DNA of 64,000 bases, from positions 62,001 through 126,000 of the forward strand of contig JACKMB010000004.1 of the NCBI GenBank assembly GCA_024235615.1, given 5' to 3'. This document shows positions 1-64,000 of the stretch, piece after piece; positions within the stretch are counted from its first letter, which is position 1; each line of letters begins with the position of its first letter. The stretch comes from Thauera sp. GTDB lineage: Bacteria; Pseudomonadota; Gammaproteobacteria; Burkholderiales; Rhodocyclaceae. Below the pieces are notes generated by a model that was not told where the DNA came from, did not search any database, and was given only the letters and a program-made list of their open reading frames with translations. The translations under genes and the position numbers were made by a program.

Positions 1-116
1 ATCAGCAGCGCACGCGGGCGCACGAACACGCGGCGGAAGTCCGCACCCTGCAGCGCCAGTCCGACCGAGAACATGATGAAGGCGAGGGCGGCGGGCAACA
101 GGACATCGATGTTCAT
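1..116 (-). CDS. Bile acid:sodium symporter (BASS)-like transporter, N-terminal fragment
   Basis: Only the first 38 codons are inside the window and the gene runs off the left edge. The visible peptide starts MNIDVLLPAALAFIMFSVGL and continues into a basic segment (GADFRRVFVRPRALL). A hydrophobic first helix followed by this pattern is typical of the start of BASS-family sodium symporters. The ATG at 116 is the first in-frame start after an upstream in-frame TAG. The prenyltransferase gene on the same strand ends 10 bases upstream, so the two may be co-transcribed. The family call rests on a short fragment and the substrate is unknown. Confidence 0.6.
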   Translation of the reverse strand, partial: MNIDVLLPAALAFIMFSVGLALQGADFRRVFVRPRALL

Positions 117-125
117 CGAGGCGAC

Positions 126-1043
126 CTAGAGGAAGGAGACGAAGACGATCCCTGCCGCGGCGAGCAGGCCGGTGCGTGTGCCGGCACGCGCGGTGTCGAC
201 CAGCAGGGCGTTGAGCGCCGGCCCGCCCTCGGCGCGGCCGAAGCGCCACACCAGCGGCGCCAGCACGGGCGCGCCGACGAGGCCGAGGATCGCCCCCGGC
301 ACGCCGCTCGCGGCCATCAGGACGAGCGCCGGGATGGGCAGCAGCACCAGCAGCGCGAAGGCGCGGCGCGCGCGCTGCGCGCCGAGCACTGCGGCGAGCG
401 TGCGGCGCCCGGCGCGCAGGTCGCCGGCGAGGTCGCGATAGTTGTTGACCAGCAGCACGGCGGCGGCGGGCGCGCCCACCGCCAGGCCGGCGAGCAGGTC
501 GAGGTGGCCGACCGCGCGCGACTGCAGCCAGTGGCTGCCGAGCACCGCGAACACGCCGAAGAAGAGCAGCACGAAGAGCTCGCCGAGCGGCGAGTGCGAG
601 ATCGGCCGCGGCCCGCCCGAATACGCCCAGCCCGCCACCAGCGAGGCCAGCCCGATCGCCAGGATCAGGCCGCCGCCGACCACGCACAGCCAGGCGCCGA
701 GCAGTAGCGCAAGCAGCAGGCAGAGCAGGGCGCCGCGCTTGACCTCGGCGGCGCTCGCCCAGCCGGCCAGCGTGACCCGCAGCGGCCCGAGGCGCTCGGG
801 CCGATCGGTGCCGCGCTCGAAGTCGACCGCGTCGTTGTAGAGGTTGGTGCCGATCTGGATCAGCAGCGCGCAGGCCGCGGTGGCGAGCAGCACCGCCCAC
901 GCCAGCTCGACGCCGTCGGCGACGGCGAGCGCGGTGCCCAGCATGACCGGGGCGAGCGCCATGCCCAGCGTGCGCGGCCGGATCGCCGCCCACCACACGC
1001 CCAGCGTGCCGGGGCGAGGCGGGAGGGGATGCAGCGGCGTCAC
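126..1043 (-). CDS. UbiA-family prenyltransferase, MenA-like (1,4-dihydroxy-2-naphthoate polyprenyltransferase type)
   Basis: Integral membrane prenyltransferase of 305 residues with about eight hydrophobic helices. The first Asp-rich motif is NLYNDAVDFERGTD (residues 67-80) and the second region is NNYRDLAGDLRAGRRT (200-215), the arrangement of MenA-type UbiA enzymes that prenylate 1,4-dihydroxy-2-naphthoate. I chose the GTG at 1043 because GAGG lies 6 bases upstream. The open frame extends to 1181, but that extension is proline/arginine-rich and does not look like family sequence. No other men genes are visible here, so a menaquinone role is inference; another aromatic acceptor is possible. 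Confidence 0.75.
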   Translation of the reverse strand: MTPLHPLPPRPGTLGVWWAAIRPRTLGMALAPVMLGTALAVADGVELAWAVLLATAACALLIQIGTNLYNDAVDFERGTDRPERLGPLRVTLAGWASAAEVKRGALLCLLLALLLGAWLCVVGGGLILAIGLASLVAGWAYSGGPRPISHSPLGELFVLLFFGVFAVLGSHWLQSRAVGHLDLLAGLAVGAPAAAVLLVNNYRDLAGDLRAGRRTLAAVLGAQRARRAFALLVLLPIPALVLMAASGVPGAILGLVGAPVLAPLVWRFGRAEGGPALNALLVDTARAGTRTGLLAAAGIVFVSFL

Positions 1044-1250
1044 GCGCTGCCTCGACGAAAGGCAAGGGCGGGCACGATCACCGATCGCGGGGGCAGGGCC
1101 TGCGGTGCGAGGAAGTGGGAGAAGAACATGGTGGAAGACGCTGCGAGGACCGCGGATTATCGCATAGCCGGCGCGCCCCACCCGCGGACCGGCCGCACTG
1201 CACTATGCTGGTCGTGAAGACATGCCCGCATTTCCTGCCGGAGGCCAATC

Positions 1251-2378
1251 ATGAAGCAGTTCGCGCCCACCCTGCCGCCGCTCGCCCGCGCCGCGGTCCT
1301 CCTCATCTCCGCAGTCCTGGCCGGCGGGGCCCTCGCCGCGCCGCCCGGGCCGTTGCCGGCACTGAACATCGACATCGAGGACACCTCGGTCTCGGGCATC
1401 TCGTCGGGCGGCTTCATGTCGGTGCAGATGCAGGTCGCGCACTCCGGCATCATCCGCGGTGCCGGGGTGGTTGCCGGCGGGCCTTACTACTGCGCGCAGG
1501 ACAGCGTGATGAAGGCCACTACCGAATGCTCCTGCACCGGCGAGCCGACGCTGTCGTGCAAGGTCGCCGACGCCAGCGCGGCGGTGCCCGAGCTGGTCGC
1601 GGCCACGCGCGCCTTCCATGCCGAAGGCCGTATCGACGACCCCGCGCAGATCGCCCGCCAGCGCGTGGTGACCGTGGTGGGCGGGAAGGACACCCTGGTA
1701 CCCGCCTCCATCACCCGCCAGCTGCACGGCTACTACGACGCCTTCGGCCTGCCCGCGAGCGCGCTGAAGCCGGTGACGCTCGACGCTGCCGGTCACACCA
1801 TGCCCACCACCGCCTACGGCCGCGCCTGCGGCGTGACCGACGAGCCCTACATCGGCAAGTGCGGCTTCGAGGCCGCGCATGCGATCCTCGACTGGATCTA
1901 CGGCCCGGCCGTCGCCCCGCCGCGCACCACGCCCACTCCGGCCGGCCGCTTCGCCGAGTTCGACCAGCGCGGCTACATCCCCGAGACCGGCATCTTCAGC
2001 TACCTGTGGGGCACCGGCCTCGACAAGACCGGCTGGGTGTACATTCCGCCCGCCTGCGCCGCCGGCGAGCGCTGCCGGCTGCACGTGGTGTTCCACGGCT
2101 GCAAGCAGGGGCAGAGCTTCCTGCCGCTGCGCCGCCCGCCCGGCGGAGGGCTGTACAACGGCACCACCTTCGTGCGCAACACCGGCTACGACCGCTGGGC
2201 CGACACCAACCGCCTGGTGGTGCTGTTCCCGCAGGCGGTGTCGATTCCGTGGAAGAATCCCAACGGCTGCTGGGACTGGTGGGGCTTCACCGACGCCGAC
2301 TATGCCACCCGCGACGGCATCCAGATCCGCAGCGTGCGCGCGATGATCGAGCGGCTCGCCTCCGGCCGGCGCGACTGA
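1251..2378 (+). CDS. Secreted poly(3-hydroxybutyrate) depolymerase-type alpha/beta hydrolase
   Basis: A 375-residue exported hydrolase. Residues 1-30 form a signal peptide ending in GGALAA. The lipase-like box is SGISSGG, with the probable nucleophile Ser51 near the N terminus. Asp147 (GGKDTLV) and His182 (AAGHTMP) fit the rest of the triad. Several cysteines (ECSC, LSCK, KCGF, HGCKQ, NGCWDWW) are consistent with a disulfide-bonded periplasmic or extracellular enzyme. The PHB-depolymerase family with this early GISSG box cleaves polyhydroxyalkanoate esters. A good GGAGG lies 7 bases before the ATG. The gene stands alone on its strand. A related feruloyl or other esterase activity cannot be excluded. 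Confidence 0.82.
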   Translation: MKQFAPTLPPLARAAVLLISAVLAGGALAAPPGPLPALNIDIEDTSVSGISSGGFMSVQMQVAHSGIIRGAGVVAGGPYYCAQDSVMKATTECSCTGEPTLSCKVADASAAVPELVAATRAFHAEGRIDDPAQIARQRVVTVVGGKDTLVPASITRQLHGYYDAFGLPASALKPVTLDAAGHTMPTTAYGRACGVTDEPYIGKCGFEAAHAILDWIYGPAVAPPRTTPTPAGRFAEFDQRGYIPETGIFSYLWGTGLDKTGWVYIPPACAAGERCRLHVVFHGCKQGQSFLPLRRPPGGGLYNGTTFVRNTGYDRWADTNRLVVLFPQAVSIPWKNPNGCWDWWGFTDADYATRDGIQIRSVRAMIERLASGRRD

Positions 2379-2508
2379 AGACCGCGGCCGCGGCGCCGCT
2401 GGCCCGCCCCGCGCTGGTGGACTATAAGGAAAGCGGAGTTCGCCTGCCCGCGGCCCCCTCAGGGCGGGTGGAGCGCAGCGACTCGTCCGCCCAAGCGAGG
2501 AAGTTTTC

Positions 2509-3609
2509 ATGTCCTACGTCGGAGAGCCCTTCCGCCACGACCTGTTCGTGAGCTACAGCCACGGCGACGACGGCAGCGGTGGTGCCTATCTCAAGCCATG
2601 GTCGGCCGCCTTCACGCACGAGCTCGAGCGCGAGCTGCGCGCCGATCGGCGCTTCCGCACCAGCCTGAGCGTGTTCCGCGACCAGGACCACCGCCCGGAG
2701 CAGAGCCTCGATCCGATGGCGCCGCTCACCGCCCAGCTGCAGGAGCAGATCGCCGGCGCTGCGCTGCTGGTGGTGTTGATGTCGCCCGACTACCTCGCCT
2801 CGAAGTGGTGCGCGGACGAGCGCGACTGGTGGCTGGAGCGTCAGGTTGCGCTCGGCCTGCCGCACGAGGAGCGCATCGCGGTGGTGCGCATCTGGCCCAC
2901 CGACACGCCTTGGCCGGCCGCCCTGTGCGACGCGCGCGGCGAGCCGCTGGTCGGCTTCGGCTTCTACCCGCCCGCCGGCGTGCCGCCGCGGCCGCTGGGC
3001 TGGACCGACCTGCCCGGCGCCTTCGGCAGCGAGTTCCGCAGGGCCCTGCTCGACATGGTCGGCCGGCTCTACCCCAAGCTCGAGACGATGCGCGCGCGTG
3101 CCGAGGAGTTGCGCCGCCAGCGCGAGGAGGCCGAGCGCCTGGTCCGCGACGGCGGCCAGACGCTCTACCTGCACGGCCGCAGCGACCATGCCGAGGCCTG
3201 GGAGGCTGCGGCGCTCAAGCTGGTCGACAAGGGCTTCGCGGTGGTGCCGGGCGAACCCGACCGGGTCGAAAGCGATCCGGCACGCCTGCAGGAGGTGCGC
3301 GAGCGCCGGGTCGAGACCCTGAGCGGCTGCGACGCCCTGCTGCTGCTCGGCACCGACGACGGGCGCGCCCTCGACGCCGACCTCGTGGTGGTGGGCAAGC
3401 ACGACCGCCAGTCGGCGCGCGCACGCTCGCACCGACTGCTGCCCTGCGGCCTGCTCGACACCGCCGGCGCCGCCATCGCCACCAGCGTGCGCCGCGCCAC
3501 CGCGCGCATCGTGCAGGCGGACTGGATCGATGGCACCGATGAAGACTGGCCGGTCGCGGTGCGCGACTGGCTGGGCGGCAAGGGCGTGCAGGCCGGGGGG
3601 GCGCCATGA
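2509..3609 (+). CDS. TIR-domain protein (putative NADase or signalling effector) of a two-gene STAND module
   Basis: A 366-residue cytosolic protein without signal or membrane segments. Residues 9-190 are a TIR domain: DLFVSYSHGDD (11-21), LLVVLMSPDYLASKWCADERDWW (86-108), with Glu104 at the usual position of the catalytic Glu of NAD-cleaving TIRs. A short charged coiled coil follows (190-215). A second alpha/beta domain (217-355; TLYLHGRSDHAEAWE, ALLLLGTDDG) also looks TIR- or Rossmann-like. GAGG lies upstream of the ATG. The last codons overlap the start of the STAND NTPase gene by 4 bases, so the two are translationally coupled. By family analogy this is an effector or sensor of immune or stress signalling; NADase activity is inference. 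Confidence 0.85.
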   Translation: MSYVGEPFRHDLFVSYSHGDDGSGGAYLKPWSAAFTHELERELRADRRFRTSLSVFRDQDHRPEQSLDPMAPLTAQLQEQIAGAALLVVLMSPDYLASKWCADERDWWLERQVALGLPHEERIAVVRIWPTDTPWPAALCDARGEPLVGFGFYPPAGVPPRPLGWTDLPGAFGSEFRRALLDMVGRLYPKLETMRARAEELRRQREEAERLVRDGGQTLYLHGRSDHAEAWEAAALKLVDKGFAVVPGEPDRVESDPARLQEVRERRVETLSGCDALLLLGTDDGRALDADLVVVGKHDRQSARARSHRLLPCGLLDTAGAAIATSVRRATARIVQADWIDGTDEDWPVAVRDWLGGKGVQAGGAP

Positions 3610-5990
3610 AGCCGGACGCGTCCGCACCCGCAACCGCCGAAGACACCTTCGACGCGGTCTTTGCGATCCGCCTGCCGCCCCGGCCCTATCCCGGCCTGCG
3701 CCCCTTCGAGCAGCACGAATGGCCGATCTTCTTCGGGCGCGAGCGCATGACCGACGAGATCGTCGAGCGCCTGCTCGGCCTCCGGCTGCTCGTGGTGCAT
3801 GGCGACTCGGGCTGCGGCAAGAGTTCGCTGGTGCGCGCCGGCGTGCTGCCGCGGCTGGAGCAGGAGAGTGCGCGCGGCGGCGTGCGCTGGCGCACCTGCA
3901 CGGCATTGCCGCGCGCGGCGCCGCTGTGGAACCTCGCACACGCGCTCGCCGCGCTCGACACGCCCGGCGAGGGCGACGCCGACGCACTCGAGGCGCGCAC
4001 CATCGCCTTCCGGCGCGCGCTCAACTTCGGCCGCGAGGCCCCCGCGGCGCTCGCCGAGCTGCTCGGCTGCGGGCCGCGCAACCAGGTCTGCATCCTGGTC
4101 GACCAGTTCGAGGAGCTCTTCGAGCACGCCCGCCGCCATGGCCCCGAAGAAGCCGCGCTGCTGGCCGCCTGCCTGGTGGGACTGCTCGACGCGCCGCCGC
4201 CCGGGCTGTATGCGGTGCTGACCATGCGCTCGGAGTTCCTCGGCGCTTGCTCGCGCTACGAGGGCTTCGCCGCGGCGGTCAACCGTGCGCAATACCTGCT
4301 CCCGCGCATGGAGCACGACGACCTGATGCGCGCGATCCGCGAGCCCGCGGTGCTCTACGATGGCGAGGTGACGCGCGAGCTGGCCGAGCGCCTGATCGTC
4401 GATGGCGGCGGGGGACAGGACCAGCTGCCGCTGATCCAGCACGGGCTGATGCTGCTCCATGACGAGCATGCGCGCACATCGGGTCAAGCCCTCGCGGGAC
4501 CGACCCCGGGCGCTCCGGCATGGCGGCTCGGGATGGAACATTACCGCGCCGAGGACGGTCTCGCCGGCCTGCTCTCGGCACATGCCGACGCCGTGCTGGC
4601 GCGCGCCGGGCAGCGGTGCTTCGGCGGCGAGGCCACGCGGGTGGTGGAAGACCTCTTCCGCGCACTCACCGACATCAACGCCGAGGGCCAGGCCATCCGC
4701 AGGCCGTGCACGCTCGAGCGCCTGGTGGCGGTGACCGGCACCAACGAGCCTGCGCTGCGCTGCGTGGTCGACGCCTTCCGCGCCGACGGCGTGTCCTTCC
4801 TCAAGCCCTACGGGCACGAGGCATTGCGCGCGGAAGAGCTCATCGACATCAGCCACGAGGCCCTGATCCGCTGCTGGCGACGCATCGCCGAGCCGCGCGA
4901 GGGCTGGCTGGCGCGCGAATTCCGCAACGGCCTGGTGTGGCGTGCGCTGCTCGTGCAGGCGGACAGCTTCGACCGCGACCCGGGCAACGTGCTCGGCGCC
5001 ACCACCACCGACGAGCGCGAACGCTGGCTGCGCCGGCGCAACGCCATCTGGGCGGAGCGCTACGGTGGCGGCTGGGAGCGCGTGCAGCGCCTGATCGCGG
5101 CCAGCGTCGAAGCGCGCGCCCTGCGCGCCGCCGAACGCGAGGCCGCCGAGACGCAGCGCCAGGAGGCGCGTCGCCTGCGTCGGCGCAGCCGGGCGCTCGC
5201 GATCGGGATCGGCGTGCTCGCCTTCACCAGCGCCCTCGGCGGGCTGGCCTGGCAGCAGTCGCGCATCGCCGAGGACGCGCGCCGGGTCGCCGAAGGCGAG
5301 CGCGAGCTCGCGCTCACCGCGCGCGACGAGGTCGTGCGCCAGCTCGAGGCCCTGGTCGAGGCGCGCGAGGCGGAGGCCGCCGCACGCGCCGCGGCCGAGG
5401 CGGTGGCGCAGGAGGCGCGGCAGTCGGCGAGCGCGCTCGCCGGCGTGGTCGACGAGCTCGAACGCGCCAGCTCTGCGGCCAACGCACCGGCGAGCGGCGA
5501 CGGCCAGGCGGTGCAGCGCAGCCTCAGCGAGGCCAAGTCCGAGCTGCGCGCGCAGGTGAGCAACCTCTCCAAGCTCTCGGTGCAGCAGGCCGCGCCGCCG
5601 CTCGCCGCGGCACCGGCTCCGGCGCCCCCCGGGGCGCTCGCACCGCGGATGTGGATCTACATCGCCGAGGAGAGCCAGCGCCCGGCGGCCGAGGCGCTGG
5701 AAGCGCAGCTGCGCAGCGTGCGCATCGGCGACGCCGCGCTCGAGCTGCCCGGCATCGTCCTCGTCAAGGCCGCGCCCACGCGCAGCATGCTGCGCTGCTT
5801 CCGCACCGAGGAATGCCGCCAGGACGGCGACGCGCTGGTGCGCGCGCTCGGCGGGTTGCTGCAGTCTCCCAAGCCGAGCCTGGAGGATTTCAGCGCGCTC
5901 TATGGCAGCAGCGGCTCGATCCGCGCGCGTCACTACGAGCTCTGGTTCGCCCCCGGCGCGATCGTGCTGCCGGCGCGCAAGGGACCTTGA
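3606..5990 (+). CDS. Membrane-anchored nSTAND1-type P-loop NTPase with extracytoplasmic coiled coil
   Basis: A 794-residue protein. It opens with YPGLRPFEQHEWPIFFGRE (28-46), the characteristic entry to the nSTAND1 NTPase fold. Walker A is GDSGCGKSS (66-74) and Walker B is VCILVDQFEEL (161-171). Helical STAND-like regions follow to about residue 515. A basic stretch (RRLRRRSR) precedes one transmembrane helix (about 529-549). Beyond it are an Ala/Glu-rich coiled coil (552-620), a Pro/Ala linker (660-680) and a compact C-terminal domain (682-790) with two cysteines. Most nSTAND1 proteins instead carry WD40 or other repeats after the NTPase. The topology suggests a cytosolic switch tied to an envelope-facing sensor, partnered with the upstream TIR protein. 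The trigger is unknown. Confidence 0.82.
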   Translation: MKPDASAPATAEDTFDAVFAIRLPPRPYPGLRPFEQHEWPIFFGRERMTDEIVERLLGLRLLVVHGDSGCGKSSLVRAGVLPRLEQESARGGVRWRTCTALPRAAPLWNLAHALAALDTPGEGDADALEARTIAFRRALNFGREAPAALAELLGCGPRNQVCILVDQFEELFEHARRHGPEEAALLAACLVGLLDAPPPGLYAVLTMRSEFLGACSRYEGFAAAVNRAQYLLPRMEHDDLMRAIREPAVLYDGEVTRELAERLIVDGGGGQDQLPLIQHGLMLLHDEHARTSGQALAGPTPGAPAWRLGMEHYRAEDGLAGLLSAHADAVLARAGQRCFGGEATRVVEDLFRALTDINAEGQAIRRPCTLERLVAVTGTNEPALRCVVDAFRADGVSFLKPYGHEALRAEELIDISHEALIRCWRRIAEPREGWLAREFRNGLVWRALLVQADSFDRDPGNVLGATTTDERERWLRRRNAIWAERYGGGWERVQRLIAASVEARALRAAEREAAETQRQEARRLRRRSRALAIGIGVLAFTSALGGLAWQQSRIAEDARRVAEGERELALTARDEVVRQLEALVEAREAEAAARAAAEAVAQEARQSASALAGVVDELERASSAANAPASGDGQAVQRSLSEAKSELRAQVSNLSKLSVQQAAPPLAAAPAPAPPGALAPRMWIYIAEESQRPAAEALEAQLRSVRIGDAALELPGIVLVKAAPTRSMLRCFRTEECRQDGDALVRALGGLLQSPKPSLEDFSALYGSSGSIRARHYELWFAPGAIVLPARKGP

Positions 5991-6000
5991 GCATCCGCAA

Positions 6001-6041
6001 AGGAAAAGGCCGGCGAACCGGGTTGCCCCGGTTCGCCGGCC
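6001..6041 (-). terminator. Intrinsic terminator of icd
   Basis: A perfect 15-bp stem (6008-6022 with 6027-6041) encloses a 4-base TTGC loop. On the minus strand it is followed by TTTTCCTTT, giving a classical terminator for icd. It also sits between convergent genes and may end the STAND transcript. Confidence 0.85.
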
Positions 6042-6075
6042 TCGACGGCGCGAGCCGATCCTCAGTCGCGCGGGA

Positions 6076-8313
<2,238 letters not shown>

Positions 8314-8653
8314 TGATTTCCCCTATATGTTTTAGATCTTGTCCCGACTACCCGATGGCGACCCTCTGTCGCCGGCGCGGCACAGCCGCCGCACGATCGC
8401 AGTCGCCCGGAAAAATACCACTTATCGACCTGTCGGGCATCGAAACCTTCTTTCACATCGCGAAATAAACTGCGCCAAGCCCCGCCAGGCCTGGAATCCG
8501 GCACCGCTGCGGGGGTCTGCGCCGCAGGCTCGACAGCGCGGGCGATCTGTCCGATGCTGCCGCCCTCGCTCCTCTCCTTCCGCCCACTGCTTACGCCCAC
8601 TCCTTCCACCCTCTCCACGCCCCTGCGCTGCGCCCGAGCGCGCCCCCACGATC
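8314..8653. other. Divergent intergenic region icd / nudC
   Basis: This 340-base region separates two divergent genes and should hold both promoters. The part nearest icd (8325-8470) is less GC-rich than its surroundings, with short A/T runs around 8410-8425 and 8460-8470. I see no convincing sigma70 hexamer pair, operator or repeat. The + frame is open through the region but gives low-complexity Arg/Pro sequence before the nudC ATG. Confidence 0.5.
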
Positions 8654-9520
8654 ATGAACCTCCCTTCTTCACCGCCTGCATGCGGCGACCCGCGGCCGGC
8701 CTCGCGCAGCCCGGCCCGCACGCTCGTGTTCCGCGGCCACCAGCTGCTGGTGGACCGTGCGGGTGCGCCCAGCGCCGGCCCGAGCGCCTGGCGGGCCGGC
8801 CTCGCCGCGCTGCGCACGCTCGACTTCCCCATGCCCAGTGGCGGGGCCTGGACGGTGGTCGAGGTCGAGCGCACGATCGAGGCGCCCGACGGACATGCCT
8901 TCCAGCACCTCAAGTCGCTGCTCGACACGCTGGCCGAAGACCGCCTCGCGCTCGCCGCACGCGCCCTGGAGCTGCTCGAGTTCGACCACGCGCACCGCTT
9001 CTGCGGCGCCTGCGGCGCGCCCACCACGCCGAGGACGGACCCGCCGGCGCGGCGCTGCAGCGCGCCGGACTGCGGCCGCGAGCACTTCCCGCGCGTGTCG
9101 CCGGTGGTGATCGTGGCGGTGGAGCGCGGCGCCGAGATCCTGCTCGGGCGCTCGCCGCACTTTCCGCCCGGCCTCTACAGCACGCTCGCCGGTTTCGTGG
9201 ACGCGGGCGAGTCGGCCGAGCAGGCGGTGCACCGCGAGATCTTCGAGGAGACCGGGCTGCGCATCCGCGCCCCGCGCTACTTCTCCAGCCAGGCCTGGCC
9301 CTTCCCGCATGCGCTGATGCTCGGCTACCAGGCCGAGTACGCCGGCGGCGACATCGTGTGCGCCCCAGGCGAGATCGAGGACGCGCGCTTCTTCCATGTC
9401 GACGCGCTGCCGCCGCTGTTCCCGATCCGCTACGCGATGGCCAACCAGCTGCTGCGCGACTTCTGCCTGCGCCACGGGCGCCCGTGGCCGCCCGCTCAGG
9501 CCGCCCCGACGGCCGCCTGA
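8654..9520 (+). CDS. nudC: NADH pyrophosphatase / RNA deNADding Nudix hydrolase
   Basis: A 288-residue NudC. A zinc ribbon is formed by Cys117, Cys120, Cys135 and Cys140 (FCGACG ... CSAPDCG). The Nudix box is complete at 180-202: G180, E186, R194, E195, E198, E199, G201 (GFVDAGESAEQAVHREIFEE then TGL). The NudC-specific array SQAWPFP is at 212-218. NudC hydrolyses NAD(H) to NMN(H) and AMP and removes NAD caps from RNA. I chose the ATG at 8654 because upstream in-frame sequence is low-complexity. The 3' end overlaps the convergent MFS gene by 25 bases. Confidence 0.95.
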   Translation: MNLPSSPPACGDPRPASRSPARTLVFRGHQLLVDRAGAPSAGPSAWRAGLAALRTLDFPMPSGGAWTVVEVERTIEAPDGHAFQHLKSLLDTLAEDRLALAARALELLEFDHAHRFCGACGAPTTPRTDPPARRCSAPDCGREHFPRVSPVVIVAVERGAEILLGRSPHFPPGLYSTLAGFVDAGESAEQAVHREIFEETGLRIRAPRYFSSQAWPFPHALMLGYQAEYAGGDIVCAPGEIEDARFFHVDALPPLFPIRYAMANQLLRDFCLRHGRPWPPAQAAPTAA

Positions 9521-10689
9521 GCGTCGCGCCGGTCGACGATCTTCAGCGCCACCAGCAACACCGTGCCGACCGCCATCATCGCCGCGGCGAACCACAGCCC
9601 GCCGGCGTAGCTGCCGAAGGTCTCGCCCAGCCAGCCGGTCACCGCCGGGCCGAGGATCTGCGCCACGCCGTAGGAGACGGTCATCTTGCCCATCATCTTG
9701 GCCGGTCGCGTCGGGTAGTAGCGCCCCGCCATGGTCAGCACCAGGCTCACCATGCCGACGAAGGTGCCACCGAAGAGCAGCGCGCCGGCGATCGCCCCGA
9801 GGCTGCCACCGACCACCACCGGCAGCAGGATGCCGACGATCTGCAGCACCGCGGCGAGGATCAGCGCATTCAGCGCGCCGGTGCGGCGGGCGATGAAGTC
9901 CCACACGATGCAGGCCGGCATCGCCGCCAGGCCGATGGCGAGGAAGCTCCAGCTGCCCTGGCCCTCCAGCCCGGGCAGGCGGTTGACGATGGCGACGATG
10001 AAGGTCGCGCTGACCACGAAGCCGACGCCGGCGCAGAAGTACGAGGCCATGAACACCCGCATGAACAGCGGGCTGGGCGGGTTGTCGTGCATCGGCGCGC
10101 CGCTCTTGGTCACCGGGCTGGTATCGGGCGCCGGCAGCCAGGCCAGCGCGGGCACCAGCAGCACGCAGGCGAGCGCGGTGAACACGTACCACTGCGCGCG
10201 CCAGTCGAGCCACAGGCTCATCACCGCCACCGCCACCGAGCAGCCGGCGATGCCCAGGCCGATGCCGGCGAAGTGGATACCGAGCTCGTGGCGGTGGCCG
10301 TGGCGGATCAGCCAGTTGAGGATCAGCCCGGTGCCGAGCAGCATCGCGGCCGCGCTCGACAGCCCGGCGAGGTAGCGCGACACCGCCCACACGGTGAAGT
10401 CGGTGGTGAGGCCCATCATCAGCGTGGTGAGCACCGCCACCACCATGCCGATGCGGTACAGGCGGTCCTTGAGCACCAGGTCGCTGATCGAGGCCGCAAG
10501 CAGCGCCCCGCTCAGGTAGCCCAGGTAATTGATCGCCGCCAGCCAGCCACCCTCGGCCAGCCCCAGTCCGGCCTGGGACTGCATCAGGGGCAGCAGCGGG
10601 GTGTAGGCGAAGCGCGCCACGCCGAGCGCGAGCATCAGGCTGAAGATGCCCGCGCCGAGCACCTTCATGCGCTGTTTCTGATCCGACAT
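9496..10689 (-). CDS. MFS transporter, YbfB/YjiJ-type
   Basis: A 397-residue major facilitator protein with 12 predicted membrane helices and no signal peptide. The N terminus (FSLMLALGVARFAYTPLLPLM) matches the YbfB/YjiJ branch of MFS, whose substrates are not defined. A short cytoplasmic loop with Pro/Ser residues (PDTSPVTKSGAPMHDNPPSP) lies between the two six-helix halves. The C-terminal Ala-rich tail overlaps the convergent end of nudC. An AGGA-like ribosome-binding site precedes the ATG. Substrate and regulation are not evident. Confidence 0.85.
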   Translation of the reverse strand: MSDQKQRMKVLGAGIFSLMLALGVARFAYTPLLPLMQSQAGLGLAEGGWLAAINYLGYLSGALLAASISDLVLKDRLYRIGMVVAVLTTLMMGLTTDFTVWAVSRYLAGLSSAAAMLLGTGLILNWLIRHGHRHELGIHFAGIGLGIAGCSVAVAVMSLWLDWRAQWYVFTALACVLLVPALAWLPAPDTSPVTKSGAPMHDNPPSPLFMRVFMASYFCAGVGFVVSATFIVAIVNRLPGLEGQGSWSFLAIGLAAMPACIVWDFIARRTGALNALILAAVLQIVGILLPVVVGGSLGAIAGALLFGGTFVGMVSLVLTMAGRYYPTRPAKMMGKMTVSYGVAQILGPAVTGWLGETFGSYAGGLWFAAAMMAVGTVLLVALKIVDRRDAQAAVGAA

Positions 10690-10914
10690 CGTTTTATTTC
10701 CTGTCTCCTCTGCGGACCGACACGATAGACGCGCACGCCGGGCTTCTCAAGCCGGCGACAGCTCCTGACGGGGAGTGCGCGCGCTGCGGGCTGCGCCGGG
10801 CACCCTCGCCGACATTGCCCGCCCCCCCTTCTCGAGACGCCGCCCCACGCCCGCACGGCGTCCACCCTCCGGCCTGCGTTACCATCGCGCCGCTCCCCCT
10901 CCGGTTGTCGTCCC

Positions 10915-13900
10915 ATGTCCCTGCTGCGCCTGCTCTTCCTGCTGCTGCTCCCCCTCCTCTCCATGCACGCCGCTGCCGAGGCGCCACCGCGGCCGCAGCC
11001 CGACGAGCTGCGTGCACGCCTGCAGGCGCTGGCCGAACGCAAGCTGCCCGAGGCCGAGCAGCGCACCGCGCAGCAGGCGCTGGAACAGGCCCAGGCCAGC
11101 CTCGCCAGCGCCGAGGACTATCGCCGCCGGCTCGATGCGCTCAAGCAGACCCTCGCCGACGCCCCTGCGCAGATCGCCGAGGCACGCCGCCAGCTCGCCG
11201 CGCTGTCCACCGCCGCGCCAGTCGCGGAGCCGGCGGCCGACACCCCGCTCGCACGCCTGGAGGAACGCCTCGCCGAACAGGAGGCCGCGCTCGCCGACTG
11301 GCGCCGCCGCCTCGACGAGGCCGACGGACTGGTCGTCGGCTCTCGCACCGGCCCCGAGCGCGCACAAACCGAGATCAGCACCGGCCAGGTGCGCATGGCG
11401 GAGATCGAGACCACACTCGCGAGCGGACGCGAAGCCGGGCGCGACGGTCGGCCCCTGGGCCCGGAGCGTCGCGACGCGCTCGCCGCCGAGTGGCATGCGC
11501 TCGACGCTCAGCTCACGCTGCGCCGCCAGGAGCTCGCAGGCAACAGCGGCCTGATCGACCTCGGTCTGGCCCGCCAGGAGCTCGCACGCCTGCAGGTCGC
11601 CCGCCTGGAGGACGCAGCGCACGTCCTCCAGGACGCGATCAGCCGCCAGCGCGCCAGCCAGGCCGAGCAGACCGTGCAGGCGCTCGCCGACGTGCGCGCG
11701 GACACGAGCGGCGACGCCCTGCTCGCGCGTGAGGCCGCGACCAACGAAGAGCTGTCCCAGTACCTGCTGCGCGCCACCGCGCATCTCGACACCCTGACCC
11801 GACGCAACCAGAAGGTCAGCCAGCAGCTCGACGCGATCAATCGCAGCACCGCGGTGATCGACGAGCAGATCGGCGTGCTGCAGGGCAGCGTCCTGCTGTC
11901 GCGCATCCTGCTCGAGCAGCGCCGGGCGCTGCCCGCACCGGTGGCCGATGCCGGCCTCGCCGACCAGATCGCCGACATCCGCCTCTATCAGTTCGAGATC
12001 AACAAGCAGCGCGAGCAGCTCACCAACCCGGCCGCCCATGCCGAGCGCCTGCTCGCCGGGGCCCCGGCGGGCGAGGCCGATCCGACGCTGCGCGAGCCGC
12101 TCCTCGCCCTGCTCGCCACCCGCGGCGAGCTACTCGAGCGCCTCAACCGCGAGCTCAACGCGGTGCTCGCCCAGTCGATCACCCTGCAGCTCGCCGAGCG
12201 CCAGCTGCTGGTCAGCGCCGACCGCCTGCGCGCCACGCTCGACAAGCAGATGTTCTGGATCCCGAGCAACCGCCCGCTCGACCTCACCTGGCTGCAGGCG
12301 GTGCCGGGCGCGCTCGCCAAGCAGTTCGGCGCGATTCCCTGGGGCTCGGCCATCGGCGAGCTGTGGGCCGGCCTGCAGGCGCGGCCCTTCCTGTTCCTGC
12401 CGGTGCTGCTGGTGAGCCTCGGGCTGTTCGCGCGCCGGCGCTGGCTGCGCGAAAAGCTCGACAGCCTGCACGCCGACATCGGCTACGTGCGCCGCGACAG
12501 CCAGCGCCACACCCCGCTGGCGATCCTGCTCAACCTGCTGCTCACCCTGCCGGTGAGCCTGCTGCTCGCGCTCGGCGGCATCGCGCTGCAGATGGACGCG
12601 CGCGGCCAGAATGCGGCCCTGGGCGCAGCGCTGATGCAGATGGCGCAGGCCTGGCTGGTGTTCCACACCGCACACCGCCTGCTCACCCCCGGCGGGGTCG
12701 CCGAGCGCCACTTCCAGTGGCCGGTCGAGCGCGTGCGCGCGATGCACCGCAACCTGCGCAAGCTCGGCCTGGTGGTGGTGGCGGTGGTCGCGGTGGTCGC
12801 GGTCGCCGAGCGCCAGCCCGAGAGCCTCGGCAGCGACGTGCTGGGCATGCTGATCCTGCTCGTCGGCTACGCGACCATGGCCTGGCTGCTGGGGCGCGGC
12901 CTGCTGCACACCCGCCTCGACGACCGACTCTCGCCGCTGCGCGTGTTCGTGGGGCTGGCGCTCGGGCTGATGCCGCTGGCACTCATCGGCGCGCTGGTGA
13001 TGGGCTACTACTACACCGCGCTCAAGCTCACCGGGCGCCTGGTCGACACCCTCTACGTGCTCATCCTGTGGCGGCTGGCCGAAGGCGTGCTGGTGCGCGC
13101 GCTCGGCGTCGCCGCGCACCGCATCGACCACCAGCGCGCGGTCGCGCGCCGCGAGGCCGCCGAGCGCGAGGGCCGCGCCGGCGCCGACAGCGAGCCCGCG
13201 GCGGTCGCCGAAGCGCCGATGCTCGACATCGCGCGCATCAACCAGCAGTCGCTGCGCCTGCTCCAACTCACCCTGCTGTCCGGGCTCGCGGTGGCGCTGT
13301 ACTGGGTGTGGGCCGACCTGCTCTCGGTGGTCTCCTACCTCGACAACATCACGCTGTACGAGTACGCGAGCGGCAGCGGCGAGGCCGCCGGCGTGGTGCC
13401 GATCAGCCTCGCCGACCTGCTCGGCGCGCTGGTGATCGCGGCGATCGCCTTCATGCTCGCCACCAACCTGCCCGGCCTGCTCGAGGTGCTGGTGCTGTCG
13501 CGGCTCAAGCTCGCCCAGGGCAGCGCCTACGCGATCACCACGCTGCTGTCCTACGTGATCGTCGGCGTCGGCATCGCCTCCACGCTCGGCACGCTGGGGG
13601 TGAGCTGGGACAAGCTGCAGTGGCTGGTGGCGGCGCTGTCGGTGGGCCTGGGCTTCGGCCTGCAGGAGATCTTCGCCAACTTCGTGTCCGGCCTCATCAT
13701 CCTGTTCGAGCGCCCGCTGCGCATCGGCGACACGGTGACGATCGGCAACGTCTCGGGCACGGTGAGCCGCATCCAGATCCGCGCCACCACCATCACCGAC
13801 TTCGACCGCAAGGAGATGATCGTGCCCAACAAGGCCTTCATCACCGGCCAGCTCACCAACTGGTCGCTGACCGACACCGTGACGCGGGTGACGATCAAGC

Positions 13901-14250
13901 TTGGCGTGGCCTACGGCGCCGACCTCGAGGCCACCCGCCGCCTGCTGCTCCGGATCGCCGCCGACAACCCGCGCGTGCTGAGGGATCCGGAGCCGCTGGT
14001 GTTCTTCCTCAACTTCGGGGCCAGCACGCTCGACCACGAGCTGCGGGTGCACGTGCGCGAACTCGCCGACCGCAACGCCGCGATCGACGAGATCAACCGC
14101 GAGATCGACCGCCGCTTCCGCGAGCAAGGCATCGAGATCGCCTTCAACCAGATGGATGTCCACATCCGCAGCATCGCGGACGGCCGCGAGGCCTTGCTGC
14201 AGAGCACACCGGCCGTTCCGCCCGCGCCCTCGTCGGGGCTGCAGGGCTGA
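10915..14250 (+). CDS. MscK/KefA-type mechanosensitive channel, MscS superfamily
   Basis: A large 1111-residue channel protein. A signal peptide (residues 1-22) precedes a long alpha-helical periplasmic region rich in Glu/Gln/Arg (about 25-450). Multiple membrane helices follow from roughly residue 475. The MscS core lies near 885-1085, including the pore-helix block ALSVGLGFGLQEIFANFVSG and the beta-domain block RPLRIGDTVTIGNVSGTVS. Family members open on membrane tension during osmotic downshock; MscK forms also respond to external K+ in E. coli. The length matches MscK/YjeP-type proteins rather than small MscS. It appears monocistronic. Confidence 0.93.
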   Translation: MSLLRLLFLLLLPLLSMHAAAEAPPRPQPDELRARLQALAERKLPEAEQRTAQQALEQAQASLASAEDYRRRLDALKQTLADAPAQIAEARRQLAALSTAAPVAEPAADTPLARLEERLAEQEAALADWRRRLDEADGLVVGSRTGPERAQTEISTGQVRMAEIETTLASGREAGRDGRPLGPERRDALAAEWHALDAQLTLRRQELAGNSGLIDLGLARQELARLQVARLEDAAHVLQDAISRQRASQAEQTVQALADVRADTSGDALLAREAATNEELSQYLLRATAHLDTLTRRNQKVSQQLDAINRSTAVIDEQIGVLQGSVLLSRILLEQRRALPAPVADAGLADQIADIRLYQFEINKQREQLTNPAAHAERLLAGAPAGEADPTLREPLLALLATRGELLERLNRELNAVLAQSITLQLAERQLLVSADRLRATLDKQMFWIPSNRPLDLTWLQAVPGALAKQFGAIPWGSAIGELWAGLQARPFLFLPVLLVSLGLFARRRWLREKLDSLHADIGYVRRDSQRHTPLAILLNLLLTLPVSLLLALGGIALQMDARGQNAALGAALMQMAQAWLVFHTAHRLLTPGGVAERHFQWPVERVRAMHRNLRKLGLVVVAVVAVVAVAERQPESLGSDVLGMLILLVGYATMAWLLGRGLLHTRLDDRLSPLRVFVGLALGLMPLALIGALVMGYYYTALKLTGRLVDTLYVLILWRLAEGVLVRALGVAAHRIDHQRAVARREAAEREGRAGADSEPAAVAEAPMLDIARINQQSLRLLQLTLLSGLAVALYWVWADLLSVVSYLDNITLYEYASGSGEAAGVVPISLADLLGALVIAAIAFMLATNLPGLLEVLVLSRLKLAQGSAYAITTLLSYVIVGVGIASTLGTLGVSWDKLQWLVAALSVGLGFGLQEIFANFVSGLIILFERPLRIGDTVTIGNVSGTVSRIQIRATTITDFDRKEMIVPNKAFITGQLTNWSLTDTVTRVTIKLGVAYGADLEATRRLLLRIAADNPRVLRDPEPLVFFLNFGASTLDHELRVHVRELADRNAAIDEINREIDRRFREQGIEIAFNQMDVHIRSIADGREALLQSTPAVPPAPSSGLQG

Positions 14251-14331
14251 ATCGAGGCACGGCGCGGAACGGGCGACCCACGCCCCCGCGCCAGCCGCGG
14301 CACCGCCGGGGACCTTGCCCGGGCCGGTCCG

Positions 14332-14496
14332 CTAGCCTCTGGAGCGCCTGCGCAGGCCGCCGCCCAGGCGCTCGAGCAGCACGCGCAGACGCATCATCGG
14401 GCCCGGCGCTCGAGGCGCAAAGCGGCGCGCCTCGGCGCGCGCCCACGACTCGGCCTGCGCACGGGCGCAACATTCACCGGCGCTGGCGTCGGACAT
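14332..14496 (-). CDS. Possible small hypothetical protein (54 aa)
   Basis: A 54-residue frame starting MSDASAGECCARAQAESWAR, with a basic C terminus (LGGGLRRRSRG). It lies 26 bases downstream of the membrane-protein gene on the same strand. No Shine-Dalgarno sequence is evident, and high GC makes open frames common here. I list it only because it starts where the previous gene ends and its composition is not purely low-complexity. It is unrecognised. Confidence 0.3.
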   Translation of the reverse strand: MSDASAGECCARAQAESWARAEARRFAPRAPGPMMRLRVLLERLGGGLRRRSRG

Positions 14497-14522
14497 CGCC
14501 GCCGCTGCGCGGGCGTCGGGGG

Positions 14523-14909
14523 TCACGACGGCCTGCGGCCATCCTGGCCGTCCCTGCGCACCTCGTCCTCGACCTCCACCTCGCGGATCACCTCGCCCTC
14601 GATGATCAGCCCGCGGTTGCCGCCGGCCGGGCCGTAGCCGCCCGCCCGCCCGCCGCCTGCGGACGCCTGCGCGTCCATCTGCGCACGCATCGCCTTGCGC
14701 AGCGCGCGCGTCTTCCACCACACCCAGCCCCAGATCGCCACGCCGGCGGTCAGCAGCACCGCGAAGAAGGCGACCGAGAAGGTCAGCGCGAGCATGAACA
14801 CGCCCGCCATCACGACCGCGCCGACCACCTTCTGCAGCAGCGTGGGCGGCTTGGCGGCCGGTCCGCCGAGGGTCTGGAAGAGGCCGGAGAATCGGGGATC
14901 CCTGTACAT
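14523..14909 (-). CDS. Hypothetical two-helix inner-membrane protein
   Basis: A 128-residue protein, start chosen at MYRDPRFSGLF (14909). A short cytoplasmic N terminus precedes two adjacent hydrophobic helices (about 25-65: VVGAVVMAGVFMLALTFSVA then FFAVLLTAGVAIWGWVWW). Then comes a basic/amphipathic segment, a Gly-rich linker and an acidic strand (GLIIEGEVIREVEVEDEV). I do not recognise the family; the last part resembles a short beta-hairpin oligomerisation strand. The upstream in-frame extension to 15020 is not supported. Confidence 0.6.
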   Translation of the reverse strand: MYRDPRFSGLFQTLGGPAAKPPTLLQKVVGAVVMAGVFMLALTFSVAFFAVLLTAGVAIWGWVWWKTRALRKAMRAQMDAQASAGGGRAGGYGPAGGNRGLIIEGEVIREVEVEDEVRRDGQDGRRPS

Positions 14910-15067
14910 GAGTCGGTCCTGTCGGGCGGCGCGGACCATCCGCGCCGCATGCGGAAGTGTGAGCCCCCGCCGGAAAAAAGATTCCACGCGAGCCGGGGTG
15001 CGCATGGATTGCTTACACATTCTCGCCCAAGCGGGCCGCCCTTGCCGAGTTCACCGGCCGCCCCCCC

Positions 15068-16399
15068 TGTAGGAGCGGCGGCAGCCGCGAAGGAGGCGGT
15101 GCGGCGGCCATGCGCAGGGGCGGTGGTGCCGACACCGGGCGAGGGCGACTTTGCCAGCGCCGCATTCGCGCCTGCCGGCGCTCCTACAGCGGGCAACCGG
15201 CCTTCGACGCGCGCGAATCTGCGCCGAGCGTCTCCGCCCCCCCTGTAGGAGCGGCGGCAGCCGCGAAGGAGGCGGTGCGGCGGCGATGCGCAGGGGCGGT
15301 AGTGCCGACACCGGGCGAGAGGCGACTTTGCCGGCGCCTCATTCGCGCCTGCCGGCGCTCCTACAGGACACCGCCGCGGCTGCGGGGGCAAACGGGCAAT
15401 CGGCCTTCGACGCGCGCGAATCTGCGCCGAGCGTCTCCGCCCCCCCTGTAGGAGCGGCGGCAGCCGCGAAGGAGGCGGTGCGGCGGCGATGCGCAGGGGC
15501 GGCGCGGTGCCGACACCGGCGAGAGCGACTTTGCCAGCGCCGCATTCGCGCCTGCCGGCGCTCCTACCGGACACCGCCGCGGCTGCGGGGGCAAATGGGC
15601 AATCGGCCTTCGACGCGCGCGCGCGATCTGCGCCGAGCGTCTCCGCCCCCTGTAGGAGCGGCGGCAGCCGCGAAGGAGGCGGTGCGGCGGCGATGCGCAG
15701 GGGCGGTGGTGCCGACACCGGGCGAGGGCAATTGTGCCAGCGCCGCATTCGCGCCTGCCGGCGCTCCTACAGGACACCGCCGCGGCTGCGGGGGCAAATG
15801 GGCAATCGGCCTTCGACGCGCGCGAATCTGCGCCGAGCGTCTCCGCCCCCCCTGTAGGAGCGGCGGCAGCCGCGAAGGAGGCGGTGCGGCGGCGATGCGC
15901 AGGGGCGGTGGTGCCGACACCGGGCGAGGGCGACTTTGCCAGCGCCGCATTCGCGCCTGCCGGCGCTCCTACAGGACACCGCCGCGGCTGCGGGGGCAAA
16001 TGGGCAATCGGCCTTCGACGCGCGCGAATCTGCGCCGAGCGTCTCCGCCCCCCCTGTAGGAGCGGCGGCAGCCGCGAAGGAGGCGGTGCGGCGGCGATGC
16101 GCAGGGGCGGTGGTGCCGACACCGGGCGAGAGCGACTTTGCCAGCGCCGCATTCGCGCCTGCCGGCGCTCCTACCGGACACCGCCGCGGCTGCGGGGGCA
16201 AATGGGCAATCGGCCTTCGACGCGCGCGAATCTGCGCCGAGCGTCTCCGCCCCCCCCTGTAGGAGCGGCGGCAGCCGCGAAGGAGGCGGTGCGGCGGCGA
16301 TGCGCAGGGGCGGTGGTGCCGACACCGGGCGAGGGCGACTTTGCCAGCGCCGCATTCGCGCCTGCCGGCGCTCCTACAGGACACCGCCGCGGCTTCGGG
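15068..16399. repeat. Array of seven ~203-bp tandem units, each a head-to-head REP pair
   Basis: Units begin at 15068, 15244, 15447, 15651, 15853, 16055 and 16258 (spacings 176, 203, 204, 202, 202, 203). Each starts with TGTAGGAGCGGCGGCAGCCG and, about 100 bases later, carries the inverted element TTCGCGCCTGCCGGCGCTCC followed by TACA. Each REP is a GTAG-headed imperfect hairpin (GCGGC-GGCA-GCCGC or GCGCC-GGCA-GGCGC stem). The sequence between them is almost identical from unit to unit, indicating recent tandem amplification. Open frames across the array are repeat artefacts. The array fills the divergent space between the two-helix protein and fetA. Confidence 0.93.
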
Positions 16400-16467
16400 G
16401 GGCGAGCGCGTGATCCCACCGGCGGCGCCGCATTGAAAACCTCGCCCGGACACGCGAACATCCCGCC

Positions 16468-17139
16468 ATGCCCACCCTCTCCCTGCACCAGCTCCGCACC
16501 CGCCACGTCGGCCCGATCGACCTCGACATCGCCGCCGGCGAATGCGTCTGCATCCGCGGTGCCTCGGGCAGCGGCAAGTCCTTGCTGCTGCGCGCGATCG
16601 CCGACCTCGACTCGCACGCCGGCGCGGCCGTGCTGGACGGGCGCGCGTGCGCATCCATGCCGGGCCCGGCCTGGCGGCGCCAAGTGGCGCTGGTGATGGC
16701 CGAGGGCCAGTGGTGGGCCGACAGCGTGGGCGAGCACTTCCCCGGCGGCTGCACGCCCGCCTCGCTGGACCGCCTGGGCCTGCCCGCCGACGCGCTCGGC
16801 TGGCAGGTGGCGCGCTGCTCCACCGGCGAGCGCCAGCGCCTCGCCCTGCTGCGCACGCTGATGCAGCAGCCTGCGGTGCTGCTGCTCGACGAACCCACCG
16901 GCAACCTCGACGAGGACAGCACCGCCCGCGTCGAGTCCCTGCTCGGCGACTACCGGCGCGAGCACGCCGCCGCGCTGCTGTGGGTCAGCCACGACCCGCG
17001 CCAGGCCGCGCGGGTGGCGCAGCGCCGCTTCATGCTCGAGGACGGTCGGCTGGTCGAGGAAGGCGAAGAGGAAGACGGAGGCGAGTCCACGAGCGTCAGC
17101 CGCGCCCGGTGCCCTGACGCGGGGGACGCGGCATGGTGA
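16468..17139 (+). CDS. fetA: FetA-type ABC transporter ATP-binding protein (YbbL family)
   Basis: A 223-residue ABC ATPase. Walker A is GASGSGKS (31-38), the signature is STGERQ (118-123), Walker B is VLLLDEP with Glu142, and the H-loop His175 is in VSHD. The sequence CSTGERQRLALLRTLMQQP resembles FetA/YbbL. It overlaps the permease gene by 7 bases, so they form one transporter. In E. coli FetAB exports iron and raises resistance to oxidative stress; that function is inferred from homology. The acidic C-terminal tail is unusual but short. Confidence 0.85.
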   Translation: MPTLSLHQLRTRHVGPIDLDIAAGECVCIRGASGSGKSLLLRAIADLDSHAGAAVLDGRACASMPGPAWRRQVALVMAEGQWWADSVGEHFPGGCTPASLDRLGLPADALGWQVARCSTGERQRLALLRTLMQQPAVLLLDEPTGNLDEDSTARVESLLGDYRREHAAALLWVSHDPRQAARVAQRRFMLEDGRLVEEGEEEDGGESTSVSRARCPDAGDAAW

Positions 17140-17933
17140 TCGAGCTCTCGGTGCTCGACCTCACGCTCGCCGCGCTGCTCATCCTCGCGCTCGCCGGCGT
17201 GTCGCTGCGCCTCGGGCTGGGGATCGGGCAGCGCCTGGTGGTGTCGGCGGCGCGCACGACGATCCAGCTGCTGCTGATCGGCCTGGTGCTCAAGCTGCTG
17301 TTCGACAACGCGCACTTCCTGTGGGTCGCGGCGATGGCCGCAGTGATGATCACCGCCGCCGGGCGCGAGGTGATGGCACGGCAGAAGCGCCGCTTCGTCG
17401 GGTGGTGGGGCTTCGGGCTGGGCACGCTGTCGATGTTCGTATCCTCCTTCACCGTGAGCGTGCTGGCGCTGCTCGTGGTGATCAGCAACACGCCCTGGTA
17501 CGCGCCGCAGTACGCGATCCCGCTGCTCGGCATGGTGCTGGGCAACACCATGAACGGCATCGCCCTCGGGCTGGACCGCCTGACCCACGAGGCGAGCGCG
17601 CGACGCGCGGTGCTCGAGGCCCGGCTCGCGCTCGGCCAGGACTGGGACGAGACCATCGCCGACACCCGGCGCGAGGCGATCCGCGTCGGCATGATCCCGA
17701 TCATCAACGCCATGGCGGCAGCCGGCATCGTCAGCCTGCCCGGCATGATGACCGGCCAGATCCTCGCCGGCACGCCGCCGGTGGAGGCGGTGAAGTACCA
17801 GATCCTGGTGATGTTCCTGATCGCCGGCGGCACCGGCTTCGGCACCGTGGTGGCGGTGAGCCTGGGCGCACGCCGGCTGTTCGACGAGCGCCAGCGCCTG
17901 CGCCTCGACCGCCTGCGCACCAGCGCGGATTGA
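17133..17933 (+). CDS. fetB: FetB-type ABC transporter permease (UPF0014, YbbM family)
   Basis: A 266-residue inner-membrane protein with about seven helices, the usual length for UPF0014. Characteristic blocks are ARTTIQLLLIGLVLKLLF, IPLLGMVLGNTMNGIALGLD, the cytoplasmic EARLALGQDWDETIADTRREA loop that contacts the ATPase, and IVSLPGMMTGQILAGTPP. It pairs with the preceding ATPase, most likely for iron efflux as in E. coli FetAB. The start codon lies inside the end of fetA. Confidence 0.9.
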   Translation: MVIELSVLDLTLAALLILALAGVSLRLGLGIGQRLVVSAARTTIQLLLIGLVLKLLFDNAHFLWVAAMAAVMITAAGREVMARQKRRFVGWWGFGLGTLSMFVSSFTVSVLALLVVISNTPWYAPQYAIPLLGMVLGNTMNGIALGLDRLTHEASARRAVLEARLALGQDWDETIADTRREAIRVGMIPIINAMAAAGIVSLPGMMTGQILAGTPPVEAVKYQILVMFLIAGGTGFGTVVAVSLGARRLFDERQRLRLDRLRTSAD

Positions 17934-17947
17934 CGGGGACGCGCAGG

Positions 17948-19321
17948 ATGAACCCGGCTGACCCCGCGTTGACGGGCGCAGACGTGGCCGGCACGCACGC
18001 CGCGCCGACCGGTGTCGCCGCCATGGAAACCACCGCCGCCGGCGCCCTGCGCGCCCCGCTCATCCTGTTCGGCGCCTTCGACCGGCACAACCTCGGCGAC
18101 CTGCTGCTCGGGCGCATCGCTGCCGCGCTGGCCGCACGCCTCCTGCCCGGGCGGGAAGTGCGCTTCGCGGGCCTCGCCAGTCGCGACCTGCGGGCGGACG
18201 GCGGTGCCCGCGTTCAGGCGCTCGCCGAACTCGCCCGGGACTGGCATCCGGTCCACCGCGAGGGGGCTCCCGCATGGCCGCCCGCATCGCCCCCCGCGCT
18301 GCTCCAGGTCGGCGGCGAGATCCTCGGCTGCGGCGCCTGGGAGGCGACGGTGATGCTGCTCGACACCACCGGCGCCGCACACGCGATCGCGCTGCACGAC
18401 CGCGACCCGAGCGCGCGCGAGGCCTGGGCGCGCGGCGTGCTCGGCAGCGCGCGCGGGCTGCCCTACCTCGCCCCCCATGCCGCGCTGCCGCCCGGCACCC
18501 GCATCGTGCACACCGGCATCGGTGGCGTCGGCTTCGCGAGCCTGCCCGCGGCGCGGCGCGCCGAGGCGCTCACCGAGCTGCACACGGCCGCGAGGGTGCA
18601 GGTGCGCGACCGCTGCACGCGCGACGCGCTCGCCGCAGCGGGCCTCGACGCGGAACTCGTACCCGACCCGGCGGTGCTGGTCGAACGCCTGCTCGGCGCC
18701 GAGGTGACACGCAGCGCCGCGACGGGCGAGATCGCGGTGCTGCGTGCGCGCTTCCCGCGAGGCTACGTCGCGGTGCAGCTCGCGGCCGAGTCCGGCGACG
18801 ATGCCACCCTGGCCACGCTCGCGGATGAGCTCGCCGCAACCGCGCGCGACCGCGGCCTGAGCATCGTGCTGTTCTGCGCCGGACGCGCACCCTGGCATGA
18901 CGACCCGGAAGTGCTGGAGCGGCTGCGGCGCCGCCTGCCCGACCCGAAATCCGCGGTGGTGGCCGAGTCGCGCCACGTCCTCGACCTGTGCGCGCTGATC
19001 GCGAGCGCGGCGCTGTGCTGCGCGAGCAGCCTGCACGCGCGCATCGTCGCCGACGCCTTCGCCCGCCCCGCGATCAGCATTGCCTGTGGCACAGCGCAGG
19101 CCGCCAAGCTGCGCGCCTGGCTCGACAGCTGGCACTCGCCGCGACGCCATCACCTGGCCGCGCCGGGGAACCTCCGCACGCTCGCGCACTCCGTGCTGAG
19201 CGAAGCGCCAAGCGAACGCGGGGCCCACGCCGCACGCCTCGCCGACCTCGCCGAGGCGGCGGCCCGCAGCGCATTCGCGCAACTTTTCGATCCGCTCGAA
19301 CCCGAGGACAAGACCCCATGA
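17948..19321 (+). CDS. Polysaccharide pyruvyl transferase family protein
   Basis: A 457-residue soluble protein. It shows the N-terminal FGAFDRHNLGDLLLGRIAA segment, the central VPDPAVLVERLL motif, and late CASSLHARIVADAFARPAIS, the pattern of pyruvyl-transferase/CsaB-like enzymes that move pyruvate from phosphoenolpyruvate onto sugars. The ATG at 17948 follows GGGGA; the open frame extends further upstream inside fetB but is not used. It sits 14 bases after fetB and overlaps the OYE gene start by 4 bases. No polysaccharide genes are nearby, so the acceptor is unknown. Confidence 0.75.
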   Translation: MNPADPALTGADVAGTHAAPTGVAAMETTAAGALRAPLILFGAFDRHNLGDLLLGRIAAALAARLLPGREVRFAGLASRDLRADGGARVQALAELARDWHPVHREGAPAWPPASPPALLQVGGEILGCGAWEATVMLLDTTGAAHAIALHDRDPSAREAWARGVLGSARGLPYLAPHAALPPGTRIVHTGIGGVGFASLPAARRAEALTELHTAARVQVRDRCTRDALAAAGLDAELVPDPAVLVERLLGAEVTRSAATGEIAVLRARFPRGYVAVQLAAESGDDATLATLADELAATARDRGLSIVLFCAGRAPWHDDPEVLERLRRRLPDPKSAVVAESRHVLDLCALIASAALCCASSLHARIVADAFARPAISIACGTAQAAKLRAWLDSWHSPRRHHLAAPGNLRTLAHSVLSEAPSERGAHAARLADLAEAAARSAFAQLFDPLEPEDKTP

Positions 19322-20394
19322 CCGATCTGTTCACCCCCCTGCAGGCCGGCGAGCTCGCCCTGCCCAACCGCATCCTGATGGCCCCGCTCACGCGCTGCCG
19401 CGCCGAAGCCGGCCACGTGCCCGGCGAGCTGATGGCCACCCACTACGCCCAGCGCGCCAGCGCCGGCCTGCTGATCGCCGAGGCGACGATGGCGATGGAG
19501 GGCAACTCCGCCTTCTGGCACGAGCCCGGCATCCACTCCGAGGCCCAGGTCGCCGGCTGGAAGAAGGTCACCGACGCGGTGCATGCCGCCGGCGGGCGCA
19601 TCGTGCTGCAGGTCTGGCACGGCGGCCGCGCCTGCCATCCGCTGCTCAACGACGGTCGCCAGCCGGTGGCGCCGAGCGCGCTCGCGATCACCGGCGACGA
19701 GGTGCACACGCCCAAGGGCAAGCAGCCCTACGTGGTGCCGCGCGAGCTGCGCGACGACGAGCTGCCGGCCATCGTCGCCGGCTTCGCACGCGCGGCCGAG
19801 AACGCGCGCGCGGCCGGCTTCGACGGCGTGGAGGTGCACGGCGCCAACGGCTACCTGCTCGACGAGTTCCTGCGCGACGGCAGCAACCAGCGCAGCGGCC
19901 CCTACGGCGGCCCGCGCGAGCACCGCGCGCGCTTGCTGTTCGAGGTGATCGACGCGGTGTGCAAGGTGTGGGGCAGCGGCCGCGTCGGCGTGCGCCTGTC
20001 GCCGCTCAACAGCTACAACGACATGATCGACAGCGACCCGATCGGCCTCGTCGAATGGCTCGCCGGCCGCCTCGACGACTACCGCCTCGCCTACCTGCAC
20101 CTGATGCGCGGCGACTTCTTCGGCAAGCAGCACGGGGACGTGGTGACGCCGGTGCGCGCCGCCTACCGCGGCGTGCTGATCGGCAACATGGGCTACTCCG
20201 CAGACGAGGCCAGCACCGCGATCGCTGCCGGCCAGCTCGACGCGGTCGCCTTCGGCACCGCCTTCCTCGCCAACCCCGACCTGCCCGAGCGCATCCGCCG
20301 CAAGGCCGCGCTCAACGCACCCGATCCGGCGACCTTCTACACTCCGGGGCCGAGGGGCTACACCGACTACCCGACGCTGGCGCAAAGCGCCTAG
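19318..20394 (+). CDS. Old yellow enzyme-family alkene reductase (NemA-like)
   Basis: A 358-residue FMN enzyme. It opens with LFTPLQAGELALPNRILMAP, has the HxxN pair His174/Asn177 in VEVHGANGYLLDEFLRDGSN, and the phosphate-binding end IGNMGYSADEA and DAVAFGTAFLANPDLPER. The family reduces activated C=C bonds (N-ethylmaleimide, enones) or nitro esters with NADPH. The start ATG overlaps the stop of the upstream gene (ATGA), so translation is coupled. The physiological substrate is unknown. Confidence 0.92.
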   Translation: MTDLFTPLQAGELALPNRILMAPLTRCRAEAGHVPGELMATHYAQRASAGLLIAEATMAMEGNSAFWHEPGIHSEAQVAGWKKVTDAVHAAGGRIVLQVWHGGRACHPLLNDGRQPVAPSALAITGDEVHTPKGKQPYVVPRELRDDELPAIVAGFARAAENARAAGFDGVEVHGANGYLLDEFLRDGSNQRSGPYGGPREHRARLLFEVIDAVCKVWGSGRVGVRLSPLNSYNDMIDSDPIGLVEWLAGRLDDYRLAYLHLMRGDFFGKQHGDVVTPVRAAYRGVLIGNMGYSADEASTAIAAGQLDAVAFGTAFLANPDLPERIRRKAALNAPDPATFYTPGPRGYTDYPTLAQSA

Positions 20395-20406
20395 AGGCGC
20401 GCCGAT

Positions 20407-20432
20407 GGTGTCGGCACGCACGGGCCGACACC
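20407..20432. terminator. Bidirectional hairpin between convergent OYE and AbrB-like genes
   Basis: A perfect 9-bp stem GGTGTCGGC / GCCGACACC encloses an 8-base loop, 13 bases after the OYE stop and just before the AbrB-like stop. No U-tract follows on either strand, so termination efficiency is uncertain. Confidence 0.5.
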
Positions 20433-20434
20433 GC

Positions 20435-21493
20435 TCACGCCGCCACCAGGCGGCGGAAGAGGCCGAAGCTCCACTGCGCGCCCACGGTCAGCACCACCAC
20501 GCGCAGCACGTGGCACACGGTAACCAGGGGCACGCCCAGCTGCAGCACCTTGGCGGTAATGCACATCTCCGACACGCCGCCGGGTGCCGTCGCCAGCGCC
20601 AGGGTCGGCAGCGGCACCTCCGAGACCAGTCCGAGCAGGGCCGCGAGGGCGAACGCGAGCACGATCGACATCGCTCCGGTGAGGGCCGCTACGCTCATGA
20701 AGCGCGGCGCGGCGCGGAAGAACGCGCGCGAGAAGCGGCAGCCGAGGGCGCAGCCGATCAGCAGCTGTCCGCCATTGACGACCCAGGGCGGCAGCGCCGA
20801 GAGCGGCACGCCGGCCAGCGTCGCCAGCGCCACGCCGAGCAGCGGCCCGAGCACCCACGCGTTGGCGATGCGCAGCAGCTTGAACGCCCCCACGCCGAGC
20901 AGGCTCGCACCCACCAGCAGCGGAAAGTGCTGCGCATCCACCTCGCGGGCCAGGGGCACATAGACGTCGCTGCCCTGCACCCCGGCGAAGGTGAGCGCGA
21001 AGGGCAGCACCGACACCACCATCATGACCCGGATGGCGTGCGCCGCGGCGATGCGGTCCACCGCGCCGCCGTGGCGGTCGGCGAGGTTGGCCATCTCCGA
21101 GGCGCCGCCCGGCAGGGCGGCGAAGAAGGCGGTCGGCGCATCCACCCCCCCGAGGCGCAGCAGGATGAAGGCGTAGGCCATGCCGAGCACCAGCGAGCCC
21201 AGCGCGGCCGCGATCACCAGCGGCGCATGCAGGCCGAGCTGCGCCACCACCTCCGGGCTGAAATACAGCCCGAGCGCCGCCCCGATCGCCCATTGCCCCG
21301 TCTGCCTCCCCCCGGGGAGCGGACGCAGGTCGATGTCGGCCATGCGTGCGCCGGCCACGGCGAAAAGCGGACCGATCATCCACGGCAGCGGCAGGTGCAG
21401 GCGCTCGGCCAGCCAGCCGGCGAGCGTGGCGAGCGCGAGGGTGGGAAGGACCTGGCGCCAGGCGGTGAGACGGAGTGCGGAGATTGCGGACAT
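20435..21493 (-). CDS. AbrB-family integral membrane protein (putative transporter or regulator)
   Basis: A 352-residue membrane protein with two repeated halves, each with several helices. Conserved blocks are LPWMIGPLFAVAGARM, ALPGGASEMANLADRHGG, and in the second half VVNGGQLLIGCALGCRFS and ATAPGGVSEMCITAKVLQL. The two PGG(A/V)SEM motifs are the hallmark of the AbrB family (annotated as ammonia monooxygenase or AbrB duplication proteins; no enzyme activity is established). It lies 113 bases downstream of the periplasmic binding protein on the same strand and may share its transcript. Confidence 0.85.
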   Translation of the reverse strand: MSAISALRLTAWRQVLPTLALATLAGWLAERLHLPLPWMIGPLFAVAGARMADIDLRPLPGGRQTGQWAIGAALGLYFSPEVVAQLGLHAPLVIAAALGSLVLGMAYAFILLRLGGVDAPTAFFAALPGGASEMANLADRHGGAVDRIAAAHAIRVMMVVSVLPFALTFAGVQGSDVYVPLAREVDAQHFPLLVGASLLGVGAFKLLRIANAWVLGPLLGVALATLAGVPLSALPPWVVNGGQLLIGCALGCRFSRAFFRAAPRFMSVAALTGAMSIVLAFALAALLGLVSEVPLPTLALATAPGGVSEMCITAKVLQLGVPLVTVCHVLRVVVLTVGAQWSFGLFRRLVAA

Positions 21494-21606
21494 CGCCGGG
21501 AGATCGGGAGGAGACGTGGAAAGGGACGCTCGGGCGACAACGCGATCGGAGATCACGCTGCGCAGCGATGGCGGGCGCGGACCGGGTACCGGGTCGGCAG
21601 GGGGCC

Positions 21607-22716
21607 TCACTCGGAAAGCGGCCGGGTCTCCGCATCCCACTGGCGCAGGAAGGCCTGCTTCTTGGCCTGGTCCTGGTAGGCGAGCAGCCCGGAGCCGATG
21701 CGGATCGGACGGAAGGCATGCTTGAGGTTCTGGTGGAGCAGGGCGGCGGCGCTGTCCGCGCCCGCGGTGCCAGCGTCGGTGCGCACCGGCAGCAGGCCGA
21801 GGTTGGCGGCGAGCAGGGCCTGGCCGCGGGTCGACAGCAGGTGGTCGAGCCACAGCCGCGCCGCCGCCGGATGACGGGCACCGCGGGCGATGAATGCGAC
21901 CCGGCTCAGCACCAGGGTGTAGTCCTGTGGCAGCGCAACACCGAGCGCCGGGTCGCTGCGCGCACGCCGGTGCGCGTACGAGCCGAGCACGTTGTAGGCG
22001 AGCACCAGCTTTCCGGCGGCGACGCGGTCGAGCATCTCGCTGCTCACCGCATGCTGCTCCAGGCCTTGCCGGCCCATGCCGCGCGCGAGCTGCCAGAACA
22101 CGATCGGGTTGGCCTGCGCGTCCTGGGTGTGCAACAGCAGGCCGAGGCCGGAGCGCTCGGGGTCGTAGGTGGCGATGCGCCCGCGCAGCTGCGCCGGGTC
22201 GCGATCGAGCAGGCGGATCAGCTCGGCATGGCTGCCGGGGACGTCGGCCCCGTCGAGCAGGCGCTTGTTGTAGACGATCACCGCCGGCTCGTAGGTGGTG
22301 CCGAAGGCCTCGTCCTTCCACACCGCCCAGCGCGGCAGCGCCGCAGTCTCGGCGGAGCGGTGCGGCTGGGCGTGGCCGTCATTGACCAGCTTGACCTGCA
22401 GGTCCATCGCCGAGCTCCACACCACGTCGGCGCCGGGCACTCCGCGCCGGGCCTCGTCGACCACGCGCGCATGGAGCTGTGCCGAGTGCATGTCGTGGTA
22501 CTGCACCCGGACACCGGGATGCAGGGCCTCGAAATCGTCGATGACCGGCTTCACCACCTCGAGGTCGGTCGCCGCATAGACGACCACCACGCCCTCCAGG
22601 CGTGCCTGATCGAAACGGTCGGCGATCTGCTCGGCCCGTGCCGTCACGGTCGCCGCGGCCAGCGCGACGAATGCCAGCACCGTCTTCACCCAGGCCCGCG
22701 CACCGCTGATCCTCAT
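21607..22716 (-). CDS. Orphan periplasmic ABC-type substrate-binding protein
   Basis: A 369-residue exported protein (signal peptide 1-28, ending ATVTARA). It resembles the iron/phosphoglycerate-type binding proteins (AfuA/PgtC group): GVVVVYAATDLEVVKPVIDD, ADVVWSSAMDLQVKLVNDG, EPAVIVYNKRLL. A very strong AAGGAGG lies 6 bases before the ATG at 22716. No permease or ATPase gene is adjacent. Instead it is divergent from a TctD/TctE-type two-component system, and a copy of the shared 20-bp site lies in its promoter region. PgtC-like proteins can act in signal sensing, so a sensory partnership with the kinase is plausible but inferred. Confidence 0.82.
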   Translation of the reverse strand: MRISGARAWVKTVLAFVALAAATVTARAEQIADRFDQARLEGVVVVYAATDLEVVKPVIDDFEALHPGVRVQYHDMHSAQLHARVVDEARRGVPGADVVWSSAMDLQVKLVNDGHAQPHRSAETAALPRWAVWKDEAFGTTYEPAVIVYNKRLLDGADVPGSHAELIRLLDRDPAQLRGRIATYDPERSGLGLLLHTQDAQANPIVFWQLARGMGRQGLEQHAVSSEMLDRVAAGKLVLAYNVLGSYAHRRARSDPALGVALPQDYTLVLSRVAFIARGARHPAAARLWLDHLLSTRGQALLAANLGLLPVRTDAGTAGADSAAALLHQNLKHAFRPIRIGSGLLAYQDQAKKQAFLRQWDAETRPLSE

Positions 22717-22828
22717 CCCCCTTCCTCCTTGTGCTCCGGATGCACGCGGGTCCGCATTGCGATGCGGGCAATGCCCCGCATGCGCCGCCTTGGACGCACC
22801 CCGCCTTTGCGCCGATAATCCCGCACAC

Positions 22829-22848
22829 GCCTTTCGATTCACTTTCAG
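22829..22848 (-). promoter_or_regulatory. Inferred TctD-type response-regulator binding site, copy 1
   Basis: On the + strand this reads GCCTTTCGATTCACTTTCAG. It contains two CTTTC half-sites 11 bases apart (one helical turn), typical of OmpR-class regulators. Nearly identical sites occur at 25079-25098 and 30092-30111. All three have the same orientation relative to a downstream gene; here that gene is the binding protein (ATG 113 bases away). Confidence 0.7.
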
Positions 22849-22859
22849 CGGGAACACCG

Positions 22860-23549
22860 ATGCGCCTGTTGCTGGTCGAGGACCACGCCGAACTCGCCGA
22901 ATGGGTGGCGCGCTCGCTCCGGCACGCCGGTTTCGTGCTGGATGTGCTCAATCGTGGCGACCACGCCGACCAGGCCTTGCGCACCGAACGCTACGACCTG
23001 GTGATCCTCGACCTGTCGCTGCCCGGGCTGGACGGCCTCGAGGTGCTGCGCCGCCTGCGCAGCCGCGAGAGCGGCCCCGACAAGCCGGCACCCACGCCCG
23101 TCATGGTGCTCACCGCGCGCGGCAGCACCGATGAGCGCGTGCTCGGGCTCAACCTCGGCGCCGATGATTATCTGCCCAAACCCTTCGAGCTCGCCGAACT
23201 CGAGGCGCGCATCAAGGCGCTGCTGCGCCGTGCCGGCAACCAGGTGCCGCTGGTGCGCCTGGGACGGCTCGAGTTCGACACCACCACCCGCATGGCGGCG
23301 GTCGACGGCCAGGCGCTGGCGCTGACCCCGCGCGAGCTGGCCGTTCTGGAAGCGCTGCTGGCCCGGGTCGGCCGCCCCGTGGCGCGCGAGGCCCTGTTCG
23401 AGAAGGTGTTCGAGTTCGATGCGGACGCGCGCGTGGAGGCGATCGAGATCTACGTCTCGCGGCTGCGCAAGAAGCTCGAAGGCGCAGGCGTGGCGATCAA
23501 CACGCTGCGCGGCCTCGGCTACCTGCTCGCCGAGAAGCCGGCAGCCTGA
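22860..23549 (+). CDS. OmpR-family response regulator, TctD-like
   Basis: A 229-residue regulator. The receiver domain (1-120) has acidic Glu7/Asp8, phospho-acceptor Asp51 (ILDLSLPGLDG), Thr85 and Lys107. A winged-helix DNA-binding domain follows (125-225; LTPRELAVLEALL, VEAIEIYVSRLRKKL, IRTLRGLGYLL-type end). The following kinase starts 1 base after the stop. The adjacency to tctCBA and a porin suggests control of tricarboxylate uptake, as for TctD of enteric bacteria and pseudomonads. The upstream binding site suggests it acts on its own divergent region. Confidence 0.9.
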   Translation: MRLLLVEDHAELAEWVARSLRHAGFVLDVLNRGDHADQALRTERYDLVILDLSLPGLDGLEVLRRLRSRESGPDKPAPTPVMVLTARGSTDERVLGLNLGADDYLPKPFELAELEARIKALLRRAGNQVPLVRLGRLEFDTTTRMAAVDGQALALTPRELAVLEALLARVGRPVAREALFEKVFEFDADARVEAIEIYVSRLRKKLEGAGVAINTLRGLGYLLAEKPAA

Positions 23550-23550
23550 C

Positions 23551-25047
23551 ATGGCCGGCAGTTCCGGGTCCGGACCGGAAGGCCTCGGCGCGGACGAGCG
23601 CGGGCGGCCCACGACCGGACGCACGACGCCGGGGACCGCCGCCGCACACGGCGGCAGCCTGCGCCGACGCGTGCTGGTGTGGCTGCTGCCTCCGCTCGCA
23701 GTGCTGCTCCTCGTCAATGCCTTCTTCACCTACCGCAGCGCGCTCGACGCAGTGAACCAAGCCTACGATCGCACGCTCACCGCATCGGTGCGCGCGATCG
23801 GCGAACGCACCCACTCGCTCGCCGGCCAGATCCAGGTCGACATCCCCTACGCCGCCTTCGAAGGCTTCGAGGCCGACGCCGCCGAGCGCATCTTCCATGC
23901 CGTGTTCGACCCCGCGGGCGGGCTGGTCACCGGCTACGTCGACCTGCGCCCCCCGGAGCTGCCCGCGGACGACGGCAGCGTGCGCATCTTCGACCTGCGC
24001 TATGCCGGCGAGACGGTGCGCCTGGCGGCGATGCGCAAGCGCCTCTACGACCCCGCGCTGCGCGGCGGCGATGCGGTGCTGATCGTCTTCGCCGAGACCA
24101 CCGGCGCGCGCCGGGCGCTGGCGCGCGATCTGTTCGTCGCCAGCCTGCAGCGCCAGTCGCTGCTGGTGGCGGTGGGGGCGATCCTGGTGCTGGCCGCGCT
24201 CGGCACCGCATTCCGCCCGCTGCTGCGCGTGCGCGACCACATGCGCACACGCGACGAGGAGGATCTCACCCCGATACGCATGGAACGCGTGCCGAGCGAG
24301 ATCGCACCGCTGATCGACGCGATCAACCACCACATGGAGCGCCTGTCGGCGATGCTCGCGGCGCGCCGGCGCTTCCTCGCCGACGCCGCGCACCAGATCC
24401 GCACGCCCCTCGCGGTGCTCACCACGCAGGCTGAATACGGCCTGCGCCAGACCGACCCGGAGGAGATGCTGGAGACCTTCGCCAGCCTGCTGCGCAGCAC
24501 CCGGGCGGCGCGCCGGCTGGCCAACCAGATGCTGACGCTGTCGCGCGCCGAGGCGGTCAACGGCGTGATCGGCGAGCGCGCCACGCTCGACCTCGCCGGC
24601 CTGGTCAAGGACGTCGCGATGGAGCTCGCCCCGCTCGCGCTCAAGCGCGACATCGACCTCGCCTACGAGGGCATCGGCCACGCCCTGGCCATTCAGGGCA
24701 ACGCCCCGATGCTGCGCGAGATGGTCTCCAACCTGATCGACAACGCCATCCGCTACAGCTCGCCCGACTCGGCGGTGACCGTCGCCGTCGCCACCTTCGG
24801 CGAGGACGCGGTGGTGAGCGTCTGCGACCAGGGACCGGGCATTCCGGCAGCCGAGCGCGAGCGCGTGTTCCAGCGCTTCTACCGCATCCTCGGCCAGGGC
24901 GACAGCGAAGGCAGCGGCCTGGGCCTGGCGATCGTGCGCGAGATCGCGCTCGCCCACGGCGGCCGCGTGACGCTGCGCGACGGCGAGGGCGGGCGCGGCC
25001 TATGCGTGGAGGTCGAGCTGCCGCTGGGCAGCACCCCCGGCGCGTGA
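23551..25047 (+). CDS. Sensor histidine kinase, TctE-like
   Basis: A 498-residue inner-membrane kinase. Transmembrane helices at about 41-60 and 201-221 flank a ~140-residue periplasmic sensor. The phospho-acceptor is His281 (FLADAAHQIRTPLAVL). The ATPase domain carries the N box (EMVSNLIDNAIRY), G1 (VCDQGPGIP) and G2 (GSGLGLAIV). The N-terminal 35 residues are Gly/Ser/Pro-rich and unlike the family, so a later start is possible, although the ATG is right after the regulator stop. Two-component partner of the preceding gene; ligand probably a di- or tricarboxylate, by inference. Confidence 0.9.
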   Translation: MAGSSGSGPEGLGADERGRPTTGRTTPGTAAAHGGSLRRRVLVWLLPPLAVLLLVNAFFTYRSALDAVNQAYDRTLTASVRAIGERTHSLAGQIQVDIPYAAFEGFEADAAERIFHAVFDPAGGLVTGYVDLRPPELPADDGSVRIFDLRYAGETVRLAAMRKRLYDPALRGGDAVLIVFAETTGARRALARDLFVASLQRQSLLVAVGAILVLAALGTAFRPLLRVRDHMRTRDEEDLTPIRMERVPSEIAPLIDAINHHMERLSAMLAARRRFLADAAHQIRTPLAVLTTQAEYGLRQTDPEEMLETFASLLRSTRAARRLANQMLTLSRAEAVNGVIGERATLDLAGLVKDVAMELAPLALKRDIDLAYEGIGHALAIQGNAPMLREMVSNLIDNAIRYSSPDSAVTVAVATFGEDAVVSVCDQGPGIPAAERERVFQRFYRILGQGDSEGSGLGLAIVREIALAHGGRVTLRDGEGGRGLCVEVELPLGSTPGA

Positions 25048-25078
25048 ACCGGCCTCTTCTCCTCGTCTCCGCATCACG

Positions 25079-25098
25079 CTGAAAGCCGATCGAAAGGC
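25079..25098 (+). promoter_or_regulatory. Inferred TctD-type response-regulator binding site, copy 2 (porin)
   Basis: The + strand reads CTGAAAGCCGATCGAAAGGC, the reverse complement of the consensus found at 22829 and 30092. It ends 71 bases before the porin start codon, in the same orientation as at tctC, so it is likely an activator site for porin transcription. Confidence 0.7.
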
Positions 25099-25169
25099 GT
25101 CGGCGCTGCAATGCGCGCCACGCGCCCGATTCACCCGGCGCGTACATCCGAACGATCGAGGAGACTCCC

Positions 25170-26213
25170 ATGCAACGCCTTTCCGCGCCGGCCCTGATGG
25201 CCGCCGCCCTCGCCCTGCCATCGCTCGCGCTGGCCCAGTCCAACGTCACCGTGTACGGCCTGATCGACCTCAACCTCGGCTACGAGAGGTCCGGATCGCA
25301 ACGCTACGAGGGCGTCGGCCACGGCGAGCTCAACGGCTCGCGCCTCGGCTTCCGCGGCACCGAAGACCTCGGCAACGGCAACAAGGCCCTGTTCGTGCTC
25401 GAGAGCGGTTTCGACCCCTCGACCGGCCTCGCCGAGCAGGGCGGGCGGCTGTTCGGCCGCCAGTCCTTCGTCGGCCTGGAGAACGGCCTCGGCCGCGTCA
25501 CCCTAGGGCGGCAGTACTCGCCCGCCTTCGATGCGCTCGACCCCTTCGACGCCACCGGCAACGCCGACCGCAGCGCCGGCCTGCTGATCCGCAAGACGGG
25601 CGCCGTCAAGCCCGCCTACGAGGTGCGCTTCGACAACATGATCAAGTACCGCTCGGCCAAGCTCTCGGGCTTCGAGCTCGAGGCCGGCTACTGGTTCGGC
25701 AAGGAGGCCGGGACCGATTCGACCGCGCGCCAGGAAGGCGACGGCCACGGCATCGCGCTGCTCTACGCCAACGGTGCGTTCGCCGGCGCGCTGACGACCC
25801 AGTCCGTACAACGCGACGCCACCGGCGGCAAGGTGCGCACGAGCGGCTTCGGCGCGGCCTACGACTTCGGCACCTTCAAGCCCTACTTCGCCTGGTCGCA
25901 GGACAAGGAGAGCGGCAGCGTGGGCAGTGGCAAGGCGCGCAGCTGGGACCTCGGCACCGAGATCCGCATCGATCCTGCGAACACCGTGGCGCTGAGCTAC
26001 GCCGACCGCGACGAATCCGACGGCGCCGCGAGCGAGGATGCCCACGGCTGGTCGGCCTACTACCTGCATGCGCTGTCCAAGCGCACCACGGTGTACGCCG
26101 GCTACTCGCAGCTCGACAACGACAACGGCGCCAACTACGCCATCGGCAACCTGAGTCCGGCAGCCGGGGACAAGCACCAGGTCATGATGGCCGGCATGCG
26201 CCACCGCTTCTGA
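25170..26213 (+). CDS. Gram-negative porin (Omp32-like)
   Basis: A 347-residue outer-membrane beta-barrel. The signal peptide ends ALPSLALA before QSNVTVYGLIDLNLGY, the typical start of betaproteobacterial trimeric porins, and the chain ends in Phe (MRHRF) for BAM recognition. Internal strands alternate hydrophobic residues with many Gly/Tyr, and a PFDATGNADRS constriction-loop-like segment is present. Its position between tctDE and tctCBA, and the shared upstream site, suggest an entry pore for anionic organic acids, as with OpdH in Pseudomonas. Substrate is inferred. A strong intrinsic terminator follows. Confidence 0.93.
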   Translation: MQRLSAPALMAAALALPSLALAQSNVTVYGLIDLNLGYERSGSQRYEGVGHGELNGSRLGFRGTEDLGNGNKALFVLESGFDPSTGLAEQGGRLFGRQSFVGLENGLGRVTLGRQYSPAFDALDPFDATGNADRSAGLLIRKTGAVKPAYEVRFDNMIKYRSAKLSGFELEAGYWFGKEAGTDSTARQEGDGHGIALLYANGAFAGALTTQSVQRDATGGKVRTSGFGAAYDFGTFKPYFAWSQDKESGSVGSGKARSWDLGTEIRIDPANTVALSYADRDESDGAASEDAHGWSAYYLHALSKRTTVYAGYSQLDNDNGANYAIGNLSPAAGDKHQVMMAGMRHRF

Positions 26214-26241
26214 TCGATCCGGCAAGGCGACGCTTTGTTGC

Positions 26242-26284
26242 AAGGCAGGTGCACGCGGGAACCTCCCGCTCCACCTGCCTTTTT
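26242..26284 (+). terminator. Intrinsic terminator of the porin gene
   Basis: The stem AAGGCAGGTG ... CACCTGCCTT contains an inner GCGGGA/TCCCGC extension and is followed by TTTTT. It lies 29 bases after the porin stop codon. Confidence 0.92.
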
Positions 26285-26467
26285 GCGTCTACGCGCCACC
26301 TTTGCAGCGACGGTGCCCGGCAACCCCGACCACAGCCGAACCCGGCGGCGGCCGTCTCGCTTTTCTGCCGTTTCCTTCCCTTCCCGAACCCGCGACCCCG
26401 ACATGAAGCAAGGCCCGCTCCAGGGCGCCTCGGCCTGCGGCACGGCGGGCGAGGTCACGCCGGAAGG

Positions 26468-26841
26468 TTCGCGGCTGCCGCCGCTCCTACAGGCGGGCCG
26501 GGACGCGTGGCGGGGCTCCGGGACACGTGGTGGTTCCTGTAGGAGCGCCGGCAGGCGCGAAAACGGCGGTGTCGTCCGGGACGCGCGTCATTTGCCGGAC
26601 CGTCGTGTTCGCAGCTGCCGCAGCGCCTACAGGCGGGCCGGGACGCGTGGCGGGGCTCCGGGACGCGTGGTGGTTCCTGTAGGAGCGCCGGCAGGCGCGA
26701 AAACGGCGGTGTCGTCCGGGACGCGCGTCGTTTGCCGGATCGCCGGATTCGCAGCTGCCGCAGCGCCTACAGGCGGGCCGGGACGCGTGGCGGGGCTCCG
26801 GGACGCGCGCTGGTTCATGTAGGAGCGCCGGCAGGCGCGAA
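26468..26841. repeat. REP-pair array, 140-bp period
   Basis: Direct elements TGTAGGAGCGCCGGCAGGCG start at 26538, 26678 and 26818, exactly 140 bases apart. Inverted partners (TTCGC(G/A)GCTGCCGC...CTACAG) are at 26468, 26606 and 26748. The spacers are near-identical between units but differ from those at other loci. The array lies between the convergent ends of the porin and tctA and is flanked by two intrinsic terminators. Confidence 0.92.
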
Positions 26842-26880
26842 TGGGGCGCTGGCGATACGCTCGGCGCTCAGGCGCACGCG

Positions 26881-26909
26881 CAAAAAAATGAGCGCCCGCA
26901 GGCGCTCAT
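26881..26909 (-). terminator. Intrinsic terminator of tctCBA
   Basis: A 9-bp stem ATGAGCGCC / GGCGCTCAT (26888-26896 with 26901-26909) has a CGCA loop. On the minus strand it is followed by seven T residues, the end signal of the tctCBA operon. Confidence 0.9.
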
Positions 26910-27003
26910 CGAAAATGCAGCAGGCCCGAACGGAGGCCCGCCGCGATCGCGGATTCCGGTCATGGGAGGAGCACCCCGGAATCCGTGGAGGTGATCGTCG
27001 CGA

Positions 27004-28506
27004 TCAGGCGGCGGCCGCCTTGCGCTGCTCGATCATGCGCATCAGGCGCGGCCCCACCAGCATCGCCACCGCAGCCACCCACAGGCCGATCGAGATCGGG
27101 CTGGCGAACAGCACGCCGACGTCGCCGTCGCTGATCGACAGGGCGCGGCGCAGGTTCTGCTCCATCATGTCGCCGAGCACGAAGCCGAGGATGAAGGGCG
27201 CGATCGGGAAGTTCATCACCCGCAGCAGGTAGCCGACGCCGCCGATCAGGGTGCCGAGGATGAGGTCGAAGGTCGTGCCATGCACCGCATACACGCCCAC
27301 CAGCGAGATCGCCGCCACGCCCGGCACCAGCAGCCAGTTGGGGATCGAGAGGAACTTCACGAACACGCGGATCAGCGGGATGTTGAGCACCAGCAGCATC
27401 ACGTTGGCGATGAAGAGCGAGGCGATCAGGCCCCACACGATCACCGGCTGGTCCTGGAACAGCGTCGGACCGGGGGTGATGTTGTACAGCGTGAGCGCAC
27501 CGATCATCACCGCGGTGGTGCCCGAGCCCGGCACGCCCAGGGTCAGCATCGGCACCAGCGAGCCGTTGGCCGAGGCGTTGTTGGCCGCCTCGGGTGCCGC
27601 GACGCCGCGGATGTCGCCGTTGCCGAACTGGTGGTCCTTGCCCGCCATGCGGCGCTCCATCGCGTAGCACATCGCCGAGGCGATGGTGGCGCCGGCGCCC
27701 GGCAGCACGCCGATGAAGAAGCCGGAGAAGGCGGAACGCAGCATGGTCCACTTGGCCAGCATGAGCTCCTTCATGTTGAACAGGATGCGGCCGGTGATGG
27801 TGATCGGCTCGCTCGCGGTGTGCTCGTTCTGCAGCATCAGCATCAGCTCGCTGACCGCGAACAGGCCGATCACGATGACGATGAAGGGGATGCCGTCCTG
27901 CAGGTGCAGCATGTCGAAGGTGTAGCGATAGACGCCGCTGTTGGCGTCGATACCCACGGTCGACAGCAGCAGGCCGATCAGGCAGGCGGTCATCGCCTTG
28001 GGCAGCGAGTCGCCGACCAGGCCGCCGAGGCAGGACAGCGCCAGCACCATCAGCGCGAAGTATTCCGCCGGGCCGAAGGCGATCGCCCATTCGGCGAGCA
28101 GCGGCGCAAAGGCGACGATGCCGATGGTGGCGAGCAGGGCGCCGGTGAAGGAGGCGAGCGCCGACATCGACAACGCCGGCCCGGCGAGGCCCTTCTTGGC
28201 GAGCGGATAACCGTCGAGCGTGGTCATCACCGCACCGGCGTCGCCGGGCACGTTGATCAGGATCGCGGAGATGCGGCCGCCATACTCGCAGCCGGCATAC
28301 ACCGCGCACAGCAGGATCAGCGCCGACTCGGGCGGCAGCTTCATCGCGAACGCGATCGGCAGCAGGATGGCGACGCCGTTGATCGGGCCGAGGCCGGGCA
28401 GCAGGCCGACCACGGTGCCGATGAAGCAGCCGATCAGCGCGATCATCAGGTTCTCGGGCGTGCCGGCGACGGCGAAGCCCTGCATGAGCATAGACAAGGT
28501 TTCCAT
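27004..28506 (-). CDS. tctA: Tripartite tricarboxylate transporter large permease TctA
   Basis: A 500-residue inner-membrane protein with about 11-12 helices. The family blocks GLLPGLGPINGVAILLP (near the N terminus) and GVLPGAGATIASAMCYAMERR with GVAAPEAANNASANGSLVPMLTLGVPGS (centre) are clear. TctA is the main transport subunit, working with TctB and periplasmic TctC in sodium-dependent uptake of citrate-like acids. It starts 3 bases after tctB. Substrate is assigned only from family and context. Confidence 0.95.
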   Translation of the reverse strand: METLSMLMQGFAVAGTPENLMIALIGCFIGTVVGLLPGLGPINGVAILLPIAFAMKLPPESALILLCAVYAGCEYGGRISAILINVPGDAGAVMTTLDGYPLAKKGLAGPALSMSALASFTGALLATIGIVAFAPLLAEWAIAFGPAEYFALMVLALSCLGGLVGDSLPKAMTACLIGLLLSTVGIDANSGVYRYTFDMLHLQDGIPFIVIVIGLFAVSELMLMLQNEHTASEPITITGRILFNMKELMLAKWTMLRSAFSGFFIGVLPGAGATIASAMCYAMERRMAGKDHQFGNGDIRGVAAPEAANNASANGSLVPMLTLGVPGSGTTAVMIGALTLYNITPGPTLFQDQPVIVWGLIASLFIANVMLLVLNIPLIRVFVKFLSIPNWLLVPGVAAISLVGVYAVHGTTFDLILGTLIGGVGYLLRVMNFPIAPFILGFVLGDMMEQNLRRALSISDGDVGVLFASPISIGLWVAAVAMLVGPRLMRMIEQRKAAAA

Positions 28507-28509
28507 GGC

Positions 28510-28953
28510 TTACCCCAGGATGCCGTTGAGCCACAGCCCGGTCGGCAGCGCGACATCGAGCAGGCGGTCGAAGAAGAAGAACATGCCCACGCCGAGGCCG
28601 AGGCCGCCGACGATGCCCTGCCTCCAGCTGCCGCCGAAGAAGCGCGCCACCGGTACGGTCATCAGCGCGGTCGCGATCACGAAGCCGAGCTTGTCGAAGA
28701 GCAGCGCGTAGGCGAGCACGATCAGGAACAGCAGGCCGATGCGCTTGAGCACCGGGGGCGGCGCCCACACCGTCTCGCTCTTCTTCTCGAGCATCAGCGC
28801 GATCGCGCACAGGCCGAGCAGGAACAGCACCAGCAGCGGGAAGGCGCGCGGCCCCACCGGCTCGTAGGACATCGGCGCCTGCAGGTCCCAGCCGATCCAG
28901 ATGCCGGCCAGGCTCACCAGCAGCAGCACGCCGCCGAAGATTCTTTCACTCAT
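28510..28953 (-). CDS. tctB: Tripartite tricarboxylate transporter small membrane subunit TctB
   Basis: A 147-residue protein with four hydrophobic helices, usual for TctB. Start chosen at MSERIFGGVLLL (28953), with GGGAG about 8 bases upstream. The YEPVGPRAFPLLVL segment is typical of the family. Second gene of tctCBA, between tctC and tctA. Confidence 0.9.
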   Translation of the reverse strand: MSERIFGGVLLLVSLAGIWIGWDLQAPMSYEPVGPRAFPLLVLFLLGLCAIALMLEKKSETVWAPPPVLKRIGLLFLIVLAYALLFDKLGFVIATALMTVPVARFFGGSWRQGIVGGLGLGVGMFFFFDRLLDVALPTGLWLNGILG

Positions 28954-29028
28954 GGTCGAACTCCCGTGCGCCGCCTGCGATAGCACCCGATCGGGCGCCG
29001 GCAGGCCGGCAGGGTTTGTGGCGGAGGC

Positions 29029-30009
29029 TTACTGGGTGACGAGGCCGAGCTCGGTCGCGAGCTTCTTGAAGCGCTGCACTTCCTGCTTCACGTACTCGGT
29101 CGCCGCCGCGCCGGTGCGGGCGAAGGGGAACAGGCCACGCTCGGCGCGCAGCTTGTCGAACTCGGACGAGGCCAGCATCTTGTCGAAGGTCGCCACCCAC
29201 CAGGCGTATTCCGCTTCGGCAACCTTGGGGCCGACGTAGTAGCCGCGGGCGATGGTCCAGTCGACCTTGTAGCCCTGCTCGATCGCGGTCGGGATCGCCG
29301 CCAGTTCGCCCGGCAGGCGCTCGGGGGCGAGCACCGCGAGCACGCGCACGCGACCGCCCTTGAGGTGTGCAGCCACCTCGGAGGCGTCACCCGAATACAC
29401 CTGCACATGGCCGCCCATCAGCGCGGTCATCGCCTCGCCACCGCCCTCGAAGGCGACGTAGCGCATCGACTTGGGATCGACCCCCGCCTCGCGCGCGATC
29501 AGCGCCGACTTCATCCAGTCCTGGCTGCCCACCGAACCGCCCGCGCCGTACACCACCTTGCCCGGAGTCGCGCGGGTGGCCTCGATCAGGTCCTTGAGGC
29601 TCTGGAAGGGCGAGTCCGCGCGCACGATGATCGCGCCATAGTCGGCACCGACCGCGGCGACCCACTTCACGTCATCCTCGGTGTACTTGCCGAACTTGCC
29701 GATGGCCAGGTTCAGGAAGGAGCCGCCGGAGAAGGCCACCACCGTGCCGGCCTCGGCCGGGCGGTTGGCGATCACGGTGTTGTAGGCCACCGCGCCGATG
29801 CCGCCGGGCATGTAGGTGACGCGCATCGGCGCCTCGAGGTAGCCGTTCTGCAGCGCGCTCTGCACCAGCTTGCAGGTGAGGTCGAAGCCACCGCCGGGCT
29901 TGGCCGGGGCGATGCACTCGGGCTTCTCGGGGGCGGCGTGGACCACACCGGCGGCGAGGGTGGCGAGCACCGCGGTGGTGGCGGCGAACAGGGTCTTCTT
30001 GAGCAGCAT
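29029..30009 (-). CDS. tctC: Tripartite tricarboxylate transporter substrate-binding protein TctC
   Basis: A 326-residue periplasmic binding protein. The signal peptide is residues 1-25 (ending VVHA). The PGGGFDLTCKLVQSALQ segment, MPGGIGAVAYNTV and VVYGAGGSVGSQDWMKSALIAREAG are TctC/BugR-like ligand-contact regions. GGAGGAG lies just upstream of the ATG and forms one arm of a large inverted repeat. A copy of the inferred TctD site is 83 bases upstream. First gene of tctCBA; likely ligand a citrate-like tricarboxylate. Confidence 0.93.
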   Translation of the reverse strand: MLLKKTLFAATTAVLATLAAGVVHAAPEKPECIAPAKPGGGFDLTCKLVQSALQNGYLEAPMRVTYMPGGIGAVAYNTVIANRPAEAGTVVAFSGGSFLNLAIGKFGKYTEDDVKWVAAVGADYGAIIVRADSPFQSLKDLIEATRATPGKVVYGAGGSVGSQDWMKSALIAREAGVDPKSMRYVAFEGGGEAMTALMGGHVQVYSGDASEVAAHLKGGRVRVLAVLAPERLPGELAAIPTAIEQGYKVDWTIARGYYVGPKVAEAEYAWWVATFDKMLASSEFDKLRAERGLFPFARTGAAATEYVKQEVQRFKKLATELGLVTQ

Positions 30010-30015
30010 GGTGAT

Positions 30016-30091
30016 CTCCTCCGTATCGGAATGTGTTCGCTGCAGGCGGACGCGTGCCGCCTCGCAGGGTGAGGCGGACGATACGGAGGAG
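30016..30091 (-). promoter_or_regulatory. Nested inverted repeats sequestering the tctC ribosome-binding site
   Basis: A perfect 12-bp inverted repeat pairs 30016-30027 (containing the tctC Shine-Dalgarno GGAGGAG on the minus strand) with 30080-30091. Inside are a 7-bp hairpin (30057-30063 with 30071-30077) and an alternative pairing (30045-30049 with 30057-30061) that cannot form at the same time. If transcribed, this leader could hide the ribosome-binding site. The outer arm also abuts the regulator site at 30092, so it may instead act as DNA. The transcription start is unknown. Confidence 0.5.
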
Positions 30092-30111
30092 GGCTTTCGA
30101 TTGGCTTTCAG
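30092..30111 (-). promoter_or_regulatory. Inferred TctD-type response-regulator binding site, copy 3 (tctC)
   Basis: The + strand reads GGCTTTCGATTGGCTTTCAG, matching the sites at 22829 and 25079 in at least 16 of 20 positions, with CTTTC repeats 11 bases apart. It lies 83 bases before the tctC start in the activator-like orientation shared by all three copies. Confidence 0.7.
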
Positions 30112-30157
30112 TGCATTGGGTGGCCGGATGCGTCGATCCGGCTGCCGGTTCGACGCC

Positions 30158-31753
30158 TTACGGATGCCGCCAGAAGGCGTGCGCCTGGAAACGGCTGTTC
30201 AGCCACCACGCGCCTGCCGCCGCCCCGCGCAGCACGTTGCGCGTACCAGCCTGGGATTCGAGCGGGCGCACGACTTCGTCCTGCGCGTTGCGCACCGCCT
30301 TCGCGTCGCCGGTCTCCGGCACCACCACGGTGATGTGGCCCGGGCGGTTGAGGTCCACCCGGCGGGCGACGATCACACACACCTGGCCGGCATTGGCCGC
30401 CGCCTGCAGCGCGGTGAGCTCGACCTCGCGCTTCCAGCCGAAGGCAGGACCGTGGTCCTCCAGCCAGTCGTAGAGCGAGTTGGCGTTGAGCTCGCGCACT
30501 GTGCGGCCGTATTCGACCGCCACCTGGGCGCCCTCGCGCAGCTGCAGCAGGGCGCGGTCGGTCCACCACACCCGCGGCAGATAGACGCCGCACAGGTAGG
30601 CAAGATCGGTCGCGTAGATGTTGCAGTAGGTGGTTCCGCCTGCCGGCCGGTAGCGCAGATGGGCGGGGTTGGCGACGGCGAGGTAATCGACGATCGCCGA
30701 CACCGACGCCGCCAGGCTCGCCGCGTCGCCGCCAGCACGGACCGGACGGCCGGCTTCGCCGAGCGGATAGGCTCGACCGCCGTCGCGGCGGCGGGTGATG
30801 TCGGCACGATCCTGCTGCATGTGTGCCGCAGGAAGGGCAGCGGCCGGAGCCGGGGCGGCGGGCACGGTTGCCGCACCACGGCTGGTCGGCAACGCCTTGA
30901 GATAGCGCTCGGCGACCACGCCCTCGCGCAGCAGCCCGCTCAGGGACACACGGATGCGCACCCAGCCGGACTCGCCGGCGGGCCCGAGCACCTGCACCTC
31001 CTTGCCCTGGTTGAGCACACCGATCCGCGTGCGATCGGCGACCACTGGCGCGCTGCGCAGCGTGAGCTGGGTGGCGCCGACGCGATGCGAGGGCTGCAGC
31101 ACCGCGGGCTGCGCGGCGGTGTCCACCGTGCCGGCCGCCGCCAGCTCGCGCAAGGTGCGCTTTGCCGTGCGCAGGAGCTCGAGACGGTGCTCGTATCCGA
31201 TCAGCCCGCCGTTGATCCGGCGCGTGACCGCGCCGAGGTCGTCGACATCGGCGAGCGCATTCAGCCCGTTGCAATCCCAGTAATACACCGCGGACTCGAC
31301 CGCGTAGCGCTCCGCCACCCAGTCCGGGTGAGTCACCACGTCGGCACCGCACCATTGCGCGAAGCTGCGGTAGTTGTCCTTGCCGGTGAGCTGGATGAGG
31401 CCGCGGCCGCGATAGCGGTAGCCGTCGCCGCTGGACTCCGGGCCGTTGCCCATGCGGCTGGCGTAGACGCGGTTGGCGATGTGCTCGGGCTGGCGTGCGT
31501 GGGCCGCCGCCTCGGCGTCGCTGCGGTAATACTTGCGGAAGACCCTGCGCAGACCCTCGGCGGAATAGTTGAGGTTCTCCTCCGTCAGGCGCAGGCCGCC
31601 CGATTCGTGCATCACCTGCGCGAGAAAGTGGGCGATGCGCAGCTCGGTGTCGATGCCATGCACCGCCATCGCCGCATTGAGCGCATCGAGGTGGCGATCG
31701 GCATGCGCTGGCGAGGCCCCCATCCGGGTGAGCAGTTCGCGCGTGACCAGCAT
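30158..31753 (-). CDS. GH19-like lytic domain protein with SH3-type domain (endolysin-like)
   Basis: A 531-residue protein without a signal peptide. Residues 1-190 form a GH19 chitinase/endolysin-type domain: AHFLAQVMHESGGLRLTEEN with Glu50 and Glu59 as candidate catalytic acids, and YRYRGRGLIQLTGKDNYRSF. Residues 195-275 look like a bacterial SH3 domain (GATQLTLRSAPVVADRTRIG). After an Ala/Pro linker, a C-terminal ~190-residue domain of unknown type contains YCNIYATDLAYLCGVYLPRVW. The start (31753) has AGGGAGA just upstream. Such proteins cleave peptidoglycan in phages or as effectors; no phage genes are nearby. Confidence 0.75.
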   Translation of the reverse strand: MLVTRELLTRMGASPAHADRHLDALNAAMAVHGIDTELRIAHFLAQVMHESGGLRLTEENLNYSAEGLRRVFRKYYRSDAEAAAHARQPEHIANRVYASRMGNGPESSGDGYRYRGRGLIQLTGKDNYRSFAQWCGADVVTHPDWVAERYAVESAVYYWDCNGLNALADVDDLGAVTRRINGGLIGYEHRLELLRTAKRTLRELAAAGTVDTAAQPAVLQPSHRVGATQLTLRSAPVVADRTRIGVLNQGKEVQVLGPAGESGWVRIRVSLSGLLREGVVAERYLKALPTSRGAATVPAAPAPAAALPAAHMQQDRADITRRRDGGRAYPLGEAGRPVRAGGDAASLAASVSAIVDYLAVANPAHLRYRPAGGTTYCNIYATDLAYLCGVYLPRVWWTDRALLQLREGAQVAVEYGRTVRELNANSLYDWLEDHGPAFGWKREVELTALQAAANAGQVCVIVARRVDLNRPGHITVVVPETGDAKAVRNAQDEVVRPLESQAGTRNVLRGAAAGAWWLNSRFQAHAFWRHP

Positions 31754-31917
31754 GGCATTCTCCCTGGAAGACGTTCCTGCCTTCACTTAAGCCCATGGAA
31801 TCGGGGTTGGCAAGACGGATGGGGAAGGCGCGGCTGAGCGTTCGGACAACGGGAGAGGGTCGCGCGAAATTCGGCCATAATCCCCTCATCCCGCTCTCGC
31901 GGACGGAGGCGACGCCC

Positions 31918-32493
31918 ATGTTCTTCATGCCCTCGCGCTCGACCCCCAGGGTCGCCACCACCACGCTGTGCATGCTGGCCAGCCTCGTGTTCGCGGGCGG
32001 CTGCGATGCCGGCGCGCCCTCCGCTGCTGCGCCGTCCGCAAGCTCCCGGGCGGGAGACACTCACCGGCTCGTGGTGTGCAGCAGCATGGAAGACGCCGAC
32101 GACACCCGGCTGGTGCTCGGCCTGGCCGCGGACGGACGCCGCGTCACCCGCTTCGAGATCGTCACGCCGGATTTCCTCTGGAACATTCCCGGCCAGCCAG
32201 AGACCCCGCGCTTTCCCGCCGGCCAGAGCGATGCCTCGCCCGACCTCGCCGGCGCACTGCGTTTCGAGGCGATCACCGACGCGCATGGCGAGCTGCGCCT
32301 GCTCGACTTTGGCGCCCCGGAGCCCGACGCAGTGCAGCTCGAAGGCCTGCGCGGTTCGCTCGCGCTGCACGAGACGTGGCAGAACGATCGCGCCCTGGGT
32401 TCGCTGTTCCACGCCGCGACCGGCAACCTGGTGGAGGTCGCGCCGGTGCAGTGCCGGCGCTCCGAGGAGACGCACGCACCGGCGCGGCCGTGA
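31918..32493 (+). CDS. Small secreted hypothetical protein, possible lipoprotein
   Basis: A 191-residue protein. The chosen ATG (31918) is preceded by GGAGG and followed by a signal-like hydrophobic stretch ending LASLVFAGGCDAG; the -3 residue is Ala, so the lipobox is weak. The mature part (AGDTHRLVVCSSMEDADDTR ... FLWNIPGQPETPRF) is not a family I recognise. The frame is open to 31795 upstream without supporting signals. Divergent from the endolysin-like gene; a REP pair follows. Confidence 0.6.
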   Translation: MFFMPSRSTPRVATTTLCMLASLVFAGGCDAGAPSAAAPSASSRAGDTHRLVVCSSMEDADDTRLVLGLAADGRRVTRFEIVTPDFLWNIPGQPETPRFPAGQSDASPDLAGALRFEAITDAHGELRLLDFGAPEPDAVQLEGLRGSLALHETWQNDRALGSLFHAATGNLVEVAPVQCRRSEETHAPARP

Positions 32494-32518
32494 CGCAGCA
32501 CGGAAGACTGCGCGGAGC

Positions 32519-32714
32519 TTCGCGGCTGCCGCAGCGCCTACAGGCGGCTCCCGGACCCGCGGCGGTTTCTGTAGGAGCGCCGGCAGGCGCGAACACGGCG
32601 GTGCAGTTCTGCACGCACGTCGATGGCCGGACCGCCGGGTTCGCAGCTGCCGCAGCTCCCACAGGCGGCTCCGGGACGCGCGACGGTTTCTGTAGGAGCG
32701 CCGGCAGGCGCGAA
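32519..32714. repeat. REP-pair repeat, 121-bp period
   Basis: Inverted elements at 32519 and 32640 and direct elements TGTAGGAGCGCCGGCAGGCG at 32570 and 32691, period 121. It sits between the convergent ends of the secreted protein and an AEC carrier. The inner spacer resembles that of the 26.5-kb array only in part. Confidence 0.9.
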
Positions 32715-32747
32715 AGCGGCCGCTGGAGCACGCCGCGCACTTTGCCC

Positions 32748-33698
32748 CTAGATCAGCCCGACCCCGCGCAACAGCCATACCCCTGCGCTGGTGGTGAGCA
32801 GCGAGCCGAGCGTGGTCAGCGCGATGATGTTGGCCGCCAGCGTGGCGTTGCCGCCCATCGCCCGCACCATCGAATAGCTCGCCGCCGCCGAGGGCGAGGA
32901 CGCCATCAGCATCAGCACGCCGAGCTCCATGCCGCGGAAGCCCGCCGCCCACGCACCGAGCGTAAACATGAGCGGCATCGCCACCAGCTTGCCGAAGCCG
33001 GCCAGCGCGGTGTTGCCGGCTTCGGCCCGCAGGCTGCGGAAATCCAGTGTCGCGCCGGTGCACAGCAGCGCGAGCGGCAGCGTCATGTCGGCGATATAGC
33101 CGGCCGACTTCATCGCCACCGCGGGCAGCGGGATCGCGAACGCCGACACCGGCAGCGCGAGCAGGATGCCGAGGATCAGCGGATTGGTGGCGATGCCGCG
33201 CAGGACCTTGCCCGGACCCTGGCTGCGGTGCAGCGAGCGGCTGAGCGTGATCACCCCGAGGATGTTGACCAGGATCGTCAACACGCCGACGTAGAGCGAG
33301 GCCATCGCCAGCCCCGGCTCGCCGTAAGCGTTGCCGCAGTAGGCCAGGCCGACGACCCCGAAGTTGGAGCGGAAGGCGCCCTGCACCACCACGCCGCGAT
33401 CGCGCTCCGGATGCACGACGATGCCCGCCACGATCTCCATCAGCAGCCAGATCGCCACCGTCGCCACCAAGCCGAAGACCAGCATGCCGGCGCTCGCCGA
33501 GTCCGCGAGCCGCGTGCGCGCGATGTTGACGAAGAGCATGGTCGGCAGGCCGACGACGAACACCAGCCGCGAACCCGCCGCGATGAAGCCCTCGGTGATC
33601 AGCCCGACCCGGCGCAGCAGCACGCCGAGGCCGAGCAGCACGAAGATCGGGCCGGTGACGCCGAGGGAGAAATCGAGCAGGGCGAGGAAAGCGGACAT
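32748..33698 (-). CDS. AEC-family (auxin efflux carrier) permease, copy 1
   Basis: A 316-residue membrane protein with about ten helices, starting MSAFLALLDFSLGVTGPIF. Conserved blocks are GAFRSNFGVVGLAYCGNAYG and, in the second half, MASSPSAAASYSMVRAMGGN. AEC carriers in bacteria move dicarboxylates such as malonate or malate. It is the last gene of a minus-strand group with a second AEC carrier and a GntR/FCD regulator. Substrate unknown. Confidence 0.88.
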   Translation of the reverse strand: MSAFLALLDFSLGVTGPIFVLLGLGVLLRRVGLITEGFIAAGSRLVFVVGLPTMLFVNIARTRLADSASAGMLVFGLVATVAIWLLMEIVAGIVVHPERDRGVVVQGAFRSNFGVVGLAYCGNAYGEPGLAMASLYVGVLTILVNILGVITLSRSLHRSQGPGKVLRGIATNPLILGILLALPVSAFAIPLPAVAMKSAGYIADMTLPLALLCTGATLDFRSLRAEAGNTALAGFGKLVAMPLMFTLGAWAAGFRGMELGVLMLMASSPSAAASYSMVRAMGGNATLAANIIALTTLGSLLTTSAGVWLLRGVGLI

Positions 33699-33816
33699 CG
33701 GCGGTCTTCTTGTTTGGGCGGCGGTATGCGAACCGCCGTCGGGAAAGGGGATGCAATTCAGTGCGGCGGGCGCCCCTCGCTTCCGGCGCCATGTCCGCCC
33801 GTGTCCGGCGCCCGCC

Positions 33817-34752
33817 TCAGGGCCGCAGCACGAACAGCAGCGCCGACAGCGTGCCCACCGACACCAGCGTGGACAGGAACACCGCCGACGCCACCGTGGA
33901 CTGGCAGGCACCGTAGCGCTGCGCGAACAGGTAGGGCGTGATGCCCGCCGGCAGCGCCGCCAGCAGCACGCCGGTCGCCACCCACAGCGGCGGCACGTCG
34001 AACACCTGGGTGGCGAGCACCCACACGATGAGCGGATGCAGCAAGGTCTTCAGCGTCACCAGCAGCGCCGGCTCGCGCAGGTTGCCGCCGAGGCTGTAGC
34101 GCGTCAGCGAGGCGCCGAGCGCGAACAGCGCGCACGGCGTCGCCGCGCTCCCCAGGCCCTTGGCCACCGCGTCGAGCGGGCCGGGGATCTCGATGCCGAG
34201 CAGCGCGAAGGCCAGCCCGCAGGACAGGCCCCAGATGATCGGGGTGGCGAGCACGCTCTTCGCCAGCTTCAGCAGCATCGCGCCCCGTGCTTCACCCTTG
34301 CCCTGCGCGGCCTCGATCAGCGCGGTGGTGGGCGGCAGCAGCAGCAGGCTGTGGCAGGCGATCATCACGAACAGCGGCAGCGCCGCATCCGGACCGTAGG
34401 CGGTCATCACCAGCGGGATGCCGAGCATGCCGGTGTTGGAAAAGCCCCCGCCCAGCCCGAGCACCGCCTGCTCGTCGAGCCGGCGCCCGAACAGCACCCG
34501 GCCACCGATCATCGCCAGCGCATATACCCCGAAGGCACCGAGGTAGTACGACAGCAGATAGCCCCAGGGCATCGCGTCCGGCAGCTCGGCCTGCGCGATC
34601 GCGCGGAACAGCATCAGCGGCAGCGCGAAGTTGAACACGAACAGCGACAGGCCACGGTTGGCCGCCTCGTCGAAGGCGCCGTGGCGTGCGGCGGCGTAGC
34701 CGAGGCCGAGCGTGCCGAAGACCGGCAGGATGATGCCGAAGATGATGTCCAC
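33817..34752 (-). CDS. AEC-family permease, copy 2
   Basis: A 311-residue membrane protein with about ten helices, starting MDIIFGIILPVFGTLGLGYA. It has GGGFSNTGMLGIPLVMTAYG in the first half and ALPAGITPYLFAQRYGACQS in the second. It shares topology but limited sequence with the neighbour downstream, so the pair is not a recent duplication. Likely co-transcribed with the upstream regulator gene (80-base gap). Substrate unknown; an organic acid is probable. Confidence 0.88.
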   Translation of the reverse strand: MDIIFGIILPVFGTLGLGYAAARHGAFDEAANRGLSLFVFNFALPLMLFRAIAQAELPDAMPWGYLLSYYLGAFGVYALAMIGGRVLFGRRLDEQAVLGLGGGFSNTGMLGIPLVMTAYGPDAALPLFVMIACHSLLLLPPTTALIEAAQGKGEARGAMLLKLAKSVLATPIIWGLSCGLAFALLGIEIPGPLDAVAKGLGSAATPCALFALGASLTRYSLGGNLREPALLVTLKTLLHPLIVWVLATQVFDVPPLWVATGVLLAALPAGITPYLFAQRYGACQSTVASAVFLSTLVSVGTLSALLFVLRP

Positions 34753-34832
34753 AGAGATCCCTTATTGCAGGCGGGGAGGGCGGCCGTCCCCGTCGTCCTG
34801 AGGCCTTGCCCCGAGCCGTGCCTGTTGCGGCC

Positions 34833-35600
34833 TCAGCCGGCGGCGGCGCGCTCGGCCTCTTCCTGCACCCGTACCAGACGCTCGCGGCTGTTGGAGAGAT
34901 GGGTGCGCATCGCCGCGCGCGCGGCTTCGGGGTCCTGGCGCCGAATCGCGTTGTAGATGTCCTCGTGCTCGCGATTGACGCGGTACAGGTACTGCGCGAA
35001 GTCGTCGCCCGCCAGCTTCGCGGTGTTGACGCGGGCGCGCGGGATGATCGTCTCGCCCAGGTGCTGCATGAAGTCGGCGAAATGCTCGTTGCCGGTGGCG
35101 CGCGCGATCGACAGATGGAAGCGGATGTCCGCCGCCACGCAGGCGCGCTGGTCCCCCACCGCGGCCTGGAACTCGTCGAGCGCCGCGCGCATTTCGTCCA
35201 GGTTGGCGTCGCTGCGGCGCAGCGCCGCGAGCGAGGCGGCCTCGGTCTCGAGCGCGATGCGCAGCTCGAGGATGGCGATGATGTCGCGCACGGTGCGCAG
35301 CGTCGCGGGGTCGATGCGCAGCGTCCCCGGCGCCGCGGCCGCAGCGGCGAGCACGAAGGAGCCGATGCCGTGCCGGGTCTCGACCAGGCCGCCCGCTTGG
35401 AGGCGCGAGATCGCCTCGCGCACCACGGTGCGGCTGACCCCCTGCTCGCGCACGATCTCCGACTCGGTCGGGAGCTTGTCGCCGGGCTTGAGCTCGCCGG
35501 CCTGGATGCGGCGGGCGAATTCCTCGACGAGGACGTGCGCCAGGCCACGGGCACGGCGTCGCGGGGGCACTGCTTCAGCAAGGCTGGATTCGGGATTCAT
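34833..35600 (-). CDS. GntR-family transcriptional regulator, FadR/FCD subfamily
   Basis: A 255-residue regulator. The N-terminal winged helix (20-85; KLPTESEIVREQGVSRTVVR) precedes an FCD ligand domain (95-235) with Asp158 and His162 in ADIRFHLSIARATGN as metal-site residues. FCD regulators sense small organic acids, often sugar acids. Start chosen at MNPESSLAEA (35600). It is divergent from gudD, and the intervening 402 bases carry operator-like TGTNNNACA palindromes, so control of the glucarate operon and autoregulation are likely but inferred. Confidence 0.87.
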   Translation of the reverse strand: MNPESSLAEAVPPRRRARGLAHVLVEEFARRIQAGELKPGDKLPTESEIVREQGVSRTVVREAISRLQAGGLVETRHGIGSFVLAAAAAAPGTLRIDPATLRTVRDIIAILELRIALETEAASLAALRRSDANLDEMRAALDEFQAAVGDQRACVAADIRFHLSIARATGNEHFADFMQHLGETIIPRARVNTAKLAGDDFAQYLYRVNREHEDIYNAIRRQDPEAARAAMRTHLSNSRERLVRVQEEAERAAAG

Positions 35601-35682
35601 GTCTTCTCGCGCAAGCGCGCCGTCGTGGCAGGGAACTCGGGTGCGGAACAACACCGCTCCGTTAGCGGTTCCGCATCTGCCA

Positions 35683-35711
35683 ATTGTATGTTGTCTGACT
35701 TCTATAGCCAA
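35683..35711 (-). promoter_or_regulatory. Sigma70-like promoter of the FCD regulator
   Basis: On the minus strand TTGGCT (35706-35711) and TACAAT (35683-35688) are separated by 17 bases. A TGTCTGAC palindrome-like sequence lies inside the spacer, so repression by the encoded regulator is plausible. Confidence 0.6.
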
Positions 35712-35748
35712 ACCGAAATCACACTCGGCACGCCCTGCTTGTCTGACA
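35692..35748. promoter_or_regulatory. Two TGTCTGAC(A/T) operator candidates
   Basis: TGTCTGACT (35692-35700) lies in the regulator promoter spacer and TGTCTGACA (35740-35748) is a perfect 4-1-4 palindrome upstream of it. Their spacing is 48 bases. GntR/FCD proteins bind short palindromes of this TGTNNNACA form. Confidence 0.55.
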
Positions 35749-35928
35749 TCATCGCCAGATGGGTGGCCTAACAAGCTTGGTCATCACACCTCGAAGATTG
35801 TGCTTGCGCTGTATTTACCGCACTGCAGCACAGTTTGCACGCGCCTCGAAACGCCTTGATGCTCAAATTTCAGCCAGGATCATGCTGCTATGCAATAAAC
35901 AAAAGTTCTGTGCCAATCAAAAAAGTGC

Positions 35929-35967
35929 TTGCCGTGGGCACAATCCATTTATAGGATGTCGTACATC
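35929..35967 (+). promoter_or_regulatory. Promoter and operator of the glucarate operon (gudD)
   Basis: TTGCCG (35929-35934) and TAGGAT (35952-35957) are spaced by 17 bases, a reasonable sigma70 promoter. The palindrome GATGTCGTACATC (35955-35967) overlaps the -10 and start region, where a repressor would block initiation. It shares the TGTNNNACA core of the two upstream sites. The gudD ATG is 36 bases further on. Confidence 0.6.
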
Positions 35968-36002
35968 TTAAGTCGCCGCACCGATCCTCAGGAGTCCACC
36001 CC

Positions 36003-37352
36003 ATGACCTCTCCCCAGTCCGTCAGCCACGCCCCGGTGGTCACCCGCATGCGCGTCGTGCCGGTCGCCGGCCAGGACAGCATGCTGCTGAACCTGAGCGG
36101 CGCGCATGGCCCCTACTTCACCCGCAACATCCTCATCCTCGAAGACAGCGCGGGCAACACCGGCCTGGGCGAGGTGCCCGGCGGCGAGAAGATCCGCCAG
36201 ACGCTGGAAGACGCGCGCAGCCTCATCGTCGGCCAGCCGACGGGCAACTGGAACGCCATCCTCAACGCCATGCGCCAGCGCTTCGCCGATCGCGACGCCG
36301 GCGGCCGCGGCCTGCAGACCTTCGACCTGCGCGTGACCATCCACGCCGTCACCGCGGTCGAGGCCGCGCTGCTCGACCTGCTCGGCCAGCACCTGGGTGT
36401 GCCCGTCGCCGCTTTGCTCGGCGAAGGCCAGCAGCGCAGCGAGGTCGAGATGCTCGGCTACCTGTTCTTCGTCGCCGACCGCAACAAGACCGATCTCAAG
36501 TACCGCAGCGAACTCGAGGCCGACGACGCCTGGTTCCGCGTGCGCAACGAGGCCGCGATGACCCCCGAAGGCGTCGTGCGCCTGGCCGAAGCCGCACACG
36601 CACGCTACGGCTTCAACGACTTCAAGCTCAAGGGCGGCGTGCTGCGCGGCGAGGAAGAGGTCGAAGCCATCCGCGCCCTGCACGAGCGCTTCCCGCAGGC
36701 GCGCGTGACGCTCGACCCCAACGGCGGCTGGCGGCTGAAGGACGCGGTGCGCCTGCTGCGCGACCTGCACGGCGTGCTCGCCTACGCGGAAGACCCCTGC
36801 GGCGCCGAAGGCGGCTTCTCCGGCCGCGAGGTGATGGCCGAGTTCCGCCGCGCCACCGGGCTCCCGACGGCCACCAACATGGTCGCCACCGACTGGCGCC
36901 AGATGGGCCATTCGATCCAGTTGCAGTCGGTGGACATCCCGCTCGCCGACCCGCACTTCTGGACGCTCGCCGGCTCGGTGCGCGTGGCGCAGATCTGCCA
37001 CGAATGGGGCCTGACGTGGGGCTCGCACTCCAACAACCACTTCGACATCTCGCTGGCGATGTTCACCCACTGCGCCGCCGCCGCGCCGGGCCGCATCACC
37101 GCCATCGACACCCACTGGATCTGGCAGGAAGGGACCGAGCGCCTGACCCGCGCGCCGCTGCAGATCGTCGACGGCAAGGTGGCCGTGCCGCAGAAGGGCG
37201 GCCTGGGCATCGAGCTCGACGAGGACCAGCTCGAGAAGGCGCACCGCTGCTACCTGGAAAACGGCCTCGGCGCGCGCGACGACGCGGTGGCGATGCAGTA
37301 CCTGATCCCGGGCTGGACCTTCGACAACAAGCGCCCGTGCATGGTGCGCTGA
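36003..37352 (+). CDS. gudD: Glucarate dehydratase
   Basis: A 449-residue enolase-superfamily enzyme converting D-glucarate (and L-idarate) to 5-keto-4-deoxyglucarate. All key residues align with the E. coli enzyme with a +3 offset: Lys208/Lys210 (FKLKGG), metal ligands Asp238, Glu263, Asn292, and catalytic His342 with Asp316. First gene of the diacid operon, driven from the promoter at 35929. A second paralogue follows three genes later. Confidence 0.96.
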
Positions 37353-37400
37353 GCCCTGCCCTTCACCCCGAAACCGCTTCAACGATCACGGAGAACTCAC

Positions 37401-38285
37401 ATGAAACTCGGATTCATCGGCCTCGGCATCATGGGCGCACCGATGGCGGGCCACCTGCTCGCCGCCGGCCACGAACTGTTCGCGCAATCCTTTGGCGGCG
37501 TGCCCGCGCAACTGCAGGAGCAAGGCGCCAAGGTGTGCTCCAACGCCCGTGAAGTCGCGCAGCAGGCCGACATCGTGTTCGTCATGGTCCCCGACACCCC
37601 GCACGTCGCCGACGTGCTGTTCGGCGCCAACGGCGCGGCCGAAGGCCTGTCCGCCGGCAAGACCGTGGTCGACATGAGCTCGATCTCGCCGATCGCCACC
37701 AAGGACTTCGCCCAGCGCATCAACGCGCTGGGCTGCGAGTACCTCGACGCCCCGGTCTCCGGCGGCGAGGTCGGCGCCAAGGCCGCCAGCCTGACCATCA
37801 TGGTCGGCGGCAGCGAGGCCAGCTTCGCCAAGGTCAAGCCGCTGTTCGAACTCATGGGCAAGAACATCACCCTGGTCGGTGGCAACGGCGACGGCCAGAC
37901 CTGCAAGGTGGCCAACCAGATCATCGTCGCGCTCAACATCGAGGCCGTCGGCGAGGCGCTGCTGTTCGCCTCCAAGGCCGGCGCCGACCCCGCCAAGGTG
38001 CGCCAGGCGCTGATGGGCGGCTTCGCCTCCTCGCGCATCCTCGAGGTGCACGGCGAGCGCATGATCAATCGCACCTTCAACCCCGGCTTCCGCATCGAGC
38101 TGCACCAGAAGGACCTCAACTTGGCCCTCGAAGGCGCGCGCGCGCTCGGCCTGTCGCTGCCGCACACCGCCAGCGCGCTGCAGCTGATGAATGCCTGCGC
38201 GGCCCACGGCGGCGCCGGCTGGGACCACTCCGGCCTGGTGCAGGCGCTCGAGATCGCCGCCAACCACAAGATCGCCGGCAACTGA
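37401..38285 (+). CDS. garR: 2-hydroxy-3-oxopropionate (tartronate semialdehyde) reductase
   Basis: A 294-residue beta-hydroxyacid dehydrogenase. The NAD-binding N terminus is MKLGFIGLGIMGAPMAGHLL, the substrate motif DAPVSGGEVGA is at 117-127, and the catalytic Lys169 is in GQTCKVANQII. It reduces tartronate semialdehyde, released by the ketodeoxyglucarate aldolase, to D-glycerate. It follows gudD by 48 bases with a GGAG ribosome-binding site. Confidence 0.95.
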   Translation: MKLGFIGLGIMGAPMAGHLLAAGHELFAQSFGGVPAQLQEQGAKVCSNAREVAQQADIVFVMVPDTPHVADVLFGANGAAEGLSAGKTVVDMSSISPIATKDFAQRINALGCEYLDAPVSGGEVGAKAASLTIMVGGSEASFAKVKPLFELMGKNITLVGGNGDGQTCKVANQIIVALNIEAVGEALLFASKAGADPAKVRQALMGGFASSRILEVHGERMINRTFNPGFRIELHQKDLNLALEGARALGLSLPHTASALQLMNACAAHGGAGWDHSGLVQALEIAANHKIAGN

Positions 38286-38384
38286 GCCGCGCCCGATCCC
38301 TCCGCTCTCCCACGGCGGGCGCCGTGGATGACGCAAGTCGCCGCAGTGCCCGCCACCTTTTTGCCTAGCGCATCGGAAACGACC

Positions 38385-39149
38385 ATGGACCTGCCCATCA
38401 ACCGTTTCAAGCACGCCATCCAGTCCGGCCAGAAGCAGATCGGCCTGTGGTCGCACCTGTGCAGCAACATCAGCACCGAGATCCTCGCCCACTGTGGCTA
38501 CGACTGGCTGCTGCTCGACATGGAGCACTCGCCCAACGAGGTCGGCACCATCCTGTCGCAGCTGCAGGCGATGAACGGCGGCAGCGCCACGGCGATCATC
38601 CGTCCCTACTGGAACGACATGGTGCTGTTCAAGCGCCTGCTCGACATCGGCGTGCAGACCCTGCTCGTGCCCTACGTGCAGACCGAGGAGGAGGCGCGCA
38701 ACGCGGTCGCCTACACGCGCTACCCGAACCGCGGCGTGCGCGGCTACGCCGGCGCCCCGCGCGCCTCCAACTACGGCCGCATCAAGGACTACGCCCAACG
38801 CTGCGAGGACGAGATCTGCGTGCTGGTGCAGGTGGAGACCGTCGAGGGCCTGAAGAACATCGAGGCCATCGCCAGCGTGGAAGGCATCGACGGCGTCTTC
38901 ATCGGCCCGGGCGACCTCTCGGCCGCGCTCGGCCACCTCGGCAACCCCAAGCACCCCGAGGTGCTGGCCGCGATCGAAGACGCCATCCGCCGCATCCAGG
39001 CCTGCGGCAAGGCCGCCGGCATCCTCACCGGCGACGAGACGCTGGCGAAGCGCTACGTCGAGCTCGGCTGCCTGTTCGTCGCCGTCGGCGCCGACCAGAA
39101 CGTGCTGCGCGACGGCGCGCAGGCGCTGGTGCAGCGCTTCAAGGCCTGA
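38385..39149 (+). CDS. garL: 5-keto-4-deoxy-D-glucarate aldolase
   Basis: A 254-residue HpcH/HpaI-type class II aldolase. Start chosen at [12 protein letters not shown] (38385), matching family length; a frame extension to 38328 is not typical. His48 in [12 protein letters not shown] is the likely general base, and [12 protein letters not shown] and [12 protein letters not shown] supply metal and substrate residues. It splits ketodeoxyglucarate into pyruvate and tartronate semialdehyde. It sits between garR and the second dehydratase. Confidence 0.94.
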
Positions 39150-39192
39150 TCGGCCGCGGCCACCGACCACCCGGACGAGGAAACCGACCGCC

Positions 39193-40608
39193 ATGACCGA
39201 CACTCCGCACACCACCAGCCCGATCGTCACCGAGATGCAGGTCATCCCGGTGGCCGGCCACGACGGCATGCTGCTCAACCTGTGCGGCGCGCATGCGCCC
39301 TGGTTCACCCGCAATCTCGTCATCCTGCGCGACAACGCCGGCCGCACCGGCGTCGGCGAGGTGCCGGGCGGCGAAGGCATCCTGCGCACGCTCGAGCGTA
39401 GCCGCGCGCTGGTCGTCGGCACCCAGGTGGGGCGCTACAACCGCACGCTCAACACCCTCCGCCAGGCGATCGCCGGCGGTGGCGACGGCATGCCGCAGCG
39501 CACCGTGCACCAGGTGAGCTCGGAAGCCGAAGCCCGCGTGCTCAAGCAGCCGCACGAGATCAACCTGCGCCTGGACAACGTGCTCACCGCGGTCGAGGCC
39601 GCGCTGCTCGACCTGCTCGGCCAGCACCTCGGCGTGCCGGTGGCGGAGCTGCTCGGCAGCGGCCAGCAGCGCGCGCGCGCCCCGATGCTCGCCTACCTGT
39701 TCTACATCGGCGACCGCGGCCGCACCGACCTGCCCTACCTGTCCGGCGACGAGGCCGACGCGCCGCGCGACCACGACTGGTACCGCACCCGCCACCTCGA
39801 GGCGGTCACGCCCGAGACCATCGCCCGCCAGGCCGCATCCGCCGCCGACCGCTATGGCTTCCGCGACTTCAAGTTGAAGGGCGGCGTCATGCACGGCAGC
39901 GAGGAGATGGAAGCGGTGGCCGCGATCAAGGCCCGCTTCCCCGACGCCCGCGTCACCCTCGACCCCAACGGCGCCTGGTCGCTGGCCGAGGCGATTGCGC
40001 TGTGCAAGGGCCAGGGCCATATCCTGGCCTATGCCGAAGATCCCTGCGGGCCGGAGAACGGCTTCTCGGGGCGCGAGGTCCTGGCCGAGTTCCGCCGCGC
40101 CACCGGCATCCCCACCGCCACCAACATGGTCGCCACCGACTGGCGCCAGATGGGGCATTCGGTGCGCCTCGACGCGGTCGACATCCCGCTCGCCGACCCG
40201 CACTTCTGGACCATGCAGGGTTCGGTGCGGCTGGCGCAGCTTTGCGAGGCCTGGGGCCTGACCTGGGGCTCGCACTCGAACAACCACTTCGACATCTCGC
40301 TGGCGATGTTCACCCACTGCGCCGCCGCCGCGCCCGGGCGCATCACCGCCATCGACACCCACTGGATCTGGCAGGAGGGCACCGAGCGCCTGACCCGCGA
40401 GCCGCTGCAGATCGTCGGCGGCGAGGTCGCCGTGCCGGATCGCCCGGGCCTGGGCATCGAGCCCGACATGGACCGCATCCTGCAGGCCCACGAACTCTAC
40501 AAGAAGGTCGGCACCGGCGCCCGGGACGACGCCATGGCCATGCAGTACCTCGTCCCCGGCTGGAAGTACGACCCCAAGCAACCCAGTCTCGGCCGCCAGC
40601 ACGGCTGA
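39193..40608 (+). CDS. Second glucarate dehydratase-type enolase superfamily enzyme
   Basis: A 471-residue paralogue of gudD with the full catalytic set: Lys227/Lys229, Asp257, Glu282, Asn311, Asp335 and His361. It has extra residues in the capping domain (about 95-130), the region that sets substrate specificity. The C-terminal half is nearly identical in motif order to gudD ([35 protein letters not shown]). It could handle another hexarate isomer or be a GudX-like structural partner; the intact active site argues for an enzyme. Confidence 0.9.
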
Positions 40609-40652
40609 TTCCCATCGCAGCACCGACGCACAACAGGAAGGAGATCGACATC

Positions 40653-41630
40653 ATGTTCAAGAAACTGCTCACCCGCACCCTCGTCACTGCGATGGTCGCA
40701 GCCACCGCCTCGACCGCGTTCGCAGCCGACGCCACCAACTGGCCGACGCGCCCGATCCAGGTCGTGGTCCCGGCCGGCGCCGGTGGCGACACCGACTTCA
40801 ACGCCCGCACCATGGCCAAGTACTTCTCCCAGATCACCGGCAAGTCGATGGTCGTCACCAACATGGGTGGCGGCGGCGGCACCATCGCGGTCTCGCACGT
40901 GCAGGGCAGCAACCCCGACGGCAACACCATCTTCTTCGGTCACACCGGGCAGCTGGTGGTGAACGAAGTCGCCGGCCTCGCCGACTACAGCTACGACGTG
41001 CTCGACATCGCCTGCATCGCTGCGGTCGACAAGGGGGCGGTCTTCGTCAGCAGCAAGGCCTCGGGCATCAAGGATGTCAAGGATCTGGTCGACAAGGCCA
41101 AGGCCGCGCCCGGCACCGTGGTGTATGGCACCGAGATGGGCGGCTTCTCGCATCTGCAGGGCCTGATGTTCGAGAAGCTCGCAGGCGTGAAGCTGAAGTT
41201 CGTCGACAGCGGCTCGGCGGCGGAAAAGGTCACCTCGCTGCTCGGCGGCCGCGCCGATCTGGGTGCGATCAGCTTCGGCGTGGTGCAGGACTACGTGGCC
41301 AAGGGCGACATGGTCGCGATCGCCCAGCCCAACGCCGAGCGCAACGCGCTGTTGGGCGAGATCAAGACCTTCCGCGAGCAAGGCGTCGACATGGTGATGG
41401 ACAAGCCCTACATCATCGCCTTCCCGAAGGGCACCGACCCGGCGATCGTCGCCAAGATGTCCTCGATCATGAAGCAGATCACCGAGAAGCCCGAGTACGC
41501 GCAGGACCTGGAGAAGGCCTACAAGCAGCCGGTGAGCTTCCACGGCACGGCCGAGGCGCTCGAGATCCTCAAGCAGACCCGCCAGAACTACATGCAGTAC
41601 AAGGACGTGCTGCGCCAGTCCGGCAAGTAA
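40653..41630 (+). CDS. TctC-type substrate-binding protein of the diacid locus
   Basis: A 325-residue periplasmic protein (signal peptide 1-24, ending STAFA). PTRPIQVVVPAGAGGDTDFN and TNMGGGGGTIAVSHVQGSN are TctC-like. GGAG lies about 11 bases before the ATG. Its position between glucarate dehydratase and tctBA-galactarate dehydratase suggests it binds glucarate or galactarate; this is inference. It is only distantly similar to the tctC at 29 kb. Confidence 0.9.
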   Translation: MFKKLLTRTLVTAMVAATASTAFAADATNWPTRPIQVVVPAGAGGDTDFNARTMAKYFSQITGKSMVVTNMGGGGGTIAVSHVQGSNPDGNTIFFGHTGQLVVNEVAGLADYSYDVLDIACIAAVDKGAVFVSSKASGIKDVKDLVDKAKAAPGTVVYGTEMGGFSHLQGLMFEKLAGVKLKFVDSGSAAEKVTSLLGGRADLGAISFGVVQDYVAKGDMVAIAQPNAERNALLGEIKTFREQGVDMVMDKPYIIAFPKGTDPAIVAKMSSIMKQITEKPEYAQDLEKAYKQPVSFHGTAEALEILKQTRQNYMQYKDVLRQSGK

Positions 41631-41641
41631 ACCCGTCGCTG

Positions 41642-41668
41642 CGGGCCGCCACCGCGGGTGGCGGCCCG
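41642..41668 (+). terminator. Strong intra-operon hairpin after the binding-protein gene
   Basis: A perfect 12-bp stem CGGGCCGCCACC / GGTGGCGGCCCG with a 3-base loop lies 12 bases after the stop codon, without a U-tract. It may stabilise the upstream mRNA or cause partial termination, raising binding-protein levels above the membrane subunits. Confidence 0.6.
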
Positions 41669-41701
41669 TTCCGCTGACGTTCTCCCCTCCAAGGAACGAC
41701 C

Positions 41702-42181
41702 ATGGATCGCGCCAATAAAAGGGAACTGGTGATCGGTGCGGCGATGCTCGCCACCGGCGTCATCTACCTCCTCCTCACCGCCAACCTGCCGCGCAAGGCT
41801 TTCATCGACGCCGCTTTCGTGCCCTACCTGCTCGCGGCCGGCATGTGTCTGCTCGGCGCACTCCAGTTGATCGCCGCATGGCGACAGCCCCCCAGGGAAG
41901 ACGGCGTCGCGCCAGCCGAGGCCGGCCCCGACTACCTGACCGTCGGCAAGACCCTCGGCCTCATCGTCGGCTACATCGCGGTGCTCCAGTGGCTGGGTTT
42001 CCCGATCGCCACCGTGGCCTACCTCTACCTGCAGTTCCTGGTGCTGACGCCGCACGACCATCGGGTATCGCACGGACGCTACCTGCTGATCGCGCTGTGC
42101 GCATCGGTGTTCATCTACGTCGTGTTCCGCCACGGCTTCGACCTCCTGCTGCCCGCGGGACTGCTCGATTTCATCGAATGA
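41702..42181 (+). CDS. TctB-type small membrane subunit of the diacid transporter
   Basis: A 159-residue protein with four helices (ELVIGAAMLATGVIYLLLTA; VPYLLAAGMCLLGALQLIAA; LGLIVGYIAVLQWLGFPIAT; LLIALCASVFIYVVF). The ATG follows AAGGAACG. It ends 13 bases before the large permease gene. Partner of the flanking TctC- and TctA-type genes. Confidence 0.87.
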   Translation: MDRANKRELVIGAAMLATGVIYLLLTANLPRKAFIDAAFVPYLLAAGMCLLGALQLIAAWRQPPREDGVAPAEAGPDYLTVGKTLGLIVGYIAVLQWLGFPIATVAYLYLQFLVLTPHDHRVSHGRYLLIALCASVFIYVVFRHGFDLLLPAGLLDFIE

Positions 42182-42194
42182 GGAGGGACGAGAC

Positions 42195-43715
42195 ATGTTC
42201 GAACTTCTGTTGAGCGGCTTCGGCGCCGTCTTCTCGCTGAACATCCTGGTCCTCGTCACCGTTGGCGTGGCGGTCGGCATCGTGTTCGGCGCGGTTCCCG
42301 GCCTGACCGCGGTGATGGCGATCGCGCTGTGCCTGCCGCTCACCTTCACGATGGGGCCCGCTGCCGGCCTGTCGCTGCTGGTGGCGCTCTACATCGGCGC
42401 CACCTCGGGCGGCCTGATCTCCGCCATCCTGCTCAAGATTCCCGGCACCCCGTCCTCGATCGCCACCACGTTCGACGGCGGCCCGATGATGGACAAGGGC
42501 GAGGGCATCAAGGCGCTCGGCGTCGGGGTGGTGTTCTCCTTCCTCGGCACCATCTTCAGCATCGCCGCGCTGATCTTCATCGCGCCCTGGCTCGCCAAGG
42601 TGGCGCTGAGCTTCGGCCCGCACGAATACTTCGGCATCGCCATCTTCTCGCTGACCCTGATCGCCACGCTTTCGACCGGCTCGATGCTGAAGGGGCTGTT
42701 CGCCGGCGCCATCGGCTTCGCCATCTCCACCGTCGGCATCGCCCCGGTGGATGCGGTGCGCCGCTTCACCTTCGGCATCCCCAACCTCAACAGCGGCTTC
42801 GACCTGCTGATCGTGCTGGTCGGGGTGTTCGCGATCTCCGAGATCATCAAGGTCGCCGAGGCCGTGCGCCGCGAACAGAAGGCCGCCGTCGGCCAGGTCA
42901 GCATGCGCAGCATCAAGGGCTTCGGCTTCTCGATGAAGGAGTTCTTCGAGCAGATCCCCAACGCCTTCCGCTCGGCCAGCATCGGCCTGGGCATCGGCAT
43001 CCTGCCCGGCATCGGCGGCGGCACCTCGAACATCGTCGCCTACATCGCGGCCAAGAAGCGCTCGAAGCATCCCGAGAAGTTCGGCAAGGGCTGCATCGAC
43101 GGCATCGTCGCCCCGGAAACCGCCAACAACGCCGGCATCGGCGGCGCGATGATCCCGCTGCTCACGCTCGGCATCCCGGGCGACGCGGTCACCGCGATCC
43201 TGCTCGGCGGCTTCATGATCCACGGCATCCAGCCCGGCCCGATGCTGTTCGTCAGCCAGGGCGAGCTGGTGTACACGATCTTCGCCGCGCTGATCCTGGC
43301 CTCGGTGCTGATGCTGATCCTGGAGTTCTGGGGCCTGCGCATCTTCGTCAAGCTGCTCGCGGTGCCCAAGCACATCCTGCTGCCGATCATCATGGTGTTG
43401 TGCGTGGTGGGGGCGTTCGGGCTGTCGAGCCGCATCTTCGACGTGTGGTCGATCGTCGTCTTCGGGCTGCTCGGCTACGGCTTCGTCAAGGGCGGCATCC
43501 CGGCGGCACCCTTCATCATCGGCTTCATCCTCGGGCCGATGGCGGAGACCAACTTCCGCCGCGGGCTGATGCTGTCGGACGGCAATTTCATGGGCTTCAT
43601 CACCTCGCCGATCGCCGGCAGCTTCCTCGGCCTGGCCGCGCTGGTGATCGTGTGGCAGGTGTGGGGCGCGTTCCGCGACAAGCCCAGCAAGACTGCCGAG
43701 ATCCTGCGCGCCTGA
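42195..43715 (+). CDS. TctA-type large permease of the diacid transporter
   Basis: A 506-residue membrane protein with about 12 helices. The hallmark blocks are [18 protein letters not shown] near the N terminus and [20 protein letters not shown] with [28 protein letters not shown] in the centre. It forms the transport channel of a tripartite transporter. Context in a glucarate/galactarate locus suggests sugar-diacid uptake in place of the usual GudP/GarP MFS carriers. Confidence 0.93.
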
Positions 43716-43774
43716 GCGGTCCCGCCGACGCCGCACCCCTGCACCGCCACCCGTCACCGATGGAGCACCCGCCC

Positions 43775-45343
43775 ATGTCCGGCACCGCCGCTGCACGACC
43801 GATTACGATCCGCATGTATCCGGCGGACAACGTCGCCATCGTCGCCAACGATGGCGGCCTGCCGGCCGGGACCGTGCTGCCCGACGGCCTCGTGCTGCGC
43901 GAGCACGTGCCGCAGGGCCACAAAGTAGCGCTGGTCGCCCTTGCCGCCGGCGAGGCCGTGCGCCGCTACGACGTCGCCATCGGCTACGCGCTGCAGGACA
44001 TCGCGGCCGGGAGCTGGGTGCACGAGCGCCTGCTGCGCATGCCCGCGGCGCGCGCGCTCGAGGGCCTGCCGATCGCGACCAAAAGGCTCGCGCCATTGCC
44101 GCCGCTCGAGGGCTACAGCTTCGAGGGCTACCGCAACCCGGATGGCTCGGTCGGCACGCGCAACATCCTCGCCATCACCACCACCGTGCAGTGCGTGGCC
44201 GGCGTGCTCGACTTCGCGGTTCGGCGCATCAAGGCCGAGCTGCTGCCGAAGTACCCGCACGTGGACGACGTCGTCGGTCTGGAACACGGCTACGGCTGCG
44301 GCGTGGCGATCGATGCGCCGGACGCCGTGGTGCCGATCCGCACCCTGCGCAACATCAGCCTCAACCCCAACTTCGGCGGCGAGGTGATGGTGGTGAGCCT
44401 GGGCTGCGAGAAGCTGCAGCCCGAGCGCCTGCTGCCGCCGGGCAGCATCCCGATCGTCGATCGACGCGAGCCGGCCGATGCCGCGCTCGACGTGGTCTGC
44501 CTGCAGGACGAGCACCACGTCGGCTTCATGTCGATGATCGCGTCGATCCTGCGCAGCGCCGAGCAGCATCTCGCACGCCTGAACGCCCGCCGGCGCGAGA
44601 CCGTGCCGGCTTCCGAGCTGGTCGTCGGCGTGCAGTGCGGCGGCAGCGATGCCTTCTCCGGCGTCACCGCCAATCCGGCCGTCGGTTTCGCCACCGACCT
44701 GCTGGTGCGCGCCGGCGCCACGGTGATGTTCTCCGAGGTCACCGAGGTGCGCGACGGCATCGACCAGCTCACCGCGCGCGCCGTCGACGCCGACGTGGCC
44801 GAGGCGATGATCGCGCAGATGGCCTGGTACGACGCCTACCTGCAGCGCGGCCAGGTCGACCGCAGCGCCAACACCACGCCCGGCAACAAGAAGGGCGGGT
44901 TGTCTAACATCGTCGAGAAGGCGATGGGCTCGATCGTCAAGTCGGGCACGGCACCGATCTCGGGCGTGCTGGCGCCGGGCGAGAAGGCGAAGCACAAGGG
45001 CCTGATCTACGCCGCCACGCCGGCCAGCGACTTCATCTGCGGCACGCTGCAGCTCGCCGCCGGCATGAACCTGCACGTGTTCACCACCGGCCGCGGCACG
45101 CCCTACGGCCTGGCCGAGTGCCCGGTGATCAAGGTCGCCACCCGCAGCGAGCTGGCACGGCGCTGGCACGACCTGATGGACGTCGACGCCGGGCGCATCG
45201 CCAGCGGCGAGGCGACGATCGAGGACATCGGCTGGGAGCTCTTCCGTCTGATGCTCGAGGTCGCCAGCGGCCGCAAGACCTGGGCCGAGCACTGGAAGCT
45301 CGCCAACGCGCTGGTGCTGTTCAACCCCGCGCCGGTGACCTGA
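43775..45343 (+). CDS. garD: Galactarate dehydratase
   Basis: A 522-residue UxaA-family enzyme (E. coli GarD 523), which dehydrates galactarate to 5-keto-4-deoxyglucarate. An N-terminal SAF-like domain ([20 protein letters not shown]) precedes the large domain with [34 protein letters not shown] and [13 protein letters not shown] motifs, supplying an iron-dependent active site. Start chosen at 43775 with GGAG 10 bases upstream; an ATG five codons earlier is possible. The product enters the same pathway as that of gudD. Confidence 0.94.
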
Positions 45344-45411
45344 AGCGCCGGCCCGATCACGGTCCGGCGCAAGGGCGCCGGCCGCGCCCCTCTCACCCAA
45401 GGACACCCTGC

Positions 45412-46851
45412 ATGACCCGCCAGACCAAGATCGTCGCCACCCTCGGCCCCGCCTCGTCCGACCCGCAGATCCTCGCCCGCATGGTGCAGGCCGGGGTCGA
45501 CGTGGTGCGCATGAACTTCTCCCATGGCAAGGCCGAGGACCACATCGCGCGCGCGGAGGCGATCCGCAAGGCGGCCGCGCGCGCCGGCCGCCCGATCGGC
45601 ATCCTCGCCGACCTGCAGGGGCCCAAGATCCGCGTCGGCAAGTTCGAGGAAGGCCGCGTGACGCTGACGCGCGATGCGTCCTTCATCCTCGACGCCCGCT
45701 GCGAGCTCGGCAACGCCCAGCGCGTCGGCCTCGACTACAAGGACCTGCCCAAGGACGTGAAGCCGGGCGACGTGCTGCTGCTCGACGACGGCCGCCTCAA
45801 GCTCACCGTGCAGCGCGTGGTCGGCCACGAGATCCACACCACGGTGAAGGTGGGCGGCGAGCTGTCGAACAACAAGGGCATCAACCGCCAGGGCGGCGGG
45901 CTCACCGCGCCCGCGCTCACCGCCAAGGACATGGACGACATCCGCACCGCCGCGCTCATCGGCGTGGACTTCGTCGCGGTGTCCTTCCCCAAGAGCGCGG
46001 CCGACATGTACATGGCGCGCCAGCTCATGCGCGCGGCCGGCAGCTCGGCGCTCCTGATCGCCAAGATCGAGCGCACCGAGGCGGTGGCCAACCTCGACGA
46101 GATCCTCGACGCCTCCGACGGCATCATGGTGGCGCGCGGCGACCTCGCGGTGGAAGTCGGCGACGCCGCCGTGCCGGCGCTGCAGAAGAAGATGATCCGC
46201 GCCGCGCGCGACCGCAACAAGCTCACCATCACCGCCACGCAGATGATGGAATCCATGATCACCAGCCCGGTACCCACCCGCGCCGAGGTCTCGGACGTGG
46301 CCAACGCGGTGCTCGACGGCACCGACGCGGTGATGCTGTCGGCCGAGACCGCCGCCGGAAAATATCCGGTGGAAGTGATCGAATCGATGAGCCGCGTGTG
46401 CGAGGAAGCGGAAAAATCGGCCGAGATCGGGCTCGACCGCGAGTTGCTGAACCGCGTCTTCGACCGCATCGACGAATCGATCGCGATCGCCGCGATCTGG
46501 ACCGCCTACCACCTCAAGGTGAAGGCGATCGCCGCACTCACCCAGACCGGCTCGACCGCGCTATGGATGAGCCGGCTCAATGCCGGCGTGCCAATCTACG
46601 CGCTCACGCCCGAACCCCGTGCCCACGACCAGATGACGCTATACCGCGACGTGCGTCCGCTGATGATCGAGCAGCACAGCAACGACCGCGACCGCCTGCT
46701 GTGGGAAGCGGAACGACTGCTGCTGCGTCGGGGCATCGTCAGCCGCGGCGACCTGATCGTGCTCACCATCGGCGAGCCGATCGGCAGCAGCGGCGGCACC
46801 AATACGATGAAGATCGTTCGCGTCGGCGAGCATCCCGAACCGGCACGCTGA
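45412..46851 (+). CDS. pyk: Pyruvate kinase
   Basis: A 479-residue enzyme converting PEP and ADP to pyruvate and ATP. It shows TKIVATLGPASSDPQILARM, MNFSHG, the active-site region LIAKIERTEAVANLDEIL, DGIMVARGDLAVEVG and MLSAETAAGKYPVE. The C-terminal allosteric-type domain is present (HLKVKAIAALTQTGSTALWM). Its place at the end of the diacid operon fits disposal of 2-phosphoglycerate-derived PEP made via GarK. A 7-bp hairpin (45345-45370) lies between garD and pyk. Confidence 0.95.
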   Translation: MTRQTKIVATLGPASSDPQILARMVQAGVDVVRMNFSHGKAEDHIARAEAIRKAAARAGRPIGILADLQGPKIRVGKFEEGRVTLTRDASFILDARCELGNAQRVGLDYKDLPKDVKPGDVLLLDDGRLKLTVQRVVGHEIHTTVKVGGELSNNKGINRQGGGLTAPALTAKDMDDIRTAALIGVDFVAVSFPKSAADMYMARQLMRAAGSSALLIAKIERTEAVANLDEILDASDGIMVARGDLAVEVGDAAVPALQKKMIRAARDRNKLTITATQMMESMITSPVPTRAEVSDVANAVLDGTDAVMLSAETAAGKYPVEVIESMSRVCEEAEKSAEIGLDRELLNRVFDRIDESIAIAAIWTAYHLKVKAIAALTQTGSTALWMSRLNAGVPIYALTPEPRAHDQMTLYRDVRPLMIEQHSNDRDRLLWEAERLLLRRGIVSRGDLIVLTIGEPIGSSGGTNTMKIVRVGEHPEPAR

Positions 46852-46863
46852 CCGCAGCGCAAG

Positions 46864-46883
46864 GGCGGCCGCACGGGGCCGCC
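46864..46883. terminator. Hairpin between convergent pyk and garK
   Basis: GGCGGCC (46864-46870) pairs with GGCCGCC (46877-46883) around a 6-base loop, 13 bases after pyk. No U-tract is present, so it is a weak or Rho-assisted terminator candidate. Confidence 0.4.
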
Positions 46884-46910
46884 TGGCCGGCATGCGGTGC
46901 GGACACGCGC

Positions 46911-48065
46911 TCAGGCGCCGGACCGGGCAGCCGAGCCCAGACGCAGCACCGCCGCCACGTTGCGTGCGGTCAGCTCCACGTTGGCCGCCGCGTCGCGCAG
47001 CGCCTCGTCCAGCGTGCACGGCTTGCCCAGCACGCTGAACACCGCGTCGATGCCGTGCGCGTGCACCACCCCGACCTCGGCGCCGAGCGAGCCGGCGATG
47101 CCGATCACCGGCTTGCCGTGGCGCTTGGCGACGCGGGCGACGCCGATCGGCGTCTTGCCATGCACGGTCTGGAAGTCGATGCGGCCCTCGCCGGTGATCA
47201 CCAGGTCGGCGTCGCGCACGTGCGTGTCGAGGTCCACCGCCGCAGTGACGATCTCGATGCCGGGCTTGAGCGTGGCGCCGAAGAAGGCCAGCATCGCCGC
47301 ACCCATGCCGCCGGCCGCGCCCGCGCCCGGCACCGCCTCGACCGCCACGCCGAGGTCGCGCTCGACGATGCGGGCGAGACGGGCGAGGTTGGCGTCGAGC
47401 GCCTGCACCATCTCCGCGCTGGCGCCCTTCTGCGGGCCGAACACCGCCGAGGCCCCGCGCGCGCCGGTAAGCGGGTTGTCCACATCGCACGCGACCTCGA
47501 TGCGGCACTCCCTCAGGCGGGGATCGAGCGCGCAGACGTCGATGCGATCGAGGTCGGCGAGCGCGCCGCCGCCCGGGCCGAGTTCGCGCCCCTGCGCGTC
47601 GAGCAGGCGGGCGCCGAGCGCCTGCACCATGCCGACGCCGCCGTCGTTGGTGGCGCTGCCGCCGATGCCGAGGATGAAGCGGCGCGCGCCGGCGTCGAGC
47701 GCGGCACGGATCAGCTCGCCGGTGCCGCGCGAGGTGGTCACGAGCGGATTGCGCCGATCCGGCGGCACCAGCGCCAGGCCGCTGGCGGCCGCCATCTCGA
47801 TCACCGCGGTCGCGCCGTCGCCGGTGAGGCCGTAGAAGGCCTCGACCGGTTCGCCGAGCGGGCCGCGCACGGCGACGACCTCTTTGTGCCCACCGGTGGC
47901 GGCCACCATGGCGTCGACCGTGCCCTCGCCACCATCGGCGACCGGCACCAGCACGTACTCGGCGGCGGGGAAGACCTGGCGGAAGCCGGCTGCAATCGCC
48001 TGCGCGACCTCGAGCGCGGACAGGCTCTCCTTGTAGGAATCGGGGGCGATGACGATCTTTTTCAT
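46911..48065 (-). CDS. garK: Glycerate 2-kinase
   Basis: A 384-residue GarK/GlxK-type kinase producing 2-phospho-D-glycerate from the glycerate made by GarR. Family blocks are [70 protein letters not shown] and [20 protein letters not shown]. It is on the minus strand downstream of cdaR and convergent with pyk. Its leader (48072-48104) holds a bulged hairpin (CTCCA/TGGAG and GCGGG/CCCGC) immediately before the start. Confidence 0.95.
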
Positions 48066-48190
48066 TAGTGGCTCCAGTCGCTGCGGGTCGAATGCCCGCT
48101 GGAGTGGAGCTTATTCCCAGTCGGCCGACAATCAATCGTCTGTTTACACAAAACCATCACCTTGAATACAGGTTTTGTTGTCAACTCCGA

Positions 48191-49330
48191 CTATTCTTCA
48201 CCAGTATCCAGTTCGAGGCCGATGAACAACAGCAGGCAGTCGTTCAGACGGGAGAGGTCCAGCGCGGTGATCTCGCCGATGCGGCGCAGACGGTACTCGA
48301 GGGTGTTTCGATGCACATGGAGCGCACCGGCGCTCGGCGCCACCTTCATGTCGTGCGCGAACCACGCCGCCAGCGTGCGCCGCAACTGGCCATCGCGATC
48401 ATGCCGCGCGAGGCGGCGCAATGGACGGCGCAGTTCGTCGGCCCGCCAGCCCTCGCCCAGGCCGGCGAGCAGCACCGGCAGGGTGAGTTCGTCGTAGCAG
48501 TGGATCGCCGCCTGCGGGCGATGGCGGCGCCCGGCCTGCAGCGTGGCGCGCGCGGACTTCCAGGAACGCACGAGGCCATCGTCGCCACCGAAATACCCGC
48601 CGAGGGCAAGACAGGGCTGGCCGCTGCCCTCGCCGCAAAGGCGTTCGTGCAGGGCCTGGAGGCGGCCCCGCAGATCGGATGCCGCGGCAGGCAAGGGCAT
48701 CAGCACGGCCAGCTCACGCAGCGTGACCGGCGCACAGGCCAGGCCGGGCTCGTGCTCGGCGAGCAGCCGGCGCAGGCGCTGCTGCGCGGCGAGGACGGCA
48801 TCGGCCGCCAGCCCCGCGTCGGCGATCTCGATCAGCAAGGCGACACACGGTCGGGCGAGATCGACGCCGAGACGGCGCGCCCAGTCGTCCAGCCCGGCGC
48901 CCGGCGGGGACACGCCGATCCGCTGCAGGACCAGTTCCTCGCGCAGGCGCTGGTCGCGCGCGAGCATCTGCATCCATTGCGCCTGCTCCAGCATGGTCTC
49001 TGCCGCCAGTCGGACCAGTTCGGCGTGCTGGCGGACAGCATCCGGTTCGCCGCTCAGGCCCACCACGCCCACCACCCTGCCTTCCGCACGCAGAGGCAGG
49101 TTGATACCCGGTCGGGTATCGTGCAGGCGCTGCGCGACCGCCTCATCGATCTCCACCGCCCGCCCCTGCGCCAGCACCAGCAGCGCACCCTCGTGGCGGG
49201 TCCCGAGGCGCGCGCGATCGCCGCTGGCGATGACCAGCCCGCGCTCGTCCATCACATTGACGTTGGTGCGCAGGATCTGCATCGCGCGATCGACGATGGA
49301 CTGGGCGAGCGAGGCATCGAGCAGGAACAT
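48191..49330 (-). CDS. cdaR: Sugar diacid regulator CdaR
   Basis: A 379-residue regulator. The N-terminal diacid-recognition domain (1-135; ILRTNVNVMDERGLVIASGD, RHEGALLVLAQGRAVEID, GINLPLRAEGRVVGVVGLSG) closely follows E. coli CdaR. The C terminus has the PucR-type helix-turn-helix (RRTLAAWFAHDM, LHVHRNTLEYRLRRIGEI). CdaR activates gar/gud genes in response to glucarate, galactarate and glycerate. Start at 49330 fits family length; no clear Shine-Dalgarno is visible. It is upstream of garK and divergent from fumC. Confidence 0.94.
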   Translation of the reverse strand: MFLLDASLAQSIVDRAMQILRTNVNVMDERGLVIASGDRARLGTRHEGALLVLAQGRAVEIDEAVAQRLHDTRPGINLPLRAEGRVVGVVGLSGEPDAVRQHAELVRLAAETMLEQAQWMQMLARDQRLREELVLQRIGVSPPGAGLDDWARRLGVDLARPCVALLIEIADAGLAADAVLAAQQRLRRLLAEHEPGLACAPVTLRELAVLMPLPAAASDLRGRLQALHERLCGEGSGQPCLALGGYFGGDDGLVRSWKSARATLQAGRRHRPQAAIHCYDELTLPVLLAGLGEGWRADELRRPLRRLARHDRDGQLRRTLAAWFAHDMKVAPSAGALHVHRNTLEYRLRRIGEITALDLSRLNDCLLLFIGLELDTGEE

Positions 49331-49467
49331 GACGGTGCGCCGGTGGCGGATTGGACGGGAACCGGCCACATGCTGCCGCGCGCCGTGCCGCGGAACAAGA
49401 GCGGCACCGGCGGCGTCGGACATGTACGGTCCGGAATTTCCCGTCAGCCCACCCGTGGAGGCCGAAC

Positions 49468-50850
<1,383 letters not shown>

Positions 50851-51089
50851 AAGCTGCATCCGGATGTGATCGTGATTGCACGGGGAGAAAGCGCACGCGC
50901 GCCCGGCAGGGCTGCGGCGAGTGCGCCCGATGGTGGTTGTGCGCGGGTCCCCACCCTCTCGCGGATGCGAAACAATTCGCAACGCTGTGCCGGGATCCCG
51001 GCGTCGATCCCGCACTCATACTGCGCACACCCCGACAGCGCGGCGGCATCCCCTTTCCACCGCGCACCGACAATCACAAGGAGGCCTTC

Positions 51090-51308
51090 ATGAAAGCCCG
51101 TACCCTCATCCCCGCCCTGCTCATCACCTTTGCCGCAAGCGGCTGCGCCACCTGGGACAACCTGTCCTCGCGCGAGAAGAGCGCAGCCACCGGCGCCGCC
51201 GTGGGCGGCGTGGCCGGCGCCGTGGTGAGCAACGGCGGCATCCTCGGCACGGTGGGTGGTGCCGCGATCGGCGGCGTCATCGGCGACCAGGTCGGCAAGA
51301 ACAAATAG
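51090..51308 (+). CDS. OsmB-like glycine-zipper outer-membrane lipoprotein
   Basis: A 72-residue protein. A signal peptide ends ITFAASGC, giving a lipoprotein cysteine at about residue 19 (Ala at -3 makes the lipobox non-ideal). The mature part has the OsmB order W-x-L-S-x-R-E/D, AATGAAVGGVAGAVVSNGG, then LGTVGGAAIGGVIGDQVGK, a glycine-zipper membrane segment. AAGGAGG lies 6 bases upstream. E. coli OsmB is osmotically inducible; regulation here is not visible. Confidence 0.85.
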   Translation: MKARTLIPALLITFAASGCATWDNLSSREKSAATGAAVGGVAGAVVSNGGILGTVGGAAIGGVIGDQVGKNK

Positions 51309-51394
51309 GCGCCACCGTCCCTCGGGATGCCGCCCGCCGTTCTCCCCGCGGCGCGGCATCCCCCTGATTGCTTGGTAGAATCCCGCTCGTCCCG

Positions 51395-51423
51395 CCGCGC
51401 CCGACCTCGGGCGGGCGGTTTTT
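51395..51423 (+). terminator. Terminator-like hairpin in the prfC leader
   Basis: A GC-rich stem (CGCCCGA / TCGGGCG plus an outer CCG/CGG across a 2-base bulge) is followed by TTTTT, only 22 bases before the prfC ATG. A TAGAAT -10-like hexamer sits at 51376-51381, so transcripts starting there would carry the hairpin in the leader. It may be an attenuator or simply end the osmB-like transcript. Confidence 0.6.
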
Positions 51424-51445
51424 GCTTTCCTGCCGACGAGCCCCG

Positions 51446-53053
51446 ATGACCACCACCCCCTTCCCGCCCGAGCTGCTGCGCGACGTCGAAAAGCGCCGCA
51501 CCTTCGCCATCATCTCCCACCCCGACGCGGGCAAGACCACGCTCACCGAGAAGCTCCTGCTGTTCGGCGGCGCCATCCAGCTCGCCGGCACGGTGAAGGC
51601 GCGCAAGTCCGCCCGCCACGCCACCTCGGACTGGATGGAGGTGGAGAAGCAGCGCGGCATCTCGGTCACCAGCTCGGTGATGCAGTTCGAGTACCAGGGC
51701 CACACCATCAACCTGCTCGACACCCCGGGCCACGAGGACTTCTCGGAAGACACCTACCGCGTGCTGACCGCGGTGGACGCCGCGGTGATGGTGATCGACG
51801 CCGCCAAGGGCGTGGAGGCGCAGACCATCAAGCTGCTCGAGGTCTGCCGCCTGCGCAACACGCCGATCATCACCTTCGTGAACAAGCTCGACCGCGAGGT
51901 GCGCGAGCCCTTCGAGCTGCTCGCCGAGATCGAGGACGTGCTCAAGATCACCTGCGCGCCGGTGACCTGGCCGCTGGGCATGGGCAAGGCCTTCCGCGGC
52001 GTGTATCACCTGCTGCAGCAACAGGTGCTGACCTTCACGCCTGGCGAAGAGCGCCGCAGCGACGGCGAGATCATCAAGGGCCTGGACAACCCCGAGCTCG
52101 ACAAGCGCTTCCCGATGGAGGTCGGCCAGCTGCGCGACGACGTCGAGCTGATCGACGGCGCATCGCCGCCCTTCGACCTCGACGACTTCCTCGCCGGCAA
52201 GCAGAGCCCGGTGTTCTTCGGCTCGGGTATCAACAACTTCGGCGTGCAGGAGATCCTGCAATCGCTGATCGACTGGGCACCGCCGCCGCAAGCGCGCGAC
52301 GGCGGCAGCCGCATGGTGCAGCCGGCCGAGCCCGCCTTCACCGGCTTCGTGTTCAAGATCCAGGCCAACATGGACCCGAAGCACCGCGACCGCATCGCCT
52401 TCTTCCGCATCTGCTCGGGGCGCTACAGCGCCGGCATGAAGGTGCGCCACGTGCGCGCCGGGCGCGAGATGAAGCTCGCCAATGTGCTCACGTTCATGGC
52501 CAATGAGCGCGTGATCATGGAGGACGGCGTCGCCGGCGACATCGTCGGCATCCACAACCACGGCCAGCTGCAGATCGGCGACACCCTGACCGAGGGCGAG
52601 AACCTCGGTTTCAAGGGCATTCCCTACTTCTCGCCCGAGATGTTCCGCGCCGCGCGCCTGCGCGATCCGCTCAAGTCGAAGCAATTGCAGAAGGGTTTGC
52701 AGGAGTTGGGCGAAGAAGGCGCCATCCAGGTCTTCGAGCTCGAAGGCGGCCAGATGCTGCTCGGCGCGGTCGGCGTGCTGCAGTTCGAGATCGTCGCCCA
52801 GCGCCTGAAGGACGAGTACAAGGTCGATGCGATCTTCGAACCGGCCGACATCCACACCGCGCGCTGGCTGACCTTCCCCGACGACGTCACCCGGCGCAAC
52901 TTCGAGCGCGAGCAGGCGCTGCGCCTGGGCAAGGATATCGACGGCAACCCGGTCTATCTGGCCACCAGCCGCTACAACCTCGAGGTGACTGCGGAGAAGT
53001 GGCCCAAGGTCACCTTCCACGCAACGCGCGAGCACGGGGAAGTGCTGGGCTGA
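51446..53053 (+). CDS. prfC: Peptide chain release factor 3
   Basis: A 535-residue translational GTPase that recycles RF1/RF2 after termination. The G domain shows [21 protein letters not shown] and FVNKLDRE, with the RF3-specific [20 protein letters not shown] switch region. Domains II and III follow with standard length. The start follows GACGAG; the leader carries a terminator-like hairpin. Two hairpins after the stop (53063-53085 and the following 30 bases) may end the transcript. Confidence 0.97.
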
Positions 53054-53144
53054 GCGGCATGCGGCGCCTCAGCCGACGAGGCGCCAGCCGCAAGCCTCGA
53101 ACTGCGCGGGCTCGCGGCTTGCGTCGCTCCTGCAGAACCGCCTA

Positions 53145-53354
53145 TCAGCTTCGGGTGGGCCGCGGTGCCGCCGGGGCGCTCACCGCCTCCACCCAGTAGG
53201 TCTGCTTGTGCCCGTGCGCCTCGAAGGCGCGCGCGGCCGCCTCGGCCTCCTCCCGGCGTGCAAACACCCCCACCACGAAGCGGTTGTCGTTGTCGTCGAG
53301 CCGCCACAGCGCCCAGCGGGTGGGTTCCGTATCCGAATCGCCGCAGTTCTTCAA
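53145..53354 (-). CDS. Small hypothetical protein with SPOR-like segment
   Basis: A short frame of about 69 residues; the informative part is EPTRWALWRLDDNDNRFVVG followed by VFARREEAEAAARAFEAHGH, which has the strand-helix-strand look of SPOR-type repeats. The likely TTG start (53354) is preceded by GTGAGGG; the frame stays open into hemG, where translation is not plausible. It would lie downstream of hemG on the same strand. Function unknown. Confidence 0.45.
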   Translation of the reverse strand: MKNCGDSDTEPTRWALWRLDDNDNRFVVGVFARREEAEAAARAFEAHGHKQTYWVEAVSAPAAPRPTRS

Positions 53355-53415
53355 ACCCTCACCCGCCTTCGACGATCCCGCTCGCAGGCCCGTTGCCGGC
53401 GCGATCGCAGCGCCA

Positions 53416-53940
53416 TCAGCCGTGGACGAACCGGCGCGCGAAGGCCTCGACCTCTGCCCAGTCGGTGAAGTCGGTGACCGAGCGCGGGTCGGTGGGGCCA
53501 CCGGTGATCCACATGATCAGGCGGATCATGTTGCGGTCGAAGAAGCCGTAGCGCGGGTACTCGATCTTGCCGCCGAAGATCGCGATCTGCTGCGGCTTCC
53601 AGCGGATCTGGGCAAGGAACTTGCGCACGTAGGGGTTGGTGTCGGCCTGGCGCTTGTGCGGCTTGCGGCCGACCGCATTGACCGAGAAGAAGGCGTTGGG
53701 CCGCGCCTCGAGCGCCGCCTGGTGGCGGTCGATGAAGGCCTTCACTGCGGGGCGGTGGTGGCCATAGCGGATGCTGGCGCCGATCACGACGCGGTCGCAG
53801 GCTTCGAGCTCGGCAGCGGAAACCGCAGCGACCTCGGCCAGTTCCGCCTCGTGACCGGCGTCGCGCACGATCGCTGCGATGCGCTCGCAGATCTCGAGCG
53901 TGTGGCCGTTGATGGTCGAATAGATGATCAGCAGACGCAT
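53416..53940 (-). CDS. hemG: Flavodoxin-type protoporphyrinogen oxidase (HemG-like)
   Basis: A 174-residue long-chain flavodoxin-fold protein starting MRLLIIYSTINGHTLEICER, the FMN-phosphate loop. ACDRVVIGASIRYGHHRPAV, FFSVNAVGRKPHKR and IAIFGGKIEYPRYGFFDRNMIRLI match HemG, the quinone-coupled enzyme oxidising protoporphyrinogen IX in heme synthesis. I chose the ATG at 53940; the upstream frame is unsupported. Some homologues are general flavodoxins, so the substrate assignment is by similarity. Confidence 0.88.
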   Translation of the reverse strand: MRLLIIYSTINGHTLEICERIAAIVRDAGHEAELAEVAAVSAAELEACDRVVIGASIRYGHHRPAVKAFIDRHQAALEARPNAFFSVNAVGRKPHKRQADTNPYVRKFLAQIRWKPQQIAIFGGKIEYPRYGFFDRNMIRLIMWITGGPTDPRSVTDFTDWAEVEAFARRFVHG

Positions 53941-54060
53941 TGCCTGTCCTGGATGGACATATCCGGAGCGCAAGGGGCGCTCGAGCGCTCCCGACCAACC
54001 GGTGTTTGCCAACGTGAATGGCGGGTCTGCCGAGGCGTCCCGCCATCCCCGACGCCCACC

Positions 54061-54441
54061 TTACTTGCCGGTGACGATGCCCTCGACCACCTTCTTGCCC
54101 TCGGAGTACAGCGCCACCTGGCCGTCCTCGAGCTCGAGGTTCATGCAGCCGGTGTTGCCCTTGAGCTTGCCGTCCAGCCACTCGCGGCAGTAGCGCGCCT
54201 GATCGTCGACCCACCAGCGCGCCTTGGCGCCAGTGGTGTCGGTGAGCGTGCCGTCGGTGCCGAACTGGAGCGTGTAGGCCGCTTCGGTGCGCAGATACAC
54301 GCCGATGAAGGTGGCGCCCGTCAGCAGCTTCTCGACCTCGGCCTTGTCCTTCATGAAGTTCTGCGCCAGCGCGGCACCGGAGGCGGTGGCGAGCGCGACG
54401 GCGGCGAGCAGGGCGCGGACGGTGTGCGAGGGTTTCAGCAT
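54061..54441 (-). CDS. Small periplasmic hypothetical protein
   Basis: A 126-residue protein with a signal peptide (1-26, ending GAALA) and a mature domain of about 100 residues (FIGVYLRTEAAYTLQFGTDG, GAKARWWVDDQARYCREWLD). Two cysteines could form a disulfide. The pattern of beta-strands with a WWVDDQ segment occurs in small secreted proteins of unknown function. It is upstream of hemG and downstream of the stomatin-like gene on the same strand. Confidence 0.75.
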   Translation of the reverse strand: MLKPSHTVRALLAAVALATASGAALAQNFMKDKAEVEKLLTGATFIGVYLRTEAAYTLQFGTDGTLTDTTGAKARWWVDDQARYCREWLDGKLKGNTGCMNLELEDGQVALYSEGKKVVEGIVTGK

Positions 54442-54519
54442 CGTTGTCTTCCTTTTAGTGGTTACGTATCCGGGAAAATCGATCGAAGAGGCCTGGAGGG
54501 CGGTCCGGATGGGGCGTGC

Positions 54520-55389
54520 TCAGCCGCGTGCCCCCAGGCGGCCGACGAGGCCGCGCAGGGTCTCCTGGAGGTCGGCGGGCATCACCACGATCTTGGCGCT
54601 GCCCGACTCGCCGAGCTTCTCGAGCGCACCGATGTACTTCTCGCCGAGCAGGTACATCATCGGCCCGGCCTGGTCGCCGATGCCGGCGGTCACGCGGCGG
54701 ATCGACTCGGCCGAGGCCTCGGCCAGCATCACCTGGGCGTTGGCGTCGCGCTTGGCGGATTCCAGCCGTGCCTCGGCCTCGAGGATGGCGGCCTGCTTGG
54801 CGCCCTCGGCCTTGGTCACCGCGGCCTTGCGCTCGCGCTCGGCGGCGGCCTGCATCTCCATCGCGCGCTGCATGGATTCGGACGGCTTGATGTCCTGGAT
54901 CTCGACCGACTTCACCGTCAGGCCCCAGTCCACCGCCTCGTCGGCGATGCTCTCGCGCAGCCGCGCCTTGATCTTGTCGCGCGAGGACAGGGCCTCGTCG
55001 AGCTCCATCTCGCCGACGATCGAGCGCAGCGTGGTCATGATCAGGTTGCGGATCGCCTCGGAGAAGTCGGTCACGCCATACACCGCCTTGACCGGGTCGG
55101 TGACCTTCACGAAGGCGATCGCGTTGGTCAGGATCACCGCGTTGTCGCGGGTGATGACCTCCTGCTCCTGCACGTCGAGGATGATGTCCTTGGTCACCAG
55201 CTTGTAGGCGACGCGGTCGAGGTAGGGGATCAGGATGTTGAGCCCCGGGCGCAGCGTGGCGTGATACTTGCCCAGGCGCTCGACCACCCACTCCTCGCCC
55301 TGCGCGACCAGTCGCACGCCCTTGGCGATCGTGATCACCACGAACACCAGCACCGCGATCGCGATCGCGAGTCCTTCCGACATGATCAT
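54520..55389 (-). CDS. SPFH/stomatin-like membrane protease-associated protein (QmcA type)
   Basis: A 289-residue protein with one N-terminal membrane helix (5-25), an SPFH domain (27-190; QGEEWVVERLGKYHATLRPG, DNAVILTNAIAFVKVTDPVK) and a C-terminal coiled coil rich in Ala/Glu/Lys. It corresponds to E. coli QmcA, which organises membrane microdomains with FtsH/HflKC. It is co-directional with the NfeD gene 30 bases upstream, the usual partner pair. AAGG lies about 9 bases before the ATG at 55389; a start two codons later is possible. Confidence 0.92.
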   Translation of the reverse strand: MIMSEGLAIAIAVLVFVVITIAKGVRLVAQGEEWVVERLGKYHATLRPGLNILIPYLDRVAYKLVTKDIILDVQEQEVITRDNAVILTNAIAFVKVTDPVKAVYGVTDFSEAIRNLIMTTLRSIVGEMELDEALSSRDKIKARLRESIADEAVDWGLTVKSVEIQDIKPSESMQRAMEMQAAAERERKAAVTKAEGAKQAAILEAEARLESAKRDANAQVMLAEASAESIRRVTAGIGDQAGPMMYLLGEKYIGALEKLGESGSAKIVVMPADLQETLRGLVGRLGARG

Positions 55390-55419
55390 CTGCTTGCCTT
55401 CATTTTCCAGGGATTCGGA

Positions 55420-55875
55420 TCAGGCCTTCGTCACCTTGACGTAGCTGCCTTCCACGCTCACCACCTTCACGCGCTCGCCGGCGGCGATCGCGGTCTCGGC
55501 CACGCAGGCCCATTCGTCCGCGCCCAGCACCGGACGCTGGAAGCGCACCTTGCCGCGCTCGAAGGGGGCAACCGCGCTCACCAGCAGCCCGACCTCGCCG
55601 ATGACCTCGCCGGCGGCGGTGCCGATCAGGGTCTTCACTCGCGAACGGCGGGCGAAGCTGAACCACAGCACGGTCATCGCCATCGACGCGATGATCCAGG
55701 CCGCGATCTGCCGCGACAACACCAGGTCGGGCACCGCGAGCAGCACGAAGCCGGTGAGCATCGCGCCGAGCCCGAACCAGATGATGAAGAAGGAGGGCAG
55801 GGCGAGCTCGAGCAGCACCAGCGCGATGCCGGCGATCTCCCAGTGCCACCATTCGAGGAACAGCGTGTCGTTCAT
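55420..55875 (-). CDS. NfeD family membrane protein
   Basis: A 151-residue protein with hydrophobic segments (WEIAGIALVLLELALPSFFI; MLTGFVLLAVPDLVLS; IAAWIIASMAMTVLWFSF) and a C-terminal OB-fold domain (GEVGLLVSAVAPFERGKVRF ... VEGSYVKVTKA). NfeD short forms partner with stomatin/QmcA-type proteins, as here. Start at 55875 near a divergent-looking AT-rich region. Confidence 0.9.
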   Translation of the reverse strand: MNDTLFLEWWHWEIAGIALVLLELALPSFFIIWFGLGAMLTGFVLLAVPDLVLSRQIAAWIIASMAMTVLWFSFARRSRVKTLIGTAAGEVIGEVGLLVSAVAPFERGKVRFQRPVLGADEWACVAETAIAAGERVKVVSVEGSYVKVTKA

Positions 55876-55984
55876 GGGCAGACTTTAGCGCAGCTCGCCG
55901 GGGAGCGGGTTCGCAAGCGCTGATCGCTTCCTGTGCAAGGTTTATCGGGCGGTGGGAAAGCTGTGACCGCAGGGGGCAGGAGAT

Positions 55985-56160
55985 TGTGGATAAGTCGCGA
56001 ATGCAGCGACGGGTGTTTTTTCATCCACAAACCATCCCTGCCTGAAACGGCGCTCGTGCACCGGGTTTTGCTGGATGTAAGGCGATGATTTTTCGTTGGA
56101 AAAGATGCTTGTCCACAGATTTGGCGCGTACATGATCTTTATGATCTTTTAAATCTTTAA
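55985..56160. other. Cluster of DnaA-box-like sites with adjacent AT-rich 9-bp repeats
   Basis: One perfect DnaA box (TGTGGATAA, 55985-55993) and two near matches (TCATCCACA, 56021-56029; TTGTCCACA, 56109-56117) precede an AT-rich stretch with three 9-bp repeats: ATGATCTTT, ATGATCTTT, TAAATCTTT (56132-56158). DnaA boxes beside short AT repeats resemble the layout of a replication-origin unwinding region. No dnaA, dnaN, gyrB or par genes are near. The rest of the 746-base gap (55876-56621) holds the REP array that follows. Confidence 0.55.
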
Positions 56161-56219
56161 ATTCTGTGTACACCAAGAAGCGAACCCCTGCAGGCCTCCC
56201 CGCAATCGGTGTGGCCCCC

Positions 56220-56606
56220 TGTAGGAGCGCCGGCAGGCGCGAAGACGGCGTCCGAGCGATCGCCGGCGCTCATCGTTGCCGCACCGCCCTATTCGCGGCT
56301 GCCGCCGCTCCTACAGCGGCTTACGGAACCGTGGTCCTCATGTAGGAGAGCCGGCAGGCGCGAAGACGGCCTCTGAGCGATCACCGACGCTCATCGCTGC
56401 TGCACCGCCCTATTCGCGGCTGCCGCCGCTCCTACAGGGGCTTACGGAGCCGTGGTCCTCACGTAGGAGCGCCGGCAGGCGCGAAGACGGCGTCCGAGCA
56501 ATCACCGACGCTCATCGCTGCTGCACTGCCCTATTCGCGGCTGCCGCCGCTCCTACAGGGGTTTACGGAGCCGTGGTCCTCCTGTAGGAGCGGCGGCAGG
56601 CGCGAA
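56220..56606. repeat. REP-pair array, 121-bp period
   Basis: Direct elements at 56220, 56341, 56462 and 56583 are exactly 121 bases apart; inverted elements TTCGCGGCTGCCGCCGCTCC are at 56292, 56413 and 56534. Small differences occur (GAG instead of GCG at 56341; CGTAGG at 56462; a mixed stem at 56583). It ends 15 bases before the rdgC stop codon. Confidence 0.92.
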
Positions 56607-56621
56607 GACGGCCTGGCACGT

Positions 56622-57620
56622 TCAGAACGGCGGGTCGTCCGCGGTGACGGCCTGCGCGACCCGCTTGTCCGCCTGCAGGCGCGGCAGCTCGGCGCTGACG
56701 GCGTTGGTCTGCGCCGGTGTGCCCGCCAGCTCGCCACCCAGCGCGGCCACGACCGCCGGCAGCAGGTGGGCGAGTTCGCCGGTCATCAGCGCGAATTCGG
56801 CATTGAACAGCGCCTCGGCGTCGTCCTTGTCGGCTTCGCCCACCTGGTCGCGCACGATGTCGAGGAAGTCGAGGCGCTTGATCTCCAGCTTCTCGGTCAG
56901 TACGAAGCTGATGCGGTCGTCGAAGGTCAGCGCCAGGCGGGTCGGCAGCTTGCCGGCCTCCAGGTGGCCCTTGACGTCATCGCCTTCGAGCGGGTGGCGT
57001 GCATAACGCACCGCGGCCTTGTCCTCGGCCACCGAGCGCAGCTCGCAGTCCTGGTCGATGGTGAAGCCGTCGGGCGCCTCGCCACCGGCCAGCCAGTCGG
57101 CCATCGCCGACATCGGCGACAGCTCGGTGCGCAGCAGGGTCAGCGGGAAGCTGTCGAGCGTGTGGCGCAGCTGCTCGAGCATGTCCTCGGCCTTGCTCTG
57201 GCTGGCCGCATCCACCACCAGCCAGCCGTTGACCGGGTCGATCCAGGCGAACATGCGGCGGCGGCGGGTGAAGGCGCGCGGCATCAGCTCCTGCGTCACT
57301 TGCTCGCGCAGTTCCTTCAACTGCTTGCGGCCAAGCTTGAAGCCCTGCTGCTCGGCCAGCTCCTCGGCGCGCTCGTCGGCCTCCTGCTTGACCACCGCAG
57401 AGGGCAGCAGGCGATGCTCGAAGCCCAGGCACACCAGCCACTGGCCGCCGACCGCATGCGCCAGCACCTCGTTGCCCAGCGGCGACAGCCAGCCGCGGCT
57501 CTCCATGTCCTGGCTGCCGCAGGGGTGGAAGGGCTTCTTCGCGAGCTGCTCCTCGAGGCGCTCGACGCTCATGTCCCAGTTGGCGGGAAGGCGATAGACC
57601 TGCAGATTCTTGAACCACAT
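56622..57620 (-). CDS. rdgC: Recombination-associated protein RdgC
   Basis: A 332-residue protein starting MWFKNLQVYRLPANWDMSVE, with FHPCGSQDMESRGWLSPLG and LGFEHRLLPSAVVKQEADER blocks typical of RdgC. RdgC forms a ring around double-stranded DNA and limits RecA activity; Neisseria RdgC aids antigenic variation. The length equals the family norm. It lies downstream of the DUF1857 gene on the same strand. Confidence 0.96.
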   Translation of the reverse strand: MWFKNLQVYRLPANWDMSVERLEEQLAKKPFHPCGSQDMESRGWLSPLGNEVLAHAVGGQWLVCLGFEHRLLPSAVVKQEADERAEELAEQQGFKLGRKQLKELREQVTQELMPRAFTRRRRMFAWIDPVNGWLVVDAASQSKAEDMLEQLRHTLDSFPLTLLRTELSPMSAMADWLAGGEAPDGFTIDQDCELRSVAEDKAAVRYARHPLEGDDVKGHLEAGKLPTRLALTFDDRISFVLTEKLEIKRLDFLDIVRDQVGEADKDDAEALFNAEFALMTGELAHLLPAVVAALGGELAGTPAQTNAVSAELPRLQADKRVAQAVTADDPPF

Positions 57621-57797
57621 GACGGGGATCTTTCCTGTTGTTGAGATTGGAGACGAGGGGGTGCCCGGGACCGAAGAATGCGCGCAAACGCGCGCATTGG
57701 CTGCGAATGCAGCACGACCGTCCCGGATATTCGCGGGTGAGCCTGCTCTCGCGGCAGCTGCGTGGAAGTCGCCGCGTGCCGTGGAATCGTGGGATGA

Positions 57798-58271
57798 CTA
57801 CTGCTGGAGCCCGCCGGACTCGGCGATCATGCGGATGATGCGCACGGTGTCGAGGTCGGACTGATGGTAGGCCGAGCGCACGAACTCGGCGTAACGCGCA
57901 TCCTCGCCCTGGTCGGGTAGCGAGGTGTGGTAGGCGAAACGGAGGAAGAGCGCGCCGGGCTCGGGCTCCTCGATGGTGATGGTCAGGCTGCCGCCGGCAT
58001 GCTGCGCGTTGGCTTCCGACTCGAAGCGGATCCAGCGCAGGGTGTCGAAGCTCACCCGGTCGCGGATCACCGCATGGCCGAAGTGCAGGTCGCGCACCAG
58101 GCCGGCCTCGCCGCGCTCGACGACGTGGCAGGCCTCGAGGCCGGGCAGGAAGGCGCGCGCATCTTCCGCGCGGCACAGCAGGCCGAACCAGAGCTCTTCG
58201 CGGGTGAGCGGGGTCAGCAGCGGGTTGGCGAGATCATTGACCTCGATCAGGTGTTCGAATTTCAAGTGCAT
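57798..58271 (-). CDS. DUF1857/AtaL-like SRPBCC-fold protein
   Basis: A 157-residue soluble protein starting MHLKFEHLIEVNDLANPLLT, followed by LTREELWFGLLCRAEDARAF, LPGLEACHVVERGEAGLVRD and a C-terminal helix, the pattern of the DUF1857 group in the START/SRPBCC ligand-binding superfamily. The function is unknown. It may share a transcript with rdgC (177-base gap). Confidence 0.8.
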   Translation of the reverse strand: MHLKFEHLIEVNDLANPLLTPLTREELWFGLLCRAEDARAFLPGLEACHVVERGEAGLVRDLHFGHAVIRDRVSFDTLRWIRFESEANAQHAGGSLTITIEEPEPGALFLRFAYHTSLPDQGEDARYAEFVRSAYHQSDLDTVRIIRMIAESGGLQQ

Positions 58272-58392
58272 CTCCTGAGCGGGCAGGGTGGCAGTTTACC
58301 CCGCTCGACCGGTAGCCGGCACGTCGCGAAACAGGGAGATCCCGCACAACTGGGCGTCGCACCGGTCTTGGCGGAGGATCCGCCCTGCTACC

Positions 58393-59139
58393 ATGCGCAC
58401 CATGCAACTCGAACGCCTCCTCCATGCCCAGGGCTTCGGCAGCCGCAAGGAATGCCGCGCCCTCATCCGTGCCGGCTACGTCAGCATCGCCGGCGAGGTC
58501 TGCGACGACCCCAATGCCGACTTCGACCCCGGTAGCCGCGATGGTTCGCCCGGACTCGAATTCACGGTCGATGACCAGCCCTGGCGTTTCCGCGCCCAGG
58601 CCTACGTGGTCCTGCACAAGCCCGCGGGCTACGAGTGCTCGCAGAAGCCGACCTTTCACCCCTCCGTCTTTACCTTGCTGCCGCCGCAGCTGCTCGCCCG
58701 CGGCGTGCAGTGCGTGGGCCGGCTCGACCAGGACACCACCGGCCTGTTGCTGCTCTCCGACGACGGCCAGTTCATCCACCAGTGGAGCTCGGGCAAGAAG
58801 CGCACGCCCAAGGTCTATGAGATCGTGCTCAAGCATGCGGTGGAGCAGGATTTCGCCGATCGGCTGGTGGCCGGGGTCGAGCTGCACGACGAACCCGCAC
58901 CGATCGCGGCGGCGGCCTGCGAGCTCGTCGGCCCGACCACGCTGCGGCTGACCATCTGCGAGGGCAAGTACCACCAGGTCAAGCGCATGGTCGGTGCGGC
59001 GGGGAATCGGGTCGAGGCGCTGCACCGCAGCCGCGTGGGCGGGCTCGAGCTGCCGACCGGGCTGGCACCGGGACAGTGGCGCTGGCTGGAGGCGGAAGAC
59101 CTGGCCCGCCTCGCCGACTACGCCGACCCGGAAGCCTGA
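58393..59139 (+). CDS. rsuA: RsuA-family 16S rRNA pseudouridine synthase
   Basis: A 248-residue enzyme. An N-terminal S4-like RNA-binding part (MQLERLLHAQGFGSRKECRA) precedes the catalytic domain with YVVLHKPAGYECS and GRLDQDTTGLLLLSDDG, where Asp112 is the catalytic residue. The RYHQVKRM-like end (GKYHQVKRMVGAAGNRVEAL) is present. RsuA makes pseudouridine 516 in 16S rRNA. The first ATG (58393) is listed; the ATG at 58402 fits the E. coli N terminus better and neither has a strong ribosome-binding site. Confidence 0.88.
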   Translation: MRTMQLERLLHAQGFGSRKECRALIRAGYVSIAGEVCDDPNADFDPGSRDGSPGLEFTVDDQPWRFRAQAYVVLHKPAGYECSQKPTFHPSVFTLLPPQLLARGVQCVGRLDQDTTGLLLLSDDGQFIHQWSSGKKRTPKVYEIVLKHAVEQDFADRLVAGVELHDEPAPIAAAACELVGPTTLRLTICEGKYHQVKRMVGAAGNRVEALHRSRVGGLELPTGLAPGQWRWLEAEDLARLADYADPEA

Positions 59140-59240
59140 ACTCCCCCGGACAGCACGCGAAGGGTCAGATGCAGGAGTTGCCCGCAGGCAGGAATGCAAA
59201 TGTGGGCTTTCTCGTCCCCATCGGTGGTCGAACCGCCTTG

Positions 59241-59308
59241 TTCGCGGCTGCCGCCGCTCCTACAGAAAAACGTCGCGGGCGGGTTGCAGGAGCGCCTGCC
59301 GGCACGAA
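59241..59308. repeat. Single degenerate REP pair
   Basis: TTCGCGGCTGCCGCCGCTCC (59241) and a diverged direct element TGCAGGAGCGCCTGCCGGCA (59285) form one inverted pair between the convergent ends of rsuA and the outer-membrane protein. The GTAG head has become GCAG in the second element. Confidence 0.8.
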
Positions 59309-59358
59309 AGCGTCCGTCGAGGCGGGCGCGCCGATCGATTGTCCGCCCCGTGCGTGGC

Positions 59359-60315
59359 TTAGAAACGCATCTCCAGATTCACGCCCGCCGCCCAAGCGCG
59401 CTCGCGTTCGCGGTCCTCGCGCTGCGGCCAGTAGTGACCGACGATGAACTCGCCGATCAGCCACTCGCGATAGACGGGCTGCGTCCATTTCATCCGCACG
59501 CCGTATTCGTCGACGTTCTCTTCGGCACCGGTTTCTCCGGTCACCACCATCTCACCCGACAGGATGCGGTCATCACCGAAGCGCTTGAACAGGCCCAGGC
59601 TGCTGCCCCAGGCGAAGTCGTCGGTCTTCTCCGAGATCGTCGTCGCGTTCTGCCAATGCAGCGATAGCGTGGGGGTGAAGGCGTGCTCGTAGTCGAGCGC
59701 GGTCGTCGAGCCGAACTTGTCCTTGTTGTTCCAGAAGATCGTCTCGCGGAATTCGATGCGGTCCTGCTCGGTCAGCGCCCACTGCTTGCGATAGCGCGCC
59801 TGCGTGTAGAACTTCATGCCGCCGCGCACACCGACACGGAAGTCGAGATTCTTGCGCAAGGCCAGGCCCACGCCGGCGAAGCCGGTCTGGTCTTCCTTGC
59901 GGCGCTCCTCGAGCAGGAGCTGCTCGCGGGTGAAAGCCTCCGCTTGGTCGGTGACGAGTTCGCGTTCGTTCTGCCGGCCGATGAAGACGTAGGCCTTGTC
60001 GCGCAGGTTGGGCAGATCGAAGCGTGCGCGAAAGCGCACGTTGGTATCCCAGCCCTCGTCCTGCCGCCATAGGTTGCGCAGGCCAAGACGCCCATGGGTG
60101 ACCTTGCCGCCCTCCTCGAAGGGCCGATCGCCGAACCAGTCATTCACGGTCTCCCCCAACCAGAAGGAGAAACCCCGTACCTGGGTGCGGCTCTGTTCGA
60201 GCAGGTCCTGTTCCTGCGCGGCCTGCGGGGAAACCGGGTTGGCGGCGGGTTGAGCGATCGCGAGCGAAGGCAAGGCCAGTAGCAGCGCGATGGAAAGCAG
60301 CGATCGAACGGGCAT
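59359..60315 (-). CDS. Outer-membrane beta-barrel protein, unknown function
   Basis: A 318-residue exported protein (signal peptide 1-22, ending LAIAQ) with many amphipathic strands and a C-terminal Phe (NLEMRF), consistent with a barrel. A short N-terminal helix (AAQEQDLLEQSRTQVRGF) precedes strands with RKEDQTGFAGVGLALRKNLD and REWLIGEFIVGHYWPQREDR. I do not recognise the family. Start chosen at MPVRSLLSIALLL (60315). Divergent from earP. Confidence 0.75.
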   Translation of the reverse strand: MPVRSLLSIALLLALPSLAIAQPAANPVSPQAAQEQDLLEQSRTQVRGFSFWLGETVNDWFGDRPFEEGGKVTHGRLGLRNLWRQDEGWDTNVRFRARFDLPNLRDKAYVFIGRQNERELVTDQAEAFTREQLLLEERRKEDQTGFAGVGLALRKNLDFRVGVRGGMKFYTQARYRKQWALTEQDRIEFRETIFWNNKDKFGSTTALDYEHAFTPTLSLHWQNATTISEKTDDFAWGSSLGLFKRFGDDRILSGEMVVTGETGAEENVDEYGVRMKWTQPVYREWLIGEFIVGHYWPQREDRERERAWAAGVNLEMRF

Positions 60316-60670
60316 TGGGAAGGATCCTGATGCGTGGGCCTGAAGGCCTCTTCGGTGGTTTATGGTCGGAGCCATGGCCACATCATGCCGGCAGTATCGT
60401 GCGATGGGCAAGCTCACTGGGCTGAGCCGTGGGGGCCAGGTTTGTTCTTCTGTTTTTCTATTGATTTAAATAACAAAGAAGTTAACAGTGGCGCGTTTCT
60501 TGTGGATAAGTCTCCAAAGCTCATGTCTATCGCGACTTCCATCGGTTTGAAAAGCGGTTGAGAAGCGCCCTGGTCGCCTGTGTGCGCATTGTTGAGCCTT
60601 TTGCGTCCGGTCGTCTGAAAGGCGCTTGTTCACAAGCCATCCCCATTCTTTGCGCAGGATTGTCCCCATC
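60316..60670. other. Divergent intergenic region with a perfect DnaA box
   Basis: A 355-base gap between the outer-membrane protein and earP. Around 60447-60490 it is AT-rich (TTTTTCTATTGATTTAAATA). A perfect TGTGGATAA lies at 60501-60509 and a weaker TTGTTCACA inside an inverted repeat at 60624-60637. The promoters of both genes should be here, but I cannot place hexamers with confidence. Confidence 0.5.
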
Positions 60671-61858
60671 ATGCATTCCTCCTCGTCGGCCGCCCGCCCC
60701 AGATGGGAGCTCTTCTGCCAGGTTGTGGATAATTTTGGGGATATTGGCGTGTGCTGGCGGCTGGCGGCAGATCTGGCACGTCGCGGCTGTGGCTCGGTGC
60801 GGCTCTGGGTCGATGACTGGGAGGCGCTGCGCCGCATCTGTCCGGCTGCGAACGCGGTGGACGAGCGGGTCGGCGGGAGCGTGGAGGGCGTGGAACTGCG
60901 GCGCTGGACGACCGCCTTCGTGCCGCTCGTGCCGGGCGAGATCGTCGTCGAGGCCTTCGCCTGCGAGCTGCCGCCCGCCCAGCTCGAGGCCATGGCGGCG
61001 CTGCAGCCGGCGCCGGTGTGGATCAACCTCGAGTACCTTTCGGCCGAGGCCTGGGTCGCGGGTTGCCACGGCCTGGCTTCGCCGCATCCGCGCCTGCCGC
61101 TGGTAAAGCATTTCTTCTTTCCCGGCTTCGATGCCGGGAGCGGAGGACTGTTGCGCGAGGCCGACCTGCTCGCGCGCCGCGATCGCTGGTGCAGCCAGCC
61201 GGAAGGCGCCGCCGGCTGGTTCGCCGCGCGCGGCATCAAGAGCAGCCGGGATGCGCTGCGGGTGTCGCTGTTCGCCTACGAGCAGCCGGACCTCCCCGCG
61301 CTGTTCGAGGCCTGGGCCGATGGAGACCGTGAAGTGCTCGTCCTGGTGCCGGAGTCGCGTGTGCTCGGTGATGTCCGTCGCGCGCTCGGCCGCGAATGCC
61401 TGCAGGTGGGTGATCGGGTGGAGCGTGGCGCGCTCGTGACCTGTGTGCTGCCCTTCACCGACCAGGCAGGCTACGACGTGCTGCTGTGGGCCTGCGAGCT
61501 CAATTTCGTGCGCGGCGAGGATTCCTTCGTGCGCGCGCAGTGGGCGGCGCGGCCCTTCGTCTGGCAGATCTATCCACAGGCCGATGCGGCCCACCACGAC
61601 AAGCTCGAGGCCTTCCTCGCACGCTACCTGCAGGGGCTGCCGGCGGCCGAGGCGGATGCGCTCGCGCGGTTCTGGCGCGCCTGGAACGGCTACGCTTCCG
61701 ATCGATCGAGCCTGGCCGAGGCCTGGCCCGCCTTCGCCGCGGCCGTGCCGGCCCTCGAACTTCACGCGCGGCGCTGGTGCGACGCCCAGGCGGCCCTGCC
61801 CGATCTCGCGACCGCGCTCGATGCATTCTGTTCCCACATCGAGCACGCCGCGCGGTAG
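60671..61858 (+). CDS. earP: EF-P arginine-32 rhamnosyltransferase
   Basis: A 395-residue GT104 inverting glycosyltransferase that attaches rhamnose from dTDP-L-rhamnose to Arg32 of EF-P. Asp20 and Asp24 in [13 protein letters not shown] are the conserved catalytic/structural pair, and RGEDSF (281-286) is the nucleotide-sugar site with Glu283. The partner efp follows 65 bases downstream and encodes Arg32. Start at 60671 gives Asp20, as in Neisseria. The rhamnose donor genes are not in the window. Confidence 0.95.
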
Positions 61859-61923
61859 AATCGCGCGCTAATTTTTTCAAGGACATGCGACCACGAGTCG
61901 CGTCGAACCATTCAGGAAACAGC

Positions 61924-62481
61924 ATGAAAACCGCTCAGGAACTCCGCTCCGGCAACGTCGTGATGGTCGGCAGCGACCCGCTCGTGGTGCAGAAGGCCGA
62001 ATACAACAAGTCCGGCCGCAACGCCGCGGTCGTGAAGATGAAGTTCAAGAACCTGCTCACCGGCGCGCCGTCGGAGTCGGTCTACAAGGCCGACGACAAG
62101 TTCGAGGTCGTCGTCCTAGACCACAAGGAAGTCACCTACTCCTACTTCGCCGACCCGATGTACGTGTTCATGGACGCCGACTACGAGCAGTACGAAGTCG
62201 AAGCGGACAACATGACCGATGCGCTCAAGTACCTCGAGGATGGCCTGCAGTGCGAGGTGGTGTTCTACAACGGCAAGGCGATCTCGGTCGAGCTGCCCAA
62301 CAGCGTGGTGCGCGAGGTCGTCTACACCGAGCCCGCCGTCAAGGGCGACACCTCGGGCAAGGTCATGAAGCCGGCCAAGATCAGCACCGGCTTCGAGCTG
62401 CCGGTGCCCGCCTTCGTCGAGATCGGCGACAAGATCGAGATCGACACCCGCACCGACGAGTACAAGAACCGCGTGAAGTAA
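61924..62481 (+). CDS. efp: Elongation factor P with Arg32
   Basis: A 185-residue EF-P. The N-terminal KOW-like domain ends in [20 protein letters not shown], where the tip residue is Arg32, the EarP target. Two OB domains follow with [20 protein letters not shown] and [23 protein letters not shown] relieves ribosome stalling at polyproline sequences. Directly downstream of its modifying enzyme; a strong terminator follows. Confidence 0.97.
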
Positions 62482-62500
62482 GCCGTTCTGTCGTGATGAA

Positions 62501-62533
62501 AACAATGGGGCCCGTTCGGGCCCCATTGTTTTT
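62501..62533 (+). terminator. Intrinsic terminator of efp
   Basis: A perfect 13-bp stem AACAATGGGGCCC / GGGCCCCATTGTT with a GTTC loop is followed by TTT. It lies 19 bases after the efp stop. Confidence 0.92.
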
Positions 62534-62624
62534 CCGCTTGTTGCAGCGTGCATTTTGCGGTTCTTCTTCGCGCCGGGATTGCGTAACCTGCATCCTGTCG
62601 TCGTCGAAGTCGCCCTCGTCCCTC

Positions 62625-63194
62625 ATGAACGCGTCCCGCCTGCTCCTCGCCCTCGCCGCCTCCCTCCTCGCCACTGCCTGCGCACCCGAACCCGAGACGC
62701 AGCCCAAGGCCGAACCGGCCGTTCCTTCCCCCGAGGCGCCGCGCAGCGAGGCCGCCGAGGCTAGGCGCGAAGCGGCCGAGGCCGCTCGCGAGGCAGTGCA
62801 GAAGGCTGGTGAGGCCGCGCGCAAGATCGGTGAGGCGGGGAGCGCCGCGGTGGAGGCGGCAGTGCGCACCGCCGCCGAGAAGGCCGCCAGCGAGCTCGCC
62901 AAGGATTCGTCCGATGATTCGGTCGCGGGGGGGCTGCATCAGGCGCCCAACGAGGATCGTGGTGGCGATGGCCGCCCGGCCGAGACCGTGCGCGACGCCA
63001 GGCAAGCCGCCGAGCAGGCGGCGCACCGCATCGCCGAGGCCACCCGCGACGCGGCGGAGCGCCTGCGCGAGGTCGGCAAGGGCGCGCTCGAGAGCATGCG
63101 TGCGCGTACCGAGCTGCCGACGCAGGAGGCCGCGCCGGTCGAGGAGCGCAGCGCAGTACCGATCGAGGACGGCAAGGAGCCGGCCGGCCGGTAA
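62625..63194 (+). CDS. Ala/Glu-rich coiled-coil lipoprotein, hypothetical
   Basis: A 189-residue protein. A signal peptide ends LLATAC with a lipid-attachment Cys at about residue 19, followed by a Pro-rich linker. Most of the mature chain is Ala/Glu/Arg-rich helix (EAAEARREAAEAAREAVQKA; AEQAAHRIAEATRDAAERLR), resembling a helical envelope spacer. No family is recognised. It precedes the thioredoxin-fold gene by 29 bases. Confidence 0.7.
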   Translation: MNASRLLLALAASLLATACAPEPETQPKAEPAVPSPEAPRSEAAEARREAAEAAREAVQKAGEAARKIGEAGSAAVEAAVRTAAEKAASELAKDSSDDSVAGGLHQAPNEDRGGDGRPAETVRDARQAAEQAAHRIAEATRDAAERLREVGKGALESMRARTELPTQEAAPVEERSAVPIEDGKEPAGR

Positions 63195-63223
63195 TCGGCG
63201 TGGTGCAGGCGAAGGGCGTATCC

Positions 63224-64000
63224 ATGGCGAGCGCATCCGTCTTCCGTACCCTGCTGCTGCTCGCCTGCCTGCTGTTCACCCAGGCGAGCCCGGCCGCCGA
63301 CGCCGCCATGGCCGCGCCGGCGCTCGATCTGCCCGCCCCGGGCCAGCTTCACGTCTACGTGCGTGAAGGCTGCCCGCACTGTGCGGAGGCCAAGCGCTTC
63401 CTCGCCAGCCTCGCCGGATCCCGCCCCGGGTTGCAGGTCGTGCTGCGCGAGGTCGATCGCGATCCCGCCGCGCGTGATGCCCTGGTGGCGATCAGCGAGG
63501 CGGTCGGGGCGTGGCCGCCGGGCGTGCCCACCTTCGTCTACGGCGGTCGCGTTCTGGTCGGCTTCGACGACGCCGAGCATGTCGGCGCCGAGCTGCTGCG
63601 CCTGCTCGACGAGGCTCCGCCGCCGCCGCGTGACCGGGTGGAATCGAGCCTGTTCGGCACCTTGAGCGCGAGCGAGCTCGGCCTGCCGCTGTTTACCCTG
63701 GCGCTCGGCCTGCTCGACGGCTTCAATCCCTGCGCGATGTGGGTGCTGCTGTTCCTGCTCTCGCTGCTGGTGCGGCTGCAGGACCGGCGCCGCATGGCGA
63801 TGGTCGCCGGCACCTTCGTGCTCGCCAGCGGCGCGGTCTATTACGCCTTCATGGCGGCCTGGCTCAACGTCTTCCTGCTCGTCGGCATGACCGCCGCGCT
63901 GCGCGTCGGACTCGCCGTGCTGGCGATGCTGATCGGGCTGATCAACGTGAAGGACTTCTTCGCCTTCCGCCGCGGCGTCTCGCTGTCCATCCCGGCGTCG
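63224..64000 (+). CDS. Thioredoxin/glutaredoxin-fold plus DsbD/CcdA-like membrane protein, partial
   Basis: The first 259 residues are in the window; the gene runs off the right edge. After a signal-like N terminus, a thioredoxin-fold domain carries Cys50 and Cys53 (EGCPHCAEAKRF) and a cis-Pro segment (GVPTFVYGG). From about residue 160, membrane helices begin with GLLDGFNPCAMWVLLFLLSL, which resembles the NPC motif of DsbD/CcdA electron carriers. It is likely a periplasmic redox enzyme fused to its electron-supply module. Function is inferred. Confidence 0.75.
   Translation, partial: MASASVFRTLLLLACLLFTQASPAADAAMAAPALDLPAPGQLHVYVREGCPHCAEAKRFLASLAGSRPGLQVVLREVDRDPAARDALVAISEAVGAWPPGVPTFVYGGRVLVGFDDAEHVGAELLRLLDEAPPPPRDRVESSLFGTLSASELGLPLFTLALGLLDGFNPCAMWVLLFLLSLLVRLQDRRRMAMVAGTFVLASGAVYYAFMAAWLNVFLLVGMTAALRVGLAVLAMLIGLINVKDFFAFRRGVSLSIPAS

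Follow-up and report, generated by a model that had tools for sequence, protein, structure and literature searches.

The window, a stretch of 64,000 nucleotides from Thauera sp., encodes a two-component system together with several transport proteins:

20435..21556, - strand: AbrB-type membrane protein (PF05145), after sbp, start uncertain
21607..22716, - strand: extracellular solute-binding protein, sbp (SBP_bac_11/8/6/1 families)
22860..23549, + strand: TctD-like response regulator of the OmpR family, 229 aa (PF00072 and PF00486 above cut-off)
23551..25047, + strand: TctE-like sensor kinase, adjoining the regulator (2CSK_N, PF08521, HisKA and HATPase_c above cut-off)
25170..26213, + strand: Gram-negative porin (Porin_4)
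27004..28506, - strand: tctA (PF01970 above cut-off)
28510..28953, - strand: tctB (PF07331 above cut-off)
29029..30009, - strand: tctC, receptor of a tripartite tricarboxylate transporter (PF03401 above cut-off)

The TctC, TctB and TctA families occur here together, as in a tripartite tricarboxylate transporter (TTT). The best curated model for the regulator is NF012023 (NCBIfam TctD), at 259 bits under a cut-off of 337, and we therefore refer to the protein as TctD-like. The 2CSK_N sensor domain of the kinase is one carried by TctE kinases. As the original prediction held, no other OmpR-class regulator is encoded nearby: one of the 14 PF00486 matches of the genome lies inside the window. A plasmid search with the regulator gave no match at E<=1e-60.

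The nearest solved relatives of the solute-binding protein are the 3c9h and 7f6e series, which probably bind metal-citrate, although the literature searched gave no confirmation of this. Its structure as predicted from two sequences has a mean pLDDT of 40.5. The binding protein had been called an orphan, joined to the regulon by its site; the upstream box stands, but the gene is followed by that of the AbrB-type membrane protein.

Three boxes and their promoters

The boxes and the promoter elements near them are:

22829..22848, + strand: box 1 (- strand reading CTGAAAGTGAATCGAAAGGC), in a promoter facing sbp; 11 bp separate it from the ATG of the response regulator
25079..25098, - strand: box 2 (+ strand reading CTGAAAGCCGATCGAAAGGC), porin upstream region
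30092..30111, + strand: box 3 (- strand reading CTGAAAGCCAATCGAAAGCC), tctC upstream region
22815..22820, - strand: -10-like hexamer GATTAT, 8 nt past box 1
25107..25112, + strand: -10-like hexamer TGCAAT, 8 nt past box 2
30078..30083, - strand: -10-like hexamer TATCGT, 8 nt past box 3
22791..22819, + strand: sigma70-like match TGGACG-17-GATAAT, reading into the response regulator

Three copies of a 20-bp site with CTTTC cores 11 bp apart had been reported from this locus. The observation is confirmed at every position and strand, and is stronger than first put: agreement at 16 or more positions was claimed, and direct pairwise comparison gives 17, 17 and 18 of 20. The sites do precede transport genes in a uniform orientation, the motif strand given originally being antisense to each transport gene. 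Read in the direction of transport, the consensus is CTGAAAG-NNNA-TCGAAAGSC, that is, two direct 7-bp repeats with a 4-bp gap and an 11-bp period (CTGAAAG-N4-TCGAAAG), an architecture of the OmpR/PhoB type. The available part of PMC4832192 describes 7-bp repeats with a 4-bp spacer for boxes of this family (PhoP, pho box); the half-site sequence and the targets differ from those found here. The distance from box to start is 112 nt for sbp, 71 nt for the porin and 82 nt for tctC. Site 1 also points into the response-regulator gene, 11 bp upstream of its start at 22860, a feature absent from the original prediction, and may be an autoregulatory site.

The window holds four matches within three mismatches of the motif, against 0.01 expected from 100 shuffles, in keeping with the earlier view that chance matches are very unlikely. 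Scanning the 4.01-Mb genome returned three exact matches, none at one or two mismatches and two at three (backwards control, 1), so that the motif is not common genome-wide and the three sites are the sole places within two mismatches of it. An origin of the sites by chance or by recent duplication of a segment, for which nothing speaks besides their mutual similarity, is negligibly probable given the shuffle expectation, and is already contradicted by the flanks, which differ among the three sites even though box and -10 are retained from species to species.

The spacing of the -10 is nearly invariant. Of 104 non-redundant boxes, taken from the window and its relatives, 96 have a -10 (at least 4/6 of TATAAT) at offset 8, as compared to 19 for the runner-up offset, and eight lack one at offset 8; the box matrix took no account of this register. 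When the boxes are collapsed to 29 genus-by-target classes, the values are 25.7 for offset 8 and 6.3 for the next offset. A scan of 22600-30300 for sigma70-like promoters found none at the three transport promoters, its sole match being the one that reads into the response regulator (shuffles yield 0.5 such matches). The transport promoters combine a -10 at fixed distance with no independent -35, the layout of an activator box.

Taken together, it is highly probable that the three boxes are sites for the TctD-like regulator, which would activate sbp-abrB, the porin and tctCBA and possibly repress tctDE. From the sites, their geometry, the -10 register, conservation and co-occurrence we infer binding, activation, ligand and autorepression as follows. 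The regulator encoded at 22860-23549 would recognise all three boxes, two molecules binding the 7-bp repeats head-to-tail at the usual position of a -35 element and, given a -10 at a constant distance of 8 nt downstream, recruiting RNA polymerase to sbp-abrB, the porin and tctCBA. Its partner kinase (23551-25047) probably senses citrate in the periplasm, or a tricarboxylate like it, which a binding protein may present. Occupancy of box 1 may repress tctDE, because the site ends 11 bp before the regulator start codon and would sit close to where transcription of the regulator from the sigma70-like match is predicted to begin.

That the sites are operators for a repressor rather than activator boxes is unlikely. 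Box 1 does overlap the likely tctD start, and the action of TctD-TctE on opdH is termed derepression in the accessible text of PMC6403454; nevertheless, the boxes stand in place of a -35, at a constant distance from the -10, the transport genes lack a sigma70-like match, and induction of P. aeruginosa opdH by citrate requires tctD, according to the portion of PMC10865840 at hand.

Boxes and regulators in other genomes

A scan of relatives, proposed as a check in the original prediction, shows that the box co-occurs with the regulator orthologue. Of 65 genomes with an orthologue, 54 have it at no more than one mismatch (102 places, 48 exact; backwards control, 9 places) and 11 do not; of 65 genomes without one, 16 have it (18 places, none exact; backwards control, 1). 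The compared genomes are related by descent, and a box was the reason for retrieving some of the loci. A box adjoining the regulator (score >=14, within 260 bp) is present at 48 of 63 testable loci and absent at 15. When the regulator is present, the same box and -10 also precede tctC genes that are merely ~30% identical, i.e., non-orthologous tct operons. Two genomes of the same genus (G014, G018), with regulators at 81-82%, have degenerate boxes.

These data bear on whether the boxes might serve another regulator encoded elsewhere, the proximity of tctDE being coincidental. The link between tctDE and the boxes is predicted, and the genome encodes 14 OmpR-type DNA-binding domains; this explanation is nonetheless very unlikely, as the occurrence of the box follows that of the TctD-like regulator in different genomes and genera, L174 and L175, two paralogous TctD-like loci in the same genome, have no box above matrix score 14, and one of the boxes lies right beside the gene of the regulator itself. 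The assignment to the TctD-like regulator, already put forward in the original prediction, is supported by orthologue co-occurrence, by boxes before non-orthologous tct operons, by the repeat geometry and by the fixed -10 register.

Related arrangements are found at greater distance. In other families of the class, each of three regulator relatives (50-55% identical) has a repeat pair of this kind that points away from it, with a -10 at +8 in two cases. Of 17 loci scanned, five (L052, L054, L289, L290, L291) have an exact repeat pair oriented away from the regulator, three of them with the -10 at +8. TctD-like tctCBA loci, mostly of Comamonadaceae (L069-L073, L076, L077, L079, L091, L104), likewise contain direct repeats of 11-bp period in the gap between regulator and tctC, with the -10 at the same +8 in seven of ten, but the half-site is GACAG instead of GAAAG and the regulators are just 44-50% identical. 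Scanning found no box at L066, a Cupriavidus locus in which a 56% regulator lies next to a 47% binding protein. A recognition-helix code pairing EIYVS/HRLRKK with GAAAG and EVVVYRLRKK with GACAG was dropped, since L291 has EIYVSRLRKK yet GACAG repeats and L289 has VELIVFRLRKK yet GAAAG repeats.

Relatives also have six isolated box matches (L172, L178-L182), which were treated as chance, none lying upstream of a TctC, porin or SBP gene; five lack the -10 at +8, and L182 has GATGAT. Separately, the box with TATCGT precedes a YjbE/TerC gene (L285; L287 via matching flank), and a similar place is seen in three more genomes of the L285 genus.

Known systems and the substrate

In P. aeruginosa, both tctD itself and opdH-tctCBA are under TctD control (PMC4513871, as far as its available text goes). 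The sections available of PMC4513871, PMC10865840 and PMC6403454 report a motif before tctD and opdHtctCBA and describe the TctDE regulon as citrate-inducible. The likeness to TctD-TctE, on these partial sources, lies in an OmpR-family regulator with its kinase and in the targets (outer-membrane porin, tctCBA, own gene), not in the letters of the motif; in contrast to P. aeruginosa, the Thauera porin and tct genes form separate operons with separate boxes, and the sbp-abrB operon is additional. We did not find the box in print in the literature searched, and the TctD motif that PMC4513871, seen in part, gives as a figure could be identical. In the Bordetella pertussis BctDE-bctCBA system a two-component pair likewise activates a TTT operon, and citrate signalling needs a binding protein; gene order differs from that in Thauera, and the part of PMC5812351 available to us describes no porin or ABC-type binding protein.

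Citrate-type uptake, as proposed originally, is plausible in view of the P. aeruginosa precedent and of ATP-citrate-lyase-like genes in relatives; the substrate itself is a prediction. An ATP-citrate-lyase-like (citryl-CoA-synthetase) gene is in the locus of 19 relatives, just behind the porin in 14; an ATP-citrate lyase pairs a citrate-binding, ATP-grasp subunit with a CoA-ligase subunit that includes a citryl-CoA lyase domain, and these genes match PF16114 and PF08442 above cut-off but reach 24.6 bits with the citryl-CoA lyase model, below its cut-off of 212. In the window's own genome, the one AclA-like match (24%, E 2.9e-11) was taken for succinyl-CoA ligase. A regulon for another carboxylate, such as a C4-dicarboxylate or an aromatic acid, is a possibility of some weight, if the less probable one: TTT receptors bind many ligands, terephthalate-binding and Bug proteins are among the solved receptors nearest to this one, and the box occurs at a dcuC gene in two relatives of one genus. 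Against it stand the ATP-citrate-lyase-like genes and the response to citrate of the known TctDE and BctDE systems, so far as the cited sources could be consulted.

We tentatively propose that the TctD box controls, family-wide, a full inducible citrate module comprising the porin, the TTT transporter, the binding protein with its AbrB-type partner and often an ATP-citrate-lyase-like enzyme that would cleave imported citrate in heterotrophs, and that the grammar (an 11-bp repeat pair with the -10 at +8, and GAAAG or GACAG) is common to TctD-like regulators of several other families. Targets would therefore be readable from sequence, the box and promoter rule being a testable one for TctD-like regulators, and one uptake pathway would join uncharacterised porins, binding proteins, AbrB-type membrane proteins and the ATP-citrate-lyase-like enzyme.

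Boxes at the transport genes and the regulator gene

The three 20-bp sequences predicted as sites of one regulator are present exactly at 22829, 25079 (reverse strand) and 30092, and by direct comparison they agree pairwise at 17, 17 and 18 of 20 positions, in keeping with the 16 or more of the original prediction. Allowing up to three mismatches, the pattern occurs 4 times in the 64-kb window, where shuffles predict 0.01. A scan of the 4.01-Mb genome recovered, at zero to two mismatches, only these three sites; at three mismatches two further places were found, and one with the motif run backwards as a chance gauge. The earlier reading of the sites is correct, and that of the regulon appears largely right, with good comparative support. 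The genes and repeats around the boxes are as follows:

20435–21556 (-), AbrB-type (PF05145) membrane gene, directly behind the binding-protein gene
21607–22716 (-), solute-binding protein gene
22860–23549 (+), response regulator gene
23551–25047 (+), kinase gene, with a 2CSK_N domain
25170–26213 (+), porin gene
26467–26886, tandem array of three 140-nt units that have inverted ends, in the porin–tctA interval
between 27004 and 30009 (-), tctA, tctB and tctC

Site 1 lies in a divergent gap, with its promoter side toward the binding-protein gene (112 nt from its start) and its opposite end 11 bp from the regulator start codon. That it precedes the binding-protein gene, as predicted, was borne out; a second role at the regulator gene had not been foreseen. 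The sole sigma70-like promoter match in 22600–30300 reads into the regulator gene and ends at 22819; as the regulator promoter it is a weak candidate, because shuffles give 0.5 such matches on average. Box 1 starts ten bases beyond 22819, near the expected transcription start of the regulator, and from here the activated regulator may repress its own gene.

The search of 90 other loci found a relative of the AbrB-type gene in 34, and in 27 of 35 loci (the window and 26 others) the gene lies no more than about 260 bp from the binding-protein gene; its product may be the membrane partner of the binding protein. On the far side, box 3 is adjoined by a gene for a GH19 chitinase-like protein (30158–31753, -), also found beside tctC in several genomes of the same genus. 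Elsewhere in the window, a GC-rich repetitive stretch at about 14800–16200 gives repetitive open frames on both strands.

Box anatomy and the -10 register

In the direction of the transport genes all three sites read CTGAAAG-NNNA-TCGAAAGSC, followed exactly 8 nt later by a -10-like hexamer (GATTAT, TGCAAT and TATCGT, respectively). Among the loci first aligned, the window included, the hexamer at this offset was GATTAT in 13, GAATAT in 2 and GATCAT in 1 of 16 binding-protein sites; TGCAAT stood there in 11 of 13 porin sites and one base nearer in 2, and TATCGT was found in 11 of 13 tctC sites, the remaining two having TATCTT and TAATGT. A 20-position weight matrix built from 30 first-aligned boxes, leaving out the -10, gave 130 sites with a score of at least 19 in the window and 90 fetched loci. 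Of these, 108 precede a gene for a binding protein, porin or TctC; 104 of the 108 are non-redundant, training sites included, and in 96 of the 104 at least four of six letters of TATAAT occur at offset 8, against 19 at the runner-up offset. Collapsed to 29 genus-by-target classes, offset 8 counts 25.7 and the next 6.3. With up to three mismatches, the combined pattern of box and -10 matches nowhere in the window's genome but at these three sites, and it has matches in 58 of 65 genomes searched (backwards control, 4 in total).

Association with the regulator across genomes

The regulator-bearing set comprises 65 genomes whose orthologue is at least about 67% identical: 58 come from 395 genomes of the family, six were added, and one has a partial gene. 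A box with at most one mismatch occurs in 54 of the 65. It is found at 102 places (backwards control, 9), and the 48 exact ones are spread over 34 genomes. Of 65 genomes lacking the orthologue, 16 have a match; their 18 places include no exact one (backwards control, 1). Within the 45 of these genomes that are of the same family, 9 have a match. Fisher's test of box against regulator presence gives 2e-11, an optimistic figure since the genomes are related and some loci were chosen for holding a box. In 48 of 63 examinable loci a box (score at least 14) lies within 260 bp of the regulator, and 15 have none by these limits. These 15 loci count against the association, as do degenerate boxes in two genomes of the same genus and a Cupriavidus locus (regulator 56%, binding protein 47% identical) in which the scans found no box. 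A box with TATCGT also precedes tctC genes that share only some 30% identity with that of the window (G016, G113 and, in a third genus, seven genomes), which argues that the site goes with the regulator rather than with the tctC gene.

Box and TATCGT also occur before a YjbE/TerC-family gene (L285:7996, -). By its flank, L287:2543 (+) is the matching place, and three more genomes of that genus have a similar one.

Outside the family, ten named relatives, mostly Comamonadaceae, with regulators of 44–50% identity (L069–L073, L076, L077, L079, L091, L104) carry GACAG-N6-GACAG repeats facing tctC in the regulator–tctC gap, with a -10 at +8 in seven. Of 79 named regulators, 7 have this loose pattern, picked after inspection of earlier scan output, with a -10 upstream, versus 7 of 8000 random stretches. 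A search of 369 class genomes added three regulator relatives (L289–L291). In each of them an exact repeat pair points away from the regulator; the half-sites are GAAAG in two and GACAG in one, and a -10 (at least 4/6) stands at +8 in two of the three. No exact pair was found in 12 of the 17 weaker relatives scanned, these three included. A code relating recognition helix to half-site was rejected, being contradicted by two of the three. The same scan lent support to a putative wider promoter grammar of repeat pair and -10 at +8, so that the loss of the code leaves the likelihood of this reading unchanged.

Citrate and the AclA-like genes

In P. aeruginosa, one report describes induction of opdH-tctABC by TctED on citrate (PMC10865840), and another a TctD motif before tctD and opdH-tctCBA (PMC4513871). 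At least 19 of the 65 regulator-bearing genomes have an AclA-like gene in the fetched, partial locus. In 14 genomes it lies directly behind the porin gene, whose box scores at least 19 in 8 and is weaker (14–17) in 4; in four genomes the AclA-like gene has its own box, two of these without a good -10. AclA carries the citrate-binding domain of ATP-citrate lyase. The best solved relative of both Acl-like subunits is citryl-CoA synthetase, the C-terminal match to citryl-CoA lyase being weak. In one relative, further boxes precede genes for a malic enzyme (with TATCGT as its -10) and a carbonic anhydrase (lacking a good -10); in two relatives a box precedes a dcuC gene.

A search of the window's own genome for AclA gave no close match. 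The 140-nt repeats, in which the other two copies share 94% and 75% identity with the first, sit behind the porin gene, where relatives carry aclAB-like genes.

Together, the AclA-like genes of relatives and the TctED precedent make citrate the likely substrate of the regulon. A link between the regulon and a citrate-cleaving enzyme in these relatives would be an attractive, though unproven, extension.
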